64,000 nt of DNA. It comes from Sulfitobacter sabulilitoris (GTDB lineage: Bacteria > Pseudomonadota > Alphaproteobacteria > Rhodobacterales > Rhodobacteraceae). The notes beneath the pieces are model-generated. The model was not told the origin of the DNA, searched no databases, and saw only the letters and a program-made list of their open reading frames with translations. Both the position numbers and the translations under genes were made by a program. Shown here piece by piece: positions 1 through 64,000 of the stretch. Location of the stretch: the NCBI RefSeq assembly GCF_005887615.1, contig NZ_VANS01000001.1, forward strand, positions 607,415-671,414. The letters run 5' to 3'. Positions within the stretch are counted from its first letter, which is position 1. Each line of letters starts with the position of its first letter.

Positions 1-1371
1 ACCCATGCGCTTTTGGCCAAGAACATCAGGTTCCAGAACCTCGGACTTCTGGTCATCGACGAGGAGCAGCATTTCGGCGTCACCCACAAGGAACGGCTCA
101 AGCAGATGCGCACGGATATCCACGTGCTGACCCTGACCGCGACGCCCATTCCGCGCACCCTGCAACTGTCGCTGACGGGGGTGCGCGACCTGTCGATCAT
201 CGGCACGCCCCCGGTGGACCGTCTGGCCATTCGCACCTACGTCAGCGAATTCGACAGCATCACCATCCGCGAGGCGCTTTTGCGCGAACACTATCGCGGC
301 GGGCAGTCGTTCTACGTGGTGCCGCGCATTTCGGACCTGCCCGAGATCGAAGCCTTCCTCAAGGAACAGGTGCCGGAGCTGTCCTATGTCGTGGCCAACG
401 GCCAGATGGCGGCGGGCGAGTTGGATGACCGCATGAACGCCTTCTACGATGGCAAGTTCGACATCCTTCTGGCAACGACAATCGTGGAATCCGGGCTCGA
501 CATTCCCACGGCCAACACGATGATCGTGCACCGGGCCGACATGTTCGGGCTGGCGCAGCTGTACCAGATCCGCGGCCGGGTGGGGCGCTCCAAGACCCGC
601 GCCTATGCGTATCTGACCACGAAACCCCGCGCGAAACTGACCACCACGGCCGAAAAGCGCCTGCGTGTGCTCAGCTCTCTCGATACGCTGGGGGCAGGGT
701 TCACGCTGGCCAGCCAGGATCTGGACATTCGCGGCGCGGGCAACCTGCTGGGCGAAGAACAGTCGGGCCAGATGCGGGATGTGGGCTTCGAGCTGTATCA
801 ATCCATGCTGGAGGAGGCGATCGCCAAGATCCGCTCGGGCCAGATGGAGGGGTTGTCGGAGGCAGACGATCAATGGGCGCCGCAGATCAACCTTGGCGTG
901 CCGGTGCTGATCCCCGAGGAGTACGTGCCCGATCTCGACGTGCGTCTGGGGCTGTATCGCCGCCTGTCCTCGCTGACCACCAAGGTTGAGCTTGAGGGCT
1001 TTGCCGCCGAGTTGATCGACCGCTTCGGCAAACTGCCGCGCGAGGTGAACACGCTGATGCTGGTGGTGCGGATCAAGGCGATGTGCAAACGCGCGGGCAT
1101 TGCCAAGCTTGACGGCGGGCCCAAGGGCGCGACGATCCAGTTTCACAACGACAAGTTCGCAAGCCCGAAGGGACTGGTCGAATTCATCCAGGATCAGCGC
1201 GGGCTGGCCAAGGTCAAGGACAACAAGATCGTCGTGCGCCGCGACTGGAAATCCGAAGTCGACAAGATCAAGGGCGCCTTTGCCATCGCCCGCGATCTGG
1301 CCGACAAGGTCAAGGAAGCGCGCAAGGCGCCCAAACGCGACGCGGCTCCGAAAGCCAGGGCGGCGGAGTAG
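1..1371 (+). CDS. mfd: Transcription-repair coupling factor Mfd, C-terminal part (cut by window edge)
   Basis: Mfd is the ATP-dependent DNA translocase that removes stalled RNA polymerase and recruits UvrA to start transcription-coupled repair. The frame is open from base 1, so the N-terminal UvrB-like and polymerase-interacting domains lie outside the window. About 456 codons remain. They start just before the DEEQ box (VIDEEQHFGV), followed by motif III (TATPIPRTL), motif V (ATTIVESGLDIP) and motif VI (QIRGRVGRS) of the RecG-like helicase, then the C-terminal TRCF domain around INLGVPVLIPEEYVPD. The gene ends only 7 bases before the stop of a convergent transporter gene. Identification is firm; only the missing 5' part is unknown. 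Confidence 0.96.
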   Translation, partial: THALLAKNIRFQNLGLLVIDEEQHFGVTHKERLKQMRTDIHVLTLTATPIPRTLQLSLTGVRDLSIIGTPPVDRLAIRTYVSEFDSITIREALLREHYRGGQSFYVVPRISDLPEIEAFLKEQVPELSYVVANGQMAAGELDDRMNAFYDGKFDILLATTIVESGLDIPTANTMIVHRADMFGLAQLYQIRGRVGRSKTRAYAYLTTKPRAKLTTTAEKRLRVLSSLDTLGAGFTLASQDLDIRGAGNLLGEEQSGQMRDVGFELYQSMLEEAIAKIRSGQMEGLSEADDQWAPQINLGVPVLIPEEYVPDLDVRLGLYRRLSSLTTKVELEGFAAELIDRFGKLPREVNTLMLVVRIKAMCKRAGIAKLDGGPKGATIQFHNDKFASPKGLVEFIQDQRGLAKVKDNKIVVRRDWKSEVDKIKGAFAIARDLADKVKEARKAPKRDAAPKARAAE

Positions 1372-1378
1372 CGCGGCG

Positions 1379-2602
1379 CTATTGCGCGGGCACCGTGCGC
1401 GCATCGAGCCGCGCCATGTGGATCATCAGCGCAAAGGCCAGTGCAGCCATGCAGAACACCGCCCCCACAAGGGGCCGTGTCGTGCCGTCGAACAGCAACC
1501 CGATGGGCGACGCGATGGCCGCGGCCAGCACCGTGGACACGGCACCGATCACCGATGCCGCCATACCTGCGATATGGCCCATCGGCTCCATCGCGATCGC
1601 ATTGAGATTGCCCACCGTCAGCCCGGCCTGAAAAAAGACGAAGAACTGCCAGACGACAAAGGCGGCAAAACCGTAGGGTTCGGGCAGCACACCCAGCAGC
1701 AGCATCGCCCCCGACAGGACGATCTGCAGCCCCAGCGCAAAGGTGATCAACCGGCGCATTCCCAGCCGCACGACCAGCAAGGCATTGAGCAGGCTGGACA
1801 AACCGGACACAAGCGCCACCCCCCCGAACCAGAAGGGAAAGCTGTCGACCCGGTGAAAGATCAGGTCATACACCGGCTGGATCATCATCAGCGTGGTGAA
1901 CAGCATCGCCATCGCCAGTGTCTGCACAAGGATCGACAGGCGCACGGTGGGATGGCTGAACATCTGGCGCACCGCATCACGCACCAGCGCCAGGCGCAGC
2001 GGGCGCCGCTGATCGCGCGGCAGGGTTTCGGGCAGCCGCAGCCCGAGCCATAGCGCCGATATGACCGAAAACACGATGAAAGCGAGGAAGATGCCACGCC
2101 AGCCCGCGGTCGCGATGATGACCACGCCCATGGCCGGGGCAAAGGCCGGAACGATGGTAAAGATCATCATCACGATGGACAGGATGCGCGCCATCTCGCG
2201 GCCGGAAAACAGATCGCGGATGATCGCCACCGACACCACCCGCGGCCCCGACGCGCCGATGCCCTGCACGACCCGCGCCGCAAGCATCAGTTCGAGCGAC
2301 TGGCTAACCCAGCCCACGGCCGCCGCCGAACAATAAAGCGCAGCCCCACCGAACATCACCGCCCGGCGCCCGAAGGCATCCGACAGGGGCCCGGAAAAGA
2401 ACGTGCCCAACCCCATGCCAAGCACGAAGGCCGTCAGGATCAGCGGCGCGCGCGTCACATCCTCCGGGGTCAGTTCCCGCGCGATCTGCGGCAGCGCGGG
2501 CAACATGGCGTCGATCGAAAAGGCGATGGTGGCGAACATCATCGCCATCAGCGCGACCAGTTCGGACCGCGACATTGCCGGTTTCAGGGATTGGTTATTC
2601 AA
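1379..2602 (-). CDS. MFS multidrug efflux transporter, Bcr/CflA type
   Basis: A 407-residue inner-membrane protein with about twelve hydrophobic segments, the size usual for the Bcr/CflA drug:proton antiporters. The loop 2-3 MFS signature is seen as GPLSDAFGRRAVMF near residues 90-105, and the loop 4-5 region RVVQGIGASGPRVVSVAIIRD is typical of this subfamily. The N-terminus MNNQSLKPAMSRSELVALMAMM keeps a short cytoplasmic tail before TM1. It stands alone: mfd converges on it from the left, and the cytidylyltransferase pair upstream on the same strand is 130 bases away. The substrate cannot be read from sequence; bicyclomycin, sulfonamide or chloramphenicol-type compounds are known for relatives. 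Confidence 0.88.
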   Translation of the reverse strand: MNNQSLKPAMSRSELVALMAMMFATIAFSIDAMLPALPQIARELTPEDVTRAPLILTAFVLGMGLGTFFSGPLSDAFGRRAVMFGGAALYCSAAAVGWVSQSLELMLAARVVQGIGASGPRVVSVAIIRDLFSGREMARILSIVMMIFTIVPAFAPAMGVVIIATAGWRGIFLAFIVFSVISALWLGLRLPETLPRDQRRPLRLALVRDAVRQMFSHPTVRLSILVQTLAMAMLFTTLMMIQPVYDLIFHRVDSFPFWFGGVALVSGLSSLLNALLVVRLGMRRLITFALGLQIVLSGAMLLLGVLPEPYGFAAFVVWQFFVFFQAGLTVGNLNAIAMEPMGHIAGMAASVIGAVSTVLAAAIASPIGLLFDGTTRPLVGAVFCMAALAFALMIHMARLDARTVPAQ

Positions 2603-2733
2603 AATGGCTCCGTCAGAAAAAGGCCCCGAGACTGACAGACCCTAAATCAAGTTAACCGGAAGTTGTATTTCTCACAAGTCCGCCGCCTGTCGGGATCTGT
2701 GGAATTTCGCACAGACGGACCTGCGTCAGCAGG

Positions 2734-3156
2734 TCAGGCCACCGCCGCCTTGCGCGCCGCGATCTGCGCCTTCAGCTCGGTTGTCGACACGTTCTTGGTG
2801 CGCGGAAGATACAGCACTTCGGCCACGTCGCGCAGATCGTCGAAATGCCCCGTCCAGTCGTCGCCGATCGCGAATACGCTGACGTTGTAATTCACGATAT
2901 CGCTGCGTTTCTGCTCCCAGGTGGTTTCGGGGATCACGCGGCTGACATAGCGGCAGGATTCAAGGATCAAGCGCCGCTGCTCATATGGCATGACACAGGA
3001 TTTGCCCTTGAGCGCGTTGAATTCGTCGGTGGAGCAGCCGACAATGAGTTCGCTGCCCATCGTGGCCAGCCGCTGCAGCAGGCGCACGTGGCCGTAATGG
3101 AACAGATCGAAGGTGCCATAGGTCAGGATCGTGCGATTGGGGAGCGTCTTGGTCAT
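2734..3156 (-). CDS. Glycerol-3-phosphate cytidylyltransferase-like (TagD/GCT family) enzyme
   Basis: A 140-residue nucleotidyltransferase of the small alpha/beta cytidylyltransferase family, close in length to TagD (about 130). The first CTP-binding motif is GTFDLFHYGHVRLL (HYGH, residues about 14-27) and the second signature is RTKNVSTTEL near residue 120, equivalent to RTEGISTT in TagD. Family knowledge says such enzymes make CDP-glycerol (or CDP-choline/ethanolamine) from CTP and the phospho-alcohol. Its start overlaps the stop of the upstream LicD-like gene by ATGA, so the two are probably translated together and the activated alcohol is probably handed to that protein. A perfect 7-bp hairpin (GACCTGC/GCAGGTC, 2718-2735) overlaps its stop codon but lacks a T-run. 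The exact substrate is inferred. Confidence 0.82.
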   Translation of the reverse strand: MTKTLPNRTILTYGTFDLFHYGHVRLLQRLATMGSELIVGCSTDEFNALKGKSCVMPYEQRRLILESCRYVSRVIPETTWEQKRSDIVNYNVSVFAIGDDWTGHFDDLRDVAEVLYLPRTKNVSTTELKAQIAARKAAVA

Positions 3157-4082
3157 GCCTGGAGCCTTTCCAGAAAGGGCGCAAAGCGCGCGTTCGCAGA
3201 CCGCCAGGGGAATTTGAAGAAGGGATCGGGTTTCACCCAGCCCTTGCCATAGTTCAGCGCAAGCATCTTTTCCGGCTCGGCGGGCAGGGCATTGCCGGTC
3301 ACCGCACAGGTTTGCAGCGGCAGCACATCGCCGCGCGACAACTGCCCATGGGTATGGGGATAGACAAAGACCTTGTCGTCTTCGATCCAGGCCGGGAACA
3401 GATCGATCTGCGTCGTGCCGACGGGCTTGAGCTTGTAGATCGCGGCCTGCTTGAACGTCTCGGCGTCAAACAGGTCCAACTCCTCAAGCCGGGTGCGCAG
3501 GGTCAGCCATTCGGCCGCGGCCTCCGCCTCTGTCCGGGCCTTGAGCAGCAAGGCCAGATCGATGTCATCGTCATGTTCGATCAGCCGCGCGTCGCGCACC
3601 ACCCCCAACAGGGTGCCGGAATTGAGAAAGACCTCGTAGCCTTCGTCGCGCAGCGCGCCCAGATGCCGCTCCACATGCCGCCAAACGCTGTCGTGGTCCA
3701 GATCGGCGAAGGTCTCGGAGCCGAAGCCGTGATTGGTCAGCCGGTCGTCGCCCATATAGGCGCGCAGCGTGGCCAAGAAGGTCTGAAAAAGCTCGGCCTG
3801 ATTTTGCACGTTGCGCTTGTGGCGCAGCTTGTTGAGATGCCCGACCATCTTGGCTGGGCGAATGCGCCCGATGCCCGCGACCATGATCACCGCCTCGAGC
3901 CAATCGGTGCGAAAGGGCCGGGTGCGCAACTGCTGCAATTCGCCGTAGAGCGCCCAGTGGGGAACGTCGCCCGTGGGCGCGGTCAACTCCGCCAGCGCGG
4001 TCGCGTGGATTTCGGATATCCGCGCCTCGCGCTGCGCACCCGCATCATGCACCATGTCAGGCGCCGCCATATCTTTTGCCAT
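3153..4082 (-). CDS. LicD/fukutin-type phosphotransferase domain protein
   Basis: A 309-residue soluble protein. Residues about 153-180 read LNSGTLLGVVRDARLIEHDD then DIDLAL, the hallmark of the LicD/fukutin nucleotidyltransferase fold, with the GTLLG turn and the metal-binding HDDDID cluster. LicD proteins move phosphocholine from CDP-choline to glycans; fukutin relatives use CDP-ribitol or CDP-glycerol. The roughly 130-residue N-terminal region is not one I recognise. The neighbouring cytidylyltransferase gene overlaps its stop (ATGA), which suggests a two-step supply-and-transfer unit for a phospho-alcohol decoration of a surface polysaccharide. A second ATG lies at codon 5. No glycosyltransferases are present nearby, so the acceptor is unknown. 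Confidence 0.78.
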   Translation of the reverse strand: MAKDMAAPDMVHDAGAQREARISEIHATALAELTAPTGDVPHWALYGELQQLRTRPFRTDWLEAVIMVAGIGRIRPAKMVGHLNKLRHKRNVQNQAELFQTFLATLRAYMGDDRLTNHGFGSETFADLDHDSVWRHVERHLGALRDEGYEVFLNSGTLLGVVRDARLIEHDDDIDLALLLKARTEAEAAAEWLTLRTRLEELDLFDAETFKQAAIYKLKPVGTTQIDLFPAWIEDDKVFVYPHTHGQLSRGDVLPLQTCAVTGNALPAEPEKMLALNYGKGWVKPDPFFKFPWRSANARFAPFLERLQA

Positions 4083-4103
4083 GTAAACCGCTCAATAGTC
4101 TGT

Positions 4104-4124
4104 AAAAACGGGGGCTTTTGCCCC
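4104..4124 (-). terminator. Rho-independent terminator
   Basis: On the minus strand the bases form GGGGC-AAAA-GCCCC followed by CG and five T. It lies about 70 bases past the FrnE-like stop codon and only 22 bases before the LicD-like start. It most simply ends the ligase/FrnE operon. If the LicD promoter is upstream of it, in the AT-rich 4125-4192 stretch, it would act as a leader terminator. Confidence 0.6.
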
Positions 4125-4192
4125 TCATTACGAAAAAGCTACGGCAATTCACCAATCAAAGCAAAACATTAATTTATGAACAAACCCTTCGC

Positions 4193-4834
4193 TCAGGTCT
4201 GTTTTGCAAGCTCTGCAATGACCTTGGCCCACAATTCGGGCGGCTGAGCGCCCGGCACGGCGTGTTTGCCCGCCACGATGAAGGTGGGGACCGACGTGAT
4301 CCCCATCTCGCGGCTGTGGGCGTCGCGCGCGGCGATGTCGGCCAGATCCGCGTCCGAGGCCAGAAGCCGGGTCACGACCGATGCGTCCATCTCGATCGCA
4401 TCCGCGATGTCGGCCAGCACTTCGGCGTCGCCGATGTCGCGTGCCTCGACGAAATAGGCGTGAAACAGCGCCGAAACCGCCGCCGTCTGCCGACCTTCGA
4501 TGCCCGCCCAGTGGATCAGGCGGTGCGCATCCATCGTGTTGGGTGTGCGTTTCATCCCCTCGAAATCGATCTTGAGGCCGGCAGCCTGCGCATGTTCGAC
4601 CACGGGCGCATAGGCGCGCACCGCCGCTTCCTTGCCGCCGAACTTCGTCTCGAGATAGGTGCGCCGGTCCATGCCGCCCGCGGGCATGTCGGGATTAAGC
4701 TGAAACGGGTGCCATTCGATCGCGAAGGGATGGTCGGGATGATCGGCCAGCGCGCGGTCCAGGTGCGCCTTGCCGATATAGCACCACGGGCAGATCGGGT
4801 CGGACATGATATCGAGCTTGATCGGGTCGGTCAT
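4193..4834 (-). CDS. DsbA-family thiol oxidoreductase, FrnE type
   Basis: A 213-residue thioredoxin-fold protein without a signal peptide, so cytoplasmic. The active site is CPWC at residues 15-18 (SDPICPWCYIGK), the FrnE-subfamily variant, and the cis-proline loop is GITSVPTF near residue 180. The large helical insertion (DAHRLIHWA) is also typical. FrnE proteins are proposed disulfide isomerases or oxidoreductases in polyketide pathways and oxidative stress; the true partner is not known. Its ATG overlaps the stop of the upstream acyl-CoA ligase gene as ATGA, so the pair is probably one transcript. A terminator follows about 70 bases after the stop. Confidence 0.85.
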   Translation of the reverse strand: MTDPIKLDIMSDPICPWCYIGKAHLDRALADHPDHPFAIEWHPFQLNPDMPAGGMDRRTYLETKFGGKEAAVRAYAPVVEHAQAAGLKIDFEGMKRTPNTMDAHRLIHWAGIEGRQTAAVSALFHAYFVEARDIGDAEVLADIADAIEMDASVVTRLLASDADLADIAARDAHSREMGITSVPTFIVAGKHAVPGAQPPELWAKVIAELAKQT

Positions 4835-6348
4835 TGTTTTGCCTCAAAGCTGGCGCGCAGAGCACGCCGCAGCAGTTTGCCGTTGCCGCCCGTGGGCAGG
4901 TCGGGCACGTGAATGTAAAGGCGCGGGCATTTGTAGCGCGCCAGCTTGGTCTGCGCATACCCCCGCAGGGCCGCGTCGTCCAGTGCGGCGGGCCCGGTGT
5001 AGAAGGCCGCGATCACTCGGGTATCGGCTTTGACCTCCACGTCCGTGACGCCCGCGCCGGTGATGCCGGGTATCTGCAACAGCGCCTGTTCGACCTCGAT
5101 CGGGGACACGCGGTAGCCGCCGGCGTTCATCATGTCGTCATGCCGTCCCAGATAGGTGATCGCGCCCTGCGCATCCATCGACCCCTGATCGCCGGTCAGA
5201 AACCATTCGCCCTGCATCCGGGCGGCGGTCTCGTCCTCGGCGCCCAGATAGCCCAGCATCAGCCCCGGATCGCCGCGGTGGACCGCGATCGTGCCCTCGG
5301 CACCCAGCGGAACGGGGCCGTCGTCGCCCAGCAGCGCCACCCGGCGGCCAGGCTGCACATGGCCCAGAACCTGCGGCGCGCGCACCGGATGCCGCGGACT
5401 GGAGGAGATGAAGGTGGAACATTCCGACATCCCGTAGGCTTCGTGGATCGGCGTGCCGGTCGCATCCTCCCAGGCCGCGCGCACCCGGTGCGGCAGCTTT
5501 TCGCCCGCGCTCAGCCCATGGCGCAGCAGCGGCAGGTCCGGCGGCGCGCCCGCGTTCAGCATCTGGCGGTACACCCCCGGAGCGGCGGCAAAGATCGTGG
5601 CGTCATGCGCCGCCAGCAGGCCCGCCAGATCGCCCGAGGTCGTGCCCGCACCGGGGATCAGCGCGGTCGCGCCGATCGTCCAGGGATCCATCAGCCCGGT
5701 GCCCAGCGTGTAGGTCCAGTTGAACGCCCCGGCGTGCAGCAGCCGGTCGTCGGGGCGCAGCCCGTACCAGCCCTCGAACATCATCTGCCGGGCCCAGATC
5801 GCGCGATGCGCGTGCCCCACGGCGCGCGGGCTGCCCGACGTACCGGAGGTATAGATGACATAGCCCAGCCTGTCGGGATCGCCCATGTGAAACGCCGCCG
5901 GTGGCAGGCCGCGCCAGTCGCGCAGGGCATCCGTCATATGCGTCGCCGGGTGATCGGGGCAGGCCACATCCGGATCGCGCAGAACCGCGCGCGGCGCGAG
6001 ATCGGCGATGATCCGCACCACCTCCGCTTCGGTCAGCGCGGCAGAGGTCGGCACCGGCACCAGCCCGGCGGCCAGCGCCCCCAGGTAGGCAAACGGAAAA
6101 TCCACCGTATTGCCCAGCCGCATCAGAACGATATCGCCGGGCGCAAGACCGCAGCGCAGCAATCCGGTCGCCGTGCCCAGAACGGCCGCGCGCACCGCGT
6201 CGAAGCTCCAGGTCCGGGCGCCCAGCGGCCCCAGCACCGACAGCGCCGGCGCCGATCCGCGCGATACGCCGGCCTGCAACACGTGCCGCGCCATGTTGAA
6301 GGGCGCGGGGCAGGGGGCAAACGGCTCGGAGGCGACTTCAGACATCAT
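4831..6348 (-). CDS. AMP-dependent acyl-CoA synthetase/ligase (benzoate-CoA-ligase-like)
   Basis: A 505-residue adenylate-forming enzyme that would activate a carboxylic acid to its CoA thioester. The P-loop reads YTSGTSGSPRAVGHAH near residue 165; the usual lysine of the PKG element is arginine here. Motif A5 is YGMSECSTF, the A7 aspartate region is WFLTGDQGSMDAQG, and the C-terminal catalytic lysine is in PTGGNGKLLRRAL. The start was placed at the paired ATG ATG (6348/6345), just before SEVASEPFAP, because the open frame further upstream is non-coding in character. It is followed by the FrnE-like gene with a 4-base overlap and faces a divergent XRE-cupin regulator that probably controls it. 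Substrate is unknown; aromatic or short acids fit best. Confidence 0.85.
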   Translation of the reverse strand: MMSEVASEPFAPCPAPFNMARHVLQAGVSRGSAPALSVLGPLGARTWSFDAVRAAVLGTATGLLRCGLAPGDIVLMRLGNTVDFPFAYLGALAAGLVPVPTSAALTEAEVVRIIADLAPRAVLRDPDVACPDHPATHMTDALRDWRGLPPAAFHMGDPDRLGYVIYTSGTSGSPRAVGHAHRAIWARQMMFEGWYGLRPDDRLLHAGAFNWTYTLGTGLMDPWTIGATALIPGAGTTSGDLAGLLAAHDATIFAAAPGVYRQMLNAGAPPDLPLLRHGLSAGEKLPHRVRAAWEDATGTPIHEAYGMSECSTFISSSPRHPVRAPQVLGHVQPGRRVALLGDDGPVPLGAEGTIAVHRGDPGLMLGYLGAEDETAARMQGEWFLTGDQGSMDAQGAITYLGRHDDMMNAGGYRVSPIEVEQALLQIPGITGAGVTDVEVKADTRVIAAFYTGPAALDDAALRGYAQTKLARYKCPRLYIHVPDLPTGGNGKLLRRALRASFEAKQ

Positions 6349-6378
6349 GATCCGTCTGCTAGCGCGACGTCTGGCGCG

Positions 6379-6407
6379 TTGCAAGCATGCGGCGCGCCGC
6401 CTATAGG
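6379..6407 (+). promoter_or_regulatory. Predicted promoter of the XRE-cupin gene with palindromic spacer
   Basis: TTGCAA (6379-6384), a 17-base spacer and TATAGG (6402-6407) form a plausible sigma-70 promoter. The spacer holds a 12-base perfect palindrome, GCGGCGCGCCGC (6389-6400), a reasonable operator. The start codon is at 6416, only 8 bases after the -10 box, so the transcript would be almost leaderless. Confidence 0.45.
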
Positions 6408-6415
6408 TTGGCGCC

Positions 6416-7039
6416 ATGACCGGACAAGATCCCAAATCCCTGATCCAGATCGCCCGCCAGAACGGTGGGACGGACCGCGCTGAGCCGCTTGATCTGGGCG
6501 CGCGGGTGCGCGAATTGCGCAAGGCCCGCGCCTGGACGTTGGAACAGGCAGCCAACCAGGCGGGGCTGGCGCGCTCCACGCTCAGCAAGATCGAGAACGG
6601 CCAAATGTCACCGACCTATGAGGCGCTCAAGAAGCTGGCCGTCGGGCTAGAGATTTCCGTGCCGCAACTTTTCACTCCGCCCCAGCAGGGGCAGGTGGGC
6701 GGGCGCATGTCGGTCACGAAATCGGGCCAGGGCAACGCGCAGGCGACCGTCACCTACGAACACGAACTTTTGGCCGAGACGCTGACCAAAAAGCAGATGC
6801 TGCCCTATCGCGCGCGCGTGCGGGCCCGGTCGATGGAGGAATTCGACGGCTGGGTGCGCCACGATGGCGAGGAATTCCTGTATGTGCTGACCGGAGTCGT
6901 GCGGCTCTATACCGAGTTCTACGAGCCGGTCGAGATGCGCCGCGGCGACAGTGCATATTACGACGCCACGATGGGGCATAACGTCGTGTCGCTGAGCGAC
7001 GAGGACGCGACGATCCTCTGGGTCACCGCGCTGACCTGA
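6416..7039 (+). CDS. XRE-family transcriptional regulator with C-terminal cupin domain
   Basis: A 207-residue two-domain regulator. Residues about 25-85 form an XRE helix-turn-helix (RVRELRKARAWTLEQAANQA ... LARSTLSKIENGQMSPT), and residues about 130-205 form a small cupin barrel (WVRHDGEEFLYVLTGVVRLY). Members of this class sense a small molecule in the cupin and usually control an adjacent catabolic gene. Here the divergent neighbour, 67 bases away, is the acyl-CoA ligase. No Shine-Dalgarno sequence is visible; the bases before the ATG are TTGGCGCC, and the predicted -10 is too close for a normal leader. Autoregulation through the palindrome at 6389-6400 is inferred. Confidence 0.9.
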   Translation: MTGQDPKSLIQIARQNGGTDRAEPLDLGARVRELRKARAWTLEQAANQAGLARSTLSKIENGQMSPTYEALKKLAVGLEISVPQLFTPPQQGQVGGRMSVTKSGQGNAQATVTYEHELLAETLTKKQMLPYRARVRARSMEEFDGWVRHDGEEFLYVLTGVVRLYTEFYEPVEMRRGDSAYYDATMGHNVVSLSDEDATILWVTALT

Positions 7040-7069
7040 TCAAGGCTGCGGCGGCGCCCGCCGGACGGA

Positions 7070-7099
7070 TTTGCAAAGCGTGCCGCAGACCTTTGCAAA
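7070..7099. repeat. Paired TTTGCAAA palindromes (TTTGCAAA-N14-TTTGCAAA)
   Basis: Two exact copies of the 8-base palindrome TTTGCAAA lie at 7070-7077 and 7092-7099, separated by 14 bases, between two convergent genes. With flanking bases they also form a 9-bp inverted repeat (TTTGCAAAG/CTTTGCAAA). The related short-chain acyl-CoA regulator PccR of Rhodobacter is known to use TTTGCAAA-N4-TTTGCAAA, so this may be a regulator site one helical turn wider. Confidence 0.5.
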
Positions 7100-7118
7100 C
7101 CGGCAGGGCCAGAACCGC

Positions 7119-8936
7119 CTAGCGCGGCGCGTACCACCAGACTTCGGGCATGAAATTCGGGCCGTCGCCATAGATCGGCAGCGGTTCGGGGTATTTCATC
7201 TCGGCGATATGCGCGATCAGACCGGCATCGTACTGCCAGAAGGGGATGACGTAGCGCCCTGCCGTCAGCACCCGGTCAAGCGCGCGGGTCGCGGCGACGA
7301 AGTCCTCCTGGCCACGTGCCTGCAGCATCGCGTCGATCATCGCGTCCACGGCGGGCGATGCCACGCCCATCAGGTTGCGCGACCCCTCCTGTGCCGCGGC
7401 CTCCGACCCCCAATAGAACCGCTGTTCGGTGCCGGGGCTGAGCGACAGCGCACGCCGGAAGGTCGTCATGTCAAAGTCGAACCCATTCACCCGCGCCACG
7501 TACTGCGCATCGTCGATCGCCGCGACCTCCGCCTTGATCCCCAACCGTGTCAGCGCCTGCGTGTAAAGCTCCGCGATGGCGATGTTTTCGGAACTGCCCT
7601 TGGCCAGCAGGATGGAAAAGGCCAGCGGCGTGCCGTCGGCATCGCGCATCGTGCCGTCCTGCGCGGTAAATCCCGCTTGCTCCAGCAGCGCCATCGCGCG
7701 GCGTATGCCCTTGCGGTTGCGCGCCGATCCGTCGCCCTGGGGCAGGCTATAGCCTTCCAGCGTTCCGGGCGGCAGGCTGTCGGCGAAGGGTGCCAGATGT
7801 GCAGCGACATCCTTTGGCGCGGGGCCGGGTCGCATGGCCAGCACCGAATTCGAGAAATACGACGTGATCCGCCGTTGCGCGCCGCCGGTCAGCGTGTCGT
7901 TGATGTATTCGAAATTGAACGCCTGGATCAGCGCCTCGCGCACGCGCCAGTCGTCGAAGGGCGCGCGCCGGGTGTTCATCACGAAACCGGTCATGCCCGA
8001 CGGCTTTTGATGCGGGATCTCGGATTTCACCACGTCGCCGCGCGTGACGGCGGGAAAATCATACTGCGTGGCCCAGGTTTCCACGTTGAATTCGCGCAGG
8101 GCGGAAATTTCTCCGGCCTTGAACGCCTCGAACAGGACCGAGGCATCGCCATAGAAATCCAGGCGGATTTCATCGAAGTTGTGGCTGCCGCGCCGAAACG
8201 GGACATCCTTGCCCCAGTAATCGGGGTCGCGCGTCAGCGTTACATGGCGCCCGGCCTCGAAATCCGACACGACATAGGGTCCGGTCCCCAGCGGCACATC
8301 GGCGAGCGGCGCATTGGCAAAATCGCGCCCCTCCCACTGTGCCCGGCTCAGAACCGGGCGCATGCCCGCCAAAAGCGCCAATTCGCGGTTGTCGGTGTTG
8401 AACGTCATCCGCACGCTGCGCGGCCCGGTCTGTTCGATGCTGTCGATCTGCGACCAAAGGCCATGATACCTGGGATGACCCTCGGTCCCCAGAAGTTCGT
8501 AGGAAAAGATCACGTCCGCCACCGTGACGGGCGTGCCATCGGAAAACCGCGCCTCGGGGCGCAGTGTGAATTCGACCCAGGCCCGGTCCGGCGGCACCTC
8601 GACCGATTCGGCCAACAGACCGTAAAGCGCGAAGGGTTCGTCCCAGGATCGGCCCATCAGGGACTCGTGGGTGAAAAAAGAAAGCTGCCAGGGCGCCGTG
8701 CCTTTGCGCACGTATGGGTTGAGGCTGTCGAAACCGCCGGTATTGCCGAGCGTGATGGATCCGCCCTTTGGTGCGTCCGGATTGACATAGGGCAATGACA
8801 CAAAATCCGGTGGTAGGGCCGGGGACCCGTACATAGATATCCCGTGTTGCGGCCCCGCTGCGCCGGATGACGGCCACAGAATCACCGCAATTGCGGCCAG
8901 AAACGCCCGTGCGTTTTGGAAAAAATCGAGCTCCAT
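7119..8936 (-). CDS. Periplasmic oligopeptide-type ABC solute-binding protein (family 5, YejA-like)
   Basis: A roughly 605-residue periplasmic binding protein of the SBP_bac_5 (DppA/OppA/YejA) fold. After a hydrophobic N-terminal segment (ARAFLAAIAVILWPSSGAAG) the mature part has the family opening PYVNPDAPKGGSI and GGFDSLNPYVRKG, then the central ARFSDGTPVTVADVIFSYEL. The ATG at 8936 was preferred because it puts the signal peptide at the N-terminus; a GTG at 8981 is in the same frame. No convincing ribosome site is visible for either. No permease or ATPase genes lie next to it, so it must use a transporter encoded elsewhere. Relatives bind oligopeptides or microcin C. Confidence 0.87.
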   Translation of the reverse strand: MELDFFQNARAFLAAIAVILWPSSGAAGPQHGISMYGSPALPPDFVSLPYVNPDAPKGGSITLGNTGGFDSLNPYVRKGTAPWQLSFFTHESLMGRSWDEPFALYGLLAESVEVPPDRAWVEFTLRPEARFSDGTPVTVADVIFSYELLGTEGHPRYHGLWSQIDSIEQTGPRSVRMTFNTDNRELALLAGMRPVLSRAQWEGRDFANAPLADVPLGTGPYVVSDFEAGRHVTLTRDPDYWGKDVPFRRGSHNFDEIRLDFYGDASVLFEAFKAGEISALREFNVETWATQYDFPAVTRGDVVKSEIPHQKPSGMTGFVMNTRRAPFDDWRVREALIQAFNFEYINDTLTGGAQRRITSYFSNSVLAMRPGPAPKDVAAHLAPFADSLPPGTLEGYSLPQGDGSARNRKGIRRAMALLEQAGFTAQDGTMRDADGTPLAFSILLAKGSSENIAIAELYTQALTRLGIKAEVAAIDDAQYVARVNGFDFDMTTFRRALSLSPGTEQRFYWGSEAAAQEGSRNLMGVASPAVDAMIDAMLQARGQEDFVAATRALDRVLTAGRYVIPFWQYDAGLIAHIAEMKYPEPLPIYGDGPNFMPEVWWYAPR

Positions 8937-9015
8937 TTCGAAGACAATCCTGCTCTGCCCTTGTTTTATTGACCGCGACACTACCGGGGAGTTTATGTCT
9001 TATCAAACTTTTAGC

Positions 9016-9044
9016 TTGGATCGCGGCGCGGAATTGCTTATAAC
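9016..9044 (+). promoter_or_regulatory. Predicted sigma-70 promoter for a small RNA
   Basis: TTGGAT (9016-9021), a 17-base spacer and TATAAC (9039-9044) match the sigma-70 consensus at 4 and 5 of 6 positions with ideal spacing. Transcription would begin near 9051. The only element downstream on this strand is the hairpin pair ending at 9127, so this promoter supports a short free-standing transcript. Confidence 0.55.
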
Positions 9045-9050
9045 TAACTC

Positions 9051-9127
9051 ACTGCTCGATAGGTTTCTTGCCTGTATGAAACCTGCCTCAATAACTTAAC
9101 GCCTGCTTCGTGCAGGCGTTTTTTTTT
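9051..9127 (+). ncRNA. Candidate trans-acting small RNA, about 77 nt
   Basis: A short unit with its own promoter and terminator and no coding gene. The transcript would fold a first hairpin, AGGTTTC-(10-base loop)-GAAACCT at 9060-9083, then a single-stranded linker (GCCTCAATAACTTAAC), then the terminator stem at 9098-9120 with a T-tract. It sits between the divergent signal region of the YejA-like gene and the convergent VOC gene, and nothing on the plus strand follows for 6.6 kb, so it is not a leader. It holds a 7-codon frame (MKPASIT, 9076-9099), which could be chance. I do not recognise the family; it lacks the CCUCCUCCC loops of the CcsR/alpha-r14 RNAs. Confidence 0.6.
9098..9127 (+). 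terminator. Strong Rho-independent terminator
   Basis: A perfect 9-bp stem AACGCCTGC/GCAGGCGTT with loop TTCGT is followed directly by seven T, giving nine T in a row counting the stem end. No protein gene precedes it on the plus strand, which is why a small RNA is proposed. Confidence 0.88.
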
Positions 9128-9258
9128 GCCTGCTATCCAAGAGAAAAAGCAGGAGACGCGCCAGACTTGCGTAGGACAGCCTCGCGGACGACGTGTGAAT
9201 TCGCTGCATCTGCGCGAATGGCCACTTTCAGGCTGAAACGCAAGATCAACTTGGCAGT

Positions 9259-9651
9259 TCAGCCCGTTTTCATCTCAATGAGCTGGATGAGATTTCCGCA
9301 GGTATCGTCAATGACCGCCATGTGACCGTTACCGGCATCGACCGGCTCTTGAACACATGCGACTCCGGAACTTTTCAGCCGTGCGCACTCAGTGGCCAGA
9401 TCATCAACCTGAAACGACGCGGCCGGAATCCCGTCCCGCTTCAATGCGGCCTTGTAGGGCTTCACCGCAGGGTGCCCGTCGGGTTCGAGGAGCAATTCGG
9501 TCCCATCGGGCTCCTGAGGCGAAACAACCGTTAGCCAACGCGCATCGCCAGCGGGAAAGTCGTTCTTTTTCACGAAGCCGAGCTTGCCCGTATAGAACTC
9601 CAGTGCTTTTGACTGATCGTCCACAAAGACACTTGTCACATAGATCTTCAT
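9259..9651 (-). CDS. VOC-superfamily (glyoxalase/bleomycin-resistance fold) protein
   Basis: A 130-residue protein with two beta-alpha-beta-beta-beta modules, the size of a single VOC unit. It opens MKIYVTSVFVDDQSKALEFY and ends IDDTCGNLIQLIEM, where the last glutamate is a usual metal ligand. Families of this kind include glyoxalase I, extradiol dioxygenases and fosfomycin or bleomycin resistance proteins; none can be chosen here. The start at 9651 was preferred because AAAGGTAGAGAC precedes it, although the frame runs on upstream. It follows the RND pump gene by 31 bases on the same strand and may be the last gene of that operon. GC is lower than in the core of the window. Confidence 0.83.
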   Translation of the reverse strand: MKIYVTSVFVDDQSKALEFYTGKLGFVKKNDFPAGDARWLTVVSPQEPDGTELLLEPDGHPAVKPYKAALKRDGIPAASFQVDDLATECARLKSSGVACVQEPVDAGNGHMAVIDDTCGNLIQLIEMKTG

Positions 9652-9682
9652 GTCTCTACCTTTCAGAGGTTCGGAGCCGGCT

Positions 9683-12600
9683 TTACGCGGGCACCGGCGT
9701 GCCGACTGAACGGGCAGCTCTGCGTTCACCCAACATGAGCATGGCAGGCGTGACCACCAGTGTCAGCATGGTCGCGACGACCAACCCCCCGGCGATGGCC
9801 GACGACAGTTCTGTCCACCACTGCGTTGACGGAGCCCCGTAGACGATCTCACGCGTGAAGAAGTTCAGGTTCAAGCCGATCACCATCGGCATCAAGCCAA
9901 GCGCGGTCGTCACTGATGTCAGGATCACCGGCCGCAGACGCTGGGCACCTGTGCGTAGTGCGGCCTCGAGCGGAGAACGCCCCGAGGTCTTGAGATCGTT
10001 ATAGGTGTCGATCAGAACGATGTTGTTGTTCACCACGATGCCGGCCAGGGCGATCACCCCGATGCCGCCCATCACGATGCCGAAGGGGCGACCTGTGACG
10101 ATCAATCCCAGCAGAACACCGGCGACGGAGAAGACGATCGCGCTCATGACCACAAAGGCTTGAAAGAAGCTGTTGAACTGGATCACGAGGATCACGAACA
10201 TCAGGAAAATCGCCGCAATGAACGCACCGACCAGGAACACCATGCTTTCCTTCTGATCCTGCGCTTCGCCAGCGAAGCTGAACGAAACGCCATCGGGCAA
10301 CTCCGCCTCGGTCAATGCCGCAGTCAGTGCGATAACCTGATCGTTCACCAGCAGGTCGGCCGCCACATTGGCCTCAATTGTCGTGACGCGCTTTTCGTCG
10401 ATGCGTCGGATGACGCCCGTTCGATCTGACGGCTCGAAGGTCACGAAATTGGCGATGGGCACAAGCCCGGAAGATGTCGGCACCCGCAGGCTGCCGAGTT
10501 CCGCCAATGACCGTTCCTCCCGAGGAAAGCGAACCCGGATATCGAGCGAGCCATCCGTGTCGTCGGGGCGGTAATCCGCGACCGTGATCCCTTGGGTCAA
10601 GAGTTGCACGGCCTGGCCAAGAAGGCTCACATCGGCCCCGAACCGCGCGGCCTCTGCCCGGTTCACGATGATGGACACTTCGACGCCCGGCACGGGCCGC
10701 GTGTCGGTCACGTCCGTGAACCCGCCCAGTCCGTCCATGATATCGCGGATTTGCTGCACCGCCTGCATCTGTGCCGTTGCGTTGCCGCCTGTCACCTGAA
10801 GATTGACCGGCTTGCCCGCCGTCGGACCTCCGCTCTCGGTCTGCACCTGCACGTCGATCCCGGCGATGGCGGCAACATCCTCGCGGATATCCACCCCGAT
10901 CTCGGCCGCAGTTCTGCGTGTATCCCACGGTGTCAGTTCGAGCTGGAGCGTGCCGATGGTTTCTTCGTCGCCTTGTCCCGCGCTCATCACGGATCGGGCA
11001 TAGACGGAGGCGATCTCGTCGTAGCCGAGAATCCGGTTTTCAACCGCCCGCACGAGCGCATCGCGCTCGAAGATCGAGAAATTGTCGCGTGCGCGCACCT
11101 GCACCTGCATGAAGTCCGGCTCCACAGACGGGAAAAAGCTGATCCCCTGGCCGAATTGTCCATAGAGGCTGAACCCGCCGAGCAGCAGGGCGACTGCCAA
11201 AAGAACTGTCGCTGCGGGGCGAAGGATTGCCCACTCCAGAATGCGGACATAGATGCCGGTCAGACCTCCGATGTCGCGGGGATCGCCAAACTCGGCCGCA
11301 TGAAGTGCCGCCTTGGCTTTCGCGGATTGCGGCTGCCTTTTGCCGATCAGCCCGCCCATGACGGGGATAAAGATCAGCGCCATGAAGAGTGAGGCGAACA
11401 GTGTCAGGATCACGGTGATCGGCAGGAATTTCATGAACTCGCCCACCATGCCCGTCCAGAACAGCAGCGGGAAAAACACGCTGAGCGTCGTCGCGGTCGA
11501 GGCGATGATCGGCCATGCCATCCGCTTGGCGGCAAAGGCATAGGCCTCCTTGGCTGGAACACCTTCCTGCAATTTGCGGTCGGCCAGCTCTGTCGTGACG
11601 ATAGCCCCGTCCACGAGCATCCCGACCACAAGGATCAGCGAGAACAACACGACGATGTTCATCGTGAATCCCATCCCCCAGAGGGCGATTACCCCGGCAA
11701 GAAACGCGCCCGGAATGGCAAGTCCGACGAGGAAGGCAGACCTGAGCCCGAGGGCCAGGACGATCACGATCATCACGAGGATGACGGCGGCGATGACGTT
11801 GGCTTCCAGATCGCTCAATAGGTCTTTCACCTGCTTAGATTGATCCTGAAGATAGGTGATCTCGATGCTGTCCGGCCAATCGGCCCGCAGCTCTTCGACA
11901 AGCGCCTTCACTTCGGCCACGGTCTCGATGATGTTCGCACCCGAGCGTTTGGTGATTTCCAGCGCGAGTGCCGGCTGCCCGTTGATCCGGGCAAAACTGC
12001 TCGGGTCCTCGAACGTGCGGCGGATCGTGGCCACATCGCCGAAGGTGACGACAGCATCGCCGCGCACCTTGACCGGCATCGCCATCACATCTTCGAGGTC
12101 TTCGATCAGGCCCGGCACTTTCAGCACGATCCGGCCAGCCCCGGTTTCGATCGCCCCCGCGGCGATCAGTCGGTTGTTGCGCTGGATTTGCCCGATCAGC
12201 TCATCGAAGGACAGGTTGTAGGTCTGGAAGACGGTAGGGTCGATCAGCACCTCGAGAAATTCGAAACGCTGCCCGCCGATATCGACTTCGAGGACACCTT
12301 CAAGACCCTCGATCTCTTCCTGGAGCGTGTCGGCAAGGTCGTTGAGCGTCCGTTCCGGCACCGGGCCGGACAGGATGGCTGTGATGATAGGAAAGAGCGC
12401 CGTGTTGATCTCGGTGATGGTGATGTCGCGGGCGTCTTCGGGCAGATCGCCCTGCACCCGGTCGACGGCCTCACGCACCTTGTCCAATGCTTCGTCGTTG
12501 TCACCTCCCGGCATGAACTCAAGCTGGATGCTTGCAAAACCCTCGCTGGCATCGGAATTCATGCTTTGAAGGCCGGTAATCGAGGCAAACTCGGTCTCCA

Positions 12601-12802
12601 TCGGCTCAATCAGCAATCGTTCGGCGTCGCTGGGGCTGATGCCATCAAGGCCGGTTGACACGTAAAACAGCGGCAGCGGCACTTCCGGGTTGGCTTCTTT
12701 CGGGATCGAGACATAAGCGAATGCACCGACGGCCAGCACCATGACCAGAGCCATGACGACAACGCGGGACCGTGAAAAAGCGGCCTTGATTATGCTGTTC
12801 AT
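9683..12802 (-). CDS. RND-family efflux transporter, inner-membrane pump
   Basis: A 1039-residue AcrB/MexB-fold pump that drives export of toxic compounds by proton motive force. TM1 is near residues 12-30, followed by the large periplasmic porter domain (SPSDAERLLIEPMETEFAS). TM4 carries the proton-relay region GMLVDGAIVTTELADRKLQE, and the second half has the matching GVIALAGIVVNNNIVLIDTY. The VNNNIVL form is typical of the HAE-1-like branch with unknown substrates. Its ATG overlaps the stop of the fusion-protein gene as ATGA. No outer-membrane TolC-type gene is present, so an unlinked one must serve. Regulation is probably by the GbsR/MarR gene at the head of the operon. Confidence 0.94.
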   Translation of the reverse strand: MNSIIKAAFSRSRVVVMALVMVLAVGAFAYVSIPKEANPEVPLPLFYVSTGLDGISPSDAERLLIEPMETEFASITGLQSMNSDASEGFASIQLEFMPGGDNDEALDKVREAVDRVQGDLPEDARDITITEINTALFPIITAILSGPVPERTLNDLADTLQEEIEGLEGVLEVDIGGQRFEFLEVLIDPTVFQTYNLSFDELIGQIQRNNRLIAAGAIETGAGRIVLKVPGLIEDLEDVMAMPVKVRGDAVVTFGDVATIRRTFEDPSSFARINGQPALALEITKRSGANIIETVAEVKALVEELRADWPDSIEITYLQDQSKQVKDLLSDLEANVIAAVILVMIVIVLALGLRSAFLVGLAIPGAFLAGVIALWGMGFTMNIVVLFSLILVVGMLVDGAIVTTELADRKLQEGVPAKEAYAFAAKRMAWPIIASTATTLSVFFPLLFWTGMVGEFMKFLPITVILTLFASLFMALIFIPVMGGLIGKRQPQSAKAKAALHAAEFGDPRDIGGLTGIYVRILEWAILRPAATVLLAVALLLGGFSLYGQFGQGISFFPSVEPDFMQVQVRARDNFSIFERDALVRAVENRILGYDEIASVYARSVMSAGQGDEETIGTLQLELTPWDTRRTAAEIGVDIREDVAAIAGIDVQVQTESGGPTAGKPVNLQVTGGNATAQMQAVQQIRDIMDGLGGFTDVTDTRPVPGVEVSIIVNRAEAARFGADVSLLGQAVQLLTQGITVADYRPDDTDGSLDIRVRFPREERSLAELGSLRVPTSSGLVPIANFVTFEPSDRTGVIRRIDEKRVTTIEANVAADLLVNDQVIALTAALTEAELPDGVSFSFAGEAQDQKESMVFLVGAFIAAIFLMFVILVIQFNSFFQAFVVMSAIVFSVAGVLLGLIVTGRPFGIVMGGIGVIALAGIVVNNNIVLIDTYNDLKTSGRSPLEAALRTGAQRLRPVILTSVTTALGLMPMVIGLNLNFFTREIVYGAPSTQWWTELSSAIAGGLVVATMLTLVVTPAMLMLGERRAARSVGTPVPA

Positions 12803-14007
12803 TGGGTCTGCTCCCCTGCGGCGGGCGCCACGGTTTCATCGGCGTTCACGTAGCCCTGACCAACCGTGATGACATCGACAGTGTCCGGCAGGCCGGTCAC
12901 CCAGACGCCGTCGATCTGCGCGCGGACGACTTGAACAGGGAAAAACTCGACCACATTGCCGCCGTTCACGGTCTTCACACCGAGGCGGCCTTCCGTGTCG
13001 AGCGACACGATTGAGGGCGAAAGAAAGTGCGCAGTCGCTTCACCTGTCGGGATCACGACCTCGGCCGAGATACCTGCCGGGATCGCACCATCGTCATTCA
13101 TGACTTCGATCTCGGCAAGAAACGTGCGGGTCTCGGCGGCCGCCGATGTTCCGACGAACGTCACAGTGCCTTCCCGTTCCTCACCGGTGATAAAGCGCAC
13201 AGTCGCCGTCTGGCCGGCGGAAAGCCGGTTCAGGGATTGTTGGGGCACCTGGATCGCGACGGTCAGAGGCGTGATATCGACCAAACGTCCGACTTCCGTT
13301 CCGGCCGAGATGAACTCGCCTTCATCCAGATCAAGCGTTTCGATGCGTCCTGCGAAAGGCGCTGTGATCGTCAGAGCCTCGGCGGCCTCGGAAACCGCCG
13401 TGACCTGAGCCTGCGCCGTCGCGAGCGTCGCACGCGCCTGCGACACCCGATCCACCGTTGCGACGCCGCGTTCCAGAAGGGCCTGCGCATTGTCGAACTC
13501 GCGTTGGGCGCGCGCCAGTTCTTCGGCGGCACGGGCGGCTTCCGCATTGTTGCCGGTCGGATCGATCCGCGCGATCGCATCCCCAGCCGACACGTCCTGG
13601 CCCTTGCGGACCAGAACTTCGGCGATGTTGCCGGATGTCTCGGCTCTGAGCATCGTATCGCGATCAGGCAGGGCCTGACCCTCGGCCTGATAATATTGGG
13701 TGGTTGTTTCCGCAGTCGATGTCTCGACGGCCACGGCCACCGGCTTCGGGTCTTCCCGTGTCACGACCGCTGCGCTGTCTTCAGATGGCAGGATGAATCC
13801 GCTCCCCATCCAGCCGACAATGCCGACGACCAGTGCACCGGCGATCCAGGTCGAGCGCGACGCGCCTTCGTCGGATGAAAAGGCAAGTTGCTTCGGCGCG
13901 GTATCGCTCTGATGATCGGGCGTTGCGGACCCGGCATCCTGTTCTTCGGAAACAAGTTCGGCATCCAAGACCGGATCATCTGCCTTGGTCAGCGTGTTAG
14001 TCTTCAT
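12799..14007 (-). CDS. RND efflux periplasmic adaptor (membrane-fusion protein, HlyD/AcrA type)
   Basis: A 402-residue adaptor that links the RND pump to the outer-membrane channel. It has an unusual cytoplasmic N-terminal stretch of about 60 acidic residues before the single membrane anchor (WIAGALVVGIVGWMGSGFIL). The lipoyl half-motif is ETSGNIAEVLVRKGQDVSAG, then a coiled-coil hairpin (ARAAEELARAQREFDNAQAL), the second lipoyl half (APFAGRIETLDLDEGEFISA) and the beta-barrel. The start at 14007 is preferred because GGAGGA lies 9 bases upstream. It overlaps the regulator gene end by 11 bases and the pump gene start by 4 bases. Confidence 0.92.
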   Translation of the reverse strand: MKTNTLTKADDPVLDAELVSEEQDAGSATPDHQSDTAPKQLAFSSDEGASRSTWIAGALVVGIVGWMGSGFILPSEDSAAVVTREDPKPVAVAVETSTAETTTQYYQAEGQALPDRDTMLRAETSGNIAEVLVRKGQDVSAGDAIARIDPTGNNAEAARAAEELARAQREFDNAQALLERGVATVDRVSQARATLATAQAQVTAVSEAAEALTITAPFAGRIETLDLDEGEFISAGTEVGRLVDITPLTVAIQVPQQSLNRLSAGQTATVRFITGEEREGTVTFVGTSAAAETRTFLAEIEVMNDDGAIPAGISAEVVIPTGEATAHFLSPSIVSLDTEGRLGVKTVNGGNVVEFFPVQVVRAQIDGVWVTGLPDTVDVITVGQGYVNADETVAPAAGEQTQ

Positions 14008-14515
14008 GAGATTGTTCCTCCGGGGTTTTCGGGGCTGGCACCGGATTTTTCGATTTCCTGGACTGCAGTTCGTCAAGCGCGACTGCCACGGCGGTTTCCA
14101 GTGATGCGTAGAAGTCAGCGTATTCGGACAGCCGCGCCACTGCGCCGGTATCCTCGGGAAGTGCGGCGACGGTTCTCACGATCTCTTCCCGCGTGGATCG
14201 GGTTCGCTTGTGGACCCCTTCGAGCAACGTTGCGTAAGGATTGGTTGCAAGCTGGAAGAAATCGCCACGCTGGCCTGGCTTCGCCCGGCGCTTCACAAGA
14301 CCCCGCTCTTCGAGGAGCCGAATGCTGGTGCTGATGCTCGCGCGGCTGACCTGCAAACGTGTTGCGAGATCCCCGAAAGACACCATCTCTCCGTCGAAGA
14401 TCAACATCCCAAAGACGCGACCGGCGATACGCGGCAGCCCCTCCGCCTGCGAGATGAGGCCCGACTTCTCGATGAAGTCGGCCCGGACAGCATCAATCTT
14501 GGTCTGCTTCGACAT
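13997..14515 (-). CDS. GbsR/MarR-family transcriptional regulator
   Basis: A 172-residue winged-helix regulator. The DNA-binding part is MVSFGDLATRLQVSRASIST followed by SIRLLEERGLVKR near residues 44-78, and the C-terminal half is helical and probably dimerising. GbsR-type proteins often sit at the head of RND operons and repress them. ATG at 14515 has AGAAGGAAT just upstream. Its end overlaps the adaptor start by 11 bases, so regulator, adaptor and pump form one operon. An AT-rich dyad that overlaps a predicted -10 lies 36 to 61 bases upstream and is a natural target for autorepression. Confidence 0.88.
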   Translation of the reverse strand: MSKQTKIDAVRADFIEKSGLISQAEGLPRIAGRVFGMLIFDGEMVSFGDLATRLQVSRASISTSIRLLEERGLVKRRAKPGQRGDFFQLATNPYATLLEGVHKRTRSTREEIVRTVAALPEDTGAVARLSEYADFYASLETAVAVALDELQSRKSKNPVPAPKTPEEQSHED

Positions 14516-14550
14516 CTGCGATTCCTTCTGTTGAAGCCGGTCAATCCACA

Positions 14551-14591
14551 ACAAATATGTCTAATGTACATTTTGTTTAGTCATAACTGAA
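14551..14591 (-). promoter_or_regulatory. Predicted promoter and operator of the efflux operon
   Basis: On the minus strand TTCAGT (14591-14586), a 17-base spacer and TACATT (14568-14563) form a weak promoter 48 bases before the regulator start. The -10 is embedded in an imperfect AT-rich dyad, ACAAATATGT-CTAATG-TACATTTTGT (14551-14576). An operator over the -10 box fits repression by the MarR-like regulator. Confidence 0.4.
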
Positions 14592-14754
14592 CGAACGTAA
14601 CGTCACGAATACGCCTGCTGGGGTCAGGTCGGTTGGTGCCCACACCTAGGCGATGCGGACGTCAGCGGCATTGCGGAAATTTGGGGGCCTGGGTGCCCAG
14701 ACGACCTTGGCCGTGACCGGATCATGGCCACCCTAGGCCACACGATGTTGCGCG

Positions 14755-15436
14755 TCATATCTGGCGGCCGACGGCCTCGCAGAGCAGGCCGCGCATCCGA
14801 TCCACGACAGGGATCGGTTTCCAAAAGGTCGTGATTTTGACCGTTGGGAGACCGGACAATGACTTCAGCTTCCGCGCCTTGGTGTCGGGGGGGCCCGGTG
14901 GTTCCACCGCCAGATGGTCTCGCCCAGACAGCGCTGAAGGTGCTTTCGCCCCAGGCGGTGACAGGCACCGATCAGGGCGCGCTGCACGGCCGCATTCACG
15001 GCCTCGACAATGTTGATGAGGACCCCGGTCCTCTTGTTCGCCATCGCCGGACGTCTATCATCTCGCGGATGGCATGGCCAAGTTTCCAGGCTGTCTTCTG
15101 GGTCACGCCCAGAACGCGCGCCATTACGACCGACGAGATTCCGTTAGAGGACGTCAGAACGAGGAACATCGCCGCAATCCAGATCCGCAGGTCGAGCTTG
15201 GTCGCATGGAGTGGCGTCTTGGTTGTGACGGTGAACTGGCTGCGGCATTCCTTCTCGGCGCACTGATACGGTCCGGCACGCACAGACGCGCCGCGCAGCC
15301 GGCGCGGGTTCAGGCTGCCGCGGTGCGGGCAGAACCGGTCATCGCCCCAGATGGCGTTCACGAGGAAGCGCCGCGCATGGCTCCCGGTCGGCACCCTCGT
15401 CCAGACATCGCGGAAGGATTTCAGATCGGTCATCAT
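14755..15436 (-). pseudogene. IS1595-family (ISXO2-like) transposase remnant, internally deleted
   Basis: The first part, from the ATG ATG at 15436, encodes the zinc-ribbon and helix-turn-helix start of an IS1595-type transposase (FCPHRGS ... YQCAEKECRSQFTVTTKTPL ... GVTQKTAWKLGHAIREMI); the first Cys pair is degraded to CPHR. Directly after this the frame breaks. In another frame the sequence resumes with a transposase C-terminal piece (VEAVNAAVQRALIG ... KHLQRCLGETIWRWNHR), and in a third frame with WKPIPVVDRMRGLLCEAVGRQ before a TGA. The central DDE catalytic core is missing, so it cannot be active. I found no clear terminal inverted repeats. It marks past insertion beside the efflux operon. 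Confidence 0.72.
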
Positions 15437-15788
15437 GACGTCGCCTTGCTTCGGGTCGGACCCCGGAAGACCGGCTGGTTCCTCCGAACCGGAAGCGACT
15501 ACGTTATGGCGGCTTGGATGCGGCTGAGAGGCGAACAGGCCGAGCGGTGCTGGCTGACCTGTTTTTCTTCGTGAATCATGGGGTTTTTTTGCCCGATCGG
15601 TCGTACCGCAGCGTCGTGATCCCGGACGGGCGCCTTCGCAACATCGCGGTTCCGCGCCGCGTGCGGCACATGCCACGGCATCCGGGACGCGGCAAAGGCG
15701 CCCCCACCGGAAATGTGCATTTCTTTCGCGGTCGCAGCGTGGCAAGCTGCGCGCGCAGAAAAGCGTCAGATCACAAAGGACAGACCCA
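15437..15788. other. Intergenic stretch without a recognisable gene
   Basis: About 350 bases between the transposase remnant and the dehydrogenase. It holds a GGTTTTTTTGCCC tract near 15582-15594 but no stem that would make it a terminator. Short open frames on both strands have no start context or family features. It probably contains the dehydrogenase promoter and the old edge of the mobile element. Confidence 0.5.
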
Positions 15789-16574
15789 ATGGCATACGAG
15801 ATTTCCCTTTCCGGCAAGACCGCCGTGATCACCGGTTCGAATTCGGGCATCGGCCTCGGGATGGCCTGGGCGCTGGCACGGGCGGGCGCGGATGTGGTGC
15901 TGAATTCATTCACGGATGACAAGGCCGATCACGCGCTGGCCACGGAAATCGCGCTCGAGACCGGTGTGGCGGCCCGCTATATCCAGGCCGATATGTCCAA
16001 GGGCGATCAGTGCCGCGCGCTGATCGAAGAGGCGGGCAGCTGCGATATCCTGGTCAACAATGCCGGCATCCAGCATGTCGCGCCGATCCCGGAGTTCCCG
16101 AGCGAGAAATGGGACGCGATCATCGCGATCAACCTGACGTCGGCCTTTCACACCACTGCCGTCGCCCTGCCGATGATGCGCAAGGCCGGTTGGGGCCGGG
16201 TGATCAACATCTCGAGCGCGCACGGCCTGACCGCGTCGCCCTTCAAGGCGGCCTATATCGCCGCCAAGCACGGTATCGTCGGCCTGACCAAGACCACGGC
16301 GCTCGAGACCGCGCAGGAGCCCATCACCGCCAATGCGATCTGCCCCGGCTACGTGCTGACGCCGATCGTGGAAAAGCAGATCCCCGACACGATGAAGGAA
16401 TACGACATGAGTCGGGAAGATGTGATCGAAAAGGTCATGCTGACCCGCCAGCCGTCAAAGGAATTCGCCACGGTCGAGCAGTTGGGCGGCACGGCGACTT
16501 TCCTGTGCTCGGATGCGGCGGCGCAGATCACCGGCACCACGATCAGCGTGGATGGCGGGTGGACCGCGCTTTGA
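15789..16574 (+). CDS. bdhA: 3-hydroxybutyrate dehydrogenase (SDR family)
   Basis: A 261-residue cytoplasmic short-chain dehydrogenase that interconverts (R)-3-hydroxybutyrate and acetoacetate with NAD. The nucleotide loop is TGSNSGIGLG (residues 15-24), NNAG is at 90-93, and the catalytic Ser143, Tyr156 and Lys160 lie in ISSAHGLTASPFKAAYIAAK. The segments GIQHVAPIPEFP and VLTPIVEKQIPD are characteristic of bacterial HBDH rather than of generic SDRs. The length is standard. It is followed after 55 bases by the patatin gene on the same strand, a combination that suits degradation of poly-3-hydroxybutyrate. Confidence 0.93.
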   Translation: MAYEISLSGKTAVITGSNSGIGLGMAWALARAGADVVLNSFTDDKADHALATEIALETGVAARYIQADMSKGDQCRALIEEAGSCDILVNNAGIQHVAPIPEFPSEKWDAIIAINLTSAFHTTAVALPMMRKAGWGRVINISSAHGLTASPFKAAYIAAKHGIVGLTKTTALETAQEPITANAICPGYVLTPIVEKQIPDTMKEYDMSREDVIEKVMLTRQPSKEFATVEQLGGTATFLCSDAAAQITGTTISVDGGWTAL

Positions 16575-16582
16575 CCTTTCAA

Positions 16583-16615
16583 GCCTCCGGCGGGGATATT
16601 TGGAAACAAGAGAAG
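16583..16615 (+). repeat. Dispersed GC-rich intergenic repeat, copy 1
   Basis: A 33-base element starting GCCTCCGGCGGGGATATTTG and ending AGAGAAG. A second copy at 46232-46264 matches it at 25 of 33 positions by direct comparison, and a more distant one lies at 42889-42928. It sits between the dehydrogenase stop and the patatin ribosome site. I associate such elements with Rhodobacteraceae genomes, but this was not searched. Confidence 0.6.
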
Positions 16616-16629
16616 CTGGAGAGACAGGT

Positions 16630-17661
16630 ATGGCGGTGAAGCGCATCAATCTGGCCTTGCAGGGCGGGGGCGCGCATGGCGCCTTTACCTGGGGGGTGCT
16701 GGACCGTCTTCTCGAGGATGAGGAGATCGAGATCGCCGCGATCTCGGGCACCAGCGCGGGGGCGCTGAACGGTGCGGCGCTCAAGGCCGGGATGATCACG
16801 GGCGGGCGCGAGGGCGCGCGCGAGAACCTCGCGTGGCTTTGGGGCAAGGTGACCGGTCTTGCGGATATGCGGCTGGCCAGTTGGATGGCGCCATTTGGCG
16901 TGGCCGCCGTCAGCCGCGCCATCGAATATTCCGTGCCCTTCGCCGCGGGAGAGACCTGGAGCCGCTTCGTCTCGCCCTATGCCTACGGGCCGCTGTATCG
17001 CAATCCGCTGGAAGATGTCGTGCGCCGGTTCGATTACGACCGGGTCTGCGCCGACACGGGCCCCGAGCTGTTCATCTGCGCCACCCGTGTGCGCACCGGC
17101 AAGATCAAGATCTTCAAGGGCAAGGACATCACGACCCAGTCGATCCTGGCCTCGGCCTGTCTGCCGACGATGTTTCAGGGCGTCGAGATTTTCGACGAGG
17201 ACACCGGCCGGGTAGAAACCTATTGGGACGGGGGATATACCGGCAATCCGGCGCTGTTTCCCCTGTTCGGGGGCGGCCGGCCGTCGGATATCCTGGTGGT
17301 GAACATCAACCCGCTGGAGCGCGAGCAGATGCCGTTGAGCCCGCAGGAGATCAGCAACCGCGTCAACGAGATCAGTTTCAATTCGTCGCTGCTGCGTGAA
17401 TTGCGGGCGATCGATTTCGTGCAGCGTCTGCTGCGCGAGGGCAAGATCGAACAGGGGTCCATGGCGCAGGTCTTTGTGCATATGATCGCGGATGACGCGC
17501 TGATGAATTCGCTGTCGGTGGCGACCAAGATGGTGCCCAACGGCGGCGTGGTGCAGGCCCTGATGCGGGCCGGCCACGCGGCGGCGGACCGGTTCCTGGA
17601 GCACCACAAATCCGACCTGAACCAACGTAGCACGGTCGATCTGGTAGAGATGTTTCAGTGA
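16630..17661 (+). CDS. Patatin-like phospholipase/acyl hydrolase
   Basis: A 343-residue enzyme with a Ser-Asp catalytic dyad. The oxyanion hole is QGGGAHGAFTWG (residues 11-22), the nucleophile is Ser42 in GTSAG, and the aspartate is Asp200 in WDGGYTGNP. Patatins hydrolyse acyl esters of lipids; some bacterial ones act on storage polymers. The start at 16630 has GGAGAGAC upstream, and a longer frame reading back into the dehydrogenase is not supported. Its position directly behind bdhA suggests a role in polyhydroxybutyrate or lipid turnover, which is inference. No signal peptide is visible. Confidence 0.9.
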   Translation: MAVKRINLALQGGGAHGAFTWGVLDRLLEDEEIEIAAISGTSAGALNGAALKAGMITGGREGARENLAWLWGKVTGLADMRLASWMAPFGVAAVSRAIEYSVPFAAGETWSRFVSPYAYGPLYRNPLEDVVRRFDYDRVCADTGPELFICATRVRTGKIKIFKGKDITTQSILASACLPTMFQGVEIFDEDTGRVETYWDGGYTGNPALFPLFGGGRPSDILVVNINPLEREQMPLSPQEISNRVNEISFNSSLLRELRAIDFVQRLLREGKIEQGSMAQVFVHMIADDALMNSLSVATKMVPNGGVVQALMRAGHAAADRFLEHHKSDLNQRSTVDLVEMFQ

Positions 17662-17671
17662 ATTCCACAGC

Positions 17672-18418
17672 TTAGAGGTCGGTCAATGCCTCGGTGCGGT
17701 CGCTTTCCGCGTCGGCTGGCCGACTGGGGTCGCGCGCATTTGGATAGACAAGGCCCGCGGAGATCACCAGCTTGGCCGCATCCTCGACCGACATGTCGAG
17801 GATGATCACATCCGCCTCGGGGCAGAACAGCAGAAAGCCGGAGGTCGGGTTGGGCGTGGTGGGCAGGAACACGCTGACCATCGGCTCGCCGTTGTTGCCG
17901 CGTTTGCCGATCTCGCCCTTCGTGCTGGTCGAGATGAAGCCGAGCGCCCAGATGCCCCGGCGCGGATATTCGATCAGGCAGGCGGTCTCGAAGGATCTTT
18001 CCGACTGGGCGAAGACCGTCTCGGAGATCTGCTTGATCCCGGAATAGATCGTGCGCACAACCGGCGTGCGTTCCACCAGACCTTCGGCAAAGCGGATGAA
18101 CGAGCGCCCGATGATCCCCTTGGCCATCCAGCCGATGATGATGGTGAAGACCAGAAAGATGATGACGCCAAAGCCGCGCACGTTGATCTGCATCGACGGG
18201 TCCAGCCCCAGCAGATCCTGGATCAGCCGGTCGGGATGGTAGGCCCGCGGCACCCACGGCAGCACGAGGCCGTCGATCCAGCCCACCACCGACCAGATCA
18301 GCCAGATCGTCAGCCCGACGGGCGCGATCACCACGAGGCCCGTCAGGAAAGACGCCCGGAACCGGCCCAGAAGGCTGCGGCGGGTGCTGGGGATATCTTG
18401 GTCGAAAGGCGTGTTCAT
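17672..18418 (-). CDS. DUF502 family inner-membrane protein
   Basis: A 248-residue protein with two strong membrane segments (about residues 22-45, ASFLTGLVVIAPVGLTIWLI, and 84-104, FGVIIFLVFTIIIGWMAKGI) joined by a short loop, then a soluble C-terminal domain (VVRTIYSGIKQISETVFAQS ... SVFLPTTPNPTSGFLLF). This is the standard DUF502 architecture; the family has no agreed function. It converges with the patatin gene. The acidic Ser/Asp-rich tail (PADAESDRTEALTDL) is variable in the family. It reads in the same direction as psuG, which lies 99 bases upstream. Confidence 0.9.
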   Translation of the reverse strand: MNTPFDQDIPSTRRSLLGRFRASFLTGLVVIAPVGLTIWLIWSVVGWIDGLVLPWVPRAYHPDRLIQDLLGLDPSMQINVRGFGVIIFLVFTIIIGWMAKGIIGRSFIRFAEGLVERTPVVRTIYSGIKQISETVFAQSERSFETACLIEYPRRGIWALGFISTSTKGEIGKRGNNGEPMVSVFLPTTPNPTSGFLLFCPEADVIILDMSVEDAAKLVISAGLVYPNARDPSRPADAESDRTEALTDL

Positions 18419-18517
18419 GACAGTCCGGCCCGGGCGAAAAGAGGTTCACCCGTAAATATGTGGTTTGCGAATGTACTACAATGGCTTGGAGGCCTTGGCA
18501 GGTCCCAAACGCATCAA

Positions 18518-19438
18518 TCAGCGGGGCAGACTGCCCAAGACTTGCGCAATTTCGGCCCCGAGGCGGGCATTGTTGCGCACCAGCGCGATATTCGCCGTCA
18601 GCGACGTGCCTTGCGTCAGCTCGAAGATGCGTTGCAGCAGGTAGGGCGTGACCGCTTTTCCCTTGATCCCGTGCGCGGCCGCATCGGCGGTCGCCTGCGC
18701 GATGATCGGCGCCAGTGTGGCGGCGGGGATTTCATCGGCCTGCGGGATCGGATTGGCCACGAGTTGCCCGCCCGGCACCCCCAGCGCGCCGCGCAACCGG
18801 TGGGCGCGCGCGATGCTGTCCGCGTCGTCCATCCGCAGCGGCGCCTTCAGCCGCGACGTCGCGCTCCAGAATGCCGGAAAGCTGTCTTGTCCGTAGGCGA
18901 TCACCGGCACGCCCTGCGTCTCGAGCACCTCGAGGGTCTTTTCCACGTCGAGGATCGCCTTGGCCCCGGCGGCGACTACGGTCACGGGCGTCTGCGCCAG
19001 TTCCATCAGGTCCGCGGAGATGTCAAAGCTGTCCTCCGCGCCACGGTGCACGCCGCCGATGCCGCCCGTGGCGAACACCTCGATCCCGGCAAGATGCGCG
19101 GCGATCATCGTGGCCGCGACCGTGGTGGCCCCGGTGCCGCCGGTGGCGATGCAGGCGGCCATATCCGCCCGGCTCAGCTTGGCCACGCCGCGCGCCTGCG
19201 CCAGCGTGCTCAACTGCGTGTCGTCCAACCCGATGTGCAGGCGGCCGTCCAGCACCGCGATGGTCGCCGGCACGGCACCGCCGTCGCGGACCTCCGCCTC
19301 GACCTGGCGCGCGACCTCAAGGTTCTGCGGATAGGGCATGCCGTGGGTGATGATGGTACTCTCGAGCGCCACGACGGGCTGGCCCAGATCGCGCGCGCGG
19401 CGCAGTTCGGCGGAAAAGATCATGTCGAGCGTGGTCAT
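18518..19438 (-). CDS. psuG: Pseudouridine-5'-phosphate glycosidase
   Basis: A 306-residue cytoplasmic enzyme that splits pseudouridine 5'-phosphate to uracil and ribose 5-phosphate. The family signatures VALESTIITHGMPYPQN (residues 23-39) and VFATGGIGGVHRGAEDSFDI near residue 127 are clear, as is PVIAYGQDSFPAFW. Its ATG overlaps the stop of the pseudouridine kinase gene as ATGA, so the two steps of pseudouridine breakdown are translationally coupled. In some bacteria the two activities are fused; here they are separate. Length is usual. Confidence 0.95.
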   Translation of the reverse strand: MTTLDMIFSAELRRARDLGQPVVALESTIITHGMPYPQNLEVARQVEAEVRDGGAVPATIAVLDGRLHIGLDDTQLSTLAQARGVAKLSRADMAACIATGGTGATTVAATMIAAHLAGIEVFATGGIGGVHRGAEDSFDISADLMELAQTPVTVVAAGAKAILDVEKTLEVLETQGVPVIAYGQDSFPAFWSATSRLKAPLRMDDADSIARAHRLRGALGVPGGQLVANPIPQADEIPAATLAPIIAQATADAAAHGIKGKAVTPYLLQRIFELTQGTSLTANIALVRNNARLGAEIAQVLGSLPR

Positions 19439-20364
19439 AGGGCGGTTTCTCCGGAGACATAGACGGCGGCGGCGCGCAACGCCCGGGCCAGCGCCGCCTC
19501 GGGATCCGCACCGCCGGTTTCGGCGGCGATATGCGCGGCCATGAACGTATCGCCCGCGCCGGTGACACGGGTGACAAGCACCTGCGGCGGGGTTTGGGTC
19601 AGAAACCCGTCGGGTCGTCCTTCGGTGGCGTCACCGCCGCCGTCGGTGACCAGAACGCGGGCCGCACCGCGCGCGATCAGCCCTTCGGCGGCGGCGCGCG
19701 ACGTCTCGAAATGGCTTTGGCACAGCAACCCGGCTTCCTCGAGGTTCACGTAGAGCGTTCCGCGTGCGGTCTGCAGGAACGGCCCGAGCCGTTCCGCCTT
19801 GCCGGGTGACGCCGGGGCAACGCGCAGATCGGCCTGCGCCAGCAGCGCGTCGTGGGCGATCTCGCTCAGCAACTCCAGCGTGAGGTTGCCATCGAGCGCG
19901 ACCGGCCCGGTGTAAGGCGCATCGGCGGTCGCAAGGCGCCCATCGGACAGCGGGCCGAGAATCTTGGCGCCCGCCGCCTCGAGGGAATGGGCATCGGCGA
20001 TCGCCGCAATGAGCCCGTTGGCCCCTTCGACCGCCATGTAGCGGTCGGTCGGCAGATCGTCAGAGCGGTAGATCGTCGAGGTGATCATGCCCCGCGCGGC
20101 GCAGGCGGCGACAAGGTCGTTGCCTTCGGCGTCGCGGCCCACCGCGCTGAGCAAGGCAGGCGTCAGCCCGAAGCGCACGAGCGTATTGGCGATGTTCATC
20201 GCCACGCCGCCGGGCAGGCGGGTGATCCGCCCCGGCACATCCGATCCGTGCCGCATCACGCTGGCCGACCGGCCGATCACGTCCCACAGAACGGACCCGA
20301 TGCACAGGATGTCGGCGGTTTCGCGGTCCGGCAGGGGGCTATTTTTGTCGGGCGTCTGGGTCAT
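19435..20364 (-). CDS. psuK: Pseudouridine kinase (PfkB family)
   Basis: A 309-residue carbohydrate kinase. The N-terminal PfkB segment is DILCIGSVLWDVIGRS with LPGGVAMNIANTLVRFGL, and the C-terminal signature with the catalytic aspartate is VTGAGDTFMAAH. Family knowledge plus the overlapping psuG gene make pseudouridine phosphorylation the likely reaction; adjacent psuK-psuG pairs are well known. The start at 20364 was chosen over an upstream one because the product then begins MTQTPDKNSPLPDRETADIL and AAGGCGGGGC precedes it. It is the first gene of the operon. Confidence 0.92.
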   Translation of the reverse strand: MTQTPDKNSPLPDRETADILCIGSVLWDVIGRSASVMRHGSDVPGRITRLPGGVAMNIANTLVRFGLTPALLSAVGRDAEGNDLVAACAARGMITSTIYRSDDLPTDRYMAVEGANGLIAAIADAHSLEAAGAKILGPLSDGRLATADAPYTGPVALDGNLTLELLSEIAHDALLAQADLRVAPASPGKAERLGPFLQTARGTLYVNLEEAGLLCQSHFETSRAAAEGLIARGAARVLVTDGGGDATEGRPDGFLTQTPPQVLVTRVTGAGDTFMAAHIAAETGGADPEAALARALRAAAVYVSGETAL

Positions 20365-20429
20365 GCCCCGCCTTGTGACGATGAACCGCGCCCGGATCAA
20401 GACCTGCTATCGGCTTTGTACCGCGTGGA

Positions 20430-21248
20430 TCACCGCGAGGATGGCACCGCAAAGGTCAGCGCGGCCCAGAGCGTTTCCCAAACGGGGCCTTCGGCGGCGG
20501 CGCCCGCATCGGGGGCCGGGCGCAAGACCACGGCGTCAAACAGGTAGTCATGCCCCGGCGCGACCGCGATCGTCGCCTCGCCGCGGGCATCGGTGCGGGT
20601 GGTGGTGATGGTGACGCTGTCGTCGGGCGCACGGTCGAACACCTCGATCTGCGCATCGGCACGCGGCGCCCCCTCGTACGTGAGCGCGACGCGCATCTGG
20701 CCGTCGAACCCGGGCGTATACGGGTTGGTCAGCGCCACGAACTCCGTCTCGAGCCCGAATGCCCGGTCTTGCCCCGCGCCAGCGCCCACCGCCACCAACG
20801 TCTTGACGTGCCGGGTGTAGCGTTCGGTGAATTTTTCCTTGCTGTAGCCCGCGGCCTCGTGGTCGGCCACGGCATCGGGAAAGTCCTTGTGCGCGGCAAA
20901 ATCCACGAACTTGTCCCATTCGGTATATGTCACGATCGAAGGCGTCGCCTCGTAAACCGCGATGGCCAGGCCTTCGCCCGGAAGCCCCATCCGCAGCGCG
21001 GGTTGATCGCCCAGGCGGCCCGGCACCGGGCCCATCAGATCGCCGATGGCAATGTCGAACCGGGTGAACCGATTGGGGAAATAGGCAAGCGAAATTCCTT
21101 CGAATTCCTGACCGTTGCGCAGGTTTGCGATGACCGGCGCGCCGATATCGACTTGATACTTCTCCGGATCGAGCCAAAACTCATGGGCAGTGGCGAGCGT
21201 GGCAGTGAATGTCAGGGCGGTAACGAGTGCAAAGCGGGTAAACGACAT
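20430..21248 (-). CDS. DUF4198-domain periplasmic protein
   Basis: A 272-residue exported protein. The signal peptide is MSFTRFALVTALTFTATLATA, cut before HEFWLDPEKYQVDIG, the usual opening of DUF4198 proteins. These beta-rich proteins are often found with nickel or cobalt uptake and with HupE/UreJ proteins, which fits the divergent neighbour. The chosen ATG at 21248 overlaps the neighbour's ATG inside one CATG. An alternative ATG at 21263 would lengthen the protein by five residues. No good ribosome site is visible for either. Confidence 0.82.
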   Translation of the reverse strand: MSFTRFALVTALTFTATLATAHEFWLDPEKYQVDIGAPVIANLRNGQEFEGISLAYFPNRFTRFDIAIGDLMGPVPGRLGDQPALRMGLPGEGLAIAVYEATPSIVTYTEWDKFVDFAAHKDFPDAVADHEAAGYSKEKFTERYTRHVKTLVAVGAGAGQDRAFGLETEFVALTNPYTPGFDGQMRVALTYEGAPRADAQIEVFDRAPDDSVTITTTRTDARGEATIAVAPGHDYLFDAVVLRPAPDAGAAAEGPVWETLWAALTFAVPSSR

Positions 21249-22395
21249 GGAACAAACTTTCATCAGGGCGCGGTTGAGACTGGCTTGCGCTGCGGTATTG
21301 TCAACACTGGCGCTGTTGCTTTCGATCACAAACGCGCAAGCGCACGAGGTTCTGCCCACGATTGCGGATCTGACCGTCGAAGACACGGGCGATGTGACGC
21401 TGGAGTTTCGCGTGAACCTCGAGGCCCTGCTGTCGGGCATCGATCTGGACGAAATCGAGGACACCAACGCCGCCGAAGGTGCGGCGGACTACGACGCGCT
21501 GCGGGCGCTGTCCGCCGATGGGATCGCTACGCGCGCGCCCTCGCTGGTCGCGCGGTGGTCCGGGCATCCATTGCTGAGCGCCGGCGATGCCGCGCTGCCG
21601 CTGGCGATCGACGGGGTCGAGGTGCCGCAGGAAGTGGACCCGGAACTGCCGCGCATCGCCAGCCTGCGCCTGCGCGCCGCGCTGCCCCCCGGCGCACCCG
21701 GCGTCACGGTGCACTGGCCCGACGGCGCGGGCGCGCTGGTGCTGCGCCAGCAAGGGGTGGAGGAGCCGTTTACCGGATACCTCGAGGGCGGGCAGTCAAG
21801 CCCCGAGATCGCCGTCGGCGGCGGCGGCGCGCAGGGCGCAGGCCAGGCCCTTGTCGGTTACATTCCGGTAGGCTTCGATCATATCCTGCCCAAGGGGCTG
21901 GACCATATTCTCTTCGTGCTCGGCTTGTTCTTTCTCTCCACCCATCTGCGCCCGCTGGTGTGGCAGGTCAGCGCCTTCACGCTGGCGCATACGGTCACGC
22001 TGGCGCTCGGGGCGTTTGGGCTGGTCAATGTGCCGGGCAGCATTGTCGAGCCGCTGATCGCCGCCTCGATCGTCTTTGTCGCGGTGGAAAACATCTTTGC
22101 CCGCGGTCTGAACCCCTGGCGGCCCCTGGTGATCTTCGGTTTCGGGCTGCTGCACGGTCTGGGCTTTGCCTCGGTGCTGGCGGAGTTCGGATTGCCCGCG
22201 GGGCAGTTCATTCCGGCGCTGATCGGTTTCAATATCGGTGTCGAACTGGGTCAGTTGACCGTGATCGCGATTGCATTCGTCATCGTCGGATGGGCCATGC
22301 GCCGGGCGTGGTATCGCCGCGCGGTCGCCGTGCCCGCGTCCTGCGCGATTGCCGCCGTGGGCGCCTATTGGTTCGTCGAACGGGTGTTTCTCTAA
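21247..22395 (+). CDS. HupE/UreJ-family membrane protein
   Basis: About 382 residues: a signal peptide (RLACAAVLSTLALLLSITNAQA), an exported domain of about 200 residues (HEVLPTIADLTVEDTGDVTL), then six or seven membrane segments with the HupE His motif GFDHILPKGLDHILFVLGL near residue 218. HupE/UreJ proteins are nickel permeases or accessory proteins in hydrogenase and urease clusters; this longer version with an N-terminal exported domain is common outside such clusters and its role is not settled. The ATG at 21247 overlaps the divergent gene's start codon. An in-frame TTG at 21274 with AGGGCG upstream is an alternative that still keeps the signal peptide. Confidence 0.83.
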   Translation: MEQTFIRARLRLACAAVLSTLALLLSITNAQAHEVLPTIADLTVEDTGDVTLEFRVNLEALLSGIDLDEIEDTNAAEGAADYDALRALSADGIATRAPSLVARWSGHPLLSAGDAALPLAIDGVEVPQEVDPELPRIASLRLRAALPPGAPGVTVHWPDGAGALVLRQQGVEEPFTGYLEGGQSSPEIAVGGGGAQGAGQALVGYIPVGFDHILPKGLDHILFVLGLFFLSTHLRPLVWQVSAFTLAHTVTLALGAFGLVNVPGSIVEPLIAASIVFVAVENIFARGLNPWRPLVIFGFGLLHGLGFASVLAEFGLPAGQFIPALIGFNIGVELGQLTVIAIAFVIVGWAMRRAWYRRAVAVPASCAIAAVGAYWFVERVFL

Positions 22396-22432
22396 TGGAT
22401 CGAGGCCGGGGGTTGCCCGGCCTCGGCGCGTT

Positions 22433-23071
22433 TCACGCCATGGCCGCCGTCAGCGCGGCCAGCGCCGCGACGGGATCCTCGTGGCGCCAGATTTCGTCGC
22501 CGATGCCGAAGAAATCGGTATAGGGCGTGAGGGTGCGGATCATCGCTTCGTCCAGCGCGCCTTCGGCGACGACCGGCACCTCGATCACCTCGGACCACCA
22601 TTGAAACAGATCCAGTTCGGCAAAGCTGCCGTCGCCCAGGGCCGATGACTGCACCGGGCCGAAGCTGACGTAATCGGCGCCCGCCTCTCCCGCGGCCATG
22701 CCGTCGTGCCGCGAGGTGCCGCAAAAACTGCCGACAATCGCATCCTCGCCAAGCGCCTTGCGGGTGTCGCGCACCGACCGCGCCGCATCCGACAGATGCA
22801 CGCCGTCAAGGCCCAGCCGGTCCGCCAGCAAGGTGTGATCGCTGACCACCAGCGCGATATCGCGCGCGTGGGTCACTTCGCGCAGCGCATCGGCCGCGCG
22901 CGCGATCCGGTCCTCGTCGCGCGTGGCAAGGCTCAGCCTGACGCAGGCCACCGCCTGCGCATCGAGCACGCGGGCCAGCAAGTCGGGAAAGCGGCCGAGT
23001 TCGATCTCGGTCGGGGTGATGAGGTAGAGCTGCGGCTGCTCGGGGGCGTCCATCGTGTCTGGGGCGGCCAT
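22433..23071 (-). CDS. ThiE/TenI-like thiamine phosphate synthase family protein
   Basis: A 212-residue TIM-barrel protein. LYLITPTEIELGRFPDLLAR is the N-terminal strand-helix of the ThiE fold, DIALVVSDHTLLADRLGLDG-VHL matches the conserved (V/I)ND...GVHLG segment, and GADYVSFGPV matches the phosphate-binding GADYIGFGP. The usual QLRxK segment is replaced by CVRLSLA and the HPO4-binding asparagine-rich turn by VVSDH, so catalysis as ThiE is uncertain and it could be a TenI-like or unrelated barrel. No thi genes or TPP riboswitch (CTGAGA) are nearby. The start at 23071 has AAAGGACAG upstream. Confidence 0.75.
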   Translation of the reverse strand: MAAPDTMDAPEQPQLYLITPTEIELGRFPDLLARVLDAQAVACVRLSLATRDEDRIARAADALREVTHARDIALVVSDHTLLADRLGLDGVHLSDAARSVRDTRKALGEDAIVGSFCGTSRHDGMAAGEAGADYVSFGPVQSSALGDGSFAELDLFQWWSEVIEVPVVAEGALDEAMIRTLTPYTDFFGIGDEIWRHEDPVAALAALTAAMA

Positions 23072-23166
23072 GTGAAACTGTCCTTTGGTCCTGATCGGGG
23101 CAGCAGTATCGCACCTGCCACGGAAAGAAAACGAAATGTCGCTGCCGCGCCAATGCCGCGACAGGG

Positions 23167-24069
23167 TCAGCGCGTCCGTCGGGGCAGGGCGCGCCCGGTG
23201 GGCCAGACCTCCAGCACGCCGGCGCACAGCACCAGCGCACCGCCCGCGATTTCCACCGGGGTCAGGAGTTCGCCCGCGAACAGGGCGGCCGAGGCCGCGC
23301 CGACGAGAACTTCGGTCATGAGCAGAATGCCGACACGCGCCGGATCGAGCCGGACGGTCGCCCACATCAGGCCCGCCATCGACAGCCCCCACCAGACCCC
23401 GCCGGTCAGGACCGACAAGCCCAGCACCGGGCCGATGCGCGCGCCGGCGGACGTCGCGGGCCACGGCTCGAGCACGGGCGCAAGCAACACAGCGGCGACC
23501 AGCGCGCCCGCCGCAAAGACGAAGGCCGCCGCGACCGGTTCAAGCGACGATCGGGCGCGGATGCCCGTGGTGGCGACGGACCACAGGATGCCGGACGCCA
23601 GCGCCATCCATTCGCCCGGTCCGCGCGGCCACGGCAGCTCGCCCTCGGCGCCGAGCATCACGGCAAGCCCCGCAAGCCCGACCACGATGGCCACGCGGCG
23701 CAGGCGGGGGGTTGCCCACCCCATGACATAGCGCCCGATCAGCGTGCTCCAGACCGGGGTCAGGAAATAGAGCAGGATGATGATCGCAACGCGGCCATAG
23801 ACAAAGCCGATGGAATAAAGCGCGAACGCCGCGCCGCCAAGCGCGATGGAGCCGAGCGCCACGCGATTGGAGGCCGCGAGCCGATCCCGGCGCGCCAGCG
23901 CGAAGGGCAGCAACAGCACAACCGCCGCCGCCGTCACCGCGACCGTGCCCCAGGCCCCCGGCAGACCCATCGCGGCAAGCGACCGTACCGGCAGCCAGTA
24001 AAACCCCCAGAGCGCGCCGGTGCCGAGAACGATCAGGGTCGCGAGGGGAATGGAGCGGTGTTGGATCAT
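23167..24069 (-). CDS. EamA/DMT-superfamily permease
   Basis: A 300-residue inner-membrane protein with about ten hydrophobic segments arranged as two EamA repeats (LATLIVLGTGALWGFYWLPV ... and GEWMALASGILWSVATTGIR). This is the drug/metabolite transporter layout; members export amino acids, nucleosides or metabolites. The start at 24069 gives MIQHRSIPLATLIVLG. It lies 95 bases upstream of the ThiE-like gene on the same strand and diverges from the trmJ-like gene. No substrate can be assigned. Confidence 0.85.
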   Translation of the reverse strand: MIQHRSIPLATLIVLGTGALWGFYWLPVRSLAAMGLPGAWGTVAVTAAAVVLLLPFALARRDRLAASNRVALGSIALGGAAFALYSIGFVYGRVAIIILLYFLTPVWSTLIGRYVMGWATPRLRRVAIVVGLAGLAVMLGAEGELPWPRGPGEWMALASGILWSVATTGIRARSSLEPVAAAFVFAAGALVAAVLLAPVLEPWPATSAGARIGPVLGLSVLTGGVWWGLSMAGLMWATVRLDPARVGILLMTEVLVGAASAALFAGELLTPVEIAGGALVLCAGVLEVWPTGRALPRRTR

Positions 24070-24243
24070 GGGCACAGCCCTAGCGGACGGCGGCGGACCT
24101 GGCAAAGCGGAATCAGCCGCGCCACGCGGGGCCGGGCCGCTGGATGCCCGGACGGCGCGACACGCGTCGTGCGGGATGAATTGGCACACCGCAGGCGCGC
24201 GCGGTTTCTTGGCATTGCCGGATGACACCGCTATGAGGCGGGT

Positions 24244-24999
24244 ATGAGACTGCCCCTTGACCATCCCGCCACACCGGCCATCGTGCTTGTCCGCCCGCAA
24301 ATGGGCGAGAACATCGGCGCCGCCGCGCGCGCGATGTGGAATTTCGGCCTGGACCGGATGCGGCTGGTGGCGCCGCGCGACGGCTGGCCCAATCCCGCCG
24401 CTGTCGCCATGGCCAGCGGGGCGGGGCGGCTTCTGGACGAGGCGATGCTGTCGGGCGATCTGCCTGGGGCGGTGGGCGATTGCGATTTCGTCTTTGCCAC
24501 CACGGCGCGCAGCCGCGACCTGACCAAGCCGATCTACAGCCCCGAGGCGGCGATGGCGCTTGCGGCGGAAAAGATCGCCTGCGGCCAGCGGGTCGCGGTG
24601 CTGTTCGGCCCCGAACGTGCTGGCCTCGAGAACGAGGACATCGCGCGCGCCAATGCCATCATCTCGGTCCCGGTGAATCCGAAATTCGCCTCGCTCAACC
24701 TGGCGCAATGCGTCTTGCTGGTGGGCTACGAATGGATGCGGCAGGCAGGGGAAATCACCCATGCCAGCACCGAGATGGCCGGCACCGACTGGGCGCGGGG
24801 TGAAGAGGTCGAACATCTGGCCGCGCATTACGACGAACGCCTGACGCAGGCCGGATTTTTCTTTCCCGAGCACAAGGCGCAGTCGATGCGCACCAACCTG
24901 CGCAACATGTGGAGCCGGATGCCGCTGACGCGCGCGGACGTGCAAATGCTGCACGGCGTGATGCGGCAGATGGTCCGCTGGGCGAAAAGAGACGACTAG
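24244..24999 (+). CDS. SPOUT-family tRNA/rRNA 2'-O-methyltransferase (TrmJ type)
   Basis: A 251-residue methyltransferase with the TrmJ-like knot fold. Motif 1 is LVRPQMGENIGAAARAMWNF (residues 15-34), motif 2 is LFGPERAGLENEDIARAN and motif 3 is SLNLAQCVLLVGYEW. TrmJ makes Cm/Um at tRNA position 32 using S-adenosylmethionine. The C-terminal extension (QAGFFFPEHKAQSMRTNLRN) agrees with TrmJ rather than with SpoU/TrmH. It diverges from the EamA gene across 174 bases and leads into the heme A synthase gene on the same strand. Confidence 0.88.
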   Translation: MRLPLDHPATPAIVLVRPQMGENIGAAARAMWNFGLDRMRLVAPRDGWPNPAAVAMASGAGRLLDEAMLSGDLPGAVGDCDFVFATTARSRDLTKPIYSPEAAMALAAEKIACGQRVAVLFGPERAGLENEDIARANAIISVPVNPKFASLNLAQCVLLVGYEWMRQAGEITHASTEMAGTDWARGEEVEHLAAHYDERLTQAGFFFPEHKAQSMRTNLRNMWSRMPLTRADVQMLHGVMRQMVRWAKRDD

Positions 25000-25063
25000 G
25001 GATGCTGGACCCCGGCGCGCGACAGGCCTACCTATGGGCAAACACGGCAATCCGAGGGTTGAG

Positions 25064-26218
25064 ATGAACACCAAACGCAAGCTTTTCGAAGAGGTTGGCA
25101 GCCCCGAGGCGGCGCGCCCGGTCGCGCGGACCGGCGGTATCGACAAGGGGCACAGCGGCGCGCGCGGCGCGATCCGGATCTGGCTGATCGTGTTGTTCGC
25201 GCTGGTCTTTGCGATGATCGCGGTGGGCGGGTTGACCCGGCTGACCGACAGCGGGCTGAGCATCACCGAATGGCGGCCCTTCACGGGCGCGCTGCCACCG
25301 CTCAGTGCGGCCGACTGGCAGTCGGAATTCGCCAAGTACCAGCAGATCGACGAGTTTCGCATCCAGAACCAATGGATGGAACTTGAGGATTTCAAGGTCA
25401 TCTACTGGTGGGAATGGGGCCACCGTCAGCTGGGCCGGGTGGTGGGCCTGGTCTGGGCGGCGGGATTCCTGTGGTTTCTCGCGCGGCGGCAGATCCCCGC
25501 GGGCTGGACGCCGAAGCTGCTGCTTCTGGGTGTCATGGGCGGCGCGCAGGGGGCCATCGGCTGGTGGATGGTCTCGTCGGGGGTCACCACCGGGATGGGC
25601 ACCACGGATGTGGCCAGCTACAGGCTGGCGACCCATCTGGGCCTTGCCTTTGCCATTCTGGGCGTCATCACCTGGTACGTCATGCAACTGGGCCGCACCG
25701 CCCGCGACCTGATCCAGGCGCGGCGCGCGAGGGAGCCCCGGCAGTGGTCGCTGGCCACGGGGCTGCTGCATTTCACCTTTCTGCAGATTCTGCTGGGTGC
25801 GATGGTGGCCGGCATCGACGCCGGGCGCAGCTATACCGACTGGCCGCTGATGGGCGGACAGCTGTTCCCGCCGCTGGCGTTCGACCTGGATCCGCTGTGG
25901 CGGAACTTCTTTGAAAATCCGGGGCTGGTGCAGTTCATTCACCGCATGTCGGGCTATCTGCTGGCGGCCTTTACCGTGGTCGTCTGGCTGCGCGGCCGGC
26001 GCTCTGCGCATCCGCGCACGCGGTTTGCCTTCAACGCGGTGCTGGCGGCGATGGCGGTCCAGATCGTGCTGGGCATCGTCACCGTGATCTATGCCGCGCC
26101 GTGGTACATCGCCATCGTGCACCAGCTTCTGGCCGTGATCGTCTGGGTGCTGATCCTGCGCGCCCGGTTCCTGAGCGGCTATCCAATCGCAACATCCCTG
26201 AGAGGAACCCCCGCATGA
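25064..26218 (+). CDS. ctaA: Heme A synthase (COX15/CtaA)
   Basis: A 384-residue inner-membrane enzyme that oxidises heme O to heme A for aa3-type cytochrome oxidase. About eight membrane segments are visible. The four conserved histidines appear in WEWGHRQLGR, YRLATHLGLAF, FIHRMSGYLL and IVHQLLAV. GLTRLTDSGLSITEWRPFTG is the strongly conserved first loop of the alphaproteobacterial type. Start 25064 has CCGAGGGTTGAG upstream; 25034 is an alternative adding ten residues. Its stop overlaps the ATG of the carboxypeptidase gene (ATGA). Confidence 0.95.
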   Translation: MNTKRKLFEEVGSPEAARPVARTGGIDKGHSGARGAIRIWLIVLFALVFAMIAVGGLTRLTDSGLSITEWRPFTGALPPLSAADWQSEFAKYQQIDEFRIQNQWMELEDFKVIYWWEWGHRQLGRVVGLVWAAGFLWFLARRQIPAGWTPKLLLLGVMGGAQGAIGWWMVSSGVTTGMGTTDVASYRLATHLGLAFAILGVITWYVMQLGRTARDLIQARRAREPRQWSLATGLLHFTFLQILLGAMVAGIDAGRSYTDWPLMGGQLFPPLAFDLDPLWRNFFENPGLVQFIHRMSGYLLAAFTVVVWLRGRRSAHPRTRFAFNAVLAAMAVQIVLGIVTVIYAAPWYIAIVHQLLAVIVWVLILRARFLSGYPIATSLRGTPA

Positions 26219-27690
26219 CCCCCTTTGACGAATTGATGGCCTACCAGCGCGAAACGCAAGCCCTGGGGCAGGTGATGGGGCGTCTCGGGTGGGACCAGGA
26301 GACCGTGATGCCGCGCGGCGCCGCCCCGCAACGCGGCGAGGAGATGGCCGCACTGGAGAGCGTGTTGCATGCCCGCCGGGTGGACACGCGGGTGTCGGAC
26401 TGGCTTGACGCGATCGACCACGCGGCCCTTGACGATGTCGGTCGCGCACAGATCCGCCACATCCGCCGCAGTCACGACAGGGCGCGCAAGGTGCCCGCCA
26501 GTCTGGCGACCCGCATCGCGCGCGTGACCAGCCAGGCGCAGGGCATCTGGGCCGAGGCGCGCGCCAACGAGGACGTGGCCGGGTTTCTCCCGACGCTGGA
26601 GGAGGTGATCGCCCTCAAGCGCGAAGAAGGACAGGCCCTGGCCGCGGGAGGCGACGTCTATGACGCGATGCTGGCCGATTACGAGCCGGGCACCACCGGG
26701 GACGAGATCGCCGCGATGTTCGGTGCCCTGCGCCCCGAGTTGACCGCGCTGCGCGAGGCGGTGCGCGCCGCCAACACGCCGCCGCAACTGTCCGGCACCT
26801 TCGACGAAGCCGCGCAGATGCGGCTGACGCGCAAGCTGGCAAAAGCCTACGGATATGACATGGCGCACGGCCGGGTGGACAAGGCCGTGCATCCCTTCAG
26901 TTCGGGCTCGGGCCTTGACGTGCGGATCACCACGCGCACCAATCCCGCTGATCCGTTCAACTGTTTCTATTCGACCATCCACGAGGTCGGCCACGGAGCC
27001 TACGAGCAGAACATCGACCGCGATTACCTGCTGACGCCCTTGGGGCAGGGCGTGTCGATGGGGGTGCACGAAAGCCAAAGCCGGATCTACGAGAACCAGC
27101 TTGGCCGCAGCCGCGCCTTTACCGGCTGGCTTTTCGGTGAAATGCGCGAGACCTTCGGCGACATCGGCATCGCGGACGAGGACGCCTTCTATGCCTGCGT
27201 GAACCGCGTCTCGGATGGCCATATCCGGACCGAGGCGGATGAATTGCAGTACAATCTGCACGTACTGCTGCGCTTTGATCTGGAACGCGCGTTGATGGCG
27301 GGCGATTTGGACGTCGGCGATCTCGAGGCCGCCTGGAACGACCGGTTCGAGGCCGATTTCGGCTATGGCGTGGACAAGCCATCCAACGGGCTGTTGCAGG
27401 ATGTGCATTGGTCGGTGGGTCTGTTCGGCTATTTCCCGACCTACACCCTTGGCAACGTCTATGCCGGGTGCTTGTTCGAGGCGATGCGCGGGGCACTGCC
27501 CAATCTGGATGCGCAATTGGCCAAGGGCGACCTGACCGCGGCGACCCGGTGGCTGCGCGAGACGGTGCAGACCCACGGCGGGCTGTACGAGCCGCGCGAC
27601 GTGATCGCCCGGGCGCGCGGAGCGGAGCCGTCAGAGGCGCCCTTGCTGGCCTATCTCAAGGAAAAGTTTACCACGATCTACGGGCTGTGA
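26215..27690 (+). CDS. M32-family metallocarboxypeptidase (Taq carboxypeptidase type)
   Basis: A 491-residue cytoplasmic zinc carboxypeptidase. The zinc site HEVGH is at residues 256-260 (STIHEVGHGAYEQN), followed by the M32-specific GVHESQSRIYENQLGRS, where the glutamate completes the metal ligands. PFSSGSGLDVRITTR is the conserved strand before the active site. M32 enzymes trim C-terminal residues from peptides. Length is standard. It is coupled to ctaA by a 4-base overlap, probably reflecting shared transcription rather than shared function. A GC-rich 13-bp hairpin follows the stop. Confidence 0.95.
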   Translation: MTPFDELMAYQRETQALGQVMGRLGWDQETVMPRGAAPQRGEEMAALESVLHARRVDTRVSDWLDAIDHAALDDVGRAQIRHIRRSHDRARKVPASLATRIARVTSQAQGIWAEARANEDVAGFLPTLEEVIALKREEGQALAAGGDVYDAMLADYEPGTTGDEIAAMFGALRPELTALREAVRAANTPPQLSGTFDEAAQMRLTRKLAKAYGYDMAHGRVDKAVHPFSSGSGLDVRITTRTNPADPFNCFYSTIHEVGHGAYEQNIDRDYLLTPLGQGVSMGVHESQSRIYENQLGRSRAFTGWLFGEMRETFGDIGIADEDAFYACVNRVSDGHIRTEADELQYNLHVLLRFDLERALMAGDLDVGDLEAAWNDRFEADFGYGVDKPSNGLLQDVHWSVGLFGYFPTYTLGNVYAGCLFEAMRGALPNLDAQLAKGDLTAATRWLRETVQTHGGLYEPRDVIARARGAEPSEAPLLAYLKEKFTTIYGL

Positions 27691-27707
27691 GCACGGTCTC
27701 CTGACCA

Positions 27708-27748
27708 CGCACTGCGCGGCGGGCTAGCGCCGCGCGCCGCGCAGTGCG
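27708..27748 (+). terminator. GC-rich terminator-like hairpin
   Basis: A perfect 13-bp stem CGCACTGCGCGGC/GCCGCGCAGTGCG with a 15-base loop begins 18 bases past the carboxypeptidase stop. There is no T-tract, so intrinsic termination is uncertain; it may protect the 3' end or assist Rho-dependent termination. Confidence 0.4.
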
Positions 27749-27791
27749 CCCGACCGATGCCGCGGATCGGTCAATGGGGGGAATCGGCGTA

Positions 27792-28001
27792 TCACTGCGA
27801 CTTTTCGGTGACAGCGCCGGAAAGACGCGTCACCACGGCATCGGCGATACTCGGATCGGCGAACATCAACGGTTTATGGTCCGTAGCGGCAATTTCCGTC
27901 GGAAATCCAGTGGCTTGTCGCAAACCTGTCCGCATCGGATCAACTGCGCGAGGGGCCGGATGCGTGCCCCGCACCTGCGCCATCGCTGAATATTCCGGCA
28001 A
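27792..28001 (-). pseudogene. Possible C-terminal gene remnant
   Basis: An open minus-strand frame of about 69 codons. Its last 40 residues (TEIAATDHKPLMFADPSIAD) read like a protein C-terminus with normal codon use, perhaps of an alpha/beta hydrolase. No plausible beginning or ribosome site is found upstream in any frame. It may be a decayed gene end, or chance. Confidence 0.22.
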
Positions 28002-28046
28002 TTATGCGCTTTGGACGTAGTGCAAGTGCCTTTCGAACTTGCGTTT

Positions 28047-28076
28047 TTGCGTCAGTTTGTCCATTGATTGACGCAA
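28047..28076. promoter_or_regulatory. Operator-like dyad upstream of the small secreted protein
   Basis: A perfect 8-bp inverted repeat, TTGCGTCA-N14-TGACGCAA. The half-site centres are 22 bases apart, two helical turns, as expected for a dimeric regulator. It lies about 100 bases before the start codon at 28175. No regulator gene is adjacent. Confidence 0.45.
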
Positions 28077-28174
28077 GCTCACGCGGAGACTGGCGTTTCG
28101 GCGGATGAGTAGGGATTTTGCGCGGTCGCACAGGATTCCTGTACATGAACAGTTTATCTAATGGAGTTTCCACT

Positions 28175-28495
28175 ATGACACGTTTTCTTGCTTCTGCCGC
28201 TGCTCTGACCTTTGCCCTCGTTGCATCCACAGCTTCGGCCCAGGACGTGACCCAAACCGGTGTTGTCGGCGAATCCGGAGTTGCCGGCTATCCCGTTCAG
28301 ATCACGGCAAGCAACGGCATCGTCTATAACTGCGAAGCCGAAGTCGGCTCGCAGAACGGCGTTCCGGTCCGTACATGCGTCCGCGCGAACGCGACGACAG
28401 GCATCACCGACAACGGCGCCTATGCTGCTGCTGCCGGCGTTGTGCTGGTGGCTTTCCTGGCGGACGGTTCGTCCTCCACAACGTCGTCCAACTGA
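28175..28495 (+). CDS. Small exported protein of unknown function
   Basis: A 106-residue protein with a clear signal peptide (TRFLASAAALTFALVASTAS then AQD). The mature part is about 83 residues, rich in Gly, Val, Ala and Thr, with two cysteines (YNCEAEV and VRTCVRA) that could form one disulfide, then a hydrophobic run (AYAAAAGVVLVAFLA) and a Ser/Thr tail. I recognise no family. The start at 28175 is supported by GGAG 8 bases upstream; an in-frame ATG at 28145 is less likely. It is a single-gene unit with its own strong terminator and an operator-like dyad upstream. The hydrophobic tail could anchor it in a membrane. Confidence 0.75.
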   Translation: MTRFLASAAALTFALVASTASAQDVTQTGVVGESGVAGYPVQITASNGIVYNCEAEVGSQNGVPVRTCVRANATTGITDNGAYAAAAGVVLVAFLADGSSSTTSSN

Positions 28496-28516
28496 TTTAA
28501 CGCTTCGGCGTACCAA

Positions 28517-28547
28517 GGCCGCGGCACCCAGGTGCCGCGGCCTTTTT
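28517..28547 (+). terminator. Strong Rho-independent terminator
   Basis: A perfect stem GGCCGCGGCAC/GTGCCGCGGCC closed by CCAG is followed by five T. It lies about 20 bases after the stop of the small exported protein. Confidence 0.9.
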
Positions 28548-28715
28548 GCGTTCGGTCCGACCCTGACCCCGGGCTGATCCCAGGCTGATCCATGTGCCGC
28601 CGCGCCGCCGTGATGCCGCGCAAAGTGCCAACTGGTGACGCATTTCGATGTCACACAGCCCCCGAACCCCTTGCGCCACGGCCATGCCGTGCCTTGCCAC
28701 CGGACCGGGACCATT

Positions 28716-30035
28716 GTGACGACAGCCTTTCGCACGACCATCAGCAGCACGGCGTCAATTGCCCGATCCCGCCAGACGCGGGATATCGTCGTGATTGACG
28801 ACCTCGCAGGGTTCAAGGCGCTGCGGCCCGCCTGGGAAGACCTGCACGCCCGCGATCCGCAGGCGGGGGTGTTCCTGTCCTGGGACTGGCTGTACCAGCT
28901 TTTCGCCGACAATCACGGCCAATGGCGTGTTCTCGCCGCGACCGACCCGAACCAGCCGGACCGGTTCACCGCGTTTCTGCCGTTGCGCTACCGCCTCCAC
29001 TGGAGCAGCGCGCAGCGCCGGTTCCAGGCGTATATCGCCGCGGCGGGTCGCCTGTGCTTCAGCGAATATACCGGCTTTGTCTGTGATCCGGATCCGCTCC
29101 GCGAGGCGCAGGCGCTGACCGCCTTGGGGCAGTGTGCGGCGCAATTGCCCTGGGCGCGTCTGTCGCTGCGGTACGAACCCACGGGCCACAGGCTTGTCCG
29201 TTTCGCCGCCGCCCTCGGCGGCCGGGGCTTCGACGTGGCGTGGCCGCCCTACACGATAAACGATGGGGCAACGAACCAGCTTTTATGCCCGCAGATCGCG
29301 CTGCCCGCGTCGCATGACGCCTACCTTGCCGGGCTGAGCCGCAACACCCGCAAGAAGATCCGCAAGGCCACGCGCCGCCATATCGACAGTGGCGTCGTCC
29401 GGGTGGGGTCGGCGGCCGACACGGATCCGCAGGATGTGCGCGAACGTCTGCTGGCGCTGTGGTCTGCCCGCTGGGCCGCTGAAAATTCCCCCGCCCGGCT
29501 TGACCTGATCGCCGGGAAATACCGGACGATGATGATCCGCGCCGAAGCGCTCGGGCTGCTTTACATGCCGTCATTGTGGCGCGGGGACAGGATGCTGGGC
29601 GCGCTGGCCTTCGTGATCGACGCGCCGCGCGGGATGGCCCACTGCCTGCTGACCGGACGCGACGATCGGGTCGACGATCTGGATATCGGACTGCTGATGC
29701 ACAGCCAGGCCATTCACGCGGCCATTTCCGCCGGTCTGCGGACCTACGATTTCGGCCACGGCACGGAAGCCTACAAATACCACTACGGGGCGGTGGATCG
29801 GGCGGTGGGCTATCTGGCCGTCACCCGCCGCGATGCCGATGCGGACACAAGGTTCGATCCGCTGCTGTTGCCGCAGGCGCTGGCGCGCACTGCCGAAATG
29901 CTGGGCCGTGGCCGCACCCGCGACGCGCAGGCGGCCCTGAGCCAACTGGCCCGGGCCGCTGCGCCGTCGTCAGGTCATTCGTCGGCAGTGGTGTCGTCGC
30001 CGGTATCGCCCTCGACGACATCCTCGTCGGCCTGA
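28716..30035 (+). CDS. GNAT/FemAB-like acyltransferase (CelD, BioF2-like family)
   Basis: A protein of about 439 residues with the double GNAT layout of the FemAB/CelD-like family. The N-terminal half opens [20 protein letters not shown] and [16 protein letters not shown], and the C-terminal GNAT half contains [40 protein letters not shown] and [15 protein letters not shown]. Relatives are linked to polysaccharide or cell-envelope acylation. The start is uncertain: GTG at 28716 was taken; a GTG at 28635 would add 27 residues. The last 61 bases overlap the 3' end of gyrA on the other strand, so its Ser-rich tail ([17 protein letters not shown]) is the antisense of the acidic GyrA tail. Confidence 0.8.
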
Positions 30036-32746
30036 TCCGCGATCCAGGCGACGCTGACGACTTCCTCGTTCTTGCCGGTATCGAAGACCTTGACGCCCCC
30101 CGCGCTGCGCGAACGGAATGAAATCCCCTCGACCGGAACGCGGATCGACTGCCCCTTGGAAGTGGCAAGCATGATCTGGTCGTCCATCTCGACGGGGAAG
30201 GACGCGACGATCGCGCCACCGCGCATTGCCTTGTCCATCGCCTGCACCCCCATGCCGCCACGCCCGCGCACCGGGTAATCGTGGCTCGAACTCAGCTTTC
30301 CGGCGCCCTTGGCTGTGATCGTCAGGATCAGGTTTTCAGCCGCCGACATCTCGGCGTAGCGTTCCTGGGGCAGGGGCATGTTGGCGTTGCCCTCTTCCTC
30401 GTCCGCCTCGTCGGCCTCGTCGGCGAGACCGGCCATCGCGCGCCGCATCTTGAGATAGGCGGCACGTTCGTCTGACGTGGCGTCGAAATGACGGATCACG
30501 GACATCGACACGACCTTGTCGTTTCCGGTCAGGCGAATCCCCCGCACACCCACCGACGACCGCGAGTTGAACACGCGCACGGCGGTCGAGGGAAAGCGGA
30601 TGGCGCGGCCCGAAGAGGTGACCAGCATCACGTCATCCTGCGGCGAGGCGATGCGCACGTTGATCAGCGTGGTGCCTTCGTGCTCGCCCTCGAATTTCAT
30701 AGCGATCTTGCCGTTGCGCATGACGTTGGTGAAATCCGACAGCTTGTTGCGCCGCACCGTACCGGCCGAGGTGGCGAACACGACCTGCAGATCGGCCCAG
30801 TCCTTTTCCTCGCGGTCGATGGGCAGGATCGCGGCCACCGACACGCCCACCGGGATCGGCAGGATATTGACGATCGCCTTGCCCTTGGACGTGCGCCCGC
30901 CCTGCGGCAACCGCCATGTCTTTAGCTTGTAAGCCATTCCGTCGGTGGTAAAGAACAAAAGCTGCGTATGGGTGTTGGCCACGAAGAGGGTGGTGACCAC
31001 ATCCTCTTCCTTGGTCTGCATGCCGGCCAGGCCCTTGCCGCCGCGGCGCTGGCTGCGGAAATCGGCCAGCGGCGTGCGCTTGATGTAGCCGCCGGAGGTG
31101 ACGGTCACGACCATCTCCTCGCGCGCGATCAGGTCCTCGTCGTCCATGTCGCCGGACCAGTCCACGATCTCGGTGCGGCGCGGCACGGCGAACAGCTCGC
31201 GCACCTCGCGCAACTCGTCGCTGATGATGCCCATGATCCGCTCGCGGCTGCCGAGGATTTCAAGGTATTCCTTGATCTTGCCGGCCAGCTCTTCCAATTC
31301 GCCGGTGACTTCCTGGACACCGATCTGGGTCAGGCGTTGCAGCCGCAATTCCAGAATGGCGCGCGCCTGGGCCTCGCTCAAGTTGTAGGTGCCGTCGTCG
31401 TTGGCGGTATGGGTCGGATCGTCGATCAGCGCGATATATTCGAGGATCGGCTGCGCGGGCCACCGCCGGGTCATCAGCTTCTCGCGGGCCTCTGCCGCAT
31501 CGGCCGAGGCGCGGATCGTCGCGACGATCTCGTCGATGTTGGTGACGGCCACGGCCAGGCCACACAGGATGTGGCTGCGCTCGCGGGCCTTGCGCAGCAG
31601 ATGCGCGGTGCGCCGCGCCACGACATCCTCGCGGAAGTCGATGAAGGCCGTGAGGAACCGCCGCAGGGTCAGCTGTTCGGGCCGCCCCCCGTTGAGCGCC
31701 AGCATGTTGCAGCCGAAATATGTCTGCATCGGGGTAAAGCGGTAGAGCTGGTTCATCACCACCTCCGCCGTCGCATCACGCTTCAGCTCCACCACCACGC
31801 GCACGCCGTTGCGGTCGCTTTCGTCCTGAACGTGGGCGATGCCTTCGATCTTCTTTTCGCGGACCTGTTCGGCGATCTTTTCGATCATCGACGCCTTGTT
31901 CACCTGGTAGGGGATCTCGTCCACGACGATGGCATAGCGGTCCTTGCGGATCTCCTCGACCCGCGTCTTGGCGCGGATGATGACGCTGCCGCGCCCCTCG
32001 AGGTAGGCCTTGCGCGCGCCGGAGCGGCCCAGCATGATGCCGCCGGTTGGAAAATCGGGACCGGGCACATACTCGATCAACTGCTCGGAGGTCAGGTCAG
32101 GCTCTTCGATCAGGGCAAGGCAGGCGTCCACGACTTCGCCCAGGTTGTGCGGCGGGATGTTCGTGGCCATGCCGACGGCGATGCCACCCGCGCCGTTGAC
32201 CAGCATGTTGGGAAAGCGGGCGGGCAGAACCGTGGGCTCGCGATCCTTGCCGTCGTAATTGTCCTGAAAATCGACGGTTTCCTTGTCGATGTCCGCCAGC
32301 AGATAGGCTGCGGGCTTGTCCATGCGCACTTCGGTGTAGCGCATCGCGGCGGCATTGTCGCCGTCCATCGAGCCGAAGTTGCCCTGACCGTCCAGCAGCG
32401 GCAGCGACATCGAGAAATCCTGCGCCATGCGCACAAGCGCGTCGTAAATCGCGGAATCGCCGTGCGGGTGGTATTTGCCCATCACGTCGCCCACGGGACG
32501 CGCCGATTTGCGGTAGCTCTTGTCGTGGGTATTGCCGGTTTCGTGCATCGCGAACAGGATGCGCCGGTGAACGGGTTTCAACCCGTCGCGCAGGTCCGGG
32601 ATCGCACGGCTGACGATGACCGACATCGCATAGTCCAGATAGGACGTGCGCATCTCGTGCTCGATACTGACCGACGGCCCCTCGAATTCGGGGCGCTCCG
32701 GCAGGATTTCATCATCGTTTTCAGGTGGTTCTGGCGTGTCGTTCAC
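29975..32746 (-). CDS. gyrA: DNA gyrase subunit A
   Basis: A 923-residue topoisomerase subunit that cuts and rejoins DNA during negative supercoiling. The catalytic tyrosine is Tyr137 ([11 protein letters not shown]). The quinolone region is [17 protein letters not shown] with Ser98 and Asp102, the unmutated residues equivalent to E. coli Ser83 and Asp87. The GyrA box [11 protein letters not shown] marks the C-terminal DNA-wrapping domain, so this is GyrA and not ParC. An acidic insert ([14 protein letters not shown]) interrupts a late blade of that domain. It starts at GTG. Its 3' end overlaps the convergent acyltransferase gene by 61 bases. Confidence 0.97.
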
Positions 32747-32879
32747 GTGATCTGCCCGCTCGCTGTATCAGGTCTATATATTGTGACAAACCTATATCAG
32801 AGGGGGTACATAAGGTGCAATGCCAGACCGCCCCGGAGCCGCCCCACGCCCTGATCACATCGCCACACCATTGTTTTTA

Positions 32880-32907
32880 TTGAAAAGTAAATTGATCGTG
32901 GCACAAT
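32880..32907 (+). promoter_or_regulatory. Possible promoter of usg
   Basis: TTGAAA (32880-32885), a 16-base spacer and CACAAT (32902-32907) lie about 33 bases before the usg start. The -35 matches 5 of 6 consensus bases and the -10 matches 4 of 6. Confidence 0.35.
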
Positions 32908-32939
32908 GGACCCTGTGAGGCAGTTCAAGAGGTATTCCG

Positions 32940-33245
32940 ATGCCCAAGTCGAACCATCCCGCAGGCCGCACTCCTGCACCCCGCTCCGAGACCGAGATGA
33001 TGCTCAAGGGCTACGGCCTGACGACGGCCGAGATGTTCTACCACATGCCCGACTATGCGCATGTGCTGAACACCTTTGTCTGGCAGGATTACGATCTGGC
33101 GCCCGATCATCCGCGGCTGTTCCGGTTCGTCGAATACTGGCAATCGGAAATCGAGGGCGCGCTGCATTCGGTGCGGTTCACCCATCGCAAGCTGATCGGC
33201 CCCGGCGAATGGCGCAACGTGACGGGCGAATTCACGCTGCACTAG
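32940..33245 (+). CDS. usg: Usg family protein
   Basis: A 101-residue soluble protein with the Usg-family signature MLKGYGLTTAEMFYHMPDYA and the FVWQDYDLAPDHPRL segment; HSVRFTHRKLI and FTLH at the end are also conserved. The family is widespread in alphaproteobacteria and was named for its position next to trp genes in Caulobacter; no biochemical role is established. Here no trp genes are adjacent; it lies between gyrA (divergent) and a DUF2855 gene (same strand, 103 bases on). Confidence 0.88.
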   Translation: MPKSNHPAGRTPAPRSETEMMLKGYGLTTAEMFYHMPDYAHVLNTFVWQDYDLAPDHPRLFRFVEYWQSEIEGALHSVRFTHRKLIGPGEWRNVTGEFTLH

Positions 33246-33348
33246 GCGCCCCAAGCCGACTGACGCGACGTTGCGACAAGTTTCCCGCCCCCATCGGGGC
33301 CTGCGTGGACTAGGCTGCACCGCGACGGCATGACAAAGGGGGCGACCG

Positions 33349-34410
33349 ATGCAACGACTATTGGTGGATCAATACGACATCACGCGGACACGGCTGGAGG
33401 AGGTCGCCTCCGCACCGCTGGGCCCCGGTCAGGCGCGGCTGAAACTGGAAAGCTTTGCGCTGACCGCGAATAACGTCACCTATGCCGCCGTTGGGTTCAC
33501 CACGCAATATTGGCAGTTTTTTCCTACCGGCATCGAGGGGCAGGGCCTGGTTCCCGTCTGGGGCGTCGCCGAAGTGACGCAGAGCAACGCCGAGGCGCTG
33601 GCGCCGGGTACGCGGCTTTATGGGTTCTATCCGCTGGCCGAAGAACTGGTGATCACGCCCCGGGCGGATGCACAGGGGGCCATCGTCGATACCGCGCCGC
33701 ATCGCGCCGACCTGCCGGGGGTCTACAACCGCTACACGCCCGTGCGCAGCACGCCCGAGCAAGACCACATGCGCGCCCTGTTGCAGCCGCTTCTGGCCAC
33801 GTCCTATCTGCTGTTCGACTGGTTGATGGACAATGACCTGTTCGGCGCGCAACAGGTGATCGTGGGCAGCGCGTCGTCGAAAACCGGGCTGGGCCTGTGC
33901 AAGTTCCTGGCCGAACCGGCGGCGCGCGGCTATGGCATCGTCGGGCTGACGTCAGACCGCAACCGCGCCTTCGTCGAGGGGTCGGGCGCCTGTGACCGGG
34001 TGCTGAGCTACGATGAGATCGACCGGATCGACGACGTCCCGTCGGTCTATGTCGATATGGCGGGCAACGGCGCGGTCAAGGCGGCGCTGCACGGGCACTT
34101 GCGCGACCGCGTCAAACATTCCGCCGCCGTCGGTCTGAGCCATTGGGACAAGTTCGAGGCCAAGCAGGATCTGCCGGGCGCCAAGCCGCAGTTCTTTTTC
34201 GCACCCGCCCAGATCGCCAAGCGGCGCGCGGAGTGGGGGCCGGGCGTGATGGAGGACAAGATCGCGAAAGCGTGGAAACGCATCGCGGGCGGCGCGCCCG
34301 ACTGGGTCACGGTGCGGGTGCACCACGGCATCGCCGCTGCGCCGGCGGTCTATGACGCGCTGGCCACCGGCACCGCGCAACCGCGCGACGGGCATGTGAT
34401 CAGGCTCTAG
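33349..34410 (+). CDS. DUF2855 family protein (MDR/alcohol-dehydrogenase-like)
   Basis: A 353-residue protein whose N-terminal half resembles the GroES-like part of zinc-free MDR oxidoreductases (ALTANNVTYAAVGFTTQYWQ) and whose C-terminal half resembles a nucleotide-binding domain (QQVIVGSASSKTGLGLCKFL). It lacks the zinc-binding cysteines of alcohol dehydrogenases, as is normal for DUF2855. Substrate and cofactor are unknown. It converges with the radical SAM gene, with 3 bases between the stop codons. Confidence 0.87.
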   Translation: MQRLLVDQYDITRTRLEEVASAPLGPGQARLKLESFALTANNVTYAAVGFTTQYWQFFPTGIEGQGLVPVWGVAEVTQSNAEALAPGTRLYGFYPLAEELVITPRADAQGAIVDTAPHRADLPGVYNRYTPVRSTPEQDHMRALLQPLLATSYLLFDWLMDNDLFGAQQVIVGSASSKTGLGLCKFLAEPAARGYGIVGLTSDRNRAFVEGSGACDRVLSYDEIDRIDDVPSVYVDMAGNGAVKAALHGHLRDRVKHSAAVGLSHWDKFEAKQDLPGAKPQFFFAPAQIAKRRAEWGPGVMEDKIAKAWKRIAGGAPDWVTVRVHHGIAAAPAVYDALATGTAQPRDGHVIRL

Positions 34411-34413
34411 CGC

Positions 34414-35361
34414 TCAGGCCGAACAACTGGCCCCGCCCAGCACGCAGAACTTGGCGCAATGCGGATGGTTCAGCGCCACGTCGCGCTCCGCCTCGGCCAG
34501 CGTCGTGCCCAGCTCGAACTCCGGATCATAGGGCAGCAGCGTACAGGCCAGCACAGACGGCTTGGCCGCGCCCTTGCGCTTGACCACCATGCGAGAGCTG
34601 GAGCACATCACCGCGTCGGGCGATTTGTCCAGGATGCCCCAGCAGGCGGTGGTGATTTCGGGAACCTCCACCGCTTCGTCCATCTCGGGAAAAAGCACCG
34701 TCATGCCGGGGTCATGGGCGTCGATGTCAAAGCCGTGCTGCGCGTAGAAGGCGGCATAGCCGGCACGGCTTTCGGCCTCGCTGTCGGCCATCACGGACCG
34801 TCCCGCCACGGCCATGCGAAAGCCGTTGTCGCGCAGCCAGGCCATACCCCTGAGCGTCTTGTCGAAAGCGCCCGCGCCGCGTTCGGCATCATGCAGGTCG
34901 GCGTCGTGATGATCGACCGAAATGCGCAGCGTCAGCTTGCCGGGGTAGGCGGCGTTCAGATCAAGCAGACCCGCCTGAACCGGCTTGCGCATCATCGGCC
35001 GCATCGCGTTGGTCAGGATCAGCACGTCGTATCCGCGCGCCAGCGCCGCGCGCGTCATCGCGATCATCTGCGGGTTCATAAAGGGCTCGCCGCCGGTAAA
35101 GGCGATCTCGGTGACTGGCCACTGGCGGTCGTCCAGCTGGTCCAGATAGGCTTCGACCTCGGCCGCGGTGATATACACAAGGCGGTCATTGCCGGGGCTG
35201 CTTTCGATATAGCAGTTCACGCATTCGATGTTGCACAGCGTCCCGGTGTTGAACCACAACGTTTCGGGATGGCTCAACGCCACGGTCGCGCGCGGCTCTC
35301 CCTTGGCGGTGGTCCGGGGGTCGGTGAACTTGCCTGCGTTGGCCTCTGCCAAGTCTTTCAT
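34414..35361 (-). CDS. Radical SAM protein with SPASM-like C-terminal cysteines
   Basis: A 315-residue radical SAM enzyme. The 4Fe-4S site is CNIECVNC (a CX3CX2C motif; GTLCNIECVNCYIES), followed by FTGGEPFMNP, the GGE motif that binds S-adenosylmethionine. The C-terminal part has six more cysteines (TTACWGILDKSPDAVMCSSS, VLACTLLPY and CAKFCVLGGASC), consistent with an auxiliary cluster of the SPASM or twitch type. The start at 35361 has CAGGGAA upstream; the frame extending further lacks features. No peptide precursor or partner enzyme is recognisable nearby, so the substrate is unknown. It diverges from zwf. Confidence 0.88.
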   Translation of the reverse strand: MKDLAEANAGKFTDPRTTAKGEPRATVALSHPETLWFNTGTLCNIECVNCYIESSPGNDRLVYITAAEVEAYLDQLDDRQWPVTEIAFTGGEPFMNPQMIAMTRAALARGYDVLILTNAMRPMMRKPVQAGLLDLNAAYPGKLTLRISVDHHDADLHDAERGAGAFDKTLRGMAWLRDNGFRMAVAGRSVMADSEAESRAGYAAFYAQHGFDIDAHDPGMTVLFPEMDEAVEVPEITTACWGILDKSPDAVMCSSSRMVVKRKGAAKPSVLACTLLPYDPEFELGTTLAEAERDVALNHPHCAKFCVLGGASCSA

Positions 35362-35552
35362 GGAATTCCCTGTCTGCTCGCTTTGATCGTGCTGTAAGTG
35401 TGCTACGGTGCGGCGGAAAGCAAATAAAGGCTCAAAACTTTTGCGCACAGCCTTGTGATGATTGAAAAAACACGGCATATCTGCTTTATGTTTGCGCTAA
35501 CATGGCTAGGTAAGCCGGTTTTTTCGATCCATCCGCAGATTTGAGGACAAAA

Positions 35553-37022
35553 ATGGTTTCCCGCGTTATTCCCGTCGAACCTTTCGATCTGGTGATCTTC
35601 GGCGGCACCGGCGATCTGGCCCGCCGCAAGATTCTGCCCGGTCTGTTCCGGCGCTATTGCTCGGGGCAGATGCCCCGTGACGCGCGCGTCATCGGCGCGG
35701 CCCGGACCGACATGGACGAAACCGGTTATCGCGAGATGGTGGCCGAAGCGATCCGCGAATTCGGCGGCGGCCGCGCCTGCGACGACGGTACGCTGGACGA
35801 ATTCCTGGGCCAGATTCATTACGTGTCGATCGACGCGCGCGGCGACAGCGGCTGGGCCGAATTGCAGGACCTGATGAAAGGCACCGACAGGGTCGAGGCG
35901 TATTATTTCTCGGTCGCGCCCGGCCTGTTCGGCGATCTGGCCGAACGGCTGCAAAGCTGGGGCATGGCCGATGCCAGCGCCCGAATCGTGGTGGAAAAAC
36001 CCTTTGGCCGCGATCTCAGGACCGCGCGCGACCTGAACGCGACGCTGGCCAGATATTTCCACGAGACGCAGATCTACCGCATCGACCACTACCTTGGTAA
36101 GGAAACCGTGCAGAACCTGATGGCGGTGCGGTTCGGCAACATGCTGTTCGAGCCACTGTGGAACAGCCAGTATGTCGATCACATCCAGATCACGGTGGCC
36201 GAAACCGTGGGGGTCGGCGGGCGGGGCGACTACTACGACAAATCGGGCGCCATGCGCGATATGGTGCAAAACCACCTGATGCAGCTGTTGTGCCTGATCG
36301 CGATGGAACCGCCCGCGCGGTTCGATCCCGATGCCGTGCGCGACGAAAAGCTGAAAGTCATCCGCGCGCTCGACCCGGTCGAGCCGCACCACATCGTGCG
36401 CGGTCAATACCTGGCCGAACCGGGCAACGAGGCCGCGCAACCCGATTACCGCACGGCGGTGGACAATCCGCGCTCGCGCACCGAAAGTTTTGTCGCGCTG
36501 AAGACCGCGATCAGCAACTGGCGGTGGGCCGGAACGCCGTTCTACATGCGCACCGGCAAGCGGATGGTGGCCCGGTCGAGCGAGATCACGGTGGTGTTCA
36601 AGGACACCCCGCATTCGATCTTTGGCGAGGAAGCGGGACGGCACCGCAACGTGCTGTCGATCCGCCTGCAACCCAACGAGGGCATCACGCTGGGCGTGAC
36701 GATCAAGGAACCGGGGCCGGGGGGGATGCGGCTGATCGACGTGCCGCTCGACATGACCTTTGCCGACGCGCTGGGGCCCGAGGGCGCCGATCAGGTGGAT
36801 GCCTACGAGCGCTTGATCATGGATGTGATCCGGGGCAATCAGACGTTGTTCATGCGCGGCGACGAGGTCGAGGCCGCCTGGTCCTGGACCGATCCCATCA
36901 TCGAAGGCTGGGAGGCGCGCAACGACGTGCCCAAGCCCTATGACAGCGGCAGCACGGGACCGGATGCCGCCGATCAGTTGATGCGCCGCGACGGGCGCGA
37001 ATGGCGAAAGGTAAGCCCATGA
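35553..37022 (+). CDS. zwf: Glucose-6-phosphate 1-dehydrogenase
   Basis: A 489-residue NAD(P)-dependent dehydrogenase, first step of the Entner-Doudoroff and pentose phosphate routes. The dinucleotide loop is VIFGGTGDLARRKILPGLFR (residues 12-31), the substrate motif with the active-site residues is YRIDHYLGKETVQNL, and VVEKPFGRDL is conserved before it. The start at 35553 has GAGGACA upstream. Its stop overlaps the pgl start (ATGA), and pgi follows, so three consecutive hexose-phosphate genes form one operon. The 191-base divergent region with the radical SAM gene must hold its promoter; I could not pick a convincing one. Confidence 0.97.
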   Translation: MVSRVIPVEPFDLVIFGGTGDLARRKILPGLFRRYCSGQMPRDARVIGAARTDMDETGYREMVAEAIREFGGGRACDDGTLDEFLGQIHYVSIDARGDSGWAELQDLMKGTDRVEAYYFSVAPGLFGDLAERLQSWGMADASARIVVEKPFGRDLRTARDLNATLARYFHETQIYRIDHYLGKETVQNLMAVRFGNMLFEPLWNSQYVDHIQITVAETVGVGGRGDYYDKSGAMRDMVQNHLMQLLCLIAMEPPARFDPDAVRDEKLKVIRALDPVEPHHIVRGQYLAEPGNEAAQPDYRTAVDNPRSRTESFVALKTAISNWRWAGTPFYMRTGKRMVARSSEITVVFKDTPHSIFGEEAGRHRNVLSIRLQPNEGITLGVTIKEPGPGGMRLIDVPLDMTFADALGPEGADQVDAYERLIMDVIRGNQTLFMRGDEVEAAWSWTDPIIEGWEARNDVPKPYDSGSTGPDAADQLMRRDGREWRKVSP

Positions 37023-37690
37023 AGATAGAGACATATCCGGACCGCGAGATGCTGGCCATTGATGTCGCCAACCTGCTCGCCGGAGAGTTGGAGAACTGCC
37101 TGTTCCAGCACGATACCGCCAGTTTCGCCGTGCCCGGCGGCACCACGCCCGGCCCGATCTTCGACGCACTCTGCGCCGCCGACCTGGATTGGAGCCGCGT
37201 GCACGTGATGCTGACCGACGAGCGTTGGGTCGCGCCCGATCACCCCCGCTCGAACGCCGCGCTGGTGCGCGAACGGCTGCTGGTGGATCGCGCGGCGCAG
37301 GCGCATTTCGTGCCGTTCTACCGCGCCGGTCAGACCCCGCAGGAGGCCGCCGCCGACCTGGCCCAGGCGCTTGATCCGGAATTGCCGATCTCGGTGCTGC
37401 TGCTGGGGATGGGCGCCGACATGCATACCGCATCGCTGTTTCCGGGGGCCGAGGGGCTGGAGCGCGCGTTGGCGTCAGATGCGCCGGCCCTGTGCCCGAT
37501 CGTGGCGCCCGGCCAGCCAGAGCCGCGCATGACGCTGAGCGCGCGGGTTCTGAACGACGCGATGTCGAAACACCTGGTGATCTTTGGCGAGGACAAGCGC
37601 GACGCAATTGACCGCGCGGCCAGGTTGCCACCCGAAGAGGCGCCGATCAACGCGGTCATGGACGAGGGAGTGGTGCATTGGGCCGCCTGA
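37019..37690 (+). CDS. pgl: 6-phosphogluconolactonase
   Basis: A 223-residue cytoplasmic hydrolase that opens 6-phosphogluconolactone made by Zwf. The NagB/DevB-fold motifs [14 protein letters not shown] and [17 protein letters not shown] are clear, as is [16 protein letters not shown]. It is coupled to zwf by ATGA and overlaps the start of pgi by 13 bases. Length is usual for the DevB type. Confidence 0.95.
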
Positions 37691-39279
37691 CCGCGCATTG
37701 GGAGACATTGCGCGCGCGGCACCGCGATCACGCGCACCGGTCCATCCTGTCGCTGTTCAACGCCGATACCGACCGCGCGGCGGGGTTCAGCGCGCAAATG
37801 GGCTCCCTGCGGCTCGATTACTCCAAGACCAACATCGACGCCCGGACGCGCGCGGCCCTGATCGCTTTGTGCGACGCGGCCGATGTGGCCGGGCGGCGCG
37901 AGGCGATGTTCACCGGCCGGCCGATCAACGAGACCGAAGGCCGCGCCGTGCTGCACACCGCGCTGCGCAACCTCGACGGCGGCCCGGTCATGGTTGACGG
38001 CACCGATGTGATGCCCGGCGTGATCGACACGCTGGCGCGGATGCGCGCCTATGCGCGCGAGGTTCGAGGCGGCGCCATCACCGACGTGGTCAACATCGGC
38101 ATCGGCGGCTCCGATCTTGGGCCCGCGATGGCCACGCAGGCGCTGTCGCCCTACCATGACGGCCCGCGCTGCCATTTCGTGTCGAATGTGGACGGTGCGC
38201 ATATCTCAGACACCCTGCGGGGGCTGGACGCGAAAACCACGCTGGTGATCGTCGCCTCCAAGACCTTTTCGACGATCGAGACGATGACCAATGCGCGCAC
38301 CGCCCGCGCGTGGATGGCGCACCACGGCGGCGATGCGGGCGCGCAGTTCGCCGCCGTCAGCACCGCGCGGGACAAGACGGCGGCCTTCGGCATCCCGCCC
38401 GAACGCGTGTTCGGCTTCGACGACTGGGTCGGCGGGCGGTATTCGGTCTGGGGGCCCATCGGGCTGTCGCTGATGATCGCCATCGGGCCGCGTGCCTTTG
38501 ACGCGTTCCTGCGCGGCGCGCAGGCGATGGACAGGCATTTCCGCGCCGCCGACTGGTCGGACAACCTGCCCGTGATGCTGGCGCTCGTGGGGATCTGGCA
38601 CAATCAGGTCTGCGGTCACGCGACCCGCGCCGTGCTGCCCTATGACCAGCGGCTGGCGCAATTGCCCGCCTATCTGCAACAGCTTGAAATGGAATCGAAC
38701 GGCAAGCGCGTGGCGATGGACGGGCAGGCGTTGACGCTGGCGTCGGGCCCGGTGGTCTGGGGCGCGCCGGGCACCAACGGGCAACACGCGTTCTACCAGC
38801 TCATCCATCAGGGCACCCGCGTCATTCCCTGCGAATTCATGGTGGCGGCGTCGGGTCACGAACCCGATCTGGCCCATCACCACCAGCTTTTGATCGCCAA
38901 CTGCCTTGCCCAGTCCGAGGCGCTGATGCGGGGCCGTTCCATCGACGCGGCGCGTGTTCTGATGGCCGAGGCGGGGCTTTCGGGGCCCGAGCTGGAGCGC
39001 CAGGCGCAGCACCGGGTCTTTCCCGGCAACCGCCCGTCGATCACGCTGGCCTATCCGCTGCTCGATCCCTTCATGCTGGGGCAGATCGTGGCACTCTACG
39101 AACACCGCGTGTTCGTCGAAGGCGTCATCCTGGGGATCAACAGCTTTGATCAATGGGGGGTCGAGTTGGGCAAGGAACTGGCCACGTCGCTGCAACCCGT
39201 GGTCGAAGGCGCCGAGCCCGCCACGGGAAAGGACGGATCGACCGCCGCACTGATCGATTTCATCCACCGCCACCGCTGA
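37678..39279 (+). CDS. pgi: Glucose-6-phosphate isomerase
   Basis: A 533-residue isomerase for glucose 6-phosphate and fructose 6-phosphate. The signatures [11 protein letters not shown] (here [16 protein letters not shown]), [28 protein letters not shown] and the active-site ESNGKRV are all present, with [12 protein letters not shown] near the end. It appears to start at TTG (37678), inside the end of pgl, with GAGGGAG 7-8 bases upstream; no ATG fits the conserved N-terminus. The TTG start may lower its yield relative to pgl. It is last in the zwf-pgl-pgi operon and converges with the antiporter gene. Confidence 0.96.
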
Positions 39280-39319
39280 CCGGGCAGGTTGGGCAGGGCG
39301 GGCTGCCCCGCCGGGGCCC

Positions 39320-40570
39320 CTACATCAGATCCGGCGCGCGTCCGACGCGCTTGGCCAGCCGCGCCACCGTCAGCCCCTGCACGACGATCGAAAACACCAC
39401 TACGATATAGGTGCAGGTCAGAATGAGCGGCTTCCAGTCGCTGTCCGGCATCGACAGGGCCAGCGCCACCGAGATCCCGCCCTTGAGCCCGCCCCAGGTC
39501 ATGATCCGGGTGACACCGGCGTCGAACTGCCGGAATGGCCGCAGGATAGAGATCGGCACCGCCACAGCCACCAACCGCCCCAGCAACGCAAGGATGATCG
39601 TTGCCATCGCCGTCAGGAACAGATCGCCCGAGAAGGTGATGGCGAAGACTTCGAAGCCGATCAGCAGGAACAGGACCGCGTTCAGGATCTCGTCAACCAG
39701 CGTCCAGAAGGCATCGACATAGCGGCGGGTTTCCTCGGACATGCCGCGTGCCGTGCCCACATCGCCGATAAGCAACCCCGCGCAGACCGCCATGATCGGC
39801 GCCGACACATGCAGATAGACCGCCAGTTCGTAGCCGCCGAAGGCAAGACCCAGCGTCAGCAACACCTCGAGCGCGTAGTCGTCGATCCGCCGCATCACCC
39901 GGAAGGTGAGCCACCCCAGCACCAGCCCCAGGGCCGCGCCGCCAAGCGCCTCTTGCACAAACAACGTCAACGCGCCCATGAGCGGGTCGTCGGCCGCGTG
40001 CCCCCCGCCCGGAAACGCCAGCCCCACCAGCACCAGAAAGACCACGTATCCGACACCGTCGTTGAACAGCGATTCCCCCGCGATCTTGGTCTCCAGCGCG
40101 CGGGGCAGGTTGGCTGCGCGCAAGACCCCCAGCACCGCCACCGGATCGGTCGGAGAGATCAGCGCGCCGAACACCAGCGCCACCAGCAGCGGCATTCCCG
40201 TCAGCCACGAAAAACCGACCCCGATCACCACCGTGGACAGCGCCACGCCCAGCGTCGCCATCAACATCACCGCCCGCCATTCCGCACGCAGATCGCTGAG
40301 CTTCACATGCAGCGCACCGGCGAACAACAAAAGGCCCAGCATCCCCTCAAGCAGCGCGTCGGAGAAATCGATGCCCGTGACGATCCCGCGCACGGTGTCG
40401 GCAATGCCCAGCCCCGGCACCACCTGGTCGAGGCCCAGCAACCCGAAGGACGCCAGCAGCGACACCACCAGGATCCCGATGGAGGACGGCAACCGCAAAA
40501 AGAAGTAATTGATCGCACCGAACGCCCCCGCCAGAACGATGAGCAGCGATGTGATCTGAAGCAGCGTCAT
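39320..40570 (-). CDS. Na+/H+ antiporter, CPA1 family
   Basis: A 416-residue inner-membrane antiporter with about twelve hydrophobic segments. The ion-site signatures are ALISPTDPVAVLGVL and GESLFNDGVGYVVFLVL, the TDP and ND pair of CPA1 exchangers, and WGGLKGGISVALALSMP is the conserved late segment. It lacks a long cytoplasmic tail. The start at 40570 gives MTLLQITSLLIVLAGAFGA. The thioesterase gene lies 29 bases upstream on the same strand and could share a transcript. Confidence 0.9.
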   Translation of the reverse strand: MTLLQITSLLIVLAGAFGAINYFFLRLPSSIGILVVSLLASFGLLGLDQVVPGLGIADTVRGIVTGIDFSDALLEGMLGLLLFAGALHVKLSDLRAEWRAVMLMATLGVALSTVVIGVGFSWLTGMPLLVALVFGALISPTDPVAVLGVLRAANLPRALETKIAGESLFNDGVGYVVFLVLVGLAFPGGGHAADDPLMGALTLFVQEALGGAALGLVLGWLTFRVMRRIDDYALEVLLTLGLAFGGYELAVYLHVSAPIMAVCAGLLIGDVGTARGMSEETRRYVDAFWTLVDEILNAVLFLLIGFEVFAITFSGDLFLTAMATIILALLGRLVAVAVPISILRPFRQFDAGVTRIMTWGGLKGGISVALALSMPDSDWKPLILTCTYIVVVFSIVVQGLTVARLAKRVGRAPDLM

Positions 40571-40599
40571 CCTGGGTCCGGCCTTTCTGGGGCTATGCG

Positions 40600-41079
40600 C
40601 TAGCCGTCTTGCCGCGCGCCGTCGCGGGTGATGAAGCGGTCGCGCACCGCCTGCGGGATCGCAAACCGTTCGGTGCTGTCCGGATGCAGCAGGACCACCA
40701 CGCAGTCGAGCGTCGCACGCATCGTGCCGCCTGCCCAGATCTGCTGCCCCAGTGTATAGGAGGTGGTGCGAAACGCCAGGCACCGGCAAGTGACGACGTA
40801 ATCCTCGTCCATCAGCATCTCTTGCCGGTAATGGATCGTGCCCGACCGGATCACGCTGCGTGCCGCCTGGCCCGCGCGCCCCGAATACAATCCGTAGTCT
40901 CCGGCGTAGCGCACGCGCAGCCGTTCGAACCAGTTCATGTAGACGGCGTTGTTGACGTGTCCCAGAACGTCGATCTCGCTCGACCTGACCTGGTCGGCCA
41001 TCGCCAGCGGGGCCGGCGGATCGATGCCAAGCGCGCGCTGCTGCGCGGCATCGAGGGACGTGTGATACTGCAATGTCAT
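40600..41079 (-). CDS. Acyl-CoA thioesterase, hotdog fold (4-hydroxybenzoyl-CoA thioesterase type)
   Basis: A 159-residue single-hotdog thioesterase. The active-site loop SSEIDVLGHVNNAVYMNWFE includes the catalytic aspartate and the GHVNN turn, and the helix continues RLRVRY. Such enzymes hydrolyse short, aromatic or branched acyl-CoA. The start at 41079 gives MTLQYHTSLDAAQQRALGI. It diverges from the DmdB-like acyl-CoA ligase over 132 bases, which hints at linked acyl-CoA metabolism. Confidence 0.87.
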   Translation of the reverse strand: MTLQYHTSLDAAQQRALGIDPPAPLAMADQVRSSEIDVLGHVNNAVYMNWFERLRVRYAGDYGLYSGRAGQAARSVIRSGTIHYRQEMLMDEDYVVTCRCLAFRTTSYTLGQQIWAGGTMRATLDCVVVLLHPDSTERFAIPQAVRDRFITRDGARQDG

Positions 41080-41211
41080 GGCGCCAACGGATAGACCGCG
41101 CGCCGCCGCTTGCCAAGGCTTGCACCGGGCGGTCAATCGCGGCACGGTGCACGAAATGATCCGGCAACGTGGAGGCGCAGCCGGCTCGCCCATAGGTTTG
41201 GAGGACCCGCT

Positions 41212-42831
41212 ATGCTTGGCCAGATGATGTCTGCCCCCCTTTTGATTTCCAGTCTTATCGACCATGCGGAGCGGTATCATGCCGCGACGGAGGTCTATTC
41301 CGTCAACACCGGCGGCGGGGCCGAGACGACAAGCTGGGGGCAGGTGGCGCAGAACGCGCGAAAGCTGGCCTCGGCGCTGACCGGTCTGGGGCTCGATCCG
41401 CAGGACCGTTGCGGCACCATCGCCTGGAACAACCGCCGCCATCTGGAAATCTACTTCGGGGCGGCGGGCGGCGGGTTCGTCTGTCACACGATCAACCCGC
41501 GCCTGTTCCCCGAGCAGCTTGTCTACATCATCAACCACGCCGACGACCAGGTGCTGTTCATCGACAAGACCTTCGTGCCGCTGGTGGCGTCGGTGCGCGA
41601 CCAGTTGACCAACCTCAAGCATGTCGTGCTGATGGAGGGCCGCGACGACGAGGCCGCCGGGCAGATCGAAGGCCTTTTGTTCTACGATGACCTGATCGCC
41701 GATGGCGATGCCGACTACCAGTGGCCGAAACTGGATGAGGAAACCGCTTCAAGCCTCTGTTATACATCAGGAACAACAGGAAACCCCAAGGGCGTTCTCT
41801 ACTCCCACCGTTCCACCGTGCTGCACAGTTTCGCGGTGAATCTCGCCGATAGCATCGGCTTTTCGGCGATGGATGTGGTGCTGCCCGTGGTGCCGATGTT
41901 CCACGTCAACGCCTGGGGCGCGCCCTATGCCTGTGCCATGGTCGGCGCGCGCATGGTGATGCCGGGGCCCGGGCTCGACGGGCCGTCTCTTGTGGGGCTG
42001 ATCGATGGACAGAAGGTCACGATCGCACTGGGCGTGCCGACGATCTGGCTGGGCCTGCTGGGCGAGGCGAAAAAGGCCGGCAGCACGCTCGACAGCCTCA
42101 AGAAGACGGTGGTCGGCGGGTCGGCCTGTCCGCCCTCGATGATCACCGCCTTCCGCGAGAAATACGGCGTGGAGACGATTCATGCCTGGGGCATGACCGA
42201 AATGTCGCCGATCGGGTCGATCAACCAACCGCTGGCCAAGCACATGTCGCTGCCCGAGGCCGACTTGCACAAACTGCGCGAAAACCAGGGCCGCCCGCCC
42301 TTTGGCGTCGAATTGCAGATCGTCGACGACGAAGGCAATCCGCTGCCCCATGACGGCAAGAGCCAGGGCGATCTGGTCGTGCGCGGCTACTGGATCCTCG
42401 ACAGCTACTTCCGCTCCACCACCGAGGACACGCTCGAGCGCGGCTGGTTCAACACCGGCGACGTCGCGACCATGGACGCCGACGGCTATCTCACGATCCG
42501 CGACCGCTCAAAGGACATCATCAAGTCGGGCGGCGAATGGATCAGCTCGGTCGAGCTGGAAAACATCGCCATCGCCCATGACATGCTGTCGGACGCCGCC
42601 GTGATCGGCGCCAGGCACCCGAAGTGGGATGAACGCCCGGTCCTTGTCGCGGTCAAGGCCGAAGGCCACGATCCCTCCGAAGAAGACGTCCTGGCCATCT
42701 TCGAGGACAAGATCGCCAAGTGGCAGATCCCCGATCGCGTGGTCTTTACCGATGTTCTGCCGCGCAACGCCACCGGCAAGGTGCTCAAACGCAACCTGCG
42801 CGACGATTTCGGCGATATCCTGATGGGCTGA
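41212..42831 (+). CDS. Acyl-CoA ligase, DmdB-like (methylmercaptopropionate/medium-chain fatty acid)
   Basis: A 539-residue adenylate-forming ligase. P-loop YTSGTTGNPKGVLYSHRS, A5 HAWGMTEMSP, hinge WFNTGDVATMDADGYLTIRD and catalytic lysine NATGKVLKRNLR are all intact. The N-terminus MLGQMMSAPLLISSLIDHAE and the segment CHTINPRLFPEQLVYIINHA resemble, from memory, DmdB of Ruegeria, which makes MMPA-CoA in DMSP demethylation; related ligases use medium-chain fatty acids, so the substrate is not proven. GGAGGA sits 8 bases before the ATG. The dmdC and dmdD genes are not in this window. Confidence 0.88.
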   Translation: MLGQMMSAPLLISSLIDHAERYHAATEVYSVNTGGGAETTSWGQVAQNARKLASALTGLGLDPQDRCGTIAWNNRRHLEIYFGAAGGGFVCHTINPRLFPEQLVYIINHADDQVLFIDKTFVPLVASVRDQLTNLKHVVLMEGRDDEAAGQIEGLLFYDDLIADGDADYQWPKLDEETASSLCYTSGTTGNPKGVLYSHRSTVLHSFAVNLADSIGFSAMDVVLPVVPMFHVNAWGAPYACAMVGARMVMPGPGLDGPSLVGLIDGQKVTIALGVPTIWLGLLGEAKKAGSTLDSLKKTVVGGSACPPSMITAFREKYGVETIHAWGMTEMSPIGSINQPLAKHMSLPEADLHKLRENQGRPPFGVELQIVDDEGNPLPHDGKSQGDLVVRGYWILDSYFRSTTEDTLERGWFNTGDVATMDADGYLTIRDRSKDIIKSGGEWISSVELENIAIAHDMLSDAAVIGARHPKWDERPVLVAVKAEGHDPSEEDVLAIFEDKIAKWQIPDRVVFTDVLPRNATGKVLKRNLRDDFGDILMG

Positions 42832-42841
42832 CCAGACATTT

Positions 42842-42868
42842 CGCCCCGGGCGCGATCCGCCCGGGGCG
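42842..42868 (+). terminator. GC-rich terminator hairpin without T-tract
   Basis: A perfect 11-bp stem CGCCCCGGGCG/CGCCCGGGGCG with a 5-base loop (CGATC) starts 11 bases after the acyl-CoA ligase stop. The missing T-tract leaves its efficiency open. Confidence 0.5.
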
Positions 42869-42888
42869 GTCTGACACGGGTTCGTCTG

Positions 42889-42928
42889 GCCTGAAATACC
42901 TCCGGGGGTCCGGGGGCAGGCAGCCCCC
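42889..42928 (-). repeat. Dispersed GC-rich intergenic repeat, divergent copy with hairpin
   Basis: On the minus strand the core reads CCCCCGGAGGTATTTCAGGC, similar in pattern to the repeats at 16583 and 46232 (CGG, GG, TATTT, then GAA about a dozen bases on). It adjoins a 6-bp hairpin GGGGGC/GCCCCC (42912-42928). It lies between the ligase gene and the tRNA gene. Confidence 0.4.
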
Positions 42929-42982
42929 ACCGCCACGCCGGAACCGGTGCATCGCGTCTGATCGTACAAGATGGGGACAAGC

Positions 42983-43056
42983 TGGAGCGGGTAGAGGGAA
43001 TCGAACCCTCAACTGAAGCTTGGGAAGCTTTCGTGATACCTTTTCACCATACCCGC
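42983..43056 (-). tRNA. tRNA-Gly (anticodon CCC)
   Basis: The minus strand folds as a 74-nt tRNA including an encoded CCA. Acceptor GCGGGTA pairs with TACCCGC, the discriminator is T, the T-arm is GAGGG-TTCGATT-CCCTC, and the anticodon loop TTCCCAA gives CCC, which reads GGG glycine codons. The first anticodon-stem pair is an A-C mismatch. No other tRNA is adjacent. Confidence 0.95.
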
Positions 43057-43134
43057 GCGCTCTGATCGCCTGATAGGCTGCGGCGCCGTCAGCGTCAAGC
43101 CCGCGCGCGGGGCCGGGTGCCGGATTTCGCCGGT

Positions 43135-43986
43135 TCAGACCGGGCGCGTGGCGGTCACGAAATTCACCTGCGCGGGGACCCGGACGCCTGTCGCTGTCCG
43201 GAAACCGGCAAAGGCCTCGATGATACCGTCCCGAATGGCCAGGCGGGCGGTCTCGTCGCCACCGAAATGCCGCAGCGTGCCGGCGGCGGGGCCGATCCGC
43301 GTGCACAACTCGGCGGCGTCCCGCAGATCGCCCGGCACGGTCAGGTGCAGATCCGTGACCTCGGTCGCGATCTGTCCCAACCCAGCTTGACGCAACACCG
43401 ACGCGATCTGCGCAGGATCGCGCAGGGAAAACGGGCCGGGCGCATCCGGGTCGGATTTCGGCGGGGCGCCCAGCACCGCCTTGGCCGCACGGGCGGGCAG
43501 GGTGAACCAAGGGTTCGCGGCGATTTCGCCCCATGTGGCCAGGGTCATCCGCCCGCCGGGGCGCAGGGCAGCGGCAAGATTGACGAAACCCGCCACCGGA
43601 TCCGCAAAGAACATCGATCCGAAGCGCGAGACCACATGATCGAAATCATCGGTGAATGGATGAACCGCCGCATCGGCGCAAATCACCCGGGCCTGCGGCA
43701 ATCCCGCGAGCCGTTCCGCCGCGCGCTGCACGAGGGGCGGCGAAATATCCGCGCCCAGAACAAAGCCCGCGGGGCCGACACGTTCGGCCACCGCACGGGT
43801 GCTGGCGCCCGCGCCGCAGCCAAGGTCGAGCACGCGATCGTGCCGCGCGATCGCCGCGCGCTGCAACAGGCCGTCCAGCACCGGGCGGAACGTCGCGTCC
43901 ATCTCGGCGGCATGGGTGACCCAGCTCAGGCCCGAGGCCGAAGACCAGAACTCCGCCTGATCGGCATTCGACGGTGCGCCCGCCAT
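43135..43986 (-). CDS. Class I SAM-dependent methyltransferase
   Basis: A 283-residue methyltransferase with motif I VLDLGCGAGASTRAVAE near residues 53-69, the acidic motif II loop LGADISPPLVQRA and motif III GGRMTLATWGEI. The opening (ADQAEFWSSASGLSWVTHAA) is common in a group of UbiE/COQ5-like proteins of unknown substrate. It lies 3 bases after the ASKHA gene stop on the same strand, so the two are probably cotranscribed; a methyl-transfer theme links them, but the substrate is unknown. Confidence 0.83.
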   Translation of the reverse strand: MAGAPSNADQAEFWSSASGLSWVTHAAEMDATFRPVLDGLLQRAAIARHDRVLDLGCGAGASTRAVAERVGPAGFVLGADISPPLVQRAAERLAGLPQARVICADAAVHPFTDDFDHVVSRFGSMFFADPVAGFVNLAAALRPGGRMTLATWGEIAANPWFTLPARAAKAVLGAPPKSDPDAPGPFSLRDPAQIASVLRQAGLGQIATEVTDLHLTVPGDLRDAAELCTRIGPAAGTLRHFGGDETARLAIRDGIIEAFAGFRTATGVRVPAQVNFVTATRPV

Positions 43987-43989
43987 GGC

Positions 43990-46044
43990 TCAGGCCCGCC
44001 GGCGCCGGCGTCGCCCGCCATCCGCCCCGGCGTCGCCGCCGCCGCCGCCGCCGGTGTTGAACGTGGCCGTCGGCAGATCGACGATGGAGCGCAGGATCGG
44101 AAACGGCTCCACCGCGTTGGGAATGGCGGAGGCATTGACGAAATGCTCCTGGAACCGCGGCTCGATCGCCGTCTCGACCTTGTGGATGGCGCGGACCGTC
44201 GCCTCGATCTCGGCCCGCGCGGCGGTATTCAGCAATGCGATGCGCGCACCGGTGCCCGCCGCGTTGCCGGCACTTGTCACCTTGTCGAGCGGCGCATCGG
44301 GGATCATGCCCAGCACCATCGCGTGCTTGGGGCTGATGTGCGCGCCAAACGCGCCTGCCAGCACGACCCGGTCCACCCGGTCCACGCCGAACTTGTCCAT
44401 CAGCAGGCGCGCCCCGGAATAGAGCGCCGCCTTGGCCATCTGGATCTCGCGGATGTCGCGGTTGGTGATGGTGATGCGCGGCCCGCCCTGCGCCGTCCCG
44501 TCGAACACCAGGTAGGAATAGGTGCGCCCATCCAGAAAGCAGCGGTCCGAGCCGGTCTGTTCCGGCGAGCCGATGAGCCCCGGCGCGTCCACGATGCCGT
44601 GGATGCGCATTTCGGCGACCATCTCGATGATGCCCGAGCCGCAGATGCCGGTCACGCCCGAGGCGCCGATTTCGGCGTCGAATCCAGGCTCGTCGGACCA
44701 AAGATCCGACCCGATCACCTTGAAGCGCGGCGCTTTGCTCACCGGGTCGATCTCCACCCGTTCGATGGCGCCGGGTGCGGCCCGCTGGCCCGCGCTGATT
44801 TGCGCGCCCTCAAAGGCGGGTCCGGTGGGCGAGGAACAGGCGAGAACCTTTTCGCGGTTGCCCAGAAGGATCTCGGCATTGGTGCCCACATCGACGATCA
44901 GCACGAGGTCGTCGGACTTGTCGGGCGCCTCGGACAGGGCCACGGCGGCGGCGTCGGCGCCCACATGGCCCGCGATGCAAGGCAGGAAATACACCCGTGC
45001 GGAGGGGTGAATGTCGAGCCCCAGATCGCCCGAACGCAGGCGCAGCGCATTGGAGGTGGTCAGCGCGAAGGGCGCCTGGCCCAGTTCGAACGGGTCGATG
45101 CCGAGAAATAGGTGGTGCATCACCGGATTGCAGACAAAGACCGCATCGACGATCAGCGCCTTGTCGATCCCGGCCTCGGCGGCGATCTGGGTGAACAGCC
45201 CGTTCATGCCATCGCGCACCGCGCGGGTCATTTCCTCGGCCCCCTTGGGGTTCATCATCGAATAGCTCACCCGGCTCATCAGGTCTTCGCCAAAGCGGAT
45301 CTGCGGGTTCATCACCCCAGAGGAGGCCAGCACCGCGCCGGTCTGGAGATCGCACAGATGCGCCGCGATGGTGGTGGAGCCCAGATCGACGGCAAGGCCA
45401 TAGACCGAACCATCGTGATATCCCGGCCAGATCTGCATGATGCGCGGCGGGTTCTGGTCGTCGCCCAGGTGCACGGCGACGGTCACCTTCCAACCGCCCT
45501 TGCGCAGGATGGGCTGCATGGTCTGCAGGATATGCAGGTCGGCATGCACATTGTCGAGTTGCCACTGCTCGCGCAGCGCGTCGCACAACCGTTCCAGATC
45601 GCCCGAGGGGTCGTGCATGTCGGGCTCCGCCACCTCGACATAGAACAGCCGGGTCGAGGGGTGCAGCACGATGTCGCGCGCCTCGGCGCGCTTGCGCACC
45701 ACCTGCTTGTGCACCTGGCTTTCGGGGGGGACGTCGATGACGACATTGCCCTGCACGGTGGCCTGGCAGCCCAGGCGGCGGTCGTCCTTCAGCCCGCGCT
45801 TGTCCTTGTAGCGCTGCTCGACGGCGTTCCAGTCGGACAGGGCGTCGTCGCGCACCGTCACGCCATGCTTGGAGAATTCGCCATACCCCGGCGTGATCTG
45901 GCATTTCGAACAGATACCCCGCCCGCCGCAGACGCTGTCGAGGTCCACGCCCAACTGCCGCGCCGCGGTGAGGATGGGTGTGCCGACGGGGAAATGGCCC
46001 CGCTTGCCCGACGGGGTGAAGATGACGAGGGGATCGCTGCTCAT
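43990..46044 (-). CDS. 2Fe-2S ferredoxin-ASKHA domain protein (corrinoid-activation type, DUF4445)
   Basis: A 684-residue two-part protein. Residues 1-105 are a 2Fe-2S ferredoxin domain with Cys39, Cys45 and Cys48 (SVCGGRGICSKCQ) and Cys93 (RLGCQA). From about residue 215 an ASKHA ATPase begins (GLAVDLGSTTIAAHLCD), with later GICGSGIIEMVAEM and VVLAGAFGAHISPKHA. This is the layout of RACo/RamA-like proteins that reductively reactivate cobalamin in methyltransferases; in roseobacters a homologue is linked to a split methionine synthase. The tail is a Gly stretch ending in six arginines. The start at 46044 lacks a clear ribosome site; TTG at 46083 is an alternative. Confidence 0.85.
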   Translation of the reverse strand: MSSDPLVIFTPSGKRGHFPVGTPILTAARQLGVDLDSVCGGRGICSKCQITPGYGEFSKHGVTVRDDALSDWNAVEQRYKDKRGLKDDRRLGCQATVQGNVVIDVPPESQVHKQVVRKRAEARDIVLHPSTRLFYVEVAEPDMHDPSGDLERLCDALREQWQLDNVHADLHILQTMQPILRKGGWKVTVAVHLGDDQNPPRIMQIWPGYHDGSVYGLAVDLGSTTIAAHLCDLQTGAVLASSGVMNPQIRFGEDLMSRVSYSMMNPKGAEEMTRAVRDGMNGLFTQIAAEAGIDKALIVDAVFVCNPVMHHLFLGIDPFELGQAPFALTTSNALRLRSGDLGLDIHPSARVYFLPCIAGHVGADAAAVALSEAPDKSDDLVLIVDVGTNAEILLGNREKVLACSSPTGPAFEGAQISAGQRAAPGAIERVEIDPVSKAPRFKVIGSDLWSDEPGFDAEIGASGVTGICGSGIIEMVAEMRIHGIVDAPGLIGSPEQTGSDRCFLDGRTYSYLVFDGTAQGGPRITITNRDIREIQMAKAALYSGARLLMDKFGVDRVDRVVLAGAFGAHISPKHAMVLGMIPDAPLDKVTSAGNAAGTGARIALLNTAARAEIEATVRAIHKVETAIEPRFQEHFVNASAIPNAVEPFPILRSIVDLPTATFNTGGGGGGDAGADGGRRRRRRA

Positions 46045-46129
46045 GTTTGGTGCCAGACTTTGGGTTATGGGTCTTTTGGCCAAGCATAACGCGCTGGCCG
46101 GTCAGGGAAAGCCGATGTGCGTCACATAA

Positions 46130-48823
<2,694 letters not shown>

Positions 48824-48872
48824 AGACTGAAATCCAAGCCTTGGACGCCGATCTTGATGCAAGGACCACGCC

Positions 48873-50033
48873 GTGACCCCGGGTGCGCGGGTGGCGGCGG
48901 CGATCGAGATTCTGGATATGATGGCGGCGGGCCAGGCTGCTGAGCAAGCCCTGACCCGTTGGGCGCGGTCCAGCCGGTTTGCCGGGTCCAAGGATCGCGC
49001 GGCGGTGCGCGACCATGTGTTCGATGTCGTGCGTACCCGGCGCAGCGCCGCAGCGCTTGGCGGCGGCACGTCGGGCCGTGCGCTGATGATCGGCGCGTTG
49101 CGCGAGGCGGGGGCCGATATCGAGACGGTGTTCGACGGGCAGGGCCACGCGCCCGCACCGCTGACCGCCGAAGAGACGACCGTGCCCGCAATGCCCGACG
49201 ACCTGGGCACGGCGTGGAACCTGCCCGATTGGCTGCTGCCGGAATTCACCCGTTCGCTGGGCGAGACGGCCGAGGCGACGGCACGCGCGTTGCAGGAGCG
49301 CGCGCCGGTCAGCCTGCGGGTGAACCTGCGCAAGGCGGATGTGGCGGCAGCGCGGGCGGATCTGGCCGATGAGGGTGTGATGACGGCGCCCAACCCGCTG
49401 GCCGCGGCGGCGCTGACGATCACGCAAGGGGCGCGCAGGCTGCGCAATTCGCGCGCCTACCGCGACGGCTGGGTCGAACTGCAGGATGCGGCAAGCCAGG
49501 CGGTGGTCGAGGCATTGCCCCCCGGGCGTCGGGTGCTGGATTATTGCGCCGGCGGCGGTGGCAAGGCGCTGGCGATCGCGATGCAGGACGCGCGCGAAGT
49601 CTTTGCCCACGACATCGATCCGCGGCGGATGCAGGATCTGCCGGCCCGCGCCGCCCGCGCAGGCGCACGGATCACGCAGCTCGCGACCGACGCGGTGGCC
49701 TCCCATGCGCCCTTTGATCTGGTGCTGTGCGATGCGCCCTGTTCGGGCAGTGGATCGTGGCGGCGCGCGCCGGATGCGAAATGGGCGTTGACCGGCGAGC
49801 GCCTGAACGAATTGACAGCGCTTCAGGACAGTATCCTGACGACGGCGATGACCCTTGTCGCGCCCGGCGGCGCACTGGCCTATGCCACCTGTTCGGTGCT
49901 GACCTGCGAAAACGAGGACCGGATCGCCGCGTTCCTGCGACGGAATGCGAATTGGCGGCAGTCCCATGTGCGCCGTCTGGACGTGGACAGCCAGGGCGAC
50001 GGGTTCTTCACCGCACACTTGACGCGCGTTTGA
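48873..50033 (+). CDS. RsmB/NOP2-type RNA m5C methyltransferase
   Basis: A 386-residue enzyme of the RsmB/Nop2/Sun family. The N-terminal helical NusB-like part is followed by SAM motif I RRVLDYCAGGGGKALAIA, the conserved DAPCSGSGSWRRAPDAKW and the second catalytic cysteine in YATCSVLTCENE. The family methylates cytosine 967 or related positions of 16S rRNA; alphaproteobacteria often carry two such paralogues, so the exact target is open. It starts at GTG 48873 with CAAGGA 8 bases upstream. Confidence 0.9.
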   Translation: MTPGARVAAAIEILDMMAAGQAAEQALTRWARSSRFAGSKDRAAVRDHVFDVVRTRRSAAALGGGTSGRALMIGALREAGADIETVFDGQGHAPAPLTAEETTVPAMPDDLGTAWNLPDWLLPEFTRSLGETAEATARALQERAPVSLRVNLRKADVAAARADLADEGVMTAPNPLAAAALTITQGARRLRNSRAYRDGWVELQDAASQAVVEALPPGRRVLDYCAGGGGKALAIAMQDAREVFAHDIDPRRMQDLPARAARAGARITQLATDAVASHAPFDLVLCDAPCSGSGSWRRAPDAKWALTGERLNELTALQDSILTTAMTLVAPGGALAYATCSVLTCENEDRIAAFLRRNANWRQSHVRRLDVDSQGDGFFTAHLTRV

Positions 50034-50104
50034 AACGCGGCATACTCAACCCAAAGATGCGAAATGCGGTCTGGTTAAGCCGCAATTAACTCCTGTCGCG
50101 CGTA

Positions 50105-52453
50105 ATGCGAGCAGGATTCGCAACAGCATCGGGGGCCAGAGTGCGACGCAGCGCCTTATCACCAAACGCTTTGACCCGATTGACTGAACACGCCTCCGGG
50201 CGCTTGTTCACGCTGACGGTCGGCGCGATCTTTCTGGGCGTCGTGGCGCTTAGCGCGCAACCAGGCCTTGTGCAGATGGCACTGTGGACCGGCGCGGCGA
50301 CGCTGATCGCGATATCCGGTCTTGTTGCCGGGCTGGCCGCGCGGCACGCGAGGCGCCGCCATGCGGCCATCGGGGTGATTGCCGATTTCCTGGAGAAAGA
50401 CGCGACACCCAGCTTTGCCACCGATGCCGACGGCCTGATCCTCAGCACGAACGCCGCCGCGCGGGCGAAATTCGGCAATGACATCGACGACACCCTGACC
50501 GCGACGCTGACCAACAGCTTCGCCAACCCCGGCAGCATACTGTTCCGGTTGCAGACGCGGGCGCAGGCCGATGGTGCCGCGCGCGAGGATCTGGTGACGC
50601 GCAAGGGTCACGTGCGCCTGGGCGTACACCAGATGGGGCAGGACGGATACCTGTGGCGGGTGGAGGATATCATCGACCACGACGGAGTGCGCGGCGGCGC
50701 GGGGCCGGCGTTGCCGATGGTCATGCTGGGCCGGACCGATGCGGTGCTGTTCATGAACGATCCGGCGCGCAAACTTGTCGGCACGCGGGTCAAATCGCTG
50801 GATCGGCTGTTTCTGGACCTGCCGCTCGTTTCTGGCAGCATCTGCGATCTTTCGGGCAAGGATGGCCCGCTGCGCACGCGTGTCGTCGAGGTCGAAGCCG
50901 GCGCCGGGCGGCGCGCGATCTATTTGTTGCCGGCCGACACGGCGGAGGAGGCATCGGCGAACGATCCCGACTGGGGCGTGGTTCAGGATCTGCCGGTGCC
51001 CTTGCTCAAGATCAGCGCCAGCGGCACCGTGCAGGGCTTCAACCGCATGGCGGCATCGCTTGTGGGCGTGGCGCTGCGCGACGGCGTGACCATGTCCGAG
51101 TTGATGGAAGGGCCGGGCCGCGCCATAGGCGACTGGCTGTCGGATGTGATGGAGGGACGGACGGGGCAGCCGTCAGAGTTTTTGCGCCTCAAGCGCGCCG
51201 ACAAGGAGGTGATCGTGCGGATCACCCTGAACCAGACGACAGACAGGGACGGGCCCGCCCTGATCGCGGTGCTGCATGACGCCACCAAGCTCAAGACACT
51301 GGAGGCGCAGTTCGTCCAAAGCCAGAAGATGCAGGCCATCGGTCAGCTTGCCGGCGGGGTGGCGCATGACTTCAATAATCTTTTGACCGCAATATCAGGG
51401 CATTGCGACCTGTTGTTGCTGCGCCACGACCAGGGCGACCCCGATTACGGCGACCTGGTGCAGATCAACCAGAACGCAAATCGCGCGGCCGCGCTCGTCG
51501 GTCAGTTGCTGGCCTTCTCGCGCAAGCAGACGCTGAGCCTCGAAACCGTGGACATGCGCGACACGCTGGCCGACCTGACGCATCTGCTGAACCGTCTGGT
51601 GGGCGAAAAGATCACCCTGACGCTAAGCCACGATCCGGTGCTGAAATCGATCCGCGCCGACAAGCGCCAGCTTGAACAGGTGATGATGAACCTGGTGGTG
51701 AATGCGCGCGACGCCATGCCCGCGGGCGGCGAAATCAGGATCGTCACGGAAAGCATCACGCTATCCGATCCGCTGGAGCGTGACCGCGTGACCGTGCCTG
51801 TGGGCGATTATGTCGCCGTGCGGGTCATCGACAACGGCAGCGGCATCGGACCTGACAAGCTGCCCAAGGTGTTCGAGCCCTTCTTCACGACCAAGCGCAC
51901 GGGCGAGGGAACGGGGCTTGGCCTGTCCACCGCCTACGGCATCGTCAAGCAGACGGGCGGGTACATCTTCGTTGACAGCCAATTGGGCGAGGGCACGTGC
52001 TTTTCGCTGTATTTCCCGGTGCTGAGCGCGGCAGAGACGGCGCGGGCCGTGCCGCACCCCAAATCGACCGCACCCGCCGCGCCGCATGGCGACGGAGTGA
52101 TCCTGCTGGTCGAAGACGAAGCGCCCGTTCGCGCCTTTGCCAGCCGGGCCCTGCGCCTGCGCGGCTATACTGTGCACGAGGCCGACTCCGCCGAGGCCGC
52201 GCTCAAGACGCTGGAAGACGAGACGCTGAACATCGACGTCTTTGTCACCGATGTCGTGATGCCGGGTATGGACGGCCCCAGCTGGGTGAAAGAGGCGCTC
52301 AAGGAACGGCCGGGCGTTCGGGTTGTGTTCGTGTCGGGCTATGCCGAGGAGAGCTTTGGCGAGGCGCAGACCAACATTCCCAATTCGGTGTTCCTGCCCA
52401 AGCCTTTCTCGCTCAGCGATCTGACGGAAACCGTGCACAACCAGTTGCATTGA
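50105..52453 (+). CDS. cckA: Hybrid sensor histidine kinase CckA
   Basis: A 782-residue membrane hybrid kinase that feeds the CckA-ChpT-CtrA phosphorelay. Two membrane segments lie near residues 33-52 and 56-77, then PAS-like domains up to about 395. The phospho-acceptor is His421 in GGVAHDFNNLLTAI, the ATPase boxes are NARDAMPAGG, DNGSGIG and GEGTGLGLSTAYGIVKQTGG, and the receiver aspartate is Asp716 in VFVTDVVMPGMDG. The domain order and the HDFNNLLTAI box match alphaproteobacterial CckA. ATG 50105 has a weak ribosome site; GTG 50141 is an in-frame alternative. In roseobacters this relay controls motility, gene transfer agents and stress rather than essential cell cycle steps. Confidence 0.92.
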   Translation: MRAGFATASGARVRRSALSPNALTRLTEHASGRLFTLTVGAIFLGVVALSAQPGLVQMALWTGAATLIAISGLVAGLAARHARRRHAAIGVIADFLEKDATPSFATDADGLILSTNAAARAKFGNDIDDTLTATLTNSFANPGSILFRLQTRAQADGAAREDLVTRKGHVRLGVHQMGQDGYLWRVEDIIDHDGVRGGAGPALPMVMLGRTDAVLFMNDPARKLVGTRVKSLDRLFLDLPLVSGSICDLSGKDGPLRTRVVEVEAGAGRRAIYLLPADTAEEASANDPDWGVVQDLPVPLLKISASGTVQGFNRMAASLVGVALRDGVTMSELMEGPGRAIGDWLSDVMEGRTGQPSEFLRLKRADKEVIVRITLNQTTDRDGPALIAVLHDATKLKTLEAQFVQSQKMQAIGQLAGGVAHDFNNLLTAISGHCDLLLLRHDQGDPDYGDLVQINQNANRAAALVGQLLAFSRKQTLSLETVDMRDTLADLTHLLNRLVGEKITLTLSHDPVLKSIRADKRQLEQVMMNLVVNARDAMPAGGEIRIVTESITLSDPLERDRVTVPVGDYVAVRVIDNGSGIGPDKLPKVFEPFFTTKRTGEGTGLGLSTAYGIVKQTGGYIFVDSQLGEGTCFSLYFPVLSAAETARAVPHPKSTAPAAPHGDGVILLVEDEAPVRAFASRALRLRGYTVHEADSAEAALKTLEDETLNIDVFVTDVVMPGMDGPSWVKEALKERPGVRVVFVSGYAEESFGEAQTNIPNSVFLPKPFSLSDLTETVHNQLH

Positions 52454-52504
52454 CCCAAATCGCGCCGGGGCTGCACGCGCCGGGCGCATGCGTGATGCCG
52501 GGCC

Positions 52505-53131
52505 TCAGCCCGGAATGCTGTCATAGAGCGCGAAATCATCGGCGAACTTGCGGCGAAACCGCGTCTCGACCTCTGGTGACAGATCGAGCGGCATCTTGGG
52601 CGATACGTTTTCGCGCGCCAGTTCCGGCGTCACACCCAGGCGTGCCTGTAAAAAGGCCTGCAATCGCGGCTGGTCTTCGTAGCGGAAAAGATGCGTCACC
52701 CCGACGCCGTTCGGCTGGGATTCGAGGAACTTGAGCTGGCTGCCCACATCGGCGAAGCCGGGCCGCTGGCCTTTCATGTAGCCGCGCACGAAATCGTCAA
52801 AGCTGATCCCGTCGGTGCTGTTGGGCTTGCCCGCCATGAAGGGGCGCTGCCGATAGCGGTACCAGCTTCCCAGCCAGCTGACCGGCTCGCGCATCACCGC
52901 CATCAGCTCAAGCTCCACCTCGCAGACCTTGAGGAACATCGGGCGGATGAAGCGGTTGTAGCGATACACCGGCGCGTGCTTGAGCATCGGCGGCTCGGAA
53001 ATGACCATATCGGCGCGCGGAGCCAGCGCCGTCTCATAGGCCGTCGTGCCGGTCTTGGGCACCGACAGGAACGCCAGCCGTTCCTTGAAAAAGATCAACA
53101 CCGCCCTGATCCATGTCGCATTCGCACCCAC
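52505..53131 (-). CDS. Sulfotransferase family protein
   Basis: A protein of about 208 residues with the PAPS-binding loop FLSVPKTGTTAYETAL near residues 21-36 and the 3'-phosphate region MAVMREPVSWLGSWYRYR near residue 80, typical of roseobacter sulfotransferase-2-like proteins that modify carbohydrates or lipids. The start is uncertain: GTG at 53131 was taken, but GTG/TTG codons about ten residues later, just before LIFFKERLAFLSVPK, would also fit. It converges with cckA; a CCGGGC/GCCCGG hairpin covers its stop codon. The acceptor molecule is unknown. Confidence 0.8.
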   Translation of the reverse strand: MGANATWIRAVLIFFKERLAFLSVPKTGTTAYETALAPRADMVISEPPMLKHAPVYRYNRFIRPMFLKVCEVELELMAVMREPVSWLGSWYRYRQRPFMAGKPNSTDGISFDDFVRGYMKGQRPGFADVGSQLKFLESQPNGVGVTHLFRYEDQPRLQAFLQARLGVTPELARENVSPKMPLDLSPEVETRFRRKFADDFALYDSIPG

Positions 53132-53212
53132 ATCAACATCTCATTAACCTCTTTGCCCAAATACTGGACCAGCAAGAATTTGATTGAAATGTTCTGCATT
53201 TGATCTCATAAG

Positions 53213-53227
53213 GAACAGAGCAGGAAC
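53213..53227. promoter_or_regulatory. LexA (SOS) box upstream of recA
   Basis: GAAC-AGAGCAG-GAAC is an exact match to the alphaproteobacterial LexA operator GAAC-N7-GAAC (GTTC-N7-GTTC on the other strand). It lies 67 bases before the recA start, so recA here is expected to be under SOS control. Confidence 0.85.
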
Positions 53228-53293
53228 ACCCAAACCTGCGCGCCTGGCACGCATTGCCGCCAGCGCGCAGATATGACACTAAGGGGAAACGCA

Positions 53294-54370
<1,077 letters not shown>

Positions 54371-54405
54371 TCGCGCGGCAACGCCGCCGCGACAGACCAT
54401 CCCCC

Positions 54406-54435
54406 CAGGGCGCGCCAGACCGGCGCGCCCTGTTT
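54406..54435 (+). terminator. Terminator hairpin after recA
   Basis: A perfect 11-bp stem CAGGGCGCGCC/GGCGCGCCCTG with loop AGACC ends in TTT. It begins 36 bases past the recA stop. The short T-run makes it moderately convincing. Confidence 0.6.
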
Positions 54436-54537
54436 CGTTCGGCGGGCCTGCCACCCTGCGCGGTTGCGGTGGACAGTGCCGGAACAGATGGGTATTTGAA
54501 CGCAAACTGAATTTCACAGCCCAAAAAGGCCGCCTGC

Positions 54538-57195
54538 ATGCAAACGCTCAACGATATCCGCTCAACCTTTCTGGGCTATTTTGAACAGCAGGGGCACCGG
54601 ATCGTCCCATCGAGCCCGCTGGTGCCGCGCAACGACCCGACGCTGATGTTCACCAACTCGGGCATGGTGCAGTTCAAGAACCTGTTCACCGGGGTCGAGA
54701 CGCGCGATTACACCCGCGCGACGACGGCGCAGAAATGCGTGCGCGCCGGCGGCAAACACAACGACCTGGACAACGTAGGCTATACCGCGCGCCACCATAC
54801 CTTCTTTGAAATGCTGGGTAATTTCAGCTTTGGCGATTATTTCAAGGCCGAGGCCATCGAATACGCCTGGAACCTGATCACCCGCGAGCTTGGGATACCC
54901 AAGGACCGCTTGTACGTCACTGTCTATCACACCGACGACGAGGCGGCGGAGCTTTGGAAAAAGATCGCCGGCTTGGGCGACGACCGGATCATCCGGATCG
55001 CCACGGATGACAATTTCTGGATGATGGGCCCCACCGGACCTTGCGGGCCAAGTTCGGAAATCTTTTTCGATCACGGCGATCACATCTGGGGCGGCCCGCC
55101 GGGCAGCCCGGAAGAGGACGGCGATCGCTTTGTCGAGATCTGGAACCTCGTCTTCATGCAATACGAGCAGTTCGAGGATGGCAGCCGCACCGAATTGCCC
55201 AACCAGTCCATCGATACCGGCATGGGGATCGAACGGGTCGCGGCGCTGTTGCAGGGCACCAACGACAACTATGCCACCGACCTGATGCGCAACCTGATCG
55301 AGGCCAGTGCCCATGCCAGCAGCACCGATCCAGACGGGCCGGGCAAGACGCACCACCGGGTGATCGCGGATCACCTGCGCTCCACCTCGTTCCTGATTGC
55401 CGATGGCGTGATGCCCAGCAACGATGGCCGCGGCTACGTGCTGCGCCGGATCATGCGGCGCGCGATGCGGCATGCGCATCTTCTGGGTACCAAGGACCCG
55501 CTGATGTACCGGCTGGTGCCCGCGCTGGTGGGCCAGATGGGCGCGGCCTATCCCGAACTGGGGCAGGCGCAGGCGCTGATCACCGAGACCCTGAAGCAGG
55601 AGGAGACCCGTTTCAAACAGACGCTCGAACGGGGTTTGAGGCTTTTGGACGACGAATTGGCGGGCCTGCCCGAGGGGCAGGATCTGCCGGGGGCTGCGGC
55701 GTTCAAGCTGTATGACACTTTCGGCTTTCCGCTGGATCTGACGCAGGATGCGCTGCGTGAAAAGGGCCGCGCGGTCGAAACCGAAGGTTTTGACACCGCA
55801 ATGGCAGCGCAAAAGGCCAAGGCGCGGGCGGCGTGGGCCGGATCTGGCGAGGCGGCGGATGCGACGATCTGGTTCGATGTGGCCGACAAGCATGGCACCA
55901 CCGATTTCCTTGGCTACGACACCGAAACCGCCGAGGCGCAGATCGTGGCCTTGATCACGGACGGCGAGATGACCAAAAGCGCGGCCGCGGGCGAAACCGT
56001 GCAGATCGCGTTGAACCAGACGCCGTTCTATGCCGAAAGCGGCGGCCAGGTTGGCGACACCGGTGTTCTGCGCACCGCCAAGGGGGGCGCCAAGATCACC
56101 GACACGCGCAAGACCGCAGGCGTGTTCATCCACTTCGCCACCGTCACCGAAGGCACGATCGACGCAGGCGACGCGGCGGTGTTGGAGGTCGATCACGCCC
56201 GCCGCACAGCCATTCGCGCCAGCCATTCCGCAACGCATCTGCTGCACGAAGCGCTGCGCCAGGCGCTTGGCGATCACGTGGCACAACGCGGATCGTTGAA
56301 TGCCCATGACCGGCTGCGGTTCGATTTCAGTCATTCCAGCGCGCTGCGGCAGGATGATCTGGCAAAGGTCGAAGCCGAGGTGAATCGCTTTATCCGGCAG
56401 AACGCGCCGGTCGAGACGCGGATCATGACCCCGGACGATGCCCGTGCCCTGGGCGCGCAGGCGCTGTTTGGAGAGAAATACGGCGACGAGGTGCGCGTGG
56501 TGTCGATGGGCCGTGAACAGGGGTCGGGCAAGGGCGCCGATGGGACGACGTATTCGATCGAACTTTGTGGCGGCACGCATGTGCGGGCGACGGGCGACAT
56601 CGGTGCGTTTGTCCTGCTGGGCGACAGCGCCAGCAGCGCAGGCGTGCGCCGGATCGAAGCCCTGACAGGGCAGGCGGCGCTGGATCATCTGCGTGCGCAG
56701 GACCGCGCGCTGACCGATGTGGCGGACCTTCTGAAAACCTCCGCGGGCGATGTCCCCGACCGGGTGCGGGCCTTGATCGACGAACGGCGCAGCCTGTCGA
56801 ACGAGGTGGCGCAACTGCGTCGCGAACTGGCGATGTCCGGTGGCGCGGCCGCCGCGCCGGAAGCGCAGGATGTGGGCGGGATCAAGCTGATCGCGCAGGT
56901 CCTGTCGGGTGTCACGGGCAAGGATCTTCCGGCGCTTGTCGATGCGCACAAGGCGCAGATCGGCAGCGGCGCCGTGCTGCTGATTGCCGATGCCGATGGC
57001 AAGGCCGCCGTGGCCGCCGGTGTGACCGCCGATCTGACCGACCGGGTGTCGGCCGTCGATCTGGTCAAGGCAGCCGTCGCCGAGCTGGGCGGCAAGGGCG
57101 GCGGTGGCCGGCCCGACATGGCACAGGGCGGCGCACGCGATGCCGCAAACGCCGACGCTGCCATCGCGGCCGCAAAAGACATCATGAAAGGATAA
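54538..57195 (+). CDS. alaS: Alanyl-tRNA synthetase
   Basis: An 885-residue class II synthetase. Motif 1-2 region [17 protein letters not shown], the editing-domain zinc ligands [11 protein letters not shown] and [13 protein letters not shown], and the C-Ala domain ending [18 protein letters not shown] are all present. Length is standard. The ribosome site is AAAAAGG before the ATG at 54538. A small DUF1330 gene starts 5 bases after its stop and is probably cotranscribed. Confidence 0.98.
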
Positions 57196-57199
57196 GGCA

Positions 57200-57487
57200 A
57201 TGGGTGCACTCTGGATTGCGCATGTGACGGTCACGGACGAAGAGGCCTACAAGAAATATGCGGAGCTTGCGACGCAGGCGATCGCAGATCACGGCGGGCG
57301 GTTCATCGCCCGCGGCGGTCGTTTCGTTCAACTGGAAGGCCAGGCACGGCCGCGCAACGTCGTGGCCCGGTTTCCCGATGTTGAAACGGCGGAAAAGTGC
57401 TATAAATCAGATGTCTATCAAATGGCATTAAATCACGCACGCGACGCGTCCGAACGCGAACTGCTGATCGTCGAGACGGACGAGTAG
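57200..57487 (+). CDS. DUF1330 family protein
   Basis: A 95-residue single-domain alpha/beta protein of the dimeric alpha-beta barrel type. WIAHVTVTDEEAYKKYAELA is the usual opening, HGGRFIARGGRFVQLEG is the family core, and FPDVETAEKCYKSDVYQMAL with the ending ERELLIVE is also conserved. Function is unknown for the family. The start has AAAGGATAAGG upstream and lies 5 bases from the alaS stop, so expression is tied to alaS. Confidence 0.88.
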   Translation: MGALWIAHVTVTDEEAYKKYAELATQAIADHGGRFIARGGRFVQLEGQARPRNVVARFPDVETAEKCYKSDVYQMALNHARDASERELLIVETDE

Positions 57488-57519
57488 GTCACTAACTGGA
57501 CAGCTTTGGCAAGGCTCCT

Positions 57520-58083
57520 ATGTTGCTGGCAATGTTGAGATCAATCGCCTTGCTGATCGCTTTGTCGGCGCCGGCTGCCGTGCCGGCGCAGGACGCCGCG
57601 AAGCTTGACCGCCCCGGCATGACGGCCCTGATGCGACATGCGCTGGCCCCCGGCACCGGCGATCCTGCCGGGTTTCGGCTGGAGGACTGCGGCACGCAGC
57701 GCGGGCTGGATGACCGGGGCCGCGATCAGGCCCGACGCACGGGCGCGGCCCTGCGCGCCGCAGGGGTGGTTTTCGATGCCATATGGACAAGCCAGTGGTG
57801 CCGCGCCCGCGACACCGCGACCTTGCTTGGCCTTGGCCCCGTGACCGAGGTGCGCGCGCTCAATTCCCATTTTGCCGGGCGCGGGGACAGGGCGGCGCAG
57901 ACCGCCGAGGTGCGCAAGATGCTGGCGGCGCTGGCGCCGGATGCGCGGGTTCTTCTGGTCAGCCACCAGGTCAACATTCGCGCCTTGACGGGCCGTGGCA
58001 CCCGCTCGGGCGAGGTCTTGGCCGCAACCCGCGATGCGAACGGCGTGCTGACCGTCACGGGCAGCTTTACGGTCGCGCCCTGA
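57520..58083 (+). CDS. Histidine phosphatase family protein (exported)
   Basis: A 187-residue protein with an N-terminal signal peptide (RSIALLIALSAPAAVPAQ), so periplasmic. The phospho-acceptor motif is MRHALAPG, an RHA variant of the usual RHG, and the second catalytic histidine is in VLLVSHQVNIRALTG; WTSQWCRARDTATLLG is the conserved middle. The branch also has EDCGTQRGLDDRGRDQA. Substrate is unknown. The preceding DUF1330 gene ends 32 bases upstream. Confidence 0.85.
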   Translation: MLLAMLRSIALLIALSAPAAVPAQDAAKLDRPGMTALMRHALAPGTGDPAGFRLEDCGTQRGLDDRGRDQARRTGAALRAAGVVFDAIWTSQWCRARDTATLLGLGPVTEVRALNSHFAGRGDRAAQTAEVRKMLAALAPDARVLLVSHQVNIRALTGRGTRSGEVLAATRDANGVLTVTGSFTVAP

Positions 58084-58090
58084 ACCCACG

Positions 58091-58118
58091 AAAAAAGGGG
58101 GCGGTCAACCCACCCCCT
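58091..58118 (-). terminator. Rho-independent terminator of typA
   Basis: On the minus strand AGGGGGTGG-GTTGA-CCGCCCCCT (one G-T wobble) is followed by five more T. It lies 33 bases past the typA stop. It may also serve the convergent phosphatase gene as a hairpin, but the T-tract is only on the minus side. Confidence 0.82.
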
Positions 58119-58150
58119 CTACATGAACTAAGCCTTATAAACGTTTGGGA

Positions 58151-59968
58151 TCAGGCGGATTTAGCCATGCGCTTGCGCTCGTGCGGATCAAGGAACCGCT
58201 TGCGCAGTCGGATCGCGTTGGGTGTGACCTCGACCAGTTCATCGTCGTCGATATAGGCGATGGCTTGCTCCAGCGACAGGGTGATCGGCGTCGTCAGGCG
58301 GACCGCTTCGTCGGTGCCCGAGGCCCGCACGTTGGTCAGCTGCTTGCCTTTCAACGGGTTCACCTCAAGGTCGTTCTCGCGGCTGTGTTCACCGATGATC
58401 ATGCCGGTATAGACCGCTTCCTGCGCCCCGATGAAGAATTTGCCGCGATCTTCCAGTTTCCACAGCGCATAGGACACCGAAGTGCCGTTCTCCATCGAGA
58501 TCAGAACACCCGCGCGACGGCCCGGAATGGGGCCCTTGTGCGGCGCCCAGCCTTGGAACACACGGTTCAGAACACCCGTGCCGCGCGTATCGGTCAGGAA
58601 TTCGCCGTGATACCCGATCAGGCCGCGCGACGGCACATGCGCGATGATCCGTGTCTTGCCGGCGCCGGCGGGCTTCATTTCCACCAACTCACCCTTGCGC
58701 GCACCGGTGATCTTTTCGATCACGGCGCCGGAATAATCATCATCCACGTCGATGGTGACTTCCTCGATCGGCTCGTTGCGCACGCCGTCGATTTCACGAA
58801 ACAGCACCTGCGGACGCGAGACGGACAGCTCGAACCCTTCGCGGCGCATGTTCTCGATCAAAACGCCCATCTGCAATTCGCCGCGCCCCGCGACCTCGAA
58901 GGCCTCGCCGCCGGGGGTGTCGCTGATCTTGATCGCGACGTTCGATTCCGCTTCCTTCATCAGACGGTCACGGATCACGCGCGACTGCACCTTCTTGCCG
59001 TCGCGACCGGCCAGCGGGCTGTCGTTGATGCCGAAGGTGACGGTGATGGTGGGCGGATCGATCGGCTGCGCGGGCAGGGCGGTGTCCACGCTCGGCGCCA
59101 CGATGCTGTCGGCCACGGTCGCCTTGGTCATGCCCGCCAGCGTCACGATATCGCCCGCTTCGGCCAGATCGATGGGCTGCTGGCCCAAACCGCGGAAGGC
59201 CATGATCTTGGTCACGCGGAAGTTTTCGATCACATCGCCCTTGCGCGACAGGGCCTTGACCGTCTCGCCGGTCTTCAGCGTGCCGGTTTCAACGCGACCG
59301 GTCAGGATACGGCCGATAAAGGGGTCGGACCCGAGCGTGGTGGCCAGCATCGTGAAGGGCGCGTCGCGCTTCTCGATCTGCTTGGGCGCTGGCACATGCT
59401 TGACCACCAGATCGAACAGCGCCGACAGATCCTTGCGCGGGCCGTCCAGTTCCATGTCGGCCCAGCCCGAACGACCGGAGGCATACATCGCGGGGAAATC
59501 AAGCTGATCGTCGTCCGCGCCGAGGTTGGCAAACAGATCGAAACATTCATCCAGCGCGCGGTCAGGTTCGGCGTCGGTCTTGTCGACCTTGTTGAGCACC
59601 ACGATGGGGCGCAGGCCCAGGGCCAGCGCCTTGGAGGTGACGAACTTGGTCTGCGGCATCGGGCCTTCTGCGGCATCGACCAGCAGGACAACGCCATCGA
59701 CCATCGACAGGATCCGCTCCACCTCGCCGCCGAAATCGGCGTGGCCGGGGGTGTCCACGATATTGATGCGCGTGCCCTTCCATTCCACGCTCGTCGCCTT
59801 GGCCAGGATGGTGATCCCGCGCTCGCGCTCGAGGTCGTTGCTGTCCATCGCACGCTCGGTCGTGGCCTGGTTTTCGCGGTAGGTGCCGGATTGTTTCAGA
59901 AGCTCATCCACCAGCGTCGTCTTGCCGTGGTCAACGTGAGCGATGATTGCGATATTGCGCAGGTCCAT
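58151..59968 (-). CDS. typA: Ribosome-associated GTPase TypA/BipA
   Basis: A 605-residue translational GTPase related to EF-G and LepA, with roles in ribosome assembly and stress adaptation. G1 is [17 protein letters not shown], the switch I region [20 protein letters not shown]3 [14 protein letters not shown] and G4 NKVDK. The TypA-specific C-terminal domain has [20 protein letters not shown]. The start at 59968 gives [17 protein letters not shown]; the frame upstream is not conserved. AAAGGCAAG precedes it. Length is standard. Confidence 0.97.
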
Positions 59969-60110
59969 TGTCTTGCCTTTGTCAGGGGGGTGTGGGCGCG
60001 CAGGACGCCGCACCGAAAGTTGCAGTGCGCGAGACGGCCCGCCACCGGAATTGTGCCGCCCATAACGCGCTGCGGCGCAGAAAGCTAGGGGAAATGCGTA
60101 GAGCGCCGCG

Positions 60111-61046
60111 TCACGACGCCACCGCAGGGGTATCGCCCGCTTCGTCGGCATCGGATGTGGCGGCGTCGGTCGTGATCCGCAAGGGTTCGGCGAAGGTCAT
60201 CGTCCTGTAGGGGAAAGGGATTTCGATGCCTTCCGCGTCCAGTGCCGCCTTGACCGCCGCCACGACCTTGTCGCGCGAGGTCCGGATGTCGATGGGCCGC
60301 GATCCGGTCCACCACGTGACTTCGAAGTTGATCGCGCTGTCACCGAATTCCTGGGCAAATATCTCGACGTCGCGCACGTCGTCGCGCACCGCGTCGACAC
60401 CGCGCACCGCCTTGGCGATGACCTCGCGGGCGCGGTCCACGTTCTCGCCATAGGCGACACCGCAGATCACGGTGGTGCGGCGCACGTCGCGCGCGGTGCG
60501 GATCGTCACGGGGTTCTTGAAGAACATCGCATTGGGCGCGACGACAAGCTGTCCGTCGGTCTGTCGCACGTGGGTGTCGCGGATGGTTATGGTCTCGACC
60601 TGGCCGTCGATCCCTTCGCAGTCGATGTAGTCATCGACGGAAAACGGCTCGCGGATCAGCAAGAGTACCCCCGCGAGGAAATTTTCGAACACATCCTTGA
60701 AGGCGAAACCGATGGCGACACCGCCGACACCCAGCGCCGTCAGCGCGCGACCGGGCGTGATCGTCGGAAAGGCGATGGTGATGGCGATCAGAGTCCCGAA
60801 CAGCCAGAGCCCCACGGTCAGCAGCATGATGACCACATCGCGCAGCGCCCGGCGCAAGCCGGCCCGGCGCAGGGTCCGCGGCACCAGCCAGCGCACCACC
60901 CGGATGACCAGCCACAGAACACCGATGAACAGCAGCGCAAAGACCAGTTGCGGCAGCACCGCCCAAAATCCAGATGCGTATCCTTCGAGTTGGTCGCGCA
61001 ACGGCGCGGGAAGGGTGGCCCAAAGGTCGGACAAGATCTGGTTCAT
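60111..61046 (-). CDS. MscS-type mechanosensitive ion channel
   Basis: A 311-residue inner-membrane channel. Two or three membrane segments lie between residues 25 and 110, followed by the pore helix GVGGVAIGFAFKDVFENF and LAGVLLLIREPFSVDDYI, the MscS signature. The beta domain VETITIRDTHVRQTDGQLVV and the alpha/beta C-terminal domain follow. Such channels release osmolytes on sudden dilution, useful in a marine or brackish species. It lies 142 bases upstream of typA on the same strand. Confidence 0.92.
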   Translation of the reverse strand: MNQILSDLWATLPAPLRDQLEGYASGFWAVLPQLVFALLFIGVLWLVIRVVRWLVPRTLRRAGLRRALRDVVIMLLTVGLWLFGTLIAITIAFPTITPGRALTALGVGGVAIGFAFKDVFENFLAGVLLLIREPFSVDDYIDCEGIDGQVETITIRDTHVRQTDGQLVVAPNAMFFKNPVTIRTARDVRRTTVICGVAYGENVDRAREVIAKAVRGVDAVRDDVRDVEIFAQEFGDSAINFEVTWWTGSRPIDIRTSRDKVVAAVKAALDAEGIEIPFPYRTMTFAEPLRITTDAATSDADEAGDTPAVAS

Positions 61047-61109
61047 GCGTCGGTCTGCCTGTGTTGTGTCATTGCGACCAAACGCGACGGCAGGTGATTA
61101 TGTTCCGCG

Positions 61110-61445
61110 TCAGTGCGTGGCGCTGCCGGAAAACAGGTGGATCACCACGATCCCCGCGATGATAAGCGCCAGCCCCAAGACCGCAGGCACATCAAGCCGC
61201 TGACCGAACACCACGAATCCGATGCCGGCGATCAGCACGATGCCAAGCCCCGACCAGATCGCATAGACGATCCCCACCGGCATCACCCTGAGCGCGAGCG
61301 CCATGAAGTAGAACGACACACCGTAGGCCGCCACGACCAGAATCGACGGCCAAAGCCGGGTGAATTGCGCAGACGCCTGCAAGGCCGTCGTGCCGACCGT
61401 TTCGGCCGCGATCGCGATGACGAGATAGACATAATGCAGCGGCAT
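61110..61445 (-). CDS. SMR-family small multidrug transporter (EmrE-like)
   Basis: A 111-residue protein with four membrane helices. The essential membrane glutamate is Glu15 (VIAIAAETVGTTAL), and YAIWSGLGIVLIAGIGFVVF is the conserved second half of the fold. SMR proteins work as dual-topology dimers that exchange protons for cationic drugs, guanidinium or polyamines. It follows the Lrp-family regulator by 22 bases on the same strand, so the regulator probably controls it. Confidence 0.92.
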   Translation of the reverse strand: MPLHYVYLVIAIAAETVGTTALQASAQFTRLWPSILVVAAYGVSFYFMALALRVMPVGIVYAIWSGLGIVLIAGIGFVVFGQRLDVPAVLGLALIIAGIVVIHLFSGSATH

Positions 61446-61467
61446 GGGCGGTCTCCAGCAAGGGTGG

Positions 61468-61926
61468 TCACAGGGGCAGGGCGTGCGTGTCCTTGATCTG
61501 CTCCATCACGAAACTGGCCGAAACATCCGACAGCGGAACCCGCCGGATCAACGCCTGATACAGCCGGTCATAATCGGCCATATCCGCCACGCGGGCGCGG
61601 ATCAAGTAATCCAGATCGCCGGTCATTCGGTAGACGCCCAGAATTTCGGGCATGCCGCGTGTTGCCGCGCTGAACCGCTCCAACCAGTCGGGTGCATGCG
61701 CGTTGGTGCGGATGAGCATGAAGACCATCAGCCCCAGCCCCAACTGGTCGGGGTCCAGCATCGCCACCCGCGCTGTGATCACGCCCGCGGCTTCAAGCGC
61801 CTTGATCCTGCGCCAGCAGGCATTGCGGCTCAGCCCGACGGCATCGCCCAAATGATCCAGCGACTGGCCCGCATCGCGTTGCAGTTCGCGCAGAATGCGC
61901 CGGTCCGTTTCATCTATTGTCACCAT
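61468..61926 (-). CDS. Lrp/AsnC-family transcriptional regulator
   Basis: A 152-residue regulator. The helix-turn-helix is QSLDHLGDAVGLSRNACWRR near residues 21-40, followed by the ligand-binding RAM domain (MVFMLIRTNAHAPDWLERFS ... VYRMTGDLDYLIRARVADMA). These proteins respond to amino acids. It heads a two-gene operon with the SMR transporter and diverges from the DUF6356 gene across 119 bases. Confidence 0.92.
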   Translation of the reverse strand: MVTIDETDRRILRELQRDAGQSLDHLGDAVGLSRNACWRRIKALEAAGVITARVAMLDPDQLGLGLMVFMLIRTNAHAPDWLERFSAATRGMPEILGVYRMTGDLDYLIRARVADMADYDRLYQALIRRVPLSDVSASFVMEQIKDTHALPL

Positions 61927-62045
61927 ATTTTTCAGTATCGGTGGAAATTATCCCAAAAACAAGCAAATCCCCGCGCCATTTGGGAACTGTTCACAGGGCA
62001 TCCGGCGTAGTCTTGTGAAAACCACCCCCTCAAGGAGCCGCCCCG

Positions 62046-62252
62046 ATGTTTCAACGCATTTTCCTGACCCACCCCGCGACCGTGAACGAAACCTTCTTTC
62101 AGCACATGGCCTTTGCGCTGCGTTTTGCCGGCCTGTTGCTGGCCGCGGGCGGGGCGGCGTTGGTGCATGCATTTGTCCCGTGCCTGTTCGAAAAGACCGC
62201 CAGCCGGATCATCACGCGGCTGCACGACCGCATCCATTCTCGCGGGCACTGA
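62046..62252 (+). CDS. DUF6356 family small protein
   Basis: A 68-residue protein with the pattern FLTHPATVNETFFQHMAFAL, a short hydrophobic helix (FAGLLLAAGGAALVHAFVPC) and LFEKTASRIITRLHDRI. This is the layout of the DUF6356 family as I recall it: small, alphaproteobacterial, with one probable membrane or amphipathic helix and unknown function. AAGGAG lies 9 bases before the ATG. It diverges from the Lrp gene and converges with the YitT gene. Confidence 0.75.
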   Translation: MFQRIFLTHPATVNETFFQHMAFALRFAGLLLAAGGAALVHAFVPCLFEKTASRIITRLHDRIHSRGH

Positions 62253-62258
62253 TCCCGC

Positions 62259-62281
62259 CCGCCGCGCCCGTGTGGCGGCGG
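62259..62281. terminator. GC-rich hairpin between convergent genes
   Basis: A perfect 7-bp stem CCGCCGC/GCGGCGG with a 9-base loop lies between the stops of the DUF6356 and YitT genes. No T-tract follows on either strand. Confidence 0.3.
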
Positions 62282-62289
62282 CCAATCCG

Positions 62290-62904
62290 TCAGGTGGCGA
62301 TGTAGCGGTCACGCCGGTGGTTGAACGTGATGATCAGGTTCAGCACCACCGCGCCCAGCAGCGAATAGCCCACCACGGACGCCGGAAACAGGAACAGCGC
62401 GGTGCCGAAAATCACCGCGTCGGTCAGCAGCTGCACGTAGCCTGCGCGAAATCCGGTGCCATCCTGCACCATCAGCGCGACAACGCCCAGGCCGCCCAGT
62501 GACCCGTTGTGCCGGAACATCGCCAACAGGCCAAGCCCCACCGTCGCACCGAAGATCACCGCCCCCAGCGCTGGGTGCAGAACATCGATCGTGAACCCCA
62601 GCGGCAACGCATCGGTGACCACCGACAAGAGCGAGACGGACATCAGCGACTTGACCGTGAATTCAAGCCCGAGCCGGCGATAGGCCAGCAGGTAGAAGGG
62701 CAGGTTGATGACGAAAAACACCGCACCGAAGCTGTAGCCGGTCAGGTAGGAGACAATCACCGCGAGGCCTGCGGTCTGCCCGGTGATCAGCCCCACATGC
62801 GTCAGCACGTGAATCCCCAATCCGCACAGGAATACTCCAAGGCTCAGGCCCTGGATGTCCTCCAGCACTGAATGTTCGGTGGGCGGGCTGTCATAGATCT
62901 GCAT
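62290..62904 (-). CDS. YitT family membrane protein
   Basis: A 204-residue inner-membrane protein with five or six hydrophobic segments (LSLGVFLCGLGIHVLTHVGL, TGQTAGLAVIVSYLTGYSFG and others), the layout of the first part of YitT/YqfU proteins without the extra C-terminal DUF2179 domain. GGTAGLA-like and FFVINLPFYLLAYRRLGLEF segments are conserved. Function of the family is not settled. The start at 62904 gives MQIYDSPPTEHSVLEDIQ; the longer frame upstream runs into the icd terminator. Confidence 0.85.
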   Translation of the reverse strand: MQIYDSPPTEHSVLEDIQGLSLGVFLCGLGIHVLTHVGLITGQTAGLAVIVSYLTGYSFGAVFFVINLPFYLLAYRRLGLEFTVKSLMSVSLLSVVTDALPLGFTIDVLHPALGAVIFGATVGLGLLAMFRHNGSLGGLGVVALMVQDGTGFRAGYVQLLTDAVIFGTALFLFPASVVGYSLLGAVVLNLIITFNHRRDRYIAT

Positions 62905-63012
62905 GAGCGGCCAATTAGGGCAGAAGCACTGACCCGTCCACCCGAAACCGGACAAATCGAATTTTTCGGATCGGATTTGTCGCAAAATCCGGCAAGGCTG
63001 TGGATCTTGCAC

Positions 63013-63042
63013 AAAAAAAGGGCCGCAGTGCTGCGGCCCTTT
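63013..63042 (-). terminator. Rho-independent terminator of icd
   Basis: A perfect 12-bp stem AAAGGGCCGCAG/CTGCGGCCCTTT closed by two bases ends on the minus strand in a run of seven T (counting the stem end). It lies 25 bases past the icd stop. Confidence 0.9.
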
Positions 63043-63066
63043 GCTGTTTCGGTCTTGTTGGACGGT

Positions 63067-64000
63067 TCAGCCGGCCAGTGCCTTGTTGAGGTTCTCATCC
63101 ACCTTTTCCAGAAAGCCCATCGTGGTCAGCCATTTCTGATCCGGGCCCACCAGCAAGGCGAGATCCTTGGTCATGTGGCCGGATTCGACGGTATCCACGA
63201 CAACCTTTTCAAGCGTCTCGGCAAAGTTGGTCAGCGCGGCATTGCCATCCAGCTTGCCCCGGTGCTTGAGGCCGCCGGTCCAGGCAAAGATCGACGCGAT
63301 GGAGTTGGTCGACGTCTGCTCGCCCTTCTGGTGCTGGCGATAGTGACGCGTCACGGTGCCATGCGCCGCCTCGGCTTCGACGACCTGCCCATCGGGTGTC
63401 ATCAATTGCGAGGTCATCAGGCCGAGCGAGCCGAAGCCCTGCGCCACGGTGTCCGACTGCACGTCGCCATCGTAGTTCTTGCAGGCCCAGACATAGCCGC
63501 CCGACCACTTCATGGCGCTTGCCACCATGTCGTCGATCAAACGGTGCTCATAGGTCAGGCCCGCTTTTTCGAACTTGTCCTTGAACTCCTCGTCGAACAC
63601 CTGCTGGAACAGGATCATGAACTGGCCGTCGTAGTTCTTGAGGATGGTGTTCTTGGTCGACAGGTAGACGGGGTAGTTGCGCTTGAGGCCATAGTTGAAC
63701 GATGCGCGCGCGAAATCCCTGATCGAATCGTCGAGGTTGTACATGCCCATGTAGACGCCCGAGGACGGCGCATCGAACACTTCCTCTTCCATCACGGTGC
63801 CGTCTTCGCCGACGAATTTCATCGACAGCTTGCCCGGTCCGGGGAATTTCATGTCCGTCGCGCGGTACTGGTCGCCATAGGCGTGGCGGCCGATGATGAT
63901 CGGCTGCGTCCAGCCCGGCACCAGGCGCGGCACGTTCGAGCAGATGATCGGCTCGCGGAACACGACGCCGCCCAGGATGTTGCGGATGGTGCCGTTGGGG
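63067..64000 (-). CDS. icd: NADP-dependent isocitrate dehydrogenase, C-terminal part (cut by window edge)
   Basis: The frame is open to the last base of the window, so the N-terminus is missing. About 311 codons remain. They begin [20 protein letters not shown], with [20 protein letters not shown] from the substrate region, and contain the metal-binding and catalytic part [20 protein letters not shown] and the [15 protein letters not shown] nucleotide loop. This is the monofunctional homodimeric IDH-II type common in alphaproteobacteria, a TCA cycle enzyme. It ends at a strong terminator. Confidence 0.97.

Follow-up and report, generated by a model that had tools for sequence, protein, structure and literature searches.

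A small-RNA gene of Sulfitobacter sabulilitoris is very probably stsR and is near-unchanged in almost every genus of the Rhodobacteraceae

We found that an RNA gene at 9016–9127 on the plus strand of the window, a 64,000-nucleotide stretch of the Sulfitobacter sabulilitoris genome analysed as a whole, is very probably orthologous to Rhodobacter sphaeroides StsR, which was formerly called RSs0827. This identification draws on the RNA's length, its target, its promoter and the orthologs of the nearest named relatives of R. sphaeroides rather than on the R. sphaeroides sequence itself. The original prediction had implied that the RNA was novel, and this part of it has to be given up: the RNA is already known as StsR, and the comparison shows it near-unchanged in almost every genus of the family. 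In R. sphaeroides, the 72-nt StsR (PMC8307010) depends on RpoHI/RpoHII, with stress and stationary phase as the inducing conditions. It binds to UpsM as well as to the dcw 5′ UTR and promotes the cleavage of both UpsM and the dcw leader by RNase E (PMC8307010, PMC11354728). Hfq binding and a growth effect of StsR have also been published for that species. UpsM is an sRNA that originates from early termination in the R. sphaeroides dcw 5′ UTR, at a terminator 84 nt upstream of mraZ (PMC5089854).

The gene opens with a −35 region, TTGGAT (9016–9021), and a −10/−12 region, TATAAC (9039–9044), spaced by 17 bases. The predicted transcript (StsR nt 1–72) occupies 9051–9122, the T tract continuing to 9127, and ends in a Rho-independent terminator (9098–9127) with a stem of nine perfect pairs (9098–9106/9112–9120) and nine T (9119–9127). 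These predicted ends agree with a free-standing sRNA of about 72 nt, as StsR is. The promoter boxes, the hairpin described below and the terminator had all been located correctly in the original prediction, and its predicted start near 9051 fits the abrupt onset of near-invariance at that base. Among the aligned loci of 89 genera, the best-conserved promoter bases were the two triplets TTG at −35 (alike in 88, 89 and 86 genera) and TAT at −12 (87, 88 and 87). They exactly match the published consensus triplets for RpoHI/RpoHII (−35 TTG, −12 TAT; PMC10673084), by which the stsR promoter is classed as RpoHI/RpoHII-type. A consensus promoter scan of the sequence did not list the stsR promoter because TATAAC does not have the final T that the scan requires; support comes instead from the conservation of TTG and TAT across genera. 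Another conserved stretch, TCAAACTTTTAGC (9003–9015, strand unassigned), was kept in most of the 89 loci. Read on the other strand, this sequence directly upstream of the −35 region (TCAAACTTTTAG) could supply the divergent solute-binding-protein gene with its −35, so that the two promoters would stand back to back, or it could alternatively be an UP-like element. A 16-base inverted repeat (9009–9024/9132–9147) was taken as chance, its right arm not being conserved.

A DNA search of 147 relatives, including 90 family genomes each from another genus, revealed the RNA in 89 of the 90 Rhodobacteraceae and nowhere convincing outside the family. When the 89 fetched loci were aligned, 40 of the first 41 positions of the RNA were alike in at least 85 genomes and 30 were identical in all, while the linker after CCTCAA and the terminator varied, the linker also through insertions and deletions. 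When 18 of the sequences were used to build a covariance model, the RNA was detected in 290 of 296 genomes from the family, and in 259 of the 261 of good quality, with matches of about 100 bits. Among 385 genomes drawn from the class, the five family members scored about 100 bits, and no credible match was obtained outside the family (best other match, 31.5 bits). The gene is single copy in S. sabulilitoris; two genomes, G566 and G670, had two StsR matches each and every other listed genome had one. StsR was not found in G033 (L149; genome 74% complete), yet the mraZ leader of this genome still carries TTTCATACAGGCA, and its stsR gene may lie in the missing part. A phage collection contained no match to stsR, and in a plasmid collection the only matches were four Paracoccus replicons of 1.5–2.2 Mb that are filed as plasmids (NZ_CP038206, NZ_CP035287, CP038202 and NZ_CP038196).

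The RNA was predicted to fold with −24.8 kcal/mol, compared with −12.8 ± 2.5 for shuffled sequences (z = −4.8; 0 of 200 shuffles as good). Stem-loop 1 (9060–9085, plus strand; nt 10–17 paired with nt 28–35) is formed by the hairpin AGGTTTC/GAAACCT at 9061–9067/9078–9084, with eight pairs when the T-G at 9060/9085 is counted, and is supported by this fold and by a stem that is near-invariant in the 89 genera. The original prediction had looked to compensatory changes in both stems. They were present in the terminator stem, where the 89-genus alignment had C-G, G-C, A-T and T-A at pair 54/64 and G-C and C-G at pair 51/67; covariation in stem 1 was uninformative because that stem barely varies. 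The compensatory changes, together with the presence of the RNA in nearly all family genomes, support the claim that the sRNA stands alone, with a promoter and a terminator of its own, and is not part of a leader or of a 3′ end. It is also correct that no plus-strand gene follows for 6.6 kb, the next one starting at 15789, 6.66 kb on; the nearest upstream on this strand lies at 6416–7039.

The closest named relatives of R. sphaeroides among the genomes compared, Cereibacter johrii (located via a PufX search), C. azotoformans and C. ovatus, carry the same RNA with matching nt 1–41. The C. johrii ortholog has a T run at nt 69–76, which fits a 72-nt transcript, and the C. johrii genome has the leader site described below with 17 of 18 bases. 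The RNA of S. sabulilitoris resembles StsR in its length, its two-hairpin layout with the terminator at the end, its RpoHI/RpoHII-type promoter and the long stretch over which it is antisense to the dcw leader/UpsM. It differs from the Cereibacter orthologs in the sequence of the linker and terminator stem, and expression and function, known experimentally in R. sphaeroides, are predicted here from sequence. Sequence strings of the RNA did not occur in the literature text searched. The database checks recommended with the original prediction yielded the relatives above and, from Rfam, no family at the gathering cut-off. Weak Rfam matches at a relaxed threshold (suhB, RyhB, SorY, Hrs13 and the Trp leader) were rejected because they differed between orthologs. 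The resemblance to suhB/mmgR (RF00519) amounted to 23–28 bits, with 23.2 bits for this RNA against a gathering score of 41, and SorY (RF02651), the singlet-oxygen sRNA of R. sphaeroides, reached 14.7 bits against a cut-off of 111. The CcsR/alpha-r14 RNAs of Rhodobacter are stress-related sRNAs of the same bacteria, but their CCUCCUCCC loops were absent from 9051–9127 and the RNA had no Rfam match at cut-off, in line with the original prediction, which had set it apart from them.

We found that an 18-base second match (query 60–77, window 9069–9086) recurred in genome after genome in the DNA search. This antisense region, TGCCTGTATGAAACCTGC (9069–9086, plus strand; nt 19–36), occupies the loop of hairpin 1 together with its 3′ arm and is complementary to the mraZ/dcw leader (UpsM). 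In the S. sabulilitoris genome, the complement was perfect (18/18, G000:C1:1162422–1162439) and was located 196 nt upstream of the mraZ GTG. The match sits on the strand opposite to mraZ, and the best same-sense match in the same leader was 7 nt. As the leader terminator comes only after the site, the site falls inside UpsM, which is the arrangement published for UpsM of R. sphaeroides (PMC5089854). The pairing of StsR with UpsM and the dcw 5′ UTR has its counterpart here at sequence level, as complementarity. Pairing was counted in the 76 genomes that provided an mraZ region as well as StsR. Ungapped pairing of at least 16 of 18 positions was observed in 60 of the 76, whereas the best of 20 shuffles usually gave 15. 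Ten more genomes had the site at the same place with a bulge or more mismatches, and in G069 it was on another contig end, adjoining mraZ. The leader site was kept in 71 of 75 assessable genera, a number that leaves out G017 because of a contig end; its flanks differed between genera while the site itself stayed. An apparent compensatory change in G017 (A26T with a matching site) was rejected, as that site is outside any dcw leader and looks like part of the coding region of a different gene.

Among the 75 genera, four (G008, G029, G059 and G083) kept stsR (loci L092, L095, L090 and L091, respectively) and had no recognisable site upstream of mraZ (loci L179, L154, L160 and L162); these exceptions may hold undetected gapped sites. 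Two of the four, G029 and G059, also showed drift in the StsR loop, with changes in the pairing region, whereas nt 20–36 were unchanged in the 71 genomes with the site. This pattern is suggestive, although it concerns few and related genomes. In contrast to what an 18-nt dcw site needs, the 41-nt core is stricter and longer, and it persists where no site is recognisable. Nucleotides 1–18 and 37–41 (window 9051–9068 and 9087–9091) were about as invariant as the pairing region across the 89 genera. The strictness of the core could reflect contact with Hfq, a requirement of folding or a second partner.

Since the core is kept even by genera that have no such site in the mraZ leader, it is conceivable, though less likely than not, that it is held fixed by a second, universal partner (an RNA or a protein) in addition to the dcw leader, which would make StsR an unusually strictly conserved trans-acting sRNA. 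In a related reading, the RNA is still the StsR ortholog and has the dcw leader as one of several targets, its main and oldest partner being a different conserved RNA or protein. This agrees with our preferred reading on identity and differs on what holds the core; we regard it as possible, though likewise less likely than not. It is favoured by the invariance of nt 1–18 and 37–41, by the unchanged nt 1–39 in G008 and G083, both without a recognisable dcw site, and by rpoE mRNA, a second published StsR target in R. sphaeroides. However, no second long complementarity recurring across genomes emerged from the DNA search, Hfq binding and folding alone may hold the core, and the four exceptions could be accounted for by gapped sites.

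The original prediction had proposed the linker GCCTCAATAACTTAAC as the seed region, and a new, unrelated trans-acting sRNA with this seed would be consistent with the linker being unpaired in the predicted fold. The bases after CCTCAA, however, vary and carry indels while nt 1–41 hardly change, the long conserved complementarity lies at nt 19–36 (9069–9086) instead, and size, promoter, target and family range all fit StsR; the linker was therefore abandoned as the seed, and an unrelated sRNA appears very improbable. Least credible of all is that the locus encodes no trans-acting RNA and consists of a terminator for minus-strand genes, a promoter remnant and spacer: the symmetry of the terminator stem and the minus-strand genes on both sides of stsR would fit this, but what follows the stem on the minus strand is TTAAGTTATTGAGG-like sequence without a T tract, the glyoxalase and efflux genes adjoin the RNA only here among the 89 loci even though the RNA itself is nearly universal, and a 41-base near-invariant stretch and a promoter would be superfluous for a terminator.

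On the minus strand at 7119–8936 lies a gene for an extracellular solute-binding protein of family 5 (Pfam PF00496, E = 3e-67), and this divergent SBP_bac_5 gene adjoins stsR in 85 of the 89 loci, making it a conserved synteny marker. On the other side, minus-strand genes at 9259–14554 encode a glyoxalase, an AcrB-type efflux pump, a HlyD-type membrane-fusion protein and a MarR regulator. The block looks like a lineage-specific arrival, because neither of the two genes tested, the glyoxalase and the pump, lies next to stsR in any of the remaining 88 loci. An open reading frame at 14996–15922 (minus strand) had a weak match to an IS1595-type transposase zinc ribbon (E = 4.5e-5, just under the curated cut-off) and is possibly a transposon remnant near the efflux block.

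Returning to the StsR reading, we are highly confident that the locus is stsR, with an RpoHI/RpoHII-type promoter, and that its product would act as an Hfq-type sRNA that pairs with the dcw leader, directs an RNase E cut and slows division. The present analysis provides the gene, its conservation, the promoter type, the covariation of the terminator and the long, conserved complementarity to a site that precedes the terminator of the mraZ leader. The published work on R. sphaeroides provides control by RpoHI/RpoHII, the binding of Hfq and UpsM, cleavage by RNase E and the effect on growth; by analogy, the same steps would operate in this organism. Most likely, under stress or in stationary phase, RpoHI/RpoHII would transcribe a 72–77-nt StsR, and StsR with Hfq would open stem-loop 1. 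Nucleotides 19–36 would then pair with the dcw leader/UpsM, opening the leader structure so that the leader refolds. RNase E would cut the leader, dcw mRNA would fall and division would slow.

An unnamed hairpin in this way becomes a recognised regulator linking stress to cell division. Since no Rfam family recognises the RNA at cut-off, its annotation is probably missing from genomes of the family; the alignment from this analysis would serve as a model. Collectively, these data suggest that the StsR–dcw pairing, experimentally studied in one species, is near-universal in the Rhodobacteraceae.
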